A DNA stretch of 36,906 bases from Candidatus Blautia faecavium (GTDB lineage Bacteria > Bacillota > Clostridia > Lachnospirales > Lachnospiraceae). Location: contig DWYZ01000131.1 of NCBI GenBank assembly GCA_019118425.1, positions 1 through 36,906 on the forward strand, read 5' to 3'. The first letter of the stretch is position 1. Each line of letters opens with the position of its first letter. Below, one piece after another: positions 1 to 36,906 of this stretch. The position numbers and the translations under genes are program-made. Under the pieces are notes generated by a model that was given only the letters and a program-made list of their open reading frames with translations, was not told the DNA's origin and searched no databases.

Positions 1-10
1 CAGTTGAAAG

Positions 11-481
11 ATGGAAAACAGATTCTTTTTTATTAAGAAGGCAGTCGGAAAAGGGGAAAGTTTATCCTCCCTGGAACGGCAGTTATGTGATATACAAGGA
101 CGGCTTTTTGAACTGGCTTTGAAAAAAGGGCTGAATATTACGGATTTTGCGGAGAAGTTTATGAACAGCGAAACGGTAGCCTATTTTGATCTTCCTTATG
201 ACAGGCTTCAGTGGGCTGGCGAAGAGTATATTCTGGAAAATCTTCAGGATGAGGTTTCTATAAAATCTTCTGAAAAACCAGAGAATATAAGAGAGGAAGT
301 CTACTGGATAGGATATCTGTACCGATTCTGGCATTTTTATACAGGAGAGAGCAGCAAAGAAATCTATAGCCAGGCTCCGATAGAATTGATGATAAGCTGC
401 TATTTAGGATTCCATACCATGGATCCGGAAATGGCTGTGGACGATTTAAAAGAAATATACAGACAAAAACAGAATTTATAG
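11..481 (+). CDS. Hypothetical protein, 156 aa
   Basis: A soluble protein with no signal peptide or membrane segment, rich in Glu, Tyr and aromatic residues. The middle (LPYDRLQWAGEEYILE, about residues 61-76) and the C-terminal part (YRFWHFYTGESSKEIY, then a helix ending in DPEMAVDDLKEIYRQ) look like a family common in clostridia. From memory, such proteins sit next to DUF3791/DUF3990 genes in small loci that may be toxin-antitoxin modules. That link is only a recollection, and the upstream genes lie outside the window. Only 10 bases precede the ATG, so its ribosome binding site cannot be judged. The stop is followed by about 100 bases carrying promoter-like sequence for the next gene. Confidence 0.75.
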   Translation: MENRFFFIKKAVGKGESLSSLERQLCDIQGRLFELALKKGLNITDFAEKFMNSETVAYFDLPYDRLQWAGEEYILENLQDEVSIKSSEKPENIREEVYWIGYLYRFWHFYTGESSKEIYSQAPIELMISCYLGFHTMDPEMAVDDLKEIYRQKQNL

Positions 482-494
482 AGAACGCATATCC

Positions 495-568
495 TTGACA
501 ATCCCCTGAAAAAACAGACATATTTTTTAAACCGCCTCATTGCATGGAATAATCTACTTCCTTATAAT
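495..568 (+). promoter_or_regulatory. Candidate promoter(s) for the MGMT-like gene
   Basis: Two possibilities are visible. TTGACA at 495-500 has CATATT 18 bases downstream (519-524). TTGCAT at 540-545 has a perfect TATAAT at 563-568 with a 17-base spacer; this second one would start transcription only just upstream of the AGGAGG at 575-580. Neither can be chosen from sequence alone. Confidence 0.45.
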
Positions 569-589
569 GAAAACAGGAGGTGCAAGAAT

Positions 590-1069
590 ATGGCAAATGA
601 AGAGAAAAAAGATTTTAATGCTATGCTGCGTGATAGTAAAGATATGCCCAAATTTCAAATTATTACTGATCAGAAAAGCATTGAGAAGTATGGCGGAAGT
701 AAAATGTACTTCGCCCCGCCGATGGACTATGACAGGGTAATGAAACAAATCCCTTATGGCAAAGTAATTACTGTTGGAAAGATCCGGGAATATTTTGCAA
801 AACAAAACGGAGCGGATTTTACGGAGCCTATTACAGCCGGTATCTTTGTATCTATTGCGGCGTGGGCCAGTTATCAGCGCTGTGAAGAGGAAACGCCCTA
901 TTGGCGGACCTTAAAAGCAAACGGAGAACTGAACGCCAAATATCCCGGAGGTATAGAAGCTCAAAAAGAAAAATTGGAAGCGGAAGGTCACACGATCATT
1001 CAACGAGGACGTAAGAATTTAAAATATTTTCTTAAAGACTATGAAAGGGTTCTTTTTCATTTGGAGTAA
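590..1069 (+). CDS. MGMT-family (alkyltransferase-like) protein lacking the catalytic Cys
   Basis: The central part matches the DNA-binding domain of O6-methylguanine-DNA methyltransferases: IPYGKVITVGKIREYF is the helix-turn-helix entry, and EAQKEKLEAEGH matches the family's C-terminal signature. At the position of the PCHR active site the sequence is PYWR, so the alkyl-accepting Cys is absent. Cys-less relatives (ATL proteins) bind alkylated guanine and hand it to nucleotide excision repair. A role as a lesion sensor is inferred; ATLs usually carry Trp at the Cys position, whereas here Tyr is at that position and Trp follows. The protein has about 50 extra N-terminal residues. The ATG at 590 is preceded by AGGAGG at 575-580. 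It is flanked by an unrelated gene and a convergent methyltransferase gene. Confidence 0.8.
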   Translation: MANEEKKDFNAMLRDSKDMPKFQIITDQKSIEKYGGSKMYFAPPMDYDRVMKQIPYGKVITVGKIREYFAKQNGADFTEPITAGIFVSIAAWASYQRCEEETPYWRTLKANGELNAKYPGGIEAQKEKLEAEGHTIIQRGRKNLKYFLKDYERVLFHLE

Positions 1070-1119
1070 GAAATTTCAGGTTCTGTGTATACCAATACTA
1101 ATAAGGAATTTACATAAGG

Positions 1120-1158
1120 CAGCCCGCATAACAGGCCATTCCTCCTGTATGCGGGCTG
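1120..1158. terminator. Hairpin between convergent genes, probable bidirectional terminator
   Basis: CAGCCCGCAT at the left pairs with ATGCGGGCTG at the right, extended by ACAGG/CCTGT with a single bulged A, giving about 15 base pairs around an 8-base loop. It lies between the stop codons of two convergent genes. Neither strand has a good T-run after the stem, so termination efficiency is uncertain. Confidence 0.6.
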
Positions 1159-1161
1159 TTG

Positions 1162-2565
1162 TCAGGCTCTCCATCCTGCAGGATATTTGTTTTTTAAAAT
1201 ATGATTGACCAGTTTTCCAAATCCCAGCGGGTATCCTTCCGCACATAAGAGATGCCAGCCTTTGGAGGAAGAAGCTTCCGAAGGGGCAATTTCCAAGGTT
1301 TCACCTTTTAAGTACCGTTCCAATCGTTTATCTCCAAGAAACAGGGAAATGACTGTTTTTGCCTCCCCCTTTCGGATTGCCAGGGCCAGGGGCTGAGATG
1401 GTTCGAAACGATTCTTTTTCAGGTCGCCAAGGTAAAGCCCGTTCCGCAGGAAATTTAAACCACGAAGAGGTAAATCCACAGGAGGCAGATAGTATACCTT
1501 ATCACCCCGCGTTTCTACCCGGCTCCAGTCAAACGGCTGCCCTCCAAGAGAGGCAAGTCCGATTTCCTGAAAGAATATTTCCAGCCATTTTCGTGTATCC
1601 TTGGACGCCTCCCTGCGGGAAACTGGTGGTTCGATAAGAGAATCCCCGGGCTTTCGCAAAAGGGCCATGAAATGTCCTTCTCCTTTCATTTTATGAGGAA
1701 AGATACGTACACACCGGCTGAGCGCTTCCTCACCTTTTCCCCAGGCGGGAACTCCAGGGGAAAATCCTTCATGATCCGGCAGCGGCACTACCTCTGCTTC
1801 TGGGTGCTGAGAAAGCAGGCAGGAGATGACCTCTTCATCCTCACAAGGGGCGAAAGTACAGGTGGAATATAAAAGCATTCCGCCCGGACGGAGCATATCC
1901 CAGGCAGTTAAGATCAGCTCCTTTTGTATCTGGGAAAGATTTTCGGATTTTTCCGGGCTCCAATCTTTGGCAAGGGCCTCTTCCTTTCGGAACATTCCTT
2001 CTCCGGAACAAGGAGCGTCTAAAAGTATTTTATGGAAATATCCGGAAAAAACTTTCCTGAGTTTTTCCGGAGGTTCACTTAGCACACACACATTGGGAAT
2101 CCCGAAGAGCTCTATATTACGAAGTAAAGCCCGGGCCCTGGAGGCGCTGATATCATTGGCAACAAGGATTCCCTGTCCTTTAAGTTTGGCGCCTAAGGCC
2201 GTAGCCTTTCCTCCTGGAGCCGCACAAAGATCCAGTACATATTCCCCTGGTTTGACCGGCAGACATTCCGCCGGTGTCATGGCGCTTGGCTCCTGCAGAT
2301 AATAAAGTCCTGCCTGATAAAAGGGACATCTGGAGGGCCTGCTTTCCTCTTTATAAAAATATCCATTGCTTATCCAGGGAATCTTTTCTATTTCAAAGGG
2401 CACGATCTCCTCAAACTCCCTGCAGGAAATCTTCCCCTCATTCACTCTTAAACCATAAACCCGTTCTTCCCCATAACTCTCTAAAAATTCCTCGAATTCC
2501 TCCCCTAACATTTCCCTCATCCTATTAAGAAAAACCTCGGGAATCTTCTGTATCCTCTCATCCAT
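1162..2565 (-). CDS. rsmF: RsmF/YebU-family 16S rRNA m5C methyltransferase
   Basis: A 467-residue NOL1/NOP2/Sun-family enzyme that uses S-adenosylmethionine to methylate C5 of a cytosine in rRNA. The SAM-binding motif VLDLCAAPGGKA lies at about 110-121, the conserved DAPCSGEG at 183-190, and the catalytic-Cys motif STCTF at about 234-238. The C-terminal third fits the RsmF-specific C-terminal domains. The open frame continues to 2781, but the ATG at 2565 is chosen because AGAGGA lies a few bases upstream, the protein then begins at the usual family N-terminus, and the extra 72 codons look non-coding and include a TATAAT box. The exact target nucleotide cannot be read from sequence; the name follows the family. 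It is convergent with the MGMT-like gene. Confidence 0.9.
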   Translation of the reverse strand: MDERIQKIPEVFLNRMREMLGEEFEEFLESYGEERVYGLRVNEGKISCREFEEIVPFEIEKIPWISNGYFYKEESRPSRCPFYQAGLYYLQEPSAMTPAECLPVKPGEYVLDLCAAPGGKATALGAKLKGQGILVANDISASRARALLRNIELFGIPNVCVLSEPPEKLRKVFSGYFHKILLDAPCSGEGMFRKEEALAKDWSPEKSENLSQIQKELILTAWDMLRPGGMLLYSTCTFAPCEDEEVISCLLSQHPEAEVVPLPDHEGFSPGVPAWGKGEEALSRCVRIFPHKMKGEGHFMALLRKPGDSLIEPPVSRREASKDTRKWLEIFFQEIGLASLGGQPFDWSRVETRGDKVYYLPPVDLPLRGLNFLRNGLYLGDLKKNRFEPSQPLALAIRKGEAKTVISLFLGDKRLERYLKGETLEIAPSEASSSKGWHLLCAEGYPLGFGKLVNHILKNKYPAGWRA

Positions 2566-2650
2566 CCAAGAATCCTCTCTTTCACCAATCCATGTACGCC
2601 TGCTAGCACAAAAGCAGCAAATCTCTGCTCCCTCCTCATCAGCTATCCCC

Positions 2651-2656
2651 ATTATA
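2651..2656 (-). promoter_or_regulatory. Possible -10 box for rsmF
   Basis: A perfect TATAAT on the minus strand, 86 bases upstream of the chosen rsmF start. No good -35 box is visible at 16-18 bases, so this is tentative. It does support the view that the open frame upstream of 2565 is not translated. Confidence 0.35.
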
Positions 2657-2781
2657 CCCCAGCTCCCCTCAAAATACACCCCTAAATTTTCCCAAACAAA
2701 GATTAAAGTCTTAGCATAATAAATAGATTTTGACATCAATGGCGCGCTTACAGTACAGCCGACAGCCCATGCCATTAACAC

Positions 2782-3167
2782 CAGAAGCCATTTATAATAC
2801 TGTCCGCTATAGCTACTTAGTATCCCCCCTAAACCCCATCGGACTTCACCGAACTCCGCAGAATTGTAGATATAAAAATTGTAGAATTCAATAATTTACC
2901 AGAACTTCACAAGCAACTAAATCTGAACTTCCAATAAATTTAACTCTCGGTTGCATAGAATTATTATATATTACGTATTCCCATGTAATCAGCGCATCAA
3001 CTCTCGAGAGAGAATTATCCTTCGGGTCATTGGCTGCTCAACACACCTAAACCGCATAAATAAACTAAACTATTTGAACGAGAGTTAATAATCATGGAGG
3101 TTTACACTCCCCCCACCAAGAATTAGAAACAAAAAACATTATCCCAACCCCTCCCCCACACCAACCC
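2782..3167. other. Gene-free AT-rich stretch with a spaced inverted repeat
   Basis: No plausible coding frame or ribosome binding site is visible on either strand. TAACTCTCG at 2941-2949 is repeated as the exact reverse complement CGAGAGTTA at 3079-3087, with another AACTCTCG at 2999-3006 that forms the palindrome CTCTCGAGAG at 3001-3010. Several GAAGTTC-like words occur on the minus strand between 2860 and 2940. The stretch may be a degenerate gene, an unrecognised structured RNA, or insertion scar; nothing decides between these. Confidence 0.4.
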
Positions 3168-3332
3168 CTAGTGTACTGTCAAGCTGGGAATCATGGTAAC
3201 CACTTGCCTAAATCTTCATCCACTGCGTTGTCGTCAATCGACGTAGCCACCGCTACGCCTCATTCCTCCGCCTTGCGGCTGGAAGATTTATTCTGCGTGC
3301 TTACCATAATCCCCAGCTTGATAGTACACTAG
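3168..3332. repeat. MITE-like nested inverted-repeat element, about 165 bp
   Basis: The ends CTAGTGTACTGTCAAGCTGG and its imperfect complement form terminal inverted repeats of about 32 bp (3168-3200 with 3300-3332) with only a few mismatches. Inside, TAAATCTTC (3209-3217) pairs with GAAGATTTA (3282-3290). Further in are CGTAGC-CACC-GCTACG (3242-3257), CGTC-AATC-GACG (3232-3243) and CCGC-CTT-GCGG (3268-3278). There is no open reading frame. The whole piece can fold into one branched stem. The architecture fits a non-autonomous mobile repeat or an excised-RNA-like structured repeat; no clear target duplication beyond the palindromic CTAG end is seen. Confidence 0.7.
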
Positions 3333-3360
3333 TTCTCCTGCGTGCCCAAGAAAGGGGTGT

Positions 3361-3407
3361 TTGAGGGGGACCTTCAGGCCTCGCAACTCTGAGATGGTCC
3401 CCCTCAA
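3361..3407. repeat. Perfect 12-bp hairpin
   Basis: TTGAGGGGGACC (3361-3372) and GGTCCCCCTCAA (3396-3407) are exact reverse complements around a 23-base loop. It lies 29 bases downstream of the MITE-like element and 43 bases upstream of the padR promoter. There is no T-run after it, so it is not a standard terminator. Confidence 0.6.
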
Positions 3408-3449
3408 GGTCTTTCAAAATTTTCTCCCAGAAAATCCTCCCTCATCCTC

Positions 3450-3522
3450 TTGACAAAATAATATTATATGATATATAGTATTGCTAAAGAAATAATATTA
3501 TAAAACAGTACAATAATATATA
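3450..3522 (+). promoter_or_regulatory. padR promoter with repeated AT-rich operator-like words
   Basis: TTGACA at 3450-3455 is followed by TATATA at 3472-3477 (16-base spacer) or TATAGT at 3474-3479 (18-base spacer). The 12-mer AATAATATTATA occurs exactly at 3457-3468, inside the promoter spacer, and again at 3491-3502; a near copy (AATAATATATA) starts at 3512. PadR-family repressors commonly bind such AT-rich dyads and repress their own operon, so these are likely operator sites. That function is inferred. Confidence 0.65.
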
Positions 3523-3538
3523 AAAAAGGAGTGATCCC

Positions 3539-3856
3539 ATGGTCTTTAACACAGGAGCCGCTCTCCTGGACGCCATTGTCCTCGCCGTAGTCTCCCGGGA
3601 GAAGGAAGGCACTTACGGATATAAGATTACCCAGGATGTACGCTCTGTTCTGGATGTATCCGAATCTACCCTATATCCCGTTCTTAGGAGACTCCAGAAG
3701 GATGACTGCCTGGAAGTCTATGACATGGCATACGCCGGGAGAAACCGCAGATATTATAAAGTAACAGAAAAGGGAATGGCACAGCTGAATCTGTACAAGG
3801 CAGAATGGAAAAGCTATTCCTCTAAGATTTCTAAGCTATTTGAGGGAGGAGTATGA
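3539..3856 (+). CDS. PadR-family transcriptional regulator
   Basis: A 105-residue one-domain winged helix protein. The pattern LDAIVLAVVSREKEGTYGYK, STLYPVLRRLQKD (recognition helix) and the wing GRNRRYYKVTEKG are typical of PadR, followed by a short C-terminal dimerisation helix (PadR-s2 type). ATG at 3539 has AAAGGAG about 10 bases upstream. It overlaps the next gene by an ATGA, so the two are translationally coupled. PadR genes paired with a HAAS/DUF1700 partner usually control cell-envelope genes, here probably their own operon through the repeated AT-rich sites upstream. The inducing signal is not visible. Confidence 0.92.
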   Translation: MVFNTGAALLDAIVLAVVSREKEGTYGYKITQDVRSVLDVSESTLYPVLRRLQKDDCLEVYDMAYAGRNRRYYKVTEKGMAQLNLYKAEWKSYSSKISKLFEGGV

Positions 3857-4719
3857 TTATGAACAGAGCGCAGTTTATGGAACAATTAGAAAAATTGCTG
3901 TCCGATATATCTGAAGAGGAGAGGCTGGAAGCGCTTGATTATTATAACAGTTATTTTGACGATGCAGGAGAAGAAAATGAGGCAGAAGTGATCCAGGAGC
4001 TGGGAAGTCCGGGAAAGGTAGCAGCCATAATCAAGGCAGACCTGAAAGAAAACAGCGGAGACTATGGAGAATATACAGAATGGGGCTACGAAGACACAAG
4101 GACCAGAGAACCCGGACAGATGCCGGAAACCTACCAGGGAAAGAAAAGAGAGGAAAATCATTCCAGCCAGGAGAAAGAAGCCTTTGGCTCAGACACCGGT
4201 GGAAGAACCTTCGGAAGAGCCAGAGCAAAAGCAGATCAGGGAAGTACATCGGCATATGAAGACAACTCTTCACAAGAACGCTATGAGCGGGCACGAAGAA
4301 GAGCAGAACGGGGGTACCATGCGGAGAAAAAGAAAAATAATGCCGGGATCATCCTGGTACTGATCCTTCTGGTCTTTATCTCTCCATTTTTAAGCGGAGC
4401 GATCGGAGGGGTTCTGGGAACAATAGTTGCGATTATTTTGTTTCCCTTTATTTTGATCTTCGCGTTTGGAATATGTGCAGTGGCATTTCTCATAGGAGGC
4501 ATTGCCTGCCTGGCGGCTGGAATAGCCCTGTGCGTGGTCCATCCGGCGGCTGGGGTCCTTACCATAGGGATCGGATGTCTTCTGATCGCAGCCGGTTTTC
4601 TGTCTTTAGCAGGTCTGACAGCCATTGCCGGAAAACTGCTTCCCTGGCTGTTGAACAAATTTACAGATTTTTGTCATAATCTTCTCCACAGGGAAGGAAA
4701 GGACGGTGAAAGAGTATGA
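3853..4719 (+). CDS. HAAS (DUF1700) domain membrane protein
   Basis: The first 70 residues form the helical HAAS domain: FMEQLEKLLSDISEEERLEA, then the YYNSYFDDAGEENE motif and a helix with VIQELGSPGKVAAIIKADL. A charged, low-complexity linker follows (about 75-155), then a hydrophobic C-terminal region (about 160-275) that can hold three or four membrane helices. HAAS proteins are usually encoded beside PadR regulators and are thought to pass a signal between the membrane and the regulator; here the partner gene overlaps by four bases. Two ATGs are possible, at 3853 (overlapping ATGA, GAGGGAGGA just upstream) and 3859; the first is preferred. The stop overlaps the next ATG in the same way. 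Confidence 0.88.
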   Translation: MIMNRAQFMEQLEKLLSDISEEERLEALDYYNSYFDDAGEENEAEVIQELGSPGKVAAIIKADLKENSGDYGEYTEWGYEDTRTREPGQMPETYQGKKREENHSSQEKEAFGSDTGGRTFGRARAKADQGSTSAYEDNSSQERYERARRRAERGYHAEKKKNNAGIILVLILLVFISPFLSGAIGGVLGTIVAIILFPFILIFAFGICAVAFLIGGIACLAAGIALCVVHPAAGVLTIGIGCLLIAAGFLSLAGLTAIAGKLLPWLLNKFTDFCHNLLHREGKDGERV

Positions 4720-5591
4720 AAAAATTTATAAAAGTGCTTTTGATCCTGACGGCGGTATTTCTTGTCCTGGGACTGGGGTTTTCCATCGGCGGCGCGGCTA
4801 TGGGAGCTACCCTGGAAGGCGTGCGCATTATAGATGAAATAAGATACCGGTACAGGGAAATTGTTGATGACGTTTGGGATGAGACATTGGATGAAATCAG
4901 AGATGAAGATCTGGAGGATCTGGCAGATATCGGCTCCAGATCTGCAGGCAGCAGCGGAACCGGGATTTATGAGTATGATCCTGTAGAGAAAGTAAATGCA
5001 GATTTAAAGTATGACACATTGTTGGTAGAAAAACACGAGGAAGATATCGTGCGCGTGGAAGTGAAAAATGATCCTGACGGCAGCATCCGGGTAACCGGAG
5101 ACGAAAAGGAATTGAAGATCCAAGGTGGGAGCAGAAAAGCAGAGGACCGGACTGTGATCCTGTATTTGCCGGAAAATATAAAATTAGATAAATTTTCAGC
5201 AGAGGTTGACGCGGGAAAAGTGGAAGTTTTAGATGCCTTTGAAGCGGATGAAGTGGATATTCAGGTCGGCGCCGGGACCATCTCGAATCAAGAAACCCTT
5301 AAAGGAAGAGAGATCAATGTGGAAGTAGGAACTGGGAATGTAGAGCTTTATGGAATTTCAGCAGACAGGATAAAAGGAGAATGCGGTGCAGGAAACCTGT
5401 ATCTGAATATGGCCGGAAAAGAGACAGATTACAGCTATGATCTGGAATGTGATCTGGGGAAAATTACTATTGGAGAAAAGGAATACTTTTCTCTTAACAG
5501 AAAACAGACAATCAATACTCCGGGAGCCGGGGGAAAAATGGAGCTGGATTGTGCGCTGGGAGCAATATCTGTAGGATTTGAAGAAGCATAA
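4716..5591 (+). CDS. DUF4097-family protein with N-terminal membrane anchor
   Basis: An N-terminal hydrophobic segment (about residues 6-30) acts as an uncleaved anchor or signal. After an acidic stretch, residues 90-290 contain repeated short beta strands of the type seen in DUF4097 (putative adhesin, beta-helix): the units around EVDIQVGAGTISNQ, EINVEVGTGNVELYG and IKGECGAGNLYLNMAG show the characteristic recurring G-x-G turns. The location outside the membrane is inferred. It overlaps the HAAS gene by ATGA and is the third gene of the padR operon, an arrangement widespread in Firmicutes. The precise function is unknown. Confidence 0.85.
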   Translation: MKKFIKVLLILTAVFLVLGLGFSIGGAAMGATLEGVRIIDEIRYRYREIVDDVWDETLDEIRDEDLEDLADIGSRSAGSSGTGIYEYDPVEKVNADLKYDTLLVEKHEEDIVRVEVKNDPDGSIRVTGDEKELKIQGGSRKAEDRTVILYLPENIKLDKFSAEVDAGKVEVLDAFEADEVDIQVGAGTISNQETLKGREINVEVGTGNVELYGISADRIKGECGAGNLYLNMAGKETDYSYDLECDLGKITIGEKEYFSLNRKQTINTPGAGGKMELDCALGAISVGFEEA

Positions 5592-5642
5592 ATCACTTAT
5601 TTTTACGGAAAAAATCATTCATAGAAAAAGGAGAGAAGCTAT

Positions 5643-5825
5643 ATGAGTAATAAACGTTTGTATAAATCTTCAGTAAATCGTGTATTATGCGGAGTGTGCG
5701 GAGGTATTGGAGAATATTTTGACATTGATCCCACTTTAATAAGGCTTGCCTGGATTTTATTCAGCTGTCTGGGCGGCGCTGGAATCTGGGCGTATATTCT
5801 TGCAGCCATCATTATCCCGAAATAG
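5643..5825 (+). CDS. PspC-domain protein
   Basis: A 60-residue protein that is a PspC domain and nothing else: KRLYKSSVNRVLCGVCGG is the conserved start, then IGEYFDIDPTLIRLAWILF and a hydrophobic helix ending in YILAAIIIPK. PspC proteins are inner-membrane sensors of envelope stress in other bacteria; stand-alone short forms of this kind are common in Firmicutes. AAGGAGAG lies 8 bases before the ATG. The gap of 51 bases from the DUF4097 gene has no terminator or promoter, so it is most likely the last gene of the padR operon. Confidence 0.93.
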   Translation: MSNKRLYKSSVNRVLCGVCGGIGEYFDIDPTLIRLAWILFSCLGGAGIWAYILAAIIIPK

Positions 5826-5839
5826 ATTTTCTTTCAAAG

Positions 5840-5869
5840 GGTATATTTTTCCGGCAGTTGTCCATACTC
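5840..5869 (+). promoter_or_regulatory. Sigma-G-type promoter of the SASP gene
   Basis: GGTATA (5840-5845) and CATACTC (5863-5869) are separated by 17 bases. The Bacillus sigma-G consensus is TGMATA, 17-18 bases, CATAMTA, so the -10 differs only in the last base. The predicted start of transcription is near 5876, just ahead of the ribosome binding site at 5883-5889. Forespore expression is the expected pattern for a SASP. Confidence 0.75.
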
Positions 5870-5899
5870 CAAAACAAAGAGAAAAGGAGTGTGAGACTA

Positions 5900-6091
5900 T
5901 TGAATAAGGAGAAAGAAGTGAAAGCGTACTTAAATGGAGAACTTACCCCTAAGGAGAAACTGAAATATGAAATAGCGGAAGAACTGGGCGTTCTGGATAA
6001 GGTGTTGGAAAGCGGCTGGAAAAGCCTTTCAGCAAAGGAGACGGGACGCATAGGAGGTCTGATGACACGAAGAAAAAAGAAACAAGAATAA
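5900..6091 (+). CDS. Alpha/beta-type small acid-soluble spore protein
   Basis: About 63 residues. The core LKYEIAEELGVLDKV and the C-terminal SLSAKETGRIGGLMTRRKKK match the two conserved blocks of alpha/beta SASPs, which coat spore DNA and protect it. The KYEIAEE segment is where the germination protease GPR cuts family members. An in-frame ATG exists at 5858, but it lies between the promoter boxes and has no ribosome binding site. TTG at 5900 is chosen because AAAGGAG (5883-5889) sits 10 bases upstream and transcription should begin near 5876. The protein resembles the more divergent SspF-like branch rather than the major SASPs. It has its own promoter and terminator and is not part of the pspC operon. 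Confidence 0.85.
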   Translation: MNKEKEVKAYLNGELTPKEKLKYEIAEELGVLDKVLESGWKSLSAKETGRIGGLMTRRKKKQE

Positions 6092-6094
6092 TAA

Positions 6095-6135
6095 AAGGCA
6101 TTGCCCGGAAAATCTATTCCAGGCAGTGCTTTTTT
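6095..6135 (+). terminator. Rho-independent terminator after the SASP gene
   Basis: GGCATTGCCCGG and CCAGGCAGTGCT form an 11-12 bp stem with a G-U and one mismatch, followed by TTTTTT. It ends the SASP transcript four bases after the stop codon. Confidence 0.85.
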
Positions 6136-6201
6136 GTGTTATACTAACGGTATATCTAAATTAACCATCATATGGATTTCGTATAAAGCGAGGTAAAATG
6201 G

Positions 6202-6648
6202 ATGAGTAAATTAACGGTTGAATTAAAAAAAGAATTGATCAAAAAAGCCTTTTCGGCGCAGAAAAGGGCATATACTCCTTATTCCGGATTTCAGGTGGGT
6301 GCCGCTTTATTGACCAGAGACGGAAAGATTTATGAAGGATGCAATATTGAGAACGCTTCCTACGGGGCGACCAACTGCGCTGAAAGAACGGCATTTTTCA
6401 GGGCGGTCTATGAGGGGGAAAGAGACTTTTTGGCCATTGCCATTGTGGGAAAGCCGGAGAAGTCAGAAGAATATGAATACTGTGCGCCCTGCGGGATCTG
6501 CCGTCAGGTTATGGCGGAATTCGGCGTGCCGGAAGAGTTTCAGATCATACTTCCAAGATCCCTGGAGGATTATAAGGAATTTACGCTGGAAGAACTCCTT
6601 CCCCTCAGCTTTACGGGAGATTCCATGAAGTCAAAAACCCCGCAGTAA
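6202..6648 (+). CDS. cdd: Cytidine deaminase
   Basis: A 148-residue homotetrameric-type cytidine deaminase that converts cytidine and deoxycytidine to uridine forms, with zinc at the active site. The catalytic block is ENASYGATNCAERTAFF (Cys zinc ligand and the general acid-base Glu), and the second zinc site is PCGICRQVMAEF. The N-terminal YSGFQVGAAL is the usual substrate-binding loop. The C-terminus extends about 10 residues past the typical end (SFTGDSMKSKTPQ) and runs into the repeat that follows. GAGGT lies 8 bases before ATG 6202. With deoC immediately downstream it makes a nucleoside salvage pair. Confidence 0.96.
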   Translation: MSKLTVELKKELIKKAFSAQKRAYTPYSGFQVGAALLTRDGKIYEGCNIENASYGATNCAERTAFFRAVYEGERDFLAIAIVGKPEKSEEYEYCAPCGICRQVMAEFGVPEEFQIILPRSLEDYKEFTLEELLPLSFTGDSMKSKTPQ

Positions 6649-6757
6649 GCTACGGGGTACCAAACTTACAGCGCAGCAGAGCTGCGGGGAATTTGACACC
6701 TGCGGCAGCCGCCAAATGGACATGCAGGCATGTCCGCTTGGCTTGTTGCTCGCGGGA
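6636..6757. repeat. Structured intergenic repeat between cdd and deoC
   Basis: Three consecutive hairpins lie here: CCCCGCAG/CTACGGGG (6640-6659, one mismatch), CGCAGC-AGA-GCTGCG (about 6673-6687), and a long one centred on GGACATGC-AG-GCATGTCC (6718-6735), whose stem extends outward through GCCAA/TTGGC to about 15 bp. The last codons of cdd overlap the first stem. No T-run follows any of them, so this is not a simple terminator. I recall very similar segments recurring in Lachnospiraceae genomes, which would make it a dispersed palindromic repeat; that needs a genome scan. Confidence 0.6.
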
Positions 6758-6781
6758 ATAAAAATTAGGAGGACACGGTGG

Positions 6782-7435
6782 ATGAATATTTCAGAAATTT
6801 TGTCGCATGTAGACCATACGCAGTTAAAGGCATACGCCTCCTGGGAAGATATCATCAACCTTTGTGAGGAGGCAATTCGGTTAAAAACAGCTTCTGTCTG
6901 TGTTCCGCCCTGCTATGTGGGAAAGATCCGCGAGGCCTTTGAGGATAAGGTGCGGATCTGCACAGTGGTAGGCTTCCCTCTTGGATACAGTGTGACGGAG
7001 GCGAAGGTAGCAGAAGTAAAGCAGGCCCTTAAGGATGGGGCGGATGAAATTGACGTGGTGGTGAATATCTGCGACGTAAAGAACCATGATTTCCAGGCAG
7101 TTAGGGAAGAACTTGCCAGGATAAGGGAAGCGGCCGGCATACATGTGCTGAAAGTGATCATTGAAACCTGCTATCTTTCAGAGGAAGAAAAAATCCAGCT
7201 CTGTAAGATCATCACCCAGGTAGGTGCGGACTATATAAAAACTTCTACCGGTTTTGGCCCGGAAGGGGCGAAGCTTTCTGATATCGAACTTTTCAAGGAG
7301 AATATCGGTCCCCAGGTGAAGATCAAAGCAGCAGGAGGAATCCGCACAGCCCAGAGCATGGAAGAATTTTTAAATGCAGGCTGCCAGCGTATAGGAAGCA
7401 GCTCTGCAGCGGATTTGTGCAAGGAGGATAGATAA
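6782..7435 (+). CDS. deoC: Deoxyribose-phosphate aldolase
   Basis: A class I aldolase of 217 residues that splits 2-deoxyribose 5-phosphate into acetaldehyde and glyceraldehyde 3-phosphate, the last step of deoxynucleoside breakdown. DYIKTSTGFGPEGA carries the Schiff-base Lys, and VKIKAAGGIRT holds the second conserved Lys. DEIDVVVNICDVKN is the usual barrel strand with catalytic Asp. The open frame extends upstream into the intergenic repeat, but ATG 6782 has AGGAGG at 6767-6772 and gives the family's normal N-terminus (EILSHVDHTQLKAYAS). Confidence 0.96.
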   Translation: MNISEILSHVDHTQLKAYASWEDIINLCEEAIRLKTASVCVPPCYVGKIREAFEDKVRICTVVGFPLGYSVTEAKVAEVKQALKDGADEIDVVVNICDVKNHDFQAVREELARIREAAGIHVLKVIIETCYLSEEEKIQLCKIITQVGADYIKTSTGFGPEGAKLSDIELFKENIGPQVKIKAAGGIRTAQSMEEFLNAGCQRIGSSSAADLCKEDR

Positions 7436-7473
7436 AAATTTAAACACAGAAAATGCAGCAGCAGGAGAAAAAT

Positions 7474-8190
7474 ATGGATGAATATGTGGAAGATTATGTG
7501 AAGCTGGAGAACGTCTCCAAGGTGTACGGCACGAAAGAGGTAAAGATCGTAGCTGTGGATGAAATAAGTTTTCAGATAGCCAAGGGAGAATTTGTAGTGA
7601 TCGTAGGTCCCAGCGGGGCCGGAAAAACTACCGTTCTGAACATTCTGGGGGGAATGGATAAAGCGAGTGGTGGAAGAGTATGGGTAGATGGAAAAAACAT
7701 TGCCAGATATTCCAGCAGGCAGCTCACAGCCTATCGCAGAGAAGACATTGGCTTTGTGTTCCAGTTCTATAATCTGATTCCCAATCTTACTGCTCTTGAA
7801 AATGTGGAATTGGCGCTCCAGATCTGTAAAAATCCCCTGGACGCCAGACAGGTGCTGGAAGAAGTAGGGCTGAAGGATCGCCTTTCTAATTTTCCTGCGC
7901 AGCTTTCCGGAGGCGAACAGCAGAGGGTATCCATCGCCAGGGCCCTTGCGAAGAATCCTAAGCTTTTGCTGTGCGATGAGCCTACCGGCGCGCTGGATTA
8001 CCAGACCGGAAAGGCTATCTTAAAGCTTTTGCAGGATATGTGCAGGGAAAAGGGAATGACTGTGATTGTCATTACCCATAACTCTGCCCTGACTCCCATG
8101 GCGGATCGGGTGATAAAGATTAAAAATGGAAAAGTGTCGGATATGACACAGAACGAGCATCCTACTCCGGTAGAGGAAATCGAGTGGTAG
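7474..8190 (+). CDS. ABC transporter ATP-binding protein (MacB/LolD class)
   Basis: A 238-residue ATPase with Walker [10 protein letters not shown] (about 45-53), the Q-loop [10 protein letters not shown], the signature [14 protein letters not shown] and Walker [13 protein letters not shown]. It belongs to the class whose partners are FtsX-like permeases and which work from the cytosol as mechanotransmitters rather than classic pumps. An in-frame ATG at 7453 precedes it, but ATG 7474 has AGGAG at 7463-7467 with 6-base spacing. The permease gene follows after 8 bases, so the pair forms one transporter. No sensor kinase or peptide gene is adjacent, so the substrate is not evident. Confidence 0.93.
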
Positions 8191-8198
8191 GTGAGAAA

Positions 8199-11100
8199 AT
8201 GAAAAAAGCATTACATAAAGAATTTTGGATGGAGATCCGAAAAAGTAAAGCAAGATTTATTTCCATTTTTCTGATTGTTGCCCTTGGCGTGGCGTTCTTT
8301 TCCGGTATTCAGGCTGCATCTCCGGATATGCGGTATTCTGGAGACGCCTATTATGATGAAAGTAATTTGATGGATTTGAAGGTCATGGGAACCATGGGGC
8401 TGACGGAGCAGGATGTTTCTGCCTTAAAAAACGTGGATGGGGTGGAGACAGCAGAGGGAGCCTATTCTACAGACGTCCTGCTGGGAGGAAGTGATGCGGT
8501 ACAGGTCCTGCACGTAGAATCACTAAATGAAGAAGTAAATCAGGTCACTGTCTCAGAAGGACGCCTTCCGGAAAGGAGCGGAGAGTGTTTTCTTGACAAG
8601 GAATTTGCGGATTCCGGGGACTATAAGGTGGGAGATACCATCACGGTTGTGCAGGATGGAGACAGTGAACTTTTAAAGAAAGAGACATTTACAGTGACAG
8701 GTCTGGGAAGCAGCCCTCTTTATATTTCCTTCAGCAGAGGAAACACTACGCTTGGTTCCGGAGAAATCAACGGATTTATGTATGTGTTGCCGGAAGATTT
8801 TGATCAAGAAGTATATACACAGATTTACATTCGGATCCATGAGGCGGAGGAGCTGATCAGTTATACAGATGCCTATGATAATCTGGTGGATAAAATACAG
8901 GACCGGGTGGAAGGAATCCAGGAAGTACAATGCCAGGCCCGTTACCAGGAGGTTGTCTCTGACGCCCAAAAAGAAATAGATGACGCCCGAAAAGAGCTTG
9001 AGGACGGGAAACAAGAGGCTGAGCAAGAACTTGCGGATGCCCGTGAACAGCTTGAGCAGGCGGAGGAAGAGCTTGCGGACGGAAGACAGGAATACGAAGA
9101 TGGCGTGCAGCAGCTGGAAAGCGCCCGGGAGGAGCTTGCGGATGGAAGACAGCAGCTGGCAGACGCCCGGGAACAAGTTGCAGATGGCTGGGCGCAGCTT
9201 GAGACAGCCAGACAGCAGGCCGCCAGCGGATACGAAGAGCTGGAAAGCGCCCGGAGTGAGCTTGAGAGCGGCTGGGCGCAGTTCAATGACTACCAGGCTC
9301 AGACAGACGATGGCTATGCGCAGTTAAATGAGGCTAAGGAACAGTATAGGGAAGGCCGCCAGGAGATCCAAAATGCAAGAGAGCTTCTGGAACAGAGGCA
9401 GCAGGAAGTGAATGCGGGATTAGCGCAGATAGAGGAGGGAAGGGCCCAGCTCTCTTCCCAGGAATCCCAGCTTAACGCGAACCGGCAGGAATGTGTGGAT
9501 GGCCTTTCCAGCGTAGAGGCAGGAGAGACTCAGCTGGCCGGCGCCCAGGCCCAGCTGGAGACTGCCCAGGCGGAGCTGGCGGCAAGACAGGCAGAATATG
9601 AAGCTGCCGAGGCCTCGGGAAATTATTCACAGGAAGAGCTGGAGGCAATGCATGCTGAGCTTACCGCATATGAAGAAGAGGTAAATGCCCAGGCCGCTGC
9701 CGTAGAGAGCGAAAGACAGAGACTTTCTGCTTTAAGGAGTGAACTGGAGACGAACCTTGCCCAGATCGATCAGGGACTTGCCCAGATCCAGCAGAGCCGG
9801 GAAGAACTTTCCCAGCAGGAAAGCCAGCTCGCACAAGGACAGGCCCAGATTACAGAGGGCTTAGCGCAGCTGGAAAGCAGACAGGCTCAGCTTGCGCAGG
9901 CAAGACAACAGATCCAGGAAAGCCAGGCTGCGTTAGACGAGGCCCAGGCAGAGCTTGACGCTACCCGCCGTACACTGGAAGCCGGACAGGCGGAATACGA
10001 TGCCGGCCTGGCTGAATATCAGTCAGGTCAGGCCCAGATTGCCCAGAGTGAGGCAACCCTTGCCCAAAGCGAGCAGGAAATCCAGGAAAATGCACAGAGA
10101 ATGGAGGAAGGGGAACAAGAAATCCAGGAGAATGAGCAAACCTTGGAAGACGCCAGACAAGAGATTGAAGACGGCGAAAGGGAACTGGAGGATGGAAGGA
10201 GAGACTACGAAGACGGAAGAAGAGAAGCTGAGCAGGAAATCCAGGACGGAGAAAAAGAGATAGAGGATGCCCAGAAAGAACTGGATGATCTGGAAGAACC
10301 GGAATGGATGCTGTCAACCAGGGCGGATCTCCCGGAATACAGTGACTACGGGGATAACGCGGACCGTATCCGGAACATCGGAGAAGTGTTTCCAGTGATG
10401 TTCTTTTTGGTAGCTGCCCTTATCAGCCTTACTACTATGACGAGGATGGTGGAAGAGCAGAGAACGCAGATCGGTACCATGAAAGCATTGGGATACGGAA
10501 AATATGATATTGCTTCTAAGTATTTGAATTATGCCTTTTTAGCCACAGTGGGCGGAAGCATTTTCGGCGTTCTTATTGGCCAGAAGCTATTGCCGTATAT
10601 CATTATCCAGGCATATGGGATCATGTATCATAATATGGCAAGCAGCATGCAGATTCATTATGAGTTAAGCTATGCCCTGATCGCCTCTGTTGCAGCCGTA
10701 GTGTGTACTATGGGAGCCACGCTTTTTTCCTGCTACAAGGAACTTGCGGAGACGCCTGCAGCGCTGATGAGGCCGCCGGCACCCAAGGAAGGAAAGAGAG
10801 TGCTTGTAGAGCGTGTTGCTTTTATTTGGAAGCGGATGAATTTTTCCTGGAAATCTTCCCTTCGAAATCTGTTCCGATATAAAAAACGTCTCTTTATGAC
10901 GATTTTCGGCATAGCGGGAAGTATGGCGCTGCTGGTGGTGGGATTTGGAATAAGGGATTCCATTATGGATATTGCGGTGCGCCAATATGAAGAGCTGCAG
11001 CATTACGAAGGAATGATCATCGATGATGAAGATGCCACAGATGGGGAGCGTGAGGAACTGCTTGCCTATCTGGAGGGAAATGAAAAGATCGACCATTACA

Positions 11101-11978
11101 CAAGGGTACAGCTTTTGGCTATGACGGTGCCGACAGAGAAATCTAATTTGAGCGTATATGTTTATGTGCCGGAAAATGTGGAAAATTTCAGCGAGGATGT
11201 GACGCTTCAGAACCGCAGAACGAAGGAACAATATTCACTTACGGACGAAGGAGCGGCGGTCAGTGAAAAAACGGCTGACATGCTGGGACTGGATATTGGA
11301 GATGAGATCACGATTGAAAAGGATAACGAGGAATATAAGGCTGAGATTGCGGTGATCACGGAAAATTATATGGGACATTATATTTACATGACTCCTGCCG
11401 TATATGAAGAAACCTTTGGAGAGACGCCAGAATATGCGGACATTGTGTTTAGCATGAAAGAAGAATACACGGATGATCTGGAGGCCACGGGGGAGGAAAT
11501 CCTCACCTATCCGGCTGCTCTTAGCATCAGTTATACTTCCAGCATCGCGGGACAGCTGGAGAGGATGCTGAGCAGCCTGGGGGCGGTTATTGTTGTATTG
11601 ATCGTATCGGCAGGCATGCTGGCGTTTGTAGTTTTGTATAATTTGAATAATATTAATATTACAGAGCGCCAGAGGGAGCTTGCTACATTAAAAGTTCTCG
11701 GCTTTTATGACCAGGAGGTTTCTCAGTATGTATTTAGGGAAAACATCCTTTTGACTCTTCTAGGCGTTGCGGCAGGGGCTGTACTTGGAACTTTCCTCCA
11801 TCAGTATGTGATCACCACAGTGGAGGTGGACGCGGTAATGTTCGGACGAAATATCCGGCCGCTGAGCTTTCTGTACAGCGCGCTTATTACCTGTGGATTT
11901 TCTGCCATTGTAAATATTGTGATGCATTTTAAATTAAAGGAGATCGATATGGTAGAATCTCTAAAAAGTGTGGAATAG
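8199..11978 (+). CDS. FtsX-like ABC permease with giant extracellular coiled coil
   Basis: 1259 residues. One membrane helix lies near the N-terminus (about 18-38), followed by a roughly 200-residue MacB-like periplasmic-type domain. Residues about 250-697 are a nearly unbroken coiled coil rich in Ala, Gln and Glu, with recurring 7- and 14-residue units such as ELADGRQQLADARE and the word AQLE. Two FtsX blocks follow: one around VFPVMFFLVAALISLTTMTR (about 730) with QIGTMKALGYGK, and a second around 1126 with VLKVLGF-type motif TLKVLGFYDQ. A second soluble domain (about 920-1110) lies between them. The GTG at 8184 overlaps the ATPase stop; ATG 8199 with GGTGAG upstream is preferred. The coil must sit outside the membrane and could reach across the thick wall. 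Substrate unknown. Confidence 0.92.
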   Translation: MKKALHKEFWMEIRKSKARFISIFLIVALGVAFFSGIQAASPDMRYSGDAYYDESNLMDLKVMGTMGLTEQDVSALKNVDGVETAEGAYSTDVLLGGSDAVQVLHVESLNEEVNQVTVSEGRLPERSGECFLDKEFADSGDYKVGDTITVVQDGDSELLKKETFTVTGLGSSPLYISFSRGNTTLGSGEINGFMYVLPEDFDQEVYTQIYIRIHEAEELISYTDAYDNLVDKIQDRVEGIQEVQCQARYQEVVSDAQKEIDDARKELEDGKQEAEQELADAREQLEQAEEELADGRQEYEDGVQQLESAREELADGRQQLADAREQVADGWAQLETARQQAASGYEELESARSELESGWAQFNDYQAQTDDGYAQLNEAKEQYREGRQEIQNARELLEQRQQEVNAGLAQIEEGRAQLSSQESQLNANRQECVDGLSSVEAGETQLAGAQAQLETAQAELAARQAEYEAAEASGNYSQEELEAMHAELTAYEEEVNAQAAAVESERQRLSALRSELETNLAQIDQGLAQIQQSREELSQQESQLAQGQAQITEGLAQLESRQAQLAQARQQIQESQAALDEAQAELDATRRTLEAGQAEYDAGLAEYQSGQAQIAQSEATLAQSEQEIQENAQRMEEGEQEIQENEQTLEDARQEIEDGERELEDGRRDYEDGRREAEQEIQDGEKEIEDAQKELDDLEEPEWMLSTRADLPEYSDYGDNADRIRNIGEVFPVMFFLVAALISLTTMTRMVEEQRTQIGTMKALGYGKYDIASKYLNYAFLATVGGSIFGVLIGQKLLPYIIIQAYGIMYHNMASSMQIHYELSYALIASVAAVVCTMGATLFSCYKELAETPAALMRPPAPKEGKRVLVERVAFIWKRMNFSWKSSLRNLFRYKKRLFMTIFGIAGSMALLVVGFGIRDSIMDIAVRQYEELQHYEGMIIDDEDATDGEREELLAYLEGNEKIDHYTRVQLLAMTVPTEKSNLSVYVYVPENVENFSEDVTLQNRRTKEQYSLTDEGAAVSEKTADMLGLDIGDEITIEKDNEEYKAEIAVITENYMGHYIYMTPAVYEETFGETPEYADIVFSMKEEYTDDLEATGEEILTYPAALSISYTSSIAGQLERMLSSLGAVIVVLIVSAGMLAFVVLYNLNNINITERQRELATLKVLGFYDQEVSQYVFRENILLTLLGVAAGAVLGTFLHQYVITTVEVDAVMFGRNIRPLSFLYSALITCGFSAIVNIVMHFKLKEIDMVESLKSVE

Positions 11979-12001
11979 CTACTGGTCATACAGGAAGCAT
12001 G

Positions 12002-12040
12002 CAGGCCCGGATCACGCAGCAAATGCGTGGCCCGGGCCTG
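12002..12040 (+). terminator. 17-bp GC-rich hairpin after the permease gene
   Basis: CAGGCCCGG...CACGCA pairs with TGCGTG...CCGGGCCTG, interrupted by two non-Watson-Crick positions, around a short loop. It lies 23 bases after the permease stop. There is no T-run, so it may work as a weak terminator or as a mRNA 3'-end stabiliser. Confidence 0.5.
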
Positions 12041-12081
12041 ACATGTAATGTGGAATAATTGTGAATTTCGCGGAAACCACC

Positions 12082-12110
12082 TTGACAAGAGAAAAAAATA
12101 CAATTATAGT
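12082..12110 (+). promoter_or_regulatory. valS promoter
   Basis: TTGACA (12082-12087), a 17-base spacer and TATAGT (12105-12110): a near-consensus sigma-A promoter. Transcription should start near 12117, at the foot of the T-box leader. Confidence 0.88.
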
Positions 12111-12116
12111 AATAGC

Positions 12117-12380
12117 CAGGAAAATGGCGAGGAAGAAGAGGAGTAGATGAATGTCCCTGACAGAGAAGGAAATCCGCTGGCTGGAAGGTTTCCCCAGGAA
12201 GAGGTCATTGAAGGTAGCTTTGGAGCCGGGAGGCTGATGGCAGACGCAGTAGGCTTTCACGTAATCCTGCGTTAAAGGAAAAGAGATGTACGGGAGAAGA
12301 ACGACGTCCTTATTTCTCGTATAATGAAGGTGGTACCGCGGTAAAATTCGCCCTTCACACGCTGGTGTGAGGGGCTTTTC
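12117..12380 (+). promoter_or_regulatory. T-box riboswitch, valine (GUA specifier)
   Basis: The conserved T-box sequence AAGGTGGTACCGCGG lies at 12327-12341, and the terminator helix GCCCTTCACAC / GTGTGAGGGGC (12350-12375) is followed by TTTT. The upstream part shows the usual stem I features, including AGGAGTAGATGA and CTTTGGAGC. GTA at 12214-12216, in the context GAAGGTAGCTTTGGAG, is the likely specifier and is a valine codon, which agrees with the gene downstream. Uncharged tRNA-Val would base-pair with both the specifier and the T-box and prevent termination. The specifier position is read by eye. Confidence 0.93.
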
Positions 12381-12441
12381 CATTATGGAAGAGCCCCGTC
12401 ATACACCCAATACATTTGAGGAAAGAATACAGGAGGTCAAT

Positions 12442-15096
12442 ATGAGCAAAGAACTGGCAAAGACATATGATCCAAAAGGCATAGAAGAACGCCTTTACCA
12501 GAAATGGATGGATAAGGGATATTTCCACGCAAAGGTAAACCCGGATAAAAAACCATTTACTATTGTAATGCCGCCGCCTAATGTTACCGGTCAGCTTCAC
12601 ATGGGACATGCCCTGGATGAGACTATGCAGGACATCCTCATCCGTTTTAAAAGGATGCAGGGTTATGAAGCCTTGTGGCAGCCTGGCACAGACCATGCGG
12701 CTATTGCCACAGAAGTTAAGGTTATAGAAAAATTAAAAAGCGAAGGCATAGATAAAAATGAGATCGGAAGAGAAGAGTTTTTAAAGCATGCCTGGGCATG
12801 GAAAGAGGAATACGGCGGAAAGATCATTAACCAGCTGAAAAAACTGGGAGCTTCTGCAGACTGGGAGAGAGAACGTTTCACCATGGATGAGGGCTGCTCC
12901 AAGGCTGTACAGGAAGTATTCATTAAATTATATGAAAAAGGCTATATCTATAAAGGATCCAGGATCATTAACTGGTGTCCGGTGTGCCAGACCTCTATCT
13001 CCGATGCGGAGGTGGAGCATGAGGATCAGGATGGATTTTTCTGGCACATCAACTACCCTATCGTAGGAGAAGAAGGCAGGTTTGTGGAGATCGCCACTAC
13101 ACGTCCAGAAACTATGCTGGGCGATACTGCCGTGGCGGTAAATCCGGAGGATGAGAGATATAAAGACCTCATCGGAAAAATGTTAAAGCTGCCTCTGACA
13201 GACAGGGAGATCCCTGTGATCGCAGATGAATATGTAGATAAAGAATTCGGTACCGGCTGTGTAAAGATCACACCGGCTCATGACCCGAACGATTTCGAAG
13301 TAGGAAAGCGCCATAACCTGGAAGAGATTAATATCATGAACGATGATGCCACCATCAATGAGCTTGGAGGAAAATACGCCGGTATGGACCGATATGAGGC
13401 GCGGAAAGCTATGGTGGAGGATCTGAAAGCGCAGGGTCTTTTAGTAAAGGTGGTTCCCCATTCCCACAGTGTAGGAACCCACGACCGCTGCGGCACTACA
13501 GTAGAGCCTATGATCAAGCCCCAGTGGTTTGTTAAGATGGACGAAATGGCAAAGGCTGCCATAAAGGTTCTCGAGACAGGGGAATTAAAATTTGTTCCTC
13601 AGAGATTTGATAAAATATATCTTCATTGGCTGGAAAATATCCGTGACTGGTGTATTTCCAGGCAGCTCTGGTGGGGACACAGGATCCCGGCTTATTACTG
13701 CGATGACTGCAATGAAGTGGTGGTTGCAGCGCAGATGCCGGAAGTTTGCCCGAAATGCGGCGGTACACATTTCCATCAGGATGAGGATACCCTGGATACC
13801 TGGTTCAGCTCCGCATTGTGGCCGTTCTCCACCTTGGGATGGCCGGAAAAGACTCCGGAGCTGGAATATTTCTATCCAACGGATGTCCTTGTGACTGGTT
13901 ATGATATTATTTTCTTCTGGGTAATCCGTATGGTGTTCTCTGCGCTTGAGCAGACAGGAAAATCCCCGTTCCATCATGTGCTGATCCATGGTCTGGTACG
14001 CGATTCACAGGGAAGGAAGATGAGCAAATCCCTCGGAAACGGGATCGATCCGCTGGAGGTTATAGATAAATACGGCGCTGATGCCCTTCGTCTGACATTG
14101 ATCACAGGAAATGCTCCTGGAAACGATATGCGTTTTTACTGGGAGAGGGTGGAATCCAGCAGAAATTTTGCTAATAAGATCTGGAATGCGTCCCGTTTTA
14201 TTCAGATGAACCTGGAAGGAAAGACGGTTACTCAGCCAAAGGATCCGGATGAGTTATGGACAGAAGACAAGTGGATCCTGTCCAGGCTGAATACGGTTAT
14301 CCAAGAGGTAACAGAGAACATGGACAAATATGAGCTGGGGATTGCCGTGCAGAAGGTCTATGATTTCCTTTGGGACGAGCTTTGCGACTGGTATATCGAA
14401 CTTGCCAAGGTTCGCCTGTGGAAAGCAGAGGAGGATATGGAAGCCGCCAACGCTGCATTGTGGACGCTGCGTACTGTTTTGACAGAAGGACTGAAGCTTC
14501 TCCATCCTTTCATGCCGTTTATCACAGAGGAAATTTATTGTACGCTTCTTCCGGAAGAGGAGTCCATTATGATTTCTTCCTGGCCGGAATTTAAAGAGAA
14601 CAGAGTATTTTCCGAGGAGGAGAAGGCGATTGCGAGTTTTAAGGAAGCAGTCCGCGGAATCCGTAATACCAGGACAGAAATGAATGTTCCTCAGAATCGC
14701 AGGACAAATATTTATATCGTAGGACGTGACAAAGCTGCGTGCGATATGTACGAAAGCTGTAAAAAATCCTTTGTAAACCTTGCATTCGCCAAAGATATCC
14801 ATGTGCAGGAAGGAAAAGAAGGCATTGGTGAAGACGCAGTATCCATCGTAGTATCCAATGCGGTTGTATATCTGCCTCTGGAAGATCTGGTGGATAAAGA
14901 AAAGGAGCAGGAGCGGCTCATAAAAGAACAGGAACGACTGAAAAAAGAAATCGCCCGCTGTGAGGGAATGTTGAATAATCCGAATTTTGTAAACAAGGCT
15001 CCGGCAGCAAAGGTTGAGGCGGAAGGAGAAAAACTTCAGAAGTATAAAGAAATGATGGAAAAGGTAAATATGCAGCTTGAACAACTGAGAAAGTAG
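12442..15096 (+). CDS. valS: Valyl-tRNA synthetase
   Basis: 884 residues, a class I aminoacyl-tRNA synthetase that charges tRNA-Val. The HIGH motif is HMGH (53-56), the KMSKS motif is at 526-530, and a zinc-binding knuckle CDDCNEV...CPKCGG lies before [16 protein letters not shown]. The editing domain includes [17 protein letters not shown]. The C-terminus ends in the tRNA-binding coiled coil typical of ValRS. An upstream in-frame ATG at 12367 lies inside the T-box terminator; ATG 12442 with AGGAGG about 6 bases before it is the real start. It is controlled by the T-box. Confidence 0.98.
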
Positions 15097-15111
15097 TGAA
15101 GGAGCATTTGG

Positions 15112-17124
15112 ATGAATTGGTACAAATTTCTAAACAGGATTTCTCTGCTGCTCCATGCTTTGGGAAGCGCGGTGGTATATTTCCTGGTAGAAGTGATTTC
15201 GCGTCATTCTTTTTATGAAACATGGAACTATATGATCGAAAAGCCTCTGGTGTTTGCTTACAATACAGCCTTTATATTTACTACATCGCTGATCGTGTAT
15301 CTGTTTCGCAGGCGTTGTTTCTGGAGAATTGCTGTGGCTGTGTTCTGGATCTTCCTTGGCGTGGTCAACGGGGTGCTGCTGATGAACCGTGTCACTCCTT
15401 TTACCGGCCCGGATCTTACCATGCTCACGGATGCTATGGCAATGGCCAAGAAATACCTGCCGGAATGGGGCGTAGTGGTGGCTTGCGTGGTGGTTGCTGT
15501 TTTGGCTGTCTTTTTGGCATGGATGTTTCTGAAAGGACCTAAGTACAGAGGAAAGATAAAGTATTATATTAACGTTCCTCTTGTGCTTGTGGGAGTTCTG
15601 GCTTTTGCAGGCCTGACACAGCTTGCCCTGGAGAAAAGGGTTTTGTCCAACTATTTTGGAAACATCGCTTTTGCCTATGAGGATTACGGATATCCATACT
15701 GTCTGGCTACTACGATCTTTAATACAGGGATAAGCTGTCCCAGAGATTATTCCCAGGAGGAGATCGACAGGATAGAGAGGACAGAAAGCGATCTTCCGGA
15801 GACGGTAGAGGGGGATTATCCGAACATCATCTTTTTGCAGCTGGAATCCTTTTTTGATCCTACTCTGGTTAATTATCTGGAACTATCGGAGGATCCGATC
15901 CCTACTTTCCGGAAATTGATGGAGGAATATTCTTCCGGCTATTTTAAGGTGCCTTCTGTGGGTGCGGGGACCGCAAATACAGAGTTTGAGACCATTACAG
16001 GAATGAGTATGCATTATTTCGGCCCCGGAGAATATCCCTATAAAAGTATTTTGAAGGAAACCACCTGTGAGAGCGCGCCTTATGTATTGAAAGAGCTGGG
16101 GTATACGGCTCATGCTGTTCATAATCATGAAGCTAATTTTTACGGAAGAAGGACGGTCTTTCCCAATCTGGGATTTGATTACTTCGTGTCAGAAGAATAT
16201 ATGGCTGAAGAAGACCAGAAAACACCTTTGGATTGGGTGAAGGACAGCATTCTTACGGATGAGATCCTGAAATGCCTGGACGCTACAGAAGGACAGGATT
16301 ATATTTATACCATTTCCGTACAGGGACACGGGGCTTATCCCACAGAGCCGATCCTGGAAGATCCTGAGATTACTGTTTCCGGTTCTCCTACCCAGGAAAA
16401 AAATTATCAGTGGGAATATTATGTAAATCAGATACATGAGATGGATAATTTTATTAAAGAGCTGGTAGAGGCATTGTCAGAGTATCCGGAAGATGTGGTA
16501 CTGGTTATGTATGGGGATCATCTTCCCACGATGGATCTGACTGTGGAGGATCTGGACAACCGCTATCTTTTCCAGACAGAGTATGTGATTTGGGATAATT
16601 TCGGACTGGAGAAAAAGGACGAAAATCTGGCTGCATACCAGATGGCGGCAGAGGTCATGGATCGTATCGGTATTCATGAGGGAACTATTTTCAGGTATCA
16701 TCAGGCCAGAAGAAATTCTAAAGATTACCAGGTGGATCTGGAAACCCTGCAGTATGACTTGCTCTATGGGGAACGGTATGCTTATGGAGGCGAAACTCCT
16801 TTTGTAAGAACAAAGATGAAGATGGGCTTGTATGATCTGACTTTGGATTCGGTAGAGCTTGTTTCTCCTGTGAATTATACTTACTATATCAAGGGATCTA
16901 ATTATACGCCGTCCAGTCAGGTGCAGCTGAATGGGGAATGGTACGATACCGTATATATCAATCCTACTACTCTTATGATCTCCGGCACGGAGCTTACAGA
17001 TTTTGACAGGCTCAGCGTGGCTCAGCGGAGCAACAGCTCAACGGCAAAAGCCTTGAGCAAGAGCTACAACCGTTCCTGCTACGCGCTGTTTTCCGAGAGC
17101 AAGTGGAAGCTTCCCGCAGAGTAA
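15112..17124 (+). CDS. LTA synthase family (sulfatase-fold) membrane protein
   Basis: 670 residues. The first 200 hold about four or five membrane helices. The extracellular part has the LtaS/alkaline phosphatase fold: IIFLQLESFFDP supplies the metal-binding Glu, GAGTANTEFETITGMS carries the Thr expected to be the nucleophile, AVHNHEANFYGR and LVMYGDHLPTMD provide the remaining metal ligands. Such enzymes transfer phosphoglycerol or related groups to lipid or cell-wall glycans, so a role in polyanionic envelope polymer synthesis is likely. The last 130 residues form a non-catalytic tail. It starts 15 bases after valS with AAGGAG upstream, so it may be partly co-transcribed, with the T-box then also acting on it. 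Confidence 0.9.
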   Translation: MNWYKFLNRISLLLHALGSAVVYFLVEVISRHSFYETWNYMIEKPLVFAYNTAFIFTTSLIVYLFRRRCFWRIAVAVFWIFLGVVNGVLLMNRVTPFTGPDLTMLTDAMAMAKKYLPEWGVVVACVVVAVLAVFLAWMFLKGPKYRGKIKYYINVPLVLVGVLAFAGLTQLALEKRVLSNYFGNIAFAYEDYGYPYCLATTIFNTGISCPRDYSQEEIDRIERTESDLPETVEGDYPNIIFLQLESFFDPTLVNYLELSEDPIPTFRKLMEEYSSGYFKVPSVGAGTANTEFETITGMSMHYFGPGEYPYKSILKETTCESAPYVLKELGYTAHAVHNHEANFYGRRTVFPNLGFDYFVSEEYMAEEDQKTPLDWVKDSILTDEILKCLDATEGQDYIYTISVQGHGAYPTEPILEDPEITVSGSPTQEKNYQWEYYVNQIHEMDNFIKELVEALSEYPEDVVLVMYGDHLPTMDLTVEDLDNRYLFQTEYVIWDNFGLEKKDENLAAYQMAAEVMDRIGIHEGTIFRYHQARRNSKDYQVDLETLQYDLLYGERYAYGGETPFVRTKMKMGLYDLTLDSVELVSPVNYTYYIKGSNYTPSSQVQLNGEWYDTVYINPTTLMISGTELTDFDRLSVAQRSNSSTAKALSKSYNRSCYALFSESKWKLPAE

Positions 17125-17184
17125 GAGTAAGCTCTTTAAAGAGCACTGCCCACATTTTGTCGGATAAAATATTACGATTGGTAC

Positions 17185-17212
17185 TGGACATCTTTCACCA
17201 CTATTATATAAT
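17185..17212 (+). promoter_or_regulatory. Promoter for folC
   Basis: TGGACA (17185-17190), 16 bases, TATAAT (17207-17212). Transcription would begin near 17219, so the hairpin at 17222-17265 lies at the 5' end of the folC leader. Confidence 0.7.
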
Positions 17213-17221
17213 GATAAGGTA

Positions 17222-17265
17222 GCCGGATGGACCGGACTGTGATAAGTACAGTCCGGCATCCTGGC
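17222..17265 (+). promoter_or_regulatory. Hairpin at the 5' end of the folC leader
   Basis: CCGGACTGT (17232-17240) pairs perfectly with ACAGTCCGG (17248-17256) around GATAAGT, and GCCGGATG pairs with CATCCTGGC outside it with one bulge. No T-run follows. It may protect the 5' end of the mRNA or act in regulation; no known riboswitch was recognised. Confidence 0.5.
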
Positions 17266-17298
17266 GAAATACATTAGATAAAAGTGGTGAATTTTTTT

Positions 17299-18594
17299 AT
17301 GAATTACGAAGAAGCAGTTGCTTATATTGAGGAAACTCCGAAGTTTACAACAAAAAATTCTTTGGAACATACAAAGGAGTGCCTGAGAAGACTGGGTAAT
17401 CCGCAGAATACATTTAAGGTCATTCATGTGGCCGGAACGAATGGAAAAGGAAGTACCTGTGCTTTCCTTACCTCCATTTTAAGGGAGGCGGGATATTCCT
17501 GCGGCCTGTTTACCTCCCCTCATCTGGTGGAGATCAACGAGAGATTCCAGATCAATGAGGAAATCATTACGGATCAAGTATTTTTGGATGCTTTTTGTAA
17601 AGTAAAAGCTCTTGCAGATGAGCTTTTGGCGGAAGGAAGTTATCATCCTACATACTTTGAAATGCTGTTTCTAATGGGGATGGTAATCTTCGCTGAGGCA
17701 GGAGTGGACTATGTTACTTTAGAGACAGGACTTGGGGGCAGGCTGGATGCCACTACTTCTGTGGAGAATCCCATCGCCTGTGTGATCACATCCATCAGTT
17801 TTGACCATATGCAGTATCTGGGAGACACCATTGAAGAAATTGCGGGAGAAAAGGCTGGAATCATTGTTCCCGGCGTCCCGGTGATCTACGACGGCAATAA
17901 TAAAACCGCGGCGGCTGTAATCCGAAAAAGAGCCAGGGAGCTTGGCAGTCCTGCCATTGAGGTACGCCGCAAGGATGCGCAGATTCTGCGAAATACCCAG
18001 GCAGGAATTGATTTTTCCTTAAAGAATGCGTATTATGGTGATACGGTATTTTCTATTCCGTTTATAGCAGGATATCAGGTAATGAACGGCGCCCTTGCCC
18101 TTACCGCTATGGAAGTTCTAAAAGACTGCCTTCCCATTCCCATAGAAAAGATACAGGAAGGCATGAAAAAAACACGCTGGCAGGGCCGAATGGAGACGGT
18201 TCTTCCCGGAGTCATTGTGGACGGCGCACATAATGAAGATGGAGTGGAAAAATTTGTGGAGACGGCAGCGCATTTTCAGAAGGAGAATCCTCTTACCCTT
18301 CTGTTTTCGGCGGTAGAGGATAAGGATTACCGGGATATGGTCCGTGCCATATGTGAAAAGATTGGTTTTCGGCATGTGGTGACTACCCAGGTAGGAGGCA
18401 GCCGTATGGTTTCGGCGAAGAAGCTGGCAGAGCTTTTTAAGGAGATGGGCTGTGAAGACGTAAGGGCTTTCGAGGAGATACCTAAGGCCTTTGAAGAGGC
18501 GTATCGTCTTAAAGGAAAGGATGGAATGCTTTTTTGCGTAGGCTCTTTGTACCTTGTGGGTGAGATTAAACGTGTGATCAGGAGGAACGCATGA
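17299..18594 (+). CDS. folC: Folylpolyglutamate synthase / dihydrofolate synthase
   Basis: 431 residues of the Mur-ligase fold. The P-loop is VAGTNGKGSTCAFL (about 44-57), followed by GLFTSPHLVEINERFQIN; the central domain has TLETGLGGRLDATT and ITSISFDHMQYLGDTIEEIA; the C-terminal domain has VDGAHNEDG. The enzyme adds glutamate to folate or dihydropteroate using ATP. GTG at 17284 is in frame, but ATG 17299 gives the usual N-terminus NYEEAVAYIEE. The ribosome binding site is weak (GTGGTGA) and a run of seven T lies just before the ATG. The stop overlaps the following small gene by ATGA. Confidence 0.94.
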   Translation: MNYEEAVAYIEETPKFTTKNSLEHTKECLRRLGNPQNTFKVIHVAGTNGKGSTCAFLTSILREAGYSCGLFTSPHLVEINERFQINEEIITDQVFLDAFCKVKALADELLAEGSYHPTYFEMLFLMGMVIFAEAGVDYVTLETGLGGRLDATTSVENPIACVITSISFDHMQYLGDTIEEIAGEKAGIIVPGVPVIYDGNNKTAAAVIRKRARELGSPAIEVRRKDAQILRNTQAGIDFSLKNAYYGDTVFSIPFIAGYQVMNGALALTAMEVLKDCLPIPIEKIQEGMKKTRWQGRMETVLPGVIVDGAHNEDGVEKFVETAAHFQKENPLTLLFSAVEDKDYRDMVRAICEKIGFRHVVTTQVGGSRMVSAKKLAELFKEMGCEDVRAFEEIPKAFEEAYRLKGKDGMLFCVGSLYLVGEIKRVIRRNA

Positions 18595-18743
18595 TAGATT
18601 ACGAAGAAGAACTAAAAAAATTTGAACCCTGTTTAGATGTGACGGATGCGGAGGGTGCGATTTATAACAGAGAACTGACAGATATTCTGGATGTGCTTCA
18701 GGAGATGCTCAGAGAAGCGAAAAGCGGAAAACGTGTAAGATAA
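18591..18743 (+). CDS. Small protein, 50 aa, coupled to folC
   Basis: An ATG overlapping the folC stop (ATGA) with AGGAGG at 18580-18585, which lies inside folC, opens a frame of 50 codons ending TAA. The product (starting MIDYEEELKKFEPCLDV) is acidic and helical, with an amphipathic stretch around ELTDILDVLQEMLREAKSGK. No domain is recognised. Strong ribosome binding site, overlap and codon use like its neighbours make it likely to be real; the next gene follows after 10 bases. The function is unknown. Confidence 0.8.
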   Translation: MIDYEEELKKFEPCLDVTDAEGAIYNRELTDILDVLQEMLREAKSGKRVR

Positions 18744-18753
18744 GGAGATACGA

Positions 18754-20145
18754 ATGAATTGTATGAATTGCGGGACGTTCCTTACGGACCCGGATTTAGA
18801 TTATTGTCCCCGATGCGGCTGTAATGTGCTGATTCAGAAAAAGGTGGACTACCTTTCAAAATATTATTACAATCAAGGCCTGGAAAAGGCAAGCATCCGT
18901 GATCTGTCAGGAGCGATCACTTGTCTGAAGCAGAGCCTTACGTATAATAAAGGAAATATTGACGCAAGGAATCTGTTGGGACTTGTATATTTTGAAATGG
19001 GAGAGGTAGTGGCTGCTTTAAGCGAATGGGTCATCAGTAAAAATCTGCGTCCCAATAAAAACCTGGCTTCTGAATATATCAATAAACTCCAGGCAAATCC
19101 AAATAAGCTGGAAGCTATCAATGAAACCATAAAAAAATACAACCATGCTCTTGCTATGTGCAGGGAAGGTCATGAAGATATGGCCGCGATCCAGCTGCGT
19201 AAGATCCTTGCTCAGAATTCTAAGCTGATCAAAGGATATCATCTTCTTGCTTTAATCTGGATGAAAGACCAGGAGTGGAACAAGGCGCGGCGAATCTTAA
19301 AAAAGGCCGCCAGGATTGATAAGACGAACACTACTACCCTTCGTTTCTTAAAAGAGATAGATGAGCAGACTGGTGTGACCACCAGACTGGAAAAACAGGG
19401 AAAAGGCTTTTTCTTTGGCGGTTCCGGCGGAAAAAGCCAGGAGGATGCGGAAGATGGAGCCCTTGTCGTTCGTCAGCCTGTAATGAAAGAAAGATCCCGG
19501 CTTCCATTGTTCTTTACTTTAATGCTTGGCTTTGCTGCTGGTGCGGCGGCATTTTGGTTTTTGGCAGTACCGGCTATCCGTCAGGGGATTTATAGAGAAG
19601 CGAACCAGCAGATTGTACAGTACAGTGATTCCCTTGCAAGTCAGGGGGTGGAATTGTCCAGGGCGCAGGGAGAAGCCCAGCAGTCTGATGACGCGGCGGA
19701 GGCCGTGGTTCAGCAGGTAGAGGAGGAAAAGAGGCGCAGCCAGAGTTATCAGTCTCTTCTAAATGCATATCTGTATCTGCAGGAGGATAATCTGGACGGA
19801 GCGGCTTTGGAAATCCAGAATGTTTATGTGGATGTTTTAGATGACAGTGTCATGGGGATTTATACAACGATCTGCGACAATACAGGAGTAACCGGAATTG
19901 AAGATTCAGGAACACAGGGCGGGGATACTGGGACAGCAGATGAAAGTTCCAGCGGAGATGGCAGCGATGAGGAAGGAAGTTACGATGAATCTGGTTATGA
20001 TGAATCCAGCAATGATGAATCTGGCTATAACGAGAGCGGCTATGATGAAACCAGTTATGATGCTATGGGTTATACAGATTATTATGGCTATGATGCAGAG
20101 GGCAGCGACTATTTAGAAACTGACAATTATGATGGATATTATTAA
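18754..20145 (+). CDS. Zinc-ribbon, TPR, single-pass membrane protein
   Basis: 463 residues. The start MNCMNCGTF...CPRCGC is a zinc ribbon (four Cys in CxxC pairs). Residues about 40-215 are TPR-like helix pairs (SGAITCLKQSLTYNKGNIDA, then LRKILAQNSKLIKGYHLLAL). One membrane helix lies at about 250-272 (FFTLMLGFAAGAAAFWFLAV). After it comes a helical segment and a tail of about 75 residues made of Tyr, Asp, Glu, Ser and Gly, with near-repeats of YDESGYDES. The cytosolic TPR part and the extracellular acidic tail are inferred topology. Such zinc-ribbon/TPR proteins are often adaptor or scaffold proteins; no specific function is known. AAGGAG precedes ATG 18754. Confidence 0.85.
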   Translation: MNCMNCGTFLTDPDLDYCPRCGCNVLIQKKVDYLSKYYYNQGLEKASIRDLSGAITCLKQSLTYNKGNIDARNLLGLVYFEMGEVVAALSEWVISKNLRPNKNLASEYINKLQANPNKLEAINETIKKYNHALAMCREGHEDMAAIQLRKILAQNSKLIKGYHLLALIWMKDQEWNKARRILKKAARIDKTNTTTLRFLKEIDEQTGVTTRLEKQGKGFFFGGSGGKSQEDAEDGALVVRQPVMKERSRLPLFFTLMLGFAAGAAAFWFLAVPAIRQGIYREANQQIVQYSDSLASQGVELSRAQGEAQQSDDAAEAVVQQVEEEKRRSQSYQSLLNAYLYLQEDNLDGAALEIQNVYVDVLDDSVMGIYTTICDNTGVTGIEDSGTQGGDTGTADESSSGDGSDEEGSYDESGYDESSNDESGYNESGYDETSYDAMGYTDYYGYDAEGSDYLETDNYDGYY

Positions 20146-20165
20146 GAAAACATAAGAAAAACCTC

Positions 20166-20210
20166 CAAAAAGGGGATGCATATAATTGTGCATTCCCTTT
20201 TTGACATTTT
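20166..20210 (+). terminator. Terminator after the zinc-ribbon/TPR gene
   Basis: CAAAAAGGGGATGCA pairs with TGCATTCCCTTTTTG (one G-U) around an 8-base loop, with a T-rich end. It separates this transcript from the spoIIA operon. Confidence 0.85.
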
Positions 20211-20245
20211 AGGGAATAATTTGGAAAAATAGGGGGAAAATATGT

Positions 20246-20560
20246 ATGGATCCTTTATTTCAGATAGAAGGGGCGTGTCTGACGGTCACGCTTGGGCCAG
20301 AGGTGGACCATCCGGTATCGGATGAGATACGAAGGAAATCAGACAGAATCCTGGAGGAAAGGTATATTAAAACTATGGTTTTTGATTTCCAGGATACGAA
20401 TTTCATGGACAGCTCCGGAATCGGCCTTCTTATGGGGCGTTATCGGGCTTTGGGGATGAGAAGCGGATGCATTCGGGCAATAAATGTAAATGCTCATGTG
20501 GAAAAACTGCTGCATTTGTCCGGCATTCATAAATATATTGAGATCAGCAGGCAGGAATAA
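20246..20560 (+). CDS. spoIIAA: Anti-sigma F factor antagonist SpoIIAA
   Basis: A 104-residue STAS-domain protein. NFMDSSGIGLLMGRYR carries the Ser that SpoIIAB phosphorylates and SpoIIE dephosphorylates; unphosphorylated SpoIIAA releases sigma-F from SpoIIAB and starts forespore gene expression. It is first of three genes in the classical order AA-AB-sigF. AGGGGGA lies just ahead of ATG 20246. A sigma-H promoter was looked for upstream and not found with confidence. Confidence 0.96.
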   Translation: MDPLFQIEGACLTVTLGPEVDHPVSDEIRRKSDRILEERYIKTMVFDFQDTNFMDSSGIGLLMGRYRALGMRSGCIRAINVNAHVEKLLHLSGIHKYIEISRQE

Positions 20561-20585
20561 TGGGAGGATAGGAAGGGAGTATATT

Positions 20586-21011
20586 ATGGAAAATACCAAT
20601 GAAATGACGATCATTTTTGACAGCCGTCCGGTAAATGAGGGACTGGCAAGAGTAGCGGCGGCATCATTCTGTACGCAGCTTAATCCTACCCTGGAGGAAG
20701 TGGCGGATATTAAGACTGCCGTATCAGAAGCAGTTACAAACTGCATTATCCATGGATATGAAGGAAAGGTACATAAGATTAAAATGACATGCCGCCTGAA
20801 TGGCCGGGAGCTGAGCGTGGATGTGTCGGATGAAGGCGTAGGGATTTCAGATGTGGAAAAGGCTATGGAACCATTGTATACCACAAAACCGGAGAAAGAC
20901 CGTTCCGGTATGGGCTTCACCTTCATGGAAGCGTTTATGGACGAGATATCTGTGGAATCCGAGGTGGGAAAGGGTACGACTGTGCATATGAAGAAGATCA
21001 TCAGGAGGTGA
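20586..21011 (+). CDS. spoIIAB: Anti-sigma F factor SpoIIAB
   Basis: A 141-residue GHKL-fold serine kinase and anti-sigma factor. The N-box is VSEAVTNCIIHGYEG, the G1 box DVSDEGVGISDVEKA, and the G2 region TTKPEKDRSGMGFTFME. It holds sigma-F inactive with ATP and phosphorylates SpoIIAA. The open frame begins further upstream, but ATG 20586 has AAGGGAG about 8 bases before it and gives the usual N-terminus (ENTNEMTIIFDSRPVNEG). The stop is 2 bases before the sigF ATG. Confidence 0.96.
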   Translation: MENTNEMTIIFDSRPVNEGLARVAAASFCTQLNPTLEEVADIKTAVSEAVTNCIIHGYEGKVHKIKMTCRLNGRELSVDVSDEGVGISDVEKAMEPLYTTKPEKDRSGMGFTFMEAFMDEISVESEVGKGTTVHMKKIIRR

Positions 21012-21013
21012 AT

Positions 21014-21727
21014 ATGGACCATACTCTTGCTTTGATCGGACGCGCGCACCAGGGAGATAAAGAAGCGAGAGATACCCTGTTTCAGAAGAATATAGGTCTG
21101 GTATACAGTGTGGCAAAAAGATTTACAGGCAGAGGCGTAGAGATGGAAGATCTGTTTCAGATTGGAAGCATTGGTCTTTTAAAGGCAGTAGACAAATTTG
21201 ATCTGTCGTATGATGTGAAATTTTCTACCTATGCAGTTCCCATGATCATGGGAGAGATCAAAAGATTTTTAAGAGATGATGGGATACTGAAGGTAAGCCG
21301 TTCTTTAAAAGAAAGCCACTATAAGGTTTATCAGTTAAGGGAGGCATTGGAACGTAAGCTGGGAAGAGAGCCTACGCTTTTGGAATTGTCCGGAGAAATG
21401 GGGATTCCTATGGAGGAACTGGTCCTTATTATGGAATCTAAAGTAGAGGTAGAGTCCTTGCAAAAAACGATATATCAGGGAGAAGGAACGGAGATTTCTC
21501 TGCAGGATAAGCTGCCGGAACAGGAAAATCAACAGGAACATGTTTTGGACAGGATCTTTCTGGAGGAAATTCTGGATACTTTGGACGTAAAACAGAGGCA
21601 GCTGATCTTTATGCGCTATTTCCAGGATATGACCCAGACGGAAATCGCGAAAGAACTGGGAGTCTCCCAGGTCCAGGTATCCAGGATGGAAAAGAAGATC
21701 CTGGAAAAGCTTCGGGGGAGGCTGTAA
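21014..21727 (+). CDS. sigF: RNA polymerase sigma-F factor
   Basis: 237 residues of a group 3 sigma factor. Region 2 includes LVYSVAKRFTGRGVEMEDLFQIG and the core-binding and -10 recognition segment FDLSYDVKFSTYAVPMIMGE; region 3 starts near LREALERKLGREPTLLEL; region 4 ends with MTQTEIAKELGVSQVQVSRM, the -35-recognition helix-turn-helix. It is the first forespore-specific sigma factor. ATG 21014 with AGGAGG at 21003-21008 is preferred to the in-frame GTG at 21008. It is the last gene of the spoIIA operon; a terminator follows within 6 bases. Confidence 0.96.
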   Translation: MDHTLALIGRAHQGDKEARDTLFQKNIGLVYSVAKRFTGRGVEMEDLFQIGSIGLLKAVDKFDLSYDVKFSTYAVPMIMGEIKRFLRDDGILKVSRSLKESHYKVYQLREALERKLGREPTLLELSGEMGIPMEELVLIMESKVEVESLQKTIYQGEGTEISLQDKLPEQENQQEHVLDRIFLEEILDTLDVKQRQLIFMRYFQDMTQTEIAKELGVSQVQVSRMEKKILEKLRGRL

Positions 21728-21730
21728 AGA

Positions 21731-21776
21731 AAAAGGGATAGCAGGATTTTTAGTATCAGGCAAGCTATCCCTTTTA
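21731..21776. terminator. Bidirectional terminator between sigF and the Uma2 gene
   Basis: AAAAGGGATAGC and GCTATCCCTTTT form a perfect 12-bp stem around a 21-base loop. T-rich ends lie on both strands, so it can stop transcripts from both sigF and the convergent Uma2 gene. Confidence 0.88.
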
Positions 21777-21819
21777 ATAAAATTAGATATATTTTAATAT
21801 AGCACATTTAAAAGCTGAT

Positions 21820-22368
21820 TCAGGAATCAAGATTCAGCTGTGAGAAATCAATGGAAAAATTATTGTAAATCCCTGCTTTCACAATGTCTGAAAACGTATA
21901 GTCCCCTGTGTCCTCGGATTCGAAATTATACACCAGGATTCTGTTTTTGTCCGGGTCCACGATCCAGTATTCCCGAACACCAGCAGTACGGTATTTAAAA
22001 AGCTTGGTATAGTAGTCCAGGCGCCGGCTGCTTGGTGAGACAATCTCGATGATCCAGTCAGGCGCTCCGTTGCATCCTTTGTCTGAGAGTTTGCTTTTAT
22101 CACATATGACACTGATATCCGGCTCAACGTAATTCACATCATCTGCGCTTAGAAATACGGCAAAGGGTGCAATATCAACTTCACAGGAACCGCCTTTAGA
22201 GTCAAGATAATCTGCGATTTTCCGACTCAATGACAACAATATTTTTTGATGTCTGCGGCTTGGCGGAGCCATATAATATAGCTGGCCATCGATTAGTTCC
22301 GCTCTGGTTCCATCTGGCAAAGCATAGATATCTTCAATAGTAGAACGCTTTTCCTTAAATAATGGCAT
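21820..22368 (-). CDS. Uma2-family putative endonuclease (DUF820)
   Basis: 182 residues with a PD-(D/E)XK nuclease fold: the elements AELIDGQLYYMAPPS, VEPDISVICDK and the EIVSPSS strand supply the acidic catalytic residues, and KLFKYRTAGVREYWIVDP is the family's well-known motif. The chosen ATG at 22368 has AAAGGA about 9 bases upstream. The Uma2 family is abundant in cyanobacteria and scattered in Firmicutes; no cellular role is established. It lies alone between the spoIIA and spoVA clusters, with its own promoter and terminator, and looks like an insertion in a sporulation locus. Confidence 0.88.
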   Translation of the reverse strand: MPLFKEKRSTIEDIYALPDGTRAELIDGQLYYMAPPSRRHQKILLSLSRKIADYLDSKGGSCEVDIAPFAVFLSADDVNYVEPDISVICDKSKLSDKGCNGAPDWIIEIVSPSSRRLDYYTKLFKYRTAGVREYWIVDPDKNRILVYNFESEDTGDYTFSDIVKAGIYNNFSIDFSQLNLDS

Positions 22369-22467
22369 GATGACACATCCTTTCATGGTTCGTATTTTCG
22401 CGCGGCTTGGCGGCATATTGTTCCTTTAAAACTAATGGACGGGAATATACCCCGCTGCTATACCTGG

Positions 22468-22496
22468 ATTATAACAGAACCATATATTGATGTAAA
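22468..22496 (-). promoter_or_regulatory. Promoter of the Uma2 gene
   Basis: On the minus strand, TTTACA (22491-22496), 17 bases, TATAAT (22468-22473). It is a near-consensus sigma-A promoter about 100 bases upstream of the ATG at 22368. Confidence 0.8.
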
Positions 22497-22537
22497 TAAA
22501 AAGTCCCTTTCCTAAAAAAGCGCTGCTGGTCAACTTG

Positions 22538-23155
22538 TTATGGGGAAGGCTTTTCTCTGTTTTTTTGTTCTATGATCGTGGTATCTACATCATCCTCATA
22601 CAAGCGCATCTGTACCTGCATGGGACTTGGATCGGAAGAAAGCTTCATCTTTCCGAAATGATTAAAGAAGATCAGAACTCCCAGGCCGATGCCGATAGAA
22701 TAAGAAATTTCTAAAATAGTAAAGCCCGTGTCAGGCTGTCCGGTTACCTGTGTATAAATGTTGGAAAAAAGAGTTCCCACATCCACATCGTTATTAAAAG
22801 TCATAATGGAAAAGGCTGCGCCGAAAAAAGAGGCAAGAGAGACAAAGAGAATCTTAAGCCACCGCCAGACCGCCCCGGAGGTCTGCTCCTTCGCGTAGGT
22901 AAGGATAAAGTCAGACTCTCCGATAGGCGTGATATCCAAATCTGGTTCTTTTTTCTGGATGAGTTCGATCAGATCCATAACAGACATGACATAGCGGCCG
23001 TATTGGCGCGGGTTCAGGTTTGCCACCGGCATGACCCGCAGACGATTTTGAATCTTTGGATTTGTACAGGAAAGCTTACAGATGTCCTGCAGATAAATAT
23101 GAGGATGAAAAACCTCAATGTTTTTGTCTAACTGTAAATATAATGTATCCTTCAT
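22538..23155 (-). CDS. spoVAA: Stage V sporulation protein AA
   Basis: 205 residues. The N-terminal part is soluble, with LYLQLDKNIEVFHPHIYLQD and the IGESDFILTY strand typical of SpoVAA; the C-terminal part has two membrane helices (WLKILFVSLASFFGAAFSIM and a second around ILEISYSIGIGLGVLIFF). SpoVA proteins form the channel that moves dipicolinic acid into the forespore and out at germination. Here it is the last gene of the spoVA group, 167 bases after spoVAE, whereas in Bacillus it is the first. Its ribosome binding site is weak (AGGTG). Its product is related to the family by overall pattern, so the name is well supported. Confidence 0.9.
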   Translation of the reverse strand: MKDTLYLQLDKNIEVFHPHIYLQDICKLSCTNPKIQNRLRVMPVANLNPRQYGRYVMSVMDLIELIQKKEPDLDITPIGESDFILTYAKEQTSGAVWRWLKILFVSLASFFGAAFSIMTFNNDVDVGTLFSNIYTQVTGQPDTGFTILEISYSIGIGLGVLIFFNHFGKMKLSSDPSPMQVQMRLYEDDVDTTIIEQKNREKPSP

Positions 23156-23322
23156 AAATTTTACACCTGGATTGTTTTATTTTTGGTCTTTAGATGCTGA
23201 TGGCTGCAATCTGATTGCGGCGGGGAAATTTTGCGCTTAAAGTTTACATCGCGAAGAGGATTTTTGAATCATACTGGTTTGTAACTGCGCGGCGGGGGAC
23301 GGATTGGGCCTGACCTGTAATT
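23156..23322. other. Gap between spoVAE and spoVAA
   Basis: 167 bases with no frame supported by a ribosome binding site. No convincing sigma-F/G promoter for spoVAA was seen here, so spoVAA most likely shares the long spoVA transcript. Confidence 0.4.
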
Positions 23323-23679
23323 TCAGGACTTCATTTTAGGCTTGAAAATAAGGCTGGCCAGGTAAGAGAAGATCAAGGCTCCGGAAACTCCGGCAGCACA
23401 GGCTGTAAAGCCTCCGGTAAAAAGCCCGAGCAGGCCTTCGCTGTCAATGGCTTCTTTCATTCCCTCCCAGAGAAGATGGCCGAAACCTAACAAAGGTACG
23501 CTGGCTCCAGCACCGGCGAATTGAGCGAAGGGAGCATAGATTCCCAAGAAACTTAAAAGAGCGCCCAGACATACAAGGATCACCATAATACGTCCTGGCA
23601 TTAATTTCGTTTTATCCAGCAGTACCTGGACAAGGGCACAGATAAGGCCGCCTATCCAGAAAGCATGAAGATAATCCAT
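23323..23679 (-). CDS. spoVAE: Stage V sporulation protein AE (SpoVAEb)
   Basis: 118 residues, an almost wholly hydrophobic protein with four membrane helices. YLHAFWIGGLICALVQVLLD and FAQFAGAGASVPLLGFGHLLW are the signature segments shared with SpoVAC. With SpoVAC and SpoVAD it forms the conserved core of the dipicolinic acid channel. It starts 32 bases after spoVAD, with AGAGAGGTT upstream. Confidence 0.95.
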   Translation of the reverse strand: MDYLHAFWIGGLICALVQVLLDKTKLMPGRIMVILVCLGALLSFLGIYAPFAQFAGAGASVPLLGFGHLLWEGMKEAIDSEGLLGLFTGGFTACAAGVSGALIFSYLASLIFKPKMKS

Positions 23680-23711
23680 AAGGAACCTCTCTTTCTTTTT
23701 TTGATAAAAGT

Positions 23712-24776
23712 TTATATGTTTATGTGCTCGATGACTACTGCATGTGCGATTCCCGGAACACTTGCTCCCTCATTAAAGCTGGTCTTTGAAAGAAGAGCGC
23801 CGGTAGGAACGAAAAGGATCCGATGCCATTCGCCTCTTACGACCTTGGGAAGTATGTGTGCGCACAGGACAGTGGCTGCACAGCCGCACCCGCTTCCTCC
23901 AGAATGAGTATCCTGCGTTTCAGGGTCAAAAATCAAAAGCCCGCAGTCCTGGTGACGGGAAGCAATGTCTATATTTTTCTTCAGGAGAAGATCCAGGAGG
24001 ATTTTTTGTCCGACCATACCCAGATCGCCGGTGATGATGGCATCATAATCCGAAGGCCTTCTCCCAAAATCTTTCAGATGGCGGGAAATCGTGTCACAGG
24101 CAGCAGGGGCCATACAGCCTCCCATGTTCATGGAATCTTTAAGTCCATAGTCTACGATCTTTCCTGTAGTGATTCCCGTGATCCCGGCACAGCCAGAGGG
24201 GCTTTTAAGAGTCTGGCTTTTAGAAGGAAGGGGCGGAGGCAGAGGCCCCAGTACGCAGGCTCCGCTTCCGGTTACTGTCCAGGTGGCGGACAGGGGACGC
24301 TGGTTCCCATAGCCCAGGGGAAAACGGAATTCCTTTTCTGCGCTGGCAAAATGGCTGGAAGTAGCACATAAAATATGCTCTCCGCATCCGGCTGTGACGG
24401 CTACGGATCCCAGGGAAAGAGATTCTCCCATGGTGGAACAGGCGCCATATAACCCGTAAAAGGGAATTCCCATTTCCGCCGCACCAAAAGAAGAGGCGAT
24501 AGTCTGGGCAAGAAGGTCTCCTGCAAAAATCATACGGATATCCTTGGGAGACAATCCTGCTTTTCCAATAGCTAAAACAGCGGTTTCTTTCTGCAGGTTC
24601 CCTTCTGCGGCTTCCCAGGTTTTTTCTCCGAACATAGGATCTTCACAGATCATATCAAAAGCGTTTCCTAAAGGGCCCTCTCCCTCTTTTTTTCCGGCGA
24701 TGGCCGCCGCGCTCCAGATATATACGGGCGAGGGAAATTCTACGCTTGCCAATCCCCTTGTGTATTGGTTTATCAT
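23712..24776 (-). CDS. spoVAD: Stage V sporulation protein AD
   Basis: 354 residues with a thiolase-like fold that binds dipicolinic acid in other species. Signature segments include YGLYGACSTMGESLSLGS, CATSSHFASAEKEFRFPLGY and ITGDLGMVGQKILLDLL; the Gly-rich SGGSGCGCAATV lies near the C-terminus. The usual length is about 335-340, and the surplus seems to be an insertion around GPLPPPLPSKSQTLKSPSG (about residues 177-195), a Pro-rich loop. Its ATG overlaps the spoVAC stop as ATGA. Confidence 0.96.
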   Translation of the reverse strand: MINQYTRGLASVEFPSPVYIWSAAAIAGKKEGEGPLGNAFDMICEDPMFGEKTWEAAEGNLQKETAVLAIGKAGLSPKDIRMIFAGDLLAQTIASSFGAAEMGIPFYGLYGACSTMGESLSLGSVAVTAGCGEHILCATSSHFASAEKEFRFPLGYGNQRPLSATWTVTGSGACVLGPLPPPLPSKSQTLKSPSGCAGITGITTGKIVDYGLKDSMNMGGCMAPAACDTISRHLKDFGRRPSDYDAIITGDLGMVGQKILLDLLLKKNIDIASRHQDCGLLIFDPETQDTHSGGSGCGCAATVLCAHILPKVVRGEWHRILFVPTGALLSKTSFNEGASVPGIAHAVVIEHINI

Positions 24777-25243
24777 GCAGTCACCCCCAATATTTTCAGG
24801 ATATAATACAAGACGCCCAAAAGCCAGGAGCTGAGTATTCCATAAAGGATTACCGGTCCGGCAATAGTAAATATTTTGCAGCCAATACCAAATACCTGTC
24901 CCTCCGGACGAAATTCAATGGCAGAGGAAGCCACGGAATTGGCAAATCCAGTGATCGGCACCAGGCTTCCTGCGCCGGCGAACTTCGCGATTTTGGGATA
25001 AACATTCAATCCGGTCAGAAGGACACTGGCCAAGATCAGAATAAGAGAGCACCAGGTTCCGGCGGCCTCCCTATCCACCCCGCGGCTTTGGAGCAAGTTT
25101 AGAATGATCTGGCCTAACACGCAGATCAGCCCGCCGGAAAGAAAGGCTTTGCACATATTTAGAGGCAGACTGTGGGTAGGAGTGATTTCTTTTACATATT
25201 TTTCATATTGCTTTTGCTTCTCTTGTTCCTGCTGTGTTGTCAT
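24773..25243 (-). CDS. spoVAC: Stage V sporulation protein AC
   Basis: 156 residues; soluble N-terminus, then four membrane helices with the signatures MCKAFLSGGLICVLGQIILN and KIAKFAGAGSLVPITGFANS. In Bacillus SpoVAC behaves as a mechanosensitive channel. The frame runs further upstream, but ATG 25243 (MTTQQEQEKQKQY) with AAAGGA at 8-base spacing gives the family length. Confidence 0.95.
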   Translation of the reverse strand: MTTQQEQEKQKQYEKYVKEITPTHSLPLNMCKAFLSGGLICVLGQIILNLLQSRGVDREAAGTWCSLILILASVLLTGLNVYPKIAKFAGAGSLVPITGFANSVASSAIEFRPEGQVFGIGCKIFTIAGPVILYGILSSWLLGVLYYILKILGVTA

Positions 25244-25358
25244 GAAAATTTTCCTTTCCTGAATTTTTATTTTGACATTTTCTCTTTTTCTAGTATAATC
25301 CACTTTAAGTGACTAATTGTTTCGCTGAGAATGCTTTTTGAGAGTGCAGGTGTATCTC

Positions 25359-25775
25359 TTATTGCCAGCCGAGATAATAAAATAGAAGGGATCCCACAGA
25401 TTTTCCAAGAGCCACACATAGAATAACGATGGAAAGCCCCTGGGAGAACCGTATCCTCCGGCAGAAGATAGGGAAGACATCCGCCATTTCTGCAAGCGCC
25501 AGGATCCATCCTCCAAGAAAAATACCGGAAAAAAAACCGTAAGCAGCCAGAAATGCAGGCCCCAAAGGAAGAGGAAGCTTAAATAAAAAGGTGACGACGC
25601 CGAAGACGGCCCCTAATAAAGTAGCATCTTCATATAATAAAATATAATCAGCGGTGCGGGTGATGCCGGCATATCGGGGGACAATGGAAAGGCCGATCAT
25701 AAGTCCGGCGATCCCTCCTGCGATGATGATGCCGGAGCAGAGCCCTATGAACCCGAGAAATATCTGCTGCCACAT
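25359..25775 (-). CDS. spoVAB: Stage V sporulation protein AB
   Basis: 138 residues with four or five membrane helices. The order IIAGGIAGLMIGLSIVPRYAGI, a conserved segment around YEDATLLGAVFG, FSGIFLGGWILALAEMADVFP and IVILCVALGKSVGSLLFYYL matches SpoVAB. AAGGGAGAG precedes the ATG. It is the promoter-proximal gene of the spoVA operon here, ahead of spoVAC after a 115-base gap. Confidence 0.88.
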   Translation of the reverse strand: MWQQIFLGFIGLCSGIIIAGGIAGLMIGLSIVPRYAGITRTADYILLYEDATLLGAVFGVVTFLFKLPLPLGPAFLAAYGFFSGIFLGGWILALAEMADVFPIFCRRIRFSQGLSIVILCVALGKSVGSLLFYYLGWQ

Positions 25776-25807
25776 AAACTCTCCCTTCTTTCATCAGTGA
25801 ATGCTGT

Positions 25808-25837
25808 TAGTATGCCAAAAACCCTGTGAAGTATACG
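25808..25837 (-). promoter_or_regulatory. Sigma-G-type promoter of the spoVA operon
   Basis: On the minus strand, CGTATA (-35, 25832-25837), 17 bases, CATACTA (-10, 25808-25814). The -10 is a perfect sigma-F/G match and the -35 differs in one base from TGTATA. It lies 33 bases upstream of the spoVAB ATG. The SASP promoter at 5840-5869 has the same spacing and near-identical boxes. Confidence 0.85.
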
Positions 25838-25863
25838 ATGATTCTTAAAAAAGTATGAAAAAC

Positions 25864-25892
25864 TGTACATTTAAGATAGCAGATAGTATAAT
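25864..25892 (+). promoter_or_regulatory. Promoter of tcdA
   Basis: TGTACA (25864-25869), 17 bases, TATAAT (25887-25892). It is divergent from the spoVA promoter. The transcript would begin near 25899 and carry the hairpin at 25961-25989. Confidence 0.7.
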
Positions 25893-25960
25893 TATAAAAG
25901 TATAAAAAACAGAGTTGCAATATGGCTAAAGCGAAGCAAACTTCAAATGCCAAATTGCCC

Positions 25961-25989
25961 CGTTGCTGGTCAGCTTGTGATCAGTAACG
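25961..25989. repeat. 12-bp hairpin ahead of the tcdA ribosome binding site
   Basis: CGTTGCTGGTCA and TGATCAGTAACG pair over 12 positions (G-U allowed) around GCTTG, five bases before AGGAGG. A related 20-mer, CGCTGCTGGTCAACTTGTTA, lies at 22521-22540 at the 3' end of spoVAA, with three differences. They may be members of one dispersed repeat family. Confidence 0.5.
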
Positions 25990-26007
25990 CTTGTAGGAGG
26001 GTTGTGT

Positions 26008-26724
26008 ATGCAGGATGCGTATTCCCGTATGGAGTTGCTGATAGGAAGGGAAGGAGTCACGAAATTAGGTACGGCGAAAATCGCCGTTTTCGGGCTGGGC
26101 GGAGTAGGTTCTTATGTAGTGGAAGCACTTGCTAGATGTGGAGTGGGAAGTCTTACCCTGGTAGATCACGATAAGATTTCAGTGACAAATATTAACAGGC
26201 AGCTTCTTGCCCTTAACTCAACTATTGGAAGAAGTAAGGTCCAAGTGGCGAAAGAGAGGATTCATGACATAGACGATGATATTATCGTACATACTTATGA
26301 AGTCTTTTATAATGAAGATACGGAAGATATGTTTGATTTTCATGCATATGATTATATAGTAGATGCAATTGATACTGTGACATCCAAGCTGATGCTCATA
26401 TCCCGGGCGAAGGAGTGCCGGGTTCCCATCATTTCCTGCATGGGTACGGGAAATAAGCTGGATCCTTCTAGATTTGAGATTACGGATATTGCCAGAACCA
26501 GCGTATGTCCTTTGGCGAAGGTAATCCGTTCAGAGCTTAGAAAAAGAGGAATCCGTAAGGTGAAAGTTCTTTATTCGAAAGAAAAGCCAATAGCTGTTTC
26601 CAGAAGTGAAGAAACGAAGGGAACATCTAACCGTCCCGTGCCGGGCAGCATTGCCTTTGTACCTGCAGCGGCAGGTCTTATGATTGCAGGAGAAGTTGTA
26701 AAAGATCTCCTTGAAGAAAAATAA
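26008..26724 (+). CDS. tcdA: tRNA threonylcarbamoyladenosine dehydratase (TcdA/CsdL, ThiF family)
   Basis: 238 residues of the E1-like ThiF/MoeB fold. The nucleotide-binding loop is FGLGGVGSYVVEAL (about 28-41), followed by LVDHDKISVTNINRQLLAL; the C-terminal NRPVPGSIAFVPAAAGLMIA is typical of TcdA. The enzyme uses ATP to cyclise t6A37 in tRNA to ct6A. ATG 26008 with AGGAGG at 25995-26000 is used. It appears to be the first gene of a transcript that runs into murB 26 bases on. Confidence 0.93.
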   Translation: MQDAYSRMELLIGREGVTKLGTAKIAVFGLGGVGSYVVEALARCGVGSLTLVDHDKISVTNINRQLLALNSTIGRSKVQVAKERIHDIDDDIIVHTYEVFYNEDTEDMFDFHAYDYIVDAIDTVTSKLMLISRAKECRVPIISCMGTGNKLDPSRFEITDIARTSVCPLAKVIRSELRKRGIRKVKVLYSKEKPIAVSRSEETKGTSNRPVPGSIAFVPAAAGLMIAGEVVKDLLEEK

Positions 26725-26750
26725 AATAGAAAGTCAGAGGAACGAAATCT

Positions 26751-27662
26751 GTGAAACAGGAAGTAAAACAAAAATTCAGTCAATTACTGGGGATGCAGGG
26801 GGTGTATGTTGAAGAACCCATGTGCCGCCATACCACCTTTCGGATCGGAGGACCGGCAGACTATTTTCTGATTCCGGAATCATATGGACAGATTCGTGAG
26901 ATACTGGATATCTGCAGGGAAGAGAATCTTCCCTATTTTATTCTGGGAAACGGAAGCAACCTGCTGGTAAGTGATTCCGGATATCGTGGGGTGATCATCC
27001 AGATCTACCGCAACATGAACCAGATCCAGGTGGAAGGGGAAAAAATCCGTGCCGGGGCTGGCGCTCTCCTCTCAGCCATTGCCGGCGCCGCTAAAAATGC
27101 ATCCCTTACCGGATTTGAGTTTGCCGGAGGGATTCCCGGAACCATAGGAGGGGCCGCGGTGATGAATGCGGGCGCATACGGAGGAGAGCTGAAAGATGTC
27201 CTGTGGGAAGTAACGGTAATGGACAGGGAGGGTGAAATCCTTCAGATTCCTGCAAAAGATTTGAAAATGGGCTATCGCACCAGCATCATAAAGCAGGCGG
27301 GCTACCTTGTCCTGGAAGCGGTGATTTCTTTGAAAAAGGGAGATCAGGAAGCAATTGGTTCTTATATGAAAGAGCTTGGACAGATGCGTGTCAGCAAGCA
27401 GCCTTTGGAATATCCAAGCGCGGGCAGTACCTTTAAACGTCCGGAAGGATATTTCGCGGGAAAACTTATAATGGAGAGCGGACTTCGCGGGTATCAGGTA
27501 GGCGGTGCCAAGGTATCAGAAAAACACTGCGGTTTTGTGATCAACACAGGAGACGCCTGCGCGAAAGATGTGAAGAAGCTAATGGATGATGTCATAGAGC
27601 GGGTGCAGGAAAAATTCGGCGTCACTCTTGAGCCGGAAGTGAAATTCTTAGGAGAGTTTTAG
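26751..27662 (+). CDS. murB: UDP-N-acetylenolpyruvoylglucosamine reductase
   Basis: 303 residues. An FAD enzyme that makes UDP-N-acetylmuramic acid for peptidoglycan. Motifs: HTTFRIGGPADYF, LGNGSNLLVSDSGYRGV (FAD binding), FEFAGGIPGTIGGAAVMNAG, and YPSAGSTFKRP with the catalytic Ser (type IIb pattern), ending in the conserved Glu of TLEPEVKFLG. The start is GTG 26751, with AGAGGA 9 bases upstream; no ATG gives the normal N-terminus. Confidence 0.96.
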   Translation: MKQEVKQKFSQLLGMQGVYVEEPMCRHTTFRIGGPADYFLIPESYGQIREILDICREENLPYFILGNGSNLLVSDSGYRGVIIQIYRNMNQIQVEGEKIRAGAGALLSAIAGAAKNASLTGFEFAGGIPGTIGGAAVMNAGAYGGELKDVLWEVTVMDREGEILQIPAKDLKMGYRTSIIKQAGYLVLEAVISLKKGDQEAIGSYMKELGQMRVSKQPLEYPSAGSTFKRPEGYFAGKLIMESGLRGYQVGGAKVSEKHCGFVINTGDACAKDVKKLMDDVIERVQEKFGVTLEPEVKFLGEF

Positions 27663-27667
27663 CGGGG

Positions 27668-27720
27668 AGAAGTTTGGAAGTAAATTTCCAAACTTACTCT
27701 GCCGGCGCAATATATGCGCC
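27668..27720. other. Two hairpins between murB and rapZ
   Basis: AGTTTGGAA-GTAAAT-TTCCAAACT (about 27671-27694) and GGCGCA-ATATA-TGCGCC (27704-27720) are perfect stems of 9 and 6 bp. The second ends exactly where the rapZ AGGAGGAGG begins. There is no T-run. They may modulate rapZ translation or processing. Confidence 0.5.
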
Positions 27721-27734
27721 AGGAGGAGGAACGA

Positions 27735-28616
27735 ATGCGTTTTGTAATAGTAACGGGGCTGTCCGGGGCAGGAAAGACTACTGCTCTTAAAATGTTAGAG
27801 GATGCCCATTATTTTTGTGTAGATAACCTGCCGATCCCTCTGCTGGAGAAGTTTGCCGCCCTTATGAGCGGAGTGGATAAAGGAGAGGCGCAGAATGTAG
27901 CTTTAGGGATAGACGCCAGAAGCGGAAGTTCGCTGGATGAGCTGGAGCTTCTTCTTGATAAAATGAAAAGCCAAGGCTATGATTTCAAAATCCTGTTTTT
28001 AGATGCAGAAGACAGAGTGCTGGTAAAGCGGTATAAAGAAACCAGAAGGAGCCATCCTCTCACTGCAAACGGGCGGGTGGATGAAGGAATCCGCCTGGAG
28101 AGGGAGAGAATGAATTTCCTAAAAGAAAGGGCGGATTATATCATAGATACCACTCATCTTCTGACCAGAGAACTAAAAGAAGAGATAGAAAAAATTTTTA
28201 TTGATAATACAGATTTTCAAAATCTGGTCATCTCTGTTTTATCCTTTGGATTTAAGTATGGAATCCCTTCTGATGCGGATCTGGTATTTGATGTGCGTTT
28301 TCTTCCGAATCCTTACTATGTAGATGAGTTAAGGCCATTGACCGGCAAGGATGAGGGAGTGTATCACTATGTGATGGACAATGATGTAGCCAGACAGTTC
28401 GCTGATAAACTTGAGGACATGGTGAAATTTTTAATCCCTCATTATATCAGGGAGGGAAAAACAAGCCTGGTGATAGCCATTGGATGTACGGGAGGGAAAC
28501 ACAGGTCAGTAACATTGGCGAGAGTCCTTTATAACCGGCTGACAGAAATTAAGGAATACGGTTTAAGACTGGAACACAGAGACGTTGAGAAGGATCGTAT
28601 AGTAAAAGGACAGTGA
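27735..28616 (+). CDS. rapZ: RapZ/YvcJ nucleotide-binding protein
   Basis: 293 residues with Walker A GLSGAGKTTAL at about 8-18 and the segment YFCVDNLPIPLLEKF just after it. The C-terminal domain begins near LSFGFKYGIPSDADLVFDVRFL and includes AIGCTGGKHRSVTLA. In E. coli RapZ is an RNA-binding adaptor for sRNA decay; in Bacillus YvcJ is a nucleotide-hydrolysing protein linked to competence. The exact role here is unknown. ATG 27735 follows AGGAGGAGG by 5 bases; the in-frame ATG at 27714 is rejected since it precedes that site. Confidence 0.94.
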   Translation: MRFVIVTGLSGAGKTTALKMLEDAHYFCVDNLPIPLLEKFAALMSGVDKGEAQNVALGIDARSGSSLDELELLLDKMKSQGYDFKILFLDAEDRVLVKRYKETRRSHPLTANGRVDEGIRLERERMNFLKERADYIIDTTHLLTRELKEEIEKIFIDNTDFQNLVISVLSFGFKYGIPSDADLVFDVRFLPNPYYVDELRPLTGKDEGVYHYVMDNDVARQFADKLEDMVKFLIPHYIREGKTSLVIAIGCTGGKHRSVTLARVLYNRLTEIKEYGLRLEHRDVEKDRIVKGQ

Positions 28617-28644
28617 CTGGCAATAATAAAGGAGAGGTTGGAAA

Positions 28645-29592
28645 ATGTCTTTTTCAGGGATGGTGAAAGAAGAACTTTCCGGGCAGATCGGCACAGGGCT
28701 TCACTGCCGGATCGCAGAAACAGCAGCGCTTTTGAGTGCCTGCGGAAAGATAACGGCTGAAGGCACGCTTCGTTTTCAGACAGAAAATGAGTCAGTTCTA
28801 AGAAAATACTTTACATTGCTGCAAAAAACCTTTAATATAAAGACAGAAATCTCTGTCCGTGAAAATAATCATCTGAAAAAGGGAACGGTGTATTTTATTG
28901 AACTGTCCGATTCTGAACAGGTCCAGGCTGTTCTTCAGAGTACGAAGCTGAAAAGGGATGGAGAAAACGGAGAAACCTTATCCTTTTGCAACGCGCTGGT
29001 CACGCAGCAGAGTTGCTGCAAGAGGGCGTTTATCCGTGGAGCTTTTTTAGCGTCCGGTTCCATAAGCGATCCCAGAAAGAGCTATCATTTCGAAGTCGTG
29101 TGTCAGGACGAAAAGAAAGCAAAACAGCTTCAGGAGATCATTCGCAGTTTTCAAGTCGATGCAAAGATCGTCCTGCGTAAGAAATCATATGTGGTCTATG
29201 TGAAGGAAGGCGCACAGATCGTAGATATGCTGGCGGTCATGGAGGCGAACGTAGCATTGATGGACCTGGAAAACATCCGCATACTGAAAGAAATGAGAAA
29301 TTCAGTAAACCGGAAAGTAAATTGTGAAACTGCAAATATCAATAAGACGGTGAATGCGGCAGTAAAGCAGATGGAAGACATTAAGCTGATCCAAAGGACG
29401 ATAGGTTTTGAAAGCCTGAACGAGGGTCTTGCCCAGATTGCAGAATTGCGGCTGCAGTATCCGGAATCTACACTAAAAGAATTAGGTTTAATGTTGGTCC
29501 CGCAGGTTGGCAAATCAGGTGTGAACCATCGCCTGCGTAAGCTGAGCGAGATCGCAGATGGACTGCGGGAAAACAAGGAGGAGTTATTATGA
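28645..29592 (+). CDS. whiA: DNA-binding protein WhiA
   Basis: 315 residues. The N-terminal part is the LAGLIDADG-like homing-endonuclease-derived fold (FSGMVKEELS, FIRGAFLASGSISDPRKSYH), and the C-terminal part is the WhiA helix-turn-helix with LLVPQVGKSGVNHRL-type sequence LMLVPQVGKSGVNHRLRKL. WhiA regulates sporulation septation in actinomycetes and cell division and chromosome segregation in Firmicutes. AGGAGAGG is 8 bases upstream of ATG. The stop overlaps the HPr-like gene by ATGA. Confidence 0.96.
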   Translation: MSFSGMVKEELSGQIGTGLHCRIAETAALLSACGKITAEGTLRFQTENESVLRKYFTLLQKTFNIKTEISVRENNHLKKGTVYFIELSDSEQVQAVLQSTKLKRDGENGETLSFCNALVTQQSCCKRAFIRGAFLASGSISDPRKSYHFEVVCQDEKKAKQLQEIIRSFQVDAKIVLRKKSYVVYVKEGAQIVDMLAVMEANVALMDLENIRILKEMRNSVNRKVNCETANINKTVNAAVKQMEDIKLIQRTIGFESLNEGLAQIAELRLQYPESTLKELGLMLVPQVGKSGVNHRLRKLSEIADGLRENKEELL

Positions 29593-29843
29593 TTAAAAAA
29601 CCAATCACCATTAATTTGTCTACTGGTCTTGAGGCGCGCCCTGTTGCGCAGTTGGTACAGGTGGCAAGTCAGTTTAACAGTGAGATTCATGTTGAGATTG
29701 GCGAAAAGAAAGTGAATGCCAAAAGCATTATGGGTATGATGACACTAGGCTTGGATGCAGGAGAAGAGATCACTCTTTCTGCTAACGGAGAAGATGAAGA
29801 GGCTGCTATGTGCAGCATTGAGAAATATTTAAGTAATCAATAA
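29589..29843 (+). CDS. HPr-like (Crh-type) protein with Glu15
   Basis: 84 residues of the HPr fold. At the phosphotransfer site the family has GLHARP; here it is GLEARP, so position 15 is Glu, not His. Ser46 is present in KVNAKSIMGM. Such a protein cannot take a phosphate from Enzyme I on His15 but could be phosphorylated on Ser46 by HPr kinase, as for Bacillus Crh (which has Gln15). A role as a co-effector of CcpA or another regulator is therefore plausible, not shown. It overlaps whiA by ATGA, with AAGGAGGAG upstream. This matches the whiA-crh order in other Firmicutes. Confidence 0.92.
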   Translation: MIKKPITINLSTGLEARPVAQLVQVASQFNSEIHVEIGEKKVNAKSIMGMMTLGLDAGEEITLSANGEDEEAAMCSIEKYLSNQ

Positions 29844-29885
29844 TCGAAAATTAGGCTGTATTGTATATAGAGCAACAGAAGAAAC

Positions 29886-29918
29886 GCCAGGGAAGGAAGA
29901 CCGCTCCCTGGCTTTTTT
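29886..29918 (+). terminator. Terminator after the HPr-like gene
   Basis: GCCAGGGA / TCCCTGGC, an 8-bp perfect stem with an 11-base loop, then TTTTTT. It ends the tcdA/murB-to-HPr-like transcript. Confidence 0.93.
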
Positions 29919-29924
29919 AGGTAT

Positions 29925-29955
29925 TCCTGTCATCTGCGTTTTCACAGATGACAGG
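29925..29955 (-). terminator. Perfect hairpin after the PAP2 gene
   Basis: CCTGTCATCTG and CAGATGACAGG form an 11-bp perfect stem with an 8-base loop, about 30 bases downstream of the PAP2 stop on the minus strand. No T-run on either strand, so termination is uncertain. Confidence 0.4.
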
Positions 29956-29984
29956 GGGATTCTTAGAGGCGGTTGTTAGAAATT

Positions 29985-30884
29985 TTAAGCTTTTGCGGCA
30001 TCTTTTCTTGAGAATTTTGTGAAAAGGAGGGGATACAGGATCAGAATCCATGACACCACCAGAAAATATCGGATAAAAGAGGCGGGCAGGGAGGTTCCGA
30101 TCAAAGGTTTCAGTCCTTCCTGGATGCATAAAGCCACGGTCAGGCCGAGAATTGTCCGGAAAAGTTTCTGAGACATTTTTTTCGGCAGAGTAAAACGGAT
30201 AAAACGGTTTTCTACATAAAATCCCAGGGCAAAAGCGGTTCCGGCTCCGGCGGCTTTTAAGCAGTCGCGGGCGTATGAAAGAGTGATCGTCCCGCTTTGG
30301 TTTAAAATGACTGCATAGATACAGAGAAAAATACACAAAGCGGCCATGATAAGAGAAATCCGTCCTTCTTTTCCCTTTTGGAAGTCCCTTTTATAAAACA
30401 AGGAATACGCCAGCCATGTAAAGAAAAGAGTAAGCGCCCAGGAAGTACATACATCCTTCGGGGTATGGCAGCCTAAATACATGCGGGAAAATCCAACAAG
30501 AAAGACAACAAAAAGACAAAGGCACTTCTGCCGCAGTTTTTTTCCATGAAAGGCCAGGGTTCCAAATAAGGAAGAGATACTTTGCGTATGCCCGCTTGGA
30601 AAAGAATAGCCTGTAGCACCGGCGACAGCTGAGTCTACAGGAGAAAAAGTCGGATCCAGAATCCAGGGACGGGGAATTCGGAAGGTGATTTTTAATCCCT
30701 GAACAAATAAACCGGAGGAAAAGTAGGAAAATCCCAGGGTATAGGCAAGACGCTTGTTTGTACACCAAAACAGCCAGCAGATCACGGCCACAACGAAGAC
30801 TTCCTGTGCCAGATAGGTGATACCCTGAAAAAAGATATCTCCGGCTGGGGTTCGGTATTGGGCTAAGAATCGCAGAAACTCCAT
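29985..30884 (-). CDS. PAP2-superfamily membrane phosphatase
   Basis: 299 residues with about seven or eight membrane helices. The three acid phosphatase motifs are all present: KITFRIPRP (KX6RP), SFPSGHTQ and SRMYLGCHTPKDV (SRX5HXXXD). Members remove phosphate from lipid phosphates such as undecaprenyl diphosphate, phosphatidic acid or phosphatidylglycerol phosphate; the substrate cannot be fixed here. The C-terminal 130 residues carry extra helices beyond the minimal domain. The gene is divergent from the signal-peptidase-like gene. Confidence 0.93.
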   Translation of the reverse strand: MEFLRFLAQYRTPAGDIFFQGITYLAQEVFVVAVICWLFWCTNKRLAYTLGFSYFSSGLFVQGLKITFRIPRPWILDPTFSPVDSAVAGATGYSFPSGHTQSISSLFGTLAFHGKKLRQKCLCLFVVFLVGFSRMYLGCHTPKDVCTSWALTLFFTWLAYSLFYKRDFQKGKEGRISLIMAALCIFLCIYAVILNQSGTITLSYARDCLKAAGAGTAFALGFYVENRFIRFTLPKKMSQKLFRTILGLTVALCIQEGLKPLIGTSLPASFIRYFLVVSWILILYPLLFTKFSRKDAAKA

Positions 30885-30947
30885 AAATTTAAATCCTTTC
30901 CTATATAATAATCAGGGAAATTTACAAATATCCCTTAACATTATAAG

Positions 30948-30976
30948 TTGACCAGGAGAAAAAAACAAGGTATAAT
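30948..30976 (+). promoter_or_regulatory. Promoter of the signal-peptidase-like gene
   Basis: TTGACC (30948-30953), 17 bases, TATAAT (30971-30976), leaving a leader of about 90 bases before ATG 31071. Confidence 0.88.
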
Positions 30977-31070
30977 GAATAAGATAAAAACCAGAGAGTA
31001 AATTAAGGATTACTGTTTGCGTTTCAGCGTAGACAGCAATGCCATCAAACAAAAGTGAGGAACAAGAATA

Positions 31071-32111
31071 ATGTCCAGATTTTTAAAATTTATCGTACAT
31101 TTTATCGTGATATGTACAGTGCTGTGTGTAGTCGCCCTGGTGGCGCCGCCTTTCTGGGGGATCACCACAGTCATTGTGGATAATACAGAGAAAGAAACAA
31201 ACCTTCCCTTAGGTTCTGTTACTTATGCCATCCCAGTAGATACAGAGGATGTGAGCATCGGAACATCTATCCTGGTGCAGAACGGCGGACAGACCTACCG
31301 CTATAACATTGCCTCCCTGGATCTGGAAAACGGAACAGGAACTGTGGTAGATCCCACGAATCCTGAGGGAGAAGCTCTTCCGGTATCGGTAAAGAATAAA
31401 GTTCCCCAGGTAGTAGTGACAGTAGGACTTATAGGATATTTGTTTGTGGCTACGGAAAGTATTGAAGGTCTGATCATATTAGGATTGGCTGTTCTTTTCT
31501 TGGTTATCCTCTATATCATAGCAGAGCTGTGGAAAAAGGAACCGGCTGGAGAAGCTGCCGATGAAGACGGAACATACATTAAAAGTAAGAAAGAACTTAA
31601 ACGTGAAGAAAAAGAACGGGCCCGCCGGATGAAGGAAGAGGATAAACAGCTGCTTCGGGAAGACAAAGCACGCAGAAAGCAGGAGAAAAAGGATCGTAAG
31701 GTTATCCGCACAGGCGGCTTTGTTGATGAAGTGTATGAAGATGATTTTTCTGACGAAGAGGCAGATGAGACTCCAGTGACAGAGGTGCAGAACGCTACCA
31801 GCGAAGCTCATGAGCTGCTGAAAAAAGAAATCGCCGCCACTACGGCAGACGAGACCTCTTCTGAGCAGGGAGAAGAGTTGGCAGAAGCAGCTGCTCAGAT
31901 ATCTCAGCCAGAAGAAGAACCAGAGCTTTCGGAGGAACCGGCAGAAATCAAAAAAATGGCAATTCCATTGTGGTCAGCCGCCCAGCTTGCCGATAAGGCA
32001 AAACAGGAAGGTGATGCGCCGGATATCGTAAAGGACGGAATAACAAATGTTACACTTTTTGACTACTCCGATATCATCAGCGGAGAGGAAGCTACAGAAG
32101 TAGAACAGTAA
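31071..32111 (+). CDS. Membrane protein resembling an inactive SipW-type signal peptidase, with charged tail
   Basis: 346 residues. A first membrane helix (about 8-27) is followed by an extracellular beta-rich domain (about 31-120), a second helix (about 132-152) and a cytosolic tail of almost 200 residues, first strongly charged with Lys/Arg/Glu, then acidic. The domain LPLGSVTYAIPVDTEDVSIG ... YNIASLDLENGTG ... VVVTVGLIGYL follows the order seen in SipW-type signal peptidases. The expected SMEPT is replaced by NTEKETN (no Ser), and the general-base His/Lys region reads TYRYNI. I therefore infer a non-catalytic homologue. Fold assignment is by eye. AGTGAGGAA precedes the ATG; the gene stands just upstream of the S10 operon with its own terminator. 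Confidence 0.75.
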   Translation: MSRFLKFIVHFIVICTVLCVVALVAPPFWGITTVIVDNTEKETNLPLGSVTYAIPVDTEDVSIGTSILVQNGGQTYRYNIASLDLENGTGTVVDPTNPEGEALPVSVKNKVPQVVVTVGLIGYLFVATESIEGLIILGLAVLFLVILYIIAELWKKEPAGEAADEDGTYIKSKKELKREEKERARRMKEEDKQLLREDKARRKQEKKDRKVIRTGGFVDEVYEDDFSDEEADETPVTEVQNATSEAHELLKKEIAATTADETSSEQGEELAEAAAQISQPEEEPELSEEPAEIKKMAIPLWSAAQLADKAKQEGDAPDIVKDGITNVTLFDYSDIISGEEATEVEQ

Positions 32112-32123
32112 AGAAGAGATACA

Positions 32124-32151
32124 GGGCAGCCATAGGCTGCCCTTTGTTTTT
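32124..32151 (+). terminator. Terminator before the S10 operon
   Basis: GGGCAGCC-ATA-GGCTGCCC, a perfect 8-bp stem, followed by TTTGTTTTTT. Confidence 0.93.
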
Positions 32152-32195
32152 TGGAGAATTGTACGAGAAAAAAAACAAAAAAATAAAAAAAACCC

Positions 32196-32224
32196 TTGCA
32201 AAGGGGAAAAACATTGTGTATACT
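32196..32224 (+). promoter_or_regulatory. S10 operon promoter
   Basis: TTGCAA (32196-32201), 17 bases, TATACT (32219-32224). Transcription near 32231 leaves a leader of about 220 nt before rpsJ. Confidence 0.78.
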
Positions 32225-32230
32225 AACAGA

Positions 32231-32451
32231 TGCTGTGACATGATAGCTGTGAAGCGCGAGGTTGCTGTCGAAAGACAGGTTTTCCGTGGAGCGAATGTCA
32301 AGTTAGGGAAACTGACGACAAGTCACTGTACAAGTTCAGAAGACCATCTAGGGATGGGCGTGTGGAAAGATGTCTTAGGACACACACGGAGATGTGTACA
32401 GTCGCCGCTTGTCGTACTGATAATGAGTACGAATAGGAGGAGACTTTTTTT
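32231..32451 (+). promoter_or_regulatory. Structured leader RNA of the S10 operon
   Basis: Nothing codes here. CTGTC-GAAA-GACAG (32265-32278) is a GNRA-loop hairpin. A long stem pairs ACGACAAG (32315-32322) with CTTGTCGT (32408-32415) and, after an internal loop, ACTGTACA (32325-32332) with TGTACAGT (32395-32402). It encloses CCATC-TAGG-GATGG (32344-32357) and CGTGTG/CACACG (32359-32388), a three-way junction. A separate hairpin CGTACT-GATAATG-AGTACG (32413-32431) uses three bases of the long stem and ends 3 bases before AGGAGG. Mutually exclusive folds and closeness to the ribosome binding site suggest autoregulation by an S10-operon protein; that is inference. Confidence 0.7.
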
Positions 32452-32769
32452 ATGGCAAATCAGGTAATGAGAATCACATTAAAAGCTTATGATCATCAGT
32501 TAGTAGATGCATCTGCAGCTAAAATCATCGAAACTGTTAAGAAGAACGGCGCTAAGGTAAGCGGCCCGGTTCCGCTTCCTACTAAGAAAGAGGTTGTAAC
32601 CATCTTAAGAGCGGTTCACAAATATAAAGATTCCAGAGAACAGTTCGAGCAGAGAACCCATAAGAGACTCATTGATATCCTGACACCAACCCAGAAGACA
32701 GTAGATGCACTTTCCAGACTGGAAATGCCGGCTGGTGTTCACATCGATATCAAGATGAAGACGAAATAA
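32452..32769 (+). CDS. rpsJ: 30S ribosomal protein S10
   Basis: 105 residues, with the usual [20 protein letters not shown] start, [17 protein letters not shown] and [20 protein letters not shown] blocks. S10 is part of the small-subunit head and also the NusE partner of NusB. It is first of the operon. The ribosome binding site AGGAGGAG at 32435-32442 is followed by a run of T before the ATG. Confidence 0.98.
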
Positions 32770-32852
32770 GTAAGGTAGCAATGCCCGTGAGGGTGTTTCA
32801 TAAAAGTATATGATTGCCGGAAACGGTAATCCGCTATAAGGAGGAAGAAAGA

Positions 32853-33485
32853 ATGAAGAAAGCTATTTTAGCTACAAAAGTCGGAATGACTCAAATCTTC
32901 AACGAAGACGGAACATTGATTCCAGTCACCGTACTTCAGGCTGGCCCATGTGTAGTAACACAGGTTAAGACCGAAGAAAACGATGGCTACGCAGCAGTTC
33001 AGGTGGGCTACGGCGAGATCAGAGAAAAACTGGTTAACAAGCCGGAAAAAGGTCATTTTGACAAAGCAGGCGTTGCAGTAAAGAGATTTTTGAAAGAATT
33101 CAAATTTGAAAACGCAGGCGAATATGAAGTAGGACAGGAAATTAAGGCTGATATCTTTGCAGCAGGAGATCACATCGATGCAACTGCTATTTCCAAAGGT
33201 AAAGGTTTCCAGGGCGCGATCAAGAGACATGGACAGTCCAGAGGACCTATGACTCACGGTTCCAAATATCACCGTCATGCAGGTTCCAACGGTGCTGCAT
33301 CCGATCCCAGCAAGGTATTCAAGGGCAAAAAGATGCCTGGCCAGATGGGACATGTTCAGGTAACTGTACAGAATCTTGAGGTCGTACGTGTAGATGCTGA
33401 AAACAACTTACTGTTAGTTAAGGGTGCTGTTCCAGGACCTAAGAAATCTTTGGTTACTATCAAAGAGACAGTAAAGTCCTTATAA
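32853..33485 (+). CDS. rplC: 50S ribosomal protein L3
   Basis: 210 residues. Characteristic elements are [14 protein letters not shown] at the start and the long loop [20 protein letters not shown] with [19 protein letters not shown], which reaches toward the peptidyl transferase centre. ATG 32853 with AAGGAGGAA upstream is used, not the ATG 39 bases earlier. The 83-base gap after rpsJ has no terminator. Confidence 0.97.
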
Positions 33486-33506
33486 TGAGAAAGGAGGAGC
33501 ACACAA

Positions 33507-34127
33507 ATGGCAAACGTAACTGTTTATAATATGGAAGGCAATGAAGTTGGAACAATGGAGCTGAACGATGCAGTGTTTGGCGTAGAAGTGAACGAGCATC
33601 TGGTTCATCTGGCTGTTGTTCGCCAGCTTGCAAATAAACGCCAGGGTACTCAGAAGGCAAAAACCCGTTCTGAAGTAAGCGGCGGCGGAAGAAAACCGTG
33701 GAGACAAAAAGGAACAGGTCATGCAAGACAGGGTTCCATCCGTGCACCACAGTGGACAGGCGGCGGTGTGGTATTCGCTCCGGTGCCAAGAGATTATACA
33801 ATGAAAATGAACAAGAAAGAAAGAAGAGCAGCTCTTAAATCCGCTCTGACTTCTAAAGTTCAGGACAATAAATTCGTAGTTGTGGACAGCCTTACAATGG
33901 CTGAGCCTAAGACAAAGGAAATGCAGAAGGTATTAAGCAACCTGAAAGCTGAGAAAGCGCTTGTTGTGATCGCAGCAGACGATAAGAATATCGCACTTTC
34001 CACAAGAAACATCGCAGATGTACAGCTTTCTACTGTAAATTCCATCAACGTGTATGATGTTATGAAACATCAGACCGTAGTTGTAACAAAAGACGCAGTG
34101 GCATCCATCGAGGAGGTGTACGCATAA
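33507..34127 (+). CDS. rplD: 50S ribosomal protein L4
   Basis: 206 residues with the conserved loop [20 protein letters not shown] and [18 protein letters not shown] that lines the exit tunnel. In E. coli L4 is the repressor of the S10 operon; whether it acts on the leader here is unknown. AAAGGAGGAG precedes ATG; the stop overlaps rplW by one base. Confidence 0.98.
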
Positions 34128-34426
34128 TGGCTGATATCAAGTATTATGATGTGATCCTGAAACCGGTTATCACAGAAAAATCCATGAACGCTATGGGTGA
34201 AAAGAAATACACTTTCTTAGTACATCCGGAAGCAAATAAATCCCAGATCAAAGAAGCTGTGGAAAAAATGTTCGAGGGAACAAAGGTAAAGAGCGTAAAC
34301 ACCATGAATATGGATGGAAAGAAAAAACGCCGCGGTATGGTAGTTGGAAAAACTGCAAAGACCAAAAAAGCTATCGTATCCCTCACAGAGGAAAGCAAAG
34401 ATATTGAAATCTTTGAAGGGCTGTAA
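34127..34426 (+). CDS. rplW: 50S ribosomal protein L23
   Basis: 99 residues, beginning [20 protein letters not shown], with the family block [20 protein letters not shown] and the extended loop around [13 protein letters not shown]. It sits at the tunnel exit and binds trigger factor and SRP. The ATG shares its A with the last base of the rplD TAA. Confidence 0.97.
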
Positions 34427-34496
34427 TTAGCCGGCCTTTTCCTTATACACTATATGCTGGAAAGCATGATGACTAATATTCGAAAGGAGAACAATC

Positions 34497-35342
34497 ATGG
34501 GAATTAAAACCTATACCCCATATACACCTTCAAGAAGACATATGACTGGTTCCGATTTCTCCGAGATTACAGCTACTACGCCTGAGAAATCCTTAGTAGT
34601 GTCTCTGAAGAAAAACGCTGGACGTAACAACCAGGGTAAGATCACAGTAAGACACCGCGGAGGCGGAAGCAGAAGAAAATACAGAATCATCGACTTTAAG
34701 AGAAAGAAAGATGGAATTCCTGCAACAGTAAAGACCATCGAGTATGATCCGAACAGAACAGCAAACATCGCTCTGATCTGCTATGCAGACGGCGAGAAAG
34801 CATACATTCTTGCGCCGGAAGGCTTAAAAGTAGGCCAGAAGGTTATGAACGGACCGGAAGCGGAAGTTCGTGTTGGCAACTGCTTGCCATTAGAACTGAT
34901 TCCGGTTGGTACAATGATCCATAACATTGAGCTTCATCCAGGAAAAGGCGGCCAGATGGTTCGCTCCGCTGGAAACGGCGCTCAGTTAATGGCAAAAGAA
35001 GGTAAATACGCAACACTTCGTTTACCGTCTGGTGAAATGAGAATGGTTCCTATTGTTTGCCGCGCATCCATCGGTACTGTTGGAAACGGCGACCACAACC
35101 TTATCAATATCGGTAAGGCTGGACGTAAGCGCCACATGGGCATCAGACCTACTGTCCGCGGTTCTGTTATGAACCCCAACGACCATCCACATGGTGGTGG
35201 TGAAGGTAAGACAGGTATCGGCCGTCCAGGTCCATGCACACCTTGGGGCAAACCTGCTCTTGGTCTGAAGACCAGAAAGAAAAACAAACAGTCCAACAAG
35301 CTCATCGTAAGAAGACGCGATGGAAAAGCGTTGTCTAAATAA
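34497..35342 (+). CDS. rplB: 50S ribosomal protein L2
   Basis: 281 residues. Typical blocks are [36 protein letters not shown], and near the C-terminus [20 protein letters not shown], which carries the conserved His near the peptidyl transferase centre. AAAGGAG is 7 bases before ATG. The gap of 70 bases after rplW holds only a weak 5-bp hairpin. Confidence 0.98.
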
Positions 35343-35357
35343 TAAGGAGGTTTAAGC

Positions 35358-35639
35358 ATGTCTCGTTCACTGAAAAAAGGACCTTTTGCAGATGCAAGCT
35401 TACTGAAAAAAGTAGACGCTTTAAACGCTGCAAACGATAAAACAGTCATTAAAACATGGTCACGTCGTTCGACTATTTTCCCGTCCTTTGTGGGACACAC
35501 CATCGCTGTCCATGACGGAAGAAAGCACGTACCGGTATATATTACAGAGGATATGGTTGGACATAAGCTCGGCGAGTTCGTGGCAACCAGAACCTACAGA
35601 GGACACGGAAAAGACGAAAAGAAATCCGGCGTTCGCTAA
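35358..35639 (+). CDS. rpsS: 30S ribosomal protein S19
   Basis: 93 residues, starting [18 protein letters not shown] and including [20 protein letters not shown] and [20 protein letters not shown]. It binds the small-subunit head together with S13. AAGGAGG precedes the ATG. Confidence 0.98.
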
Positions 35640-35726
35640 ATTGATCTATAAACTGTTTGTTGTCCCCTGTGGGACAGCAGGCAGGTTAACCTGATATTGA
35701 ATGAAGAGGAAAGGAGGCACTTTAAA

Positions 35727-36116
35727 ATGGCAAAGGGACATAGAAGCCAGATTAAGAGAGCCAGAAATGAGAGTAATAGAGAGACAAGACCGTCTGCAAA
35801 ATTATCTTATGCAAGAATTTCTGTTCAGAAAGCCTGCTACGTGTTAGATGTAATCCGCGGCAAAGATGTGCAGACAGCACTTGGTATCCTGACATATAAC
35901 CCAAGATACGCTTCCAGCGTACTGAAGAAGCTGCTTGAGTCAGCAATCGCAAACGCTGAAAACAACAACGGAATGAACGCAGACAACCTCTACATTGCAG
36001 AGTGCTATGCAAACAAAGGACCTACAATGAAGAGAATTCAGCCAAGAGCACAGGGAAGGGCTTATAGAATCGAAAAGAGAACAAGCCACATCACCATCGT
36101 GCTGGATGAAAGGTAA
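35727..36116 (+). CDS. rplV: 50S ribosomal protein L22
   Basis: 129 residues, with [19 protein letters not shown], the helix [19 protein letters not shown] and the tunnel-facing loop [20 protein letters not shown]. The open frame begins at 35697, but ATG 35727 with AAGGAGG upstream is chosen. The 87-base gap before it contains the hairpin TGTTGTCCC/GGGACAGCA (35657-35678), with no T-run. Confidence 0.97.
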
Positions 36117-36127
36117 GGAGGAGAATC

Positions 36128-36784
36128 ATGGGACAGAAAGTTAATCCACATGGCCTTAGAGTCGGAATTATCAAGGATTGGGATTCTAGATGGTATGCAG
36201 AAGCTGATTTTGCAGATTACTTAGTGGAAGACTATAACATCAGAACCTTCCTGAAGAAGAAATTATACAGCGCAGGTGTTTCCAAGATTGAGATCGAGAG
36301 AGCATCTGACAGAGTAAAGATCATCATCTACACAGCTAAGCCAGGTATCGTAATCGGTAAAGGCGGCGCTGAGATCGAGAAAGTAAAAGCTGAGTTACAG
36401 AAATATACAGACAAGAAGCTGATCGTTGATATCAAAGAAGTAAAGAGACCGGACAGAGATGCGCAGCTTGTAGCGGAGAACATTGCTCTTCAGTTAGAGA
36501 ACCGTATCTCCTTCAGACGTGCAATGAAATCCACTATGCAGAGAACCATGAAAGCCGGAGCAAAAGGTATTAAAACCGCAGTTTCCGGACGTCTTGGCGG
36601 AGCAGATATGGCTCGTACAGAGTTCTACAGTGAAGGTACTATTCCGCTTCAGACACTGCGTGCAGACATCGATTATGGATTTGCCGAAGCAGACACCACA
36701 TACGGTAAAGTTGGCGTAAAAGCATGGGTCTACAACGGTGAAGTTCTTCCAACAAAAGGAACTAAGGAAGGGAGCGATAAATAA
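36128..36784 (+). CDS. rpsC: 30S ribosomal protein S3
   Basis: 218 residues. The N-terminal KH domain has [15 protein letters not shown], the GXXG loop, and the C-terminal domain includes [21 protein letters not shown]3 is at the mRNA entry and has helicase-like activity with S4 and S5. AAGGAGGAG precedes ATG. The stop TAA shares its last A with the rplP ATG. Confidence 0.98.
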
Positions 36785-36906
36785 TGTTAATGCCAAAAAG
36801 AGTAAAACGTCGTAAACAATTCCGTGGCTCCATGAGAGGTAAAGCCCTGAGAGGCAATAAAATCAATTACGGCGAATTCGGCCTTGTTGCCACTGAACCA
36901 TGCTGG
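36784..36906 (+). CDS. rplP: 50S ribosomal protein L16, 5' part
   Basis: The first 41 codons, beginning [17 protein letters not shown] and running to GLVATEPCW at the window end. It lies in the expected place after rpsC, overlapping the stop as TAATG. Cut by the end of the window, not broken. Confidence 0.95.

Follow-up and report, generated by a model that had tools for sequence, protein, structure and literature searches.

Making ribosomal proteins, many of which are encoded in the S10 operon, is a large cost to the cell; how this operon might be controlled in Lachnospiraceae, which are common in the gut, is the question raised by the DNA before rpsJ in Candidatus Blautia faecavium. The window is the whole stretch analyzed, 36,906 nucleotides of contig DWYZ01000131.1 (GCA_019118425.1), and the S10 operon lies at its end in the order S10-L3-L4-L23-L2, with further ribosomal genes to S3 (ribosomal Pfams). 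The sigma-70-like promoter pattern before rpsJ (Table 1) was matched 2 times in 32100-32800 against 1.3 expected in shuffles. Transcription probably starts near 32231, and the position of the promoter thus gives a leader of approximately 220 bases. A strong terminator-like hairpin was identified at 32123-32143, just upstream of the S10 promoter and 3' of an ORF (31071-32111, 346 aa) without a Pfam match.

We propose, with moderate confidence, that 32231-32451 combines a ribosomal-protein leader of the S10-Clostridia type with an expression platform peculiar to Lachnospirales, and that it acts by autoregulated attenuation. At the level of sequence, an architecture of core stems P1 and P2, junction stems PA and PB, an alternative hairpin at 32400-32445, and a U7 tract is supported.

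Table 1. Features of the S10 operon leader, in window coordinates
Feature	Coordinates	Strand	Basis or remark
Sigma-70-like promoter, TTGCAA-17-TATACT	32196-32224	+	Pattern match only
Putative ligand-binding core, RF03136 (whole model)	32241-32321	+	cmscan
P1 of core, including GAAA-loop hairpin 32265-32278	32254-32287	+	RF03136 alignment
P2 of core, 32296-32299/32317-32320 and 32302-32305/32313-32316	32296-32320	+	RF03136 alignment, swap test
PA outer stem, 5' arm ACGACAAG	32315-32322	+	Perfect pairing with 32408-32415
PA outer stem, 3' arm CTTGTCGT	32408-32415	+	Read from sequence
PB inner stem, 5' arm ACTGTACA	32325-32332	+	Perfect pairing with 32395-32402
PB inner stem, 3' arm TGTACAGT	32395-32402	+	Read from sequence
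Junction hairpin 1, varies among relatives	about 32344-32357	+	MFE fold
Junction hairpin 2, 3' end is the widely kept ACACACGG	about 32359-32388	+	MFE fold
Start-site hairpin, terminator-like, holds Shine-Dalgarno	32400-32445	+	Folding energy, relatives
Start-site hairpin base	32400-32403/32442-32445, followed by 32405-32406/32439-32440 and 32408-32410/32435-32437	+	
Start-site hairpin top	32413-32418/32426-32431	+	
Shine-Dalgarno AGGAGG, in hairpin 3' arm	32435-32440	+	Read from sequence
U7 tract, hairpin to AUG	32445-32451	+	Read from sequence
rpsJ (ribosomal protein S10), first operon gene	32452-32769	+	PF00338 match

The first-pass annotation recognized no described leader class in this RNA, which does not hold for the upstream half: the S10-Clostridia leader RF03136 was matched at 32241-32321 by cmscan (87.7 bits against a cut-off of 35.1, model positions 1-81/81), and the Firmicutes S10 r-leader is already published, as available text of PMC7247131 states. 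A match to a known Rfam leader, which the annotation had held would count against it, thus applies to this half, and nothing in Rfam covers the rest, with no further family reaching its gathering score in the leader beyond RF03136. The GAAA-loop hairpin that had been read upstream is present and forms the tip of P1. Compensating changes were identified in both core stems: in P1 by mutual information, where 2 of its pairs rank first and second over all leader columns, and in P2 by a swap test, where its arms pair better than swapped arms (z -5.8). The match lies upstream of rpsJ in the window, and rpsJ was present at 283 of the 286 fetched RF03136 loci, which were the best-scoring matches per search and not a random sample. 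The free fold uses a helix P0 that pairs UGACAU near 32236 and AUGUCA near 32295; this helix was dropped at a swap z of 0.17. As a sign of rRNA mimicry, such as that of the 23S L4 site in the L4-type leader of Escherichia coli, primary-sequence similarity to 16S and 23S rRNA was sought in 5 leaders and was not above shuffles (orientation of the 23S locus unconfirmed by motif). Since the model stops at 32321, within the outer stem PA, most of the junction and the start-site hairpin lie outside RF03136, and the remaining 130 bases before rpsJ constitute a second conserved module.

Relatives were compared in an alignment of 218 selected loci, 214 of them unique, with 65 class- and phylum-search loci left out, including the order-level L146. 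The T5 subset comprised 205 of these 214 leaders, and an alignment of 119 was taken from it, with every fourth of the first 116 and all 89 later ones (mostly order-level). In the swap test, own arms were compared with arms swapped between sequences, using 51-87 unique arm pairs from the 214 leaders with relatedness retained; anchors were misplaced in L259, L261, and L272. Among 22 control pairs of non-partner segments, 17 fell within 2 sd, and the others were the hairpin-top 5' arm with the hairpin-base 3' arm (-3.4), the PA 5' arm with the hairpin-top 5' arm (-2.8, a segment that includes part of the PA 3' arm), an upstream segment with the PA 3' arm (-2.5), the PB 5' arm with the hairpin-top 5' arm (-2.2), and the P2 5' arm with the hairpin-top 3' arm (+3.1). 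An earlier swap test with 168 leaders was mostly negative (hairpin base z -0.9, PA -1.2, PB -0.8, hairpin top -4.4); the test became positive after 40 extra order-level loci were added and a MAFFT alignment was used to re-anchor the arms. When all columns were ranked by mutual information, a single pair of the 3' module, in the hairpin top, came among the 70 best (rank 57), the module being hardly ranked because it varies too little.

Both 8-bp distant pairings read in the first pass are perfect, and the 2 hairpins within the inner stem were seen in the MFE fold. The sequence 32231-32455 folds at z -2.42, with 3 of 200 shuffles equally stable. Pairs of this junction fold (ON in the mechanism proposed below) are standard in 91.0% of cases across the 119 leaders (116 distinct), against at most 48% when the partner is slid by 1-3 columns, and 15 cells changed on both sides, compared with 5.6 in shuffles. 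The ON covariation score was reached by 69 of 500 shuffles, and the fold slid by +2 gave 30 both-side cells against 15 for the true register, so that by this count the junction is supported more by its pairing than by double changes. The swap test returned z -5.6 for PA and z -6.5 for PB, and compensated PA variants were identified in L203 and L273. By eye, 2 order-level leaders (L249 and L257) carry GCGAGTAG as the PA 5' arm, with 2 mismatches to an unchanged 3' arm, and keep PB and the hairpin.

As the competing fold, the annotation had proposed a 6-bp hairpin next to AGGAGG that excludes the outer stem. This hairpin exists (the hairpin top in Table 1) but has only 3 bases in common with the outer stem, an overlap that by itself makes for weak exclusion. 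The conserved hairpin is longer: it takes in the entire PA 3' arm, 3 PB bases, and AGGAGG itself, and it ends on a U7 tail; the first pass had missed both the Shine-Dalgarno sequence within it and this tail. With the tail, it folds at -19.7 kcal/mol (z -4.39), a stability that 0 of 200 shuffles reached; the stem adjoining U7 has 4 bp followed by a mismatch, and 5 of the 6 Shine-Dalgarno bases are paired. Exactly 7 T were found in 177 of the 214 aligned leaders, and the local hairpin energy had a median of -17.9 in the 205 leaders with T5, 4 of them being weaker than -8. The predicted structure resembles intrinsic terminators in being a stable hairpin with a U tract directly after it, and differs from them in its imperfect stem (single mismatches), in containing the Shine-Dalgarno sequence, and in lying directly 5' of the AUG. 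A simple terminator scan did not have it among the 4 sites listed; the consensus of that scan calls for a stem without interruptions, 3 or more G-C pairs, and a loop of 3-8.

Pairs of the alternative fold (OFF, comprising P2 and the start-site hairpin) are standard in 91.4% of cases over the 119 leaders, with slides at 59% or below. Both-side cells numbered 66, compared with 26.4 in shuffles and at most 29 in slides, and no shuffle reached the covariation score; 32 of these cells fall in 1 P2 pair, which is unpaired in 36 other leaders, and 34 in the hairpin. The hairpin alone was 96.8% paired in 61 canonical leaders, where slides did not exceed 56%; both-side cells numbered 9, while shuffles gave 0.8 and slides 7 at most. 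These 61 leaders were the alignment for the hairpin-module covariance model R1, drawn from 172 unique leaders with omission of 21 hand-listed divergent or long-hairpin loci and of spans >75 bases, and their counts therefore lean to the canonical form. In the swap test, the hairpin top gave z -8.2 and the hairpin base z -3.1. The latter is weak by itself, since 5 of the 22 controls lay beyond 2 sd, and the base accordingly draws chiefly on single compensated variants: AGGAC/GUCUU (L195), AGCC/GGCU (L199 and L274), AGGG/CUCU (L204), CAGUC/GGCUG (L205 and others), and GUU/AAC (L279), as well as L208 and, by eye, AGUUGCC/GGCGGCU (L214) and L203. Whereas a lack of covariation had been named as the result that would speak against a regulatory fold, the compensating changes observed give good support to the hairpin and more modest support to the junction. 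The mismatch at 32404/32441 also changes on both sides: most leaders have A opposite C (or G), and L001, L027, L021, and L082 have G opposite A, with exceptions including L139, L140, and L189; it is possibly a non-standard pair under selection.

We searched for the core and the hairpin module in overlapping family, order, class, and phylum samples. RF03136 was identified (E <= 0.001) in 279 of the 299 genomes that represent the window's family (279 over the cut-off), 113 of 146 of the order sample (104 over the cut-off), 165 of 291 of the class sample (128), and 122 of 299 of the phylum sample (70). R1 matched 270 of the 299 family genomes, once in each except for 1 genome with 2 matches, and 12 of the 291 class-sample genomes, all within the window's order. 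In 5 genomes (G210, G123, G145, G231, and G191), the RF03136 and R1 matches adjoin, as judged by eye. The DNA from core to ATG is strikingly similar in family and most order-level loci, reading GACAAG-TCACTGTAC ... GTGTACAGTCACC-CTTGTCGTAC ... GTRCGAAAAGGAGG-GACTTTTTTT-ATG. Among the 80 matches listed from a pattern scan of named genomes (at least 118 stretches), 75 lie at rpsJ by tblastn, 4 reach a contig end where the start of rpsJ can be seen, and 1 is too short to tell. Among 243 leaders, a run of at least 5 T precedes the ATG in 118 of the 120 family loci (those up to L123) and in 56 of the 123 later loci.

Beyond the order, the core was found with other sequences downstream. A terminator-like hairpin inside the leader was identified in 24 of 34 scored class-search loci, compared with 23 of 102 shuffles (5 loci without a found core; the order-level L146 is included, and the count is 23 of 33 without it). 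It often has the form ACCCGG...CCGGGT, 75-105 bases before the ATG. By eye, the P2 3' strand also appears linked to the upstream terminators of other Clostridia. Among phylum-search loci, 3 of 23 scored had such a hairpin (3 loci without core; L164 and L180 are class-level), and 17 of 23 have 50-99 bases from the P1 motif to the ATG. The core thus seems to be joined to different outputs by lineage, as far as these small, best-scoring samples indicate. Order-level loci L255, L264, L265, and L276 have RF03136 followed by other DNA up to rpsJ and are without the canonical start-site hairpin; they are other platforms within the order. The motif ACACCCGG was found in 33 of 38 class-level leaders with a loose pattern (for example L143, L149, L154, and L236), 27 of them with GTGT after it, and also at loci without the start-site hairpin; it is perhaps a second contact site.

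The 2 folds compete for shared strands. P2 excludes PA because its 3' strand overlaps the PA 5' strand, and PA excludes the start-site hairpin, which spans the PA 3' arm. The proposal of mutually exclusive folds before the S10 operon therefore stands, with both folds conserved at the pairing rates given above for the 119 leaders. When the window transcript was folded as far as 32415, its MFE structure was the junction (-63.0, and -56.4 with P2 forced); once extended to 32451, the transcript preferred the hairpin state (-69.6 vs -65.2). With P2 forced on the full window transcript, PB persists in the MFE structure (-68.1), and a fold with the complete hairpin is a little less stable (-67.3). 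Across relatives, the MFE of the partial transcript has the junction in 182 of 205 leaders; when full leaders fold freely, the hairpin base appears in 88 of 205 MFEs and PB is retained in 140, from which we regard the pair as bistable. Forcing P2 could be scored in 180 leaders, 25 being skipped for non-standard outer P2 pairs at the anchors. Taken at the best of 4 positions, the hairpin base went from 0.44 to 0.65, with an increase in 129 leaders and a decrease in 8, and PA fell from 0.38 to 0.10, at a cost of approximately 2 kcal/mol. By the stricter 4-position mean, the hairpin base rose from 0.38 to 0.58, increasing in 129 leaders and decreasing in 9, and in the window from 0.59 to 0.90.

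Such a strand exchange could operate as follows. Once RNA polymerase moves off the promoter, the core would fold first and the junction next, holding strands that the hairpin requires, so that polymerase would read through into rpsJ (ON). Excess operon protein would bind the core and stabilize P2, and P2 would capture the strand of PA and weaken the junction. The hairpin could then form on U7, and transcription would end just before the AUG (OFF). In any transcript that escaped, the same hairpin would pair AGGAGG and could also reduce initiation. For the ligand, L4 is a guess by analogy with Escherichia coli, and S10 itself is another. The first-pass suggestion of a ribosomal-protein or other ligand-binding autoregulatory RNA is supported to this extent: exclusive, conserved folds at the S10 operon fit a ribosomal-protein leader.

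The alternative that fares best, one we nevertheless consider unlikely, is a switch of translation only, in which the hairpin gates AGGAGG, U7 is an unstructured spacer, and there is no termination signal. The pairing of most Shine-Dalgarno bases within the hairpin agrees with it, a hairpin that hides a Shine-Dalgarno sequence can have an imperfect base, and the short distance from P1 motif to ATG in most phylum-search loci leaves little room for a terminator. A plain spacer could equally contain A, however, and the tract is all T, mostly of exactly 7. Further, the predicted pairing of the Shine-Dalgarno sequence stays flat when P2 is forced (mean 0.57 vs 0.58, 180 leaders) while the base adjoining U7 shifts, so that the output under switch control is more likely to be termination than simple sequestration, and the terminator-like hairpins of class-level loci indicate that termination would suit the family.

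A conserved leader with a fixed constitutive role, such as mRNA stability or ribosome standby or loading, and without a ligand switch, appears improbable. Conservation is so strong that few changes can be read, as such a role would allow, but 2 incompatible folds are both kept in relatives, where 1 fixed fold would need no second, and the leader family that includes the upstream half is taken as ribosomal-protein-binding (PMC7247131). Still slightly less credible is an S10-NusB (boxA-type) or NusA system acting here instead of an operon protein that binds the core directly: S10 is NusE, and, according to PMC10931766, suhB is repressed by boxA-bound NusB-NusE in E. coli and NusA aids L4 attenuation of the E. 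coli S10 operon, but the 2 folds alone would explain the conservation of the 3' module.

The reading as an attenuating ribosomal-protein leader can be set beside described systems. Eckert and Weinberg (2020) added many Clostridia examples to the Firmicutes S10 r-leader, described earlier (Yao 2007), according to part of PMC7247131. The window shares with this leader the fit to the whole 81-position model upstream of rpsJ and, judged on the Rfam model, differs in having most of its junction, the start-site hairpin, and U7 beyond the model's end. In E. coli, parts of PMC10931766 describe L4-controlled attenuation together with translation control and a terminator in the S10 leader. The operon is the same and the leader is predicted to act on transcription in the window as well, whereas the E. 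coli L4 site is reported there as conserved only in some gammaproteobacteria, which sets the 2 apart by description, and the window's terminator-like hairpin sits on the Shine-Dalgarno sequence. A 2024 survey (PMC11109978, in part) lists an rpsJ motif, RLC-47-1, from 3 Peptostreptococcaceae genera with 87 representatives; by its description, to which our comparison is limited, this is likewise a structured 5' UTR of rpsJ in Clostridia and a ribosomal-leader candidate. Sections of PMC2965389 and PMC4342826 describe no leader of such type, and the present module was not found among published titles and abstract openings on S10 or rpsJ leaders. Within that scope, the leader family is known, and we found no published description of the expression platform.

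The Rfam model would cover the likely sensor only, and the second module would supply a concrete output; this suggests that the RF03136 family could be extended by approximately 130 bases in Lachnospirales. Tentatively, and at somewhat less than even confidence, we propose that a single hairpin serves as both transcription terminator and Shine-Dalgarno lock right before the AUG, run by strand exchange among P2, the junction stem, and the hairpin, which Lachnospirales joined to an older ribosomal-protein-binding core. Other Clostridia would have joined upstream terminators to this core, and distant Bacillota would have it almost directly 5' of the ribosome-binding site. The locus may then be a case of 1 sensor RNA joined to different output devices, with platforms exchanged by lineage.

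Other observations concern the wider window. The whiA gene was identified at 28645-29592, approximately 3 kb upstream of rpsJ, with an HPr gene after it. WhiA is possibly of interest for the S10 operon, as a 2024 Mycoplasma WhiA paper has the word rpsJ 78 times (PMC11701221). A T-box leader was identified at 12121-12358, directly 5' of a 909-aa ORF at 12367, by RF00230 (107 bits, above the cut-off of 93).
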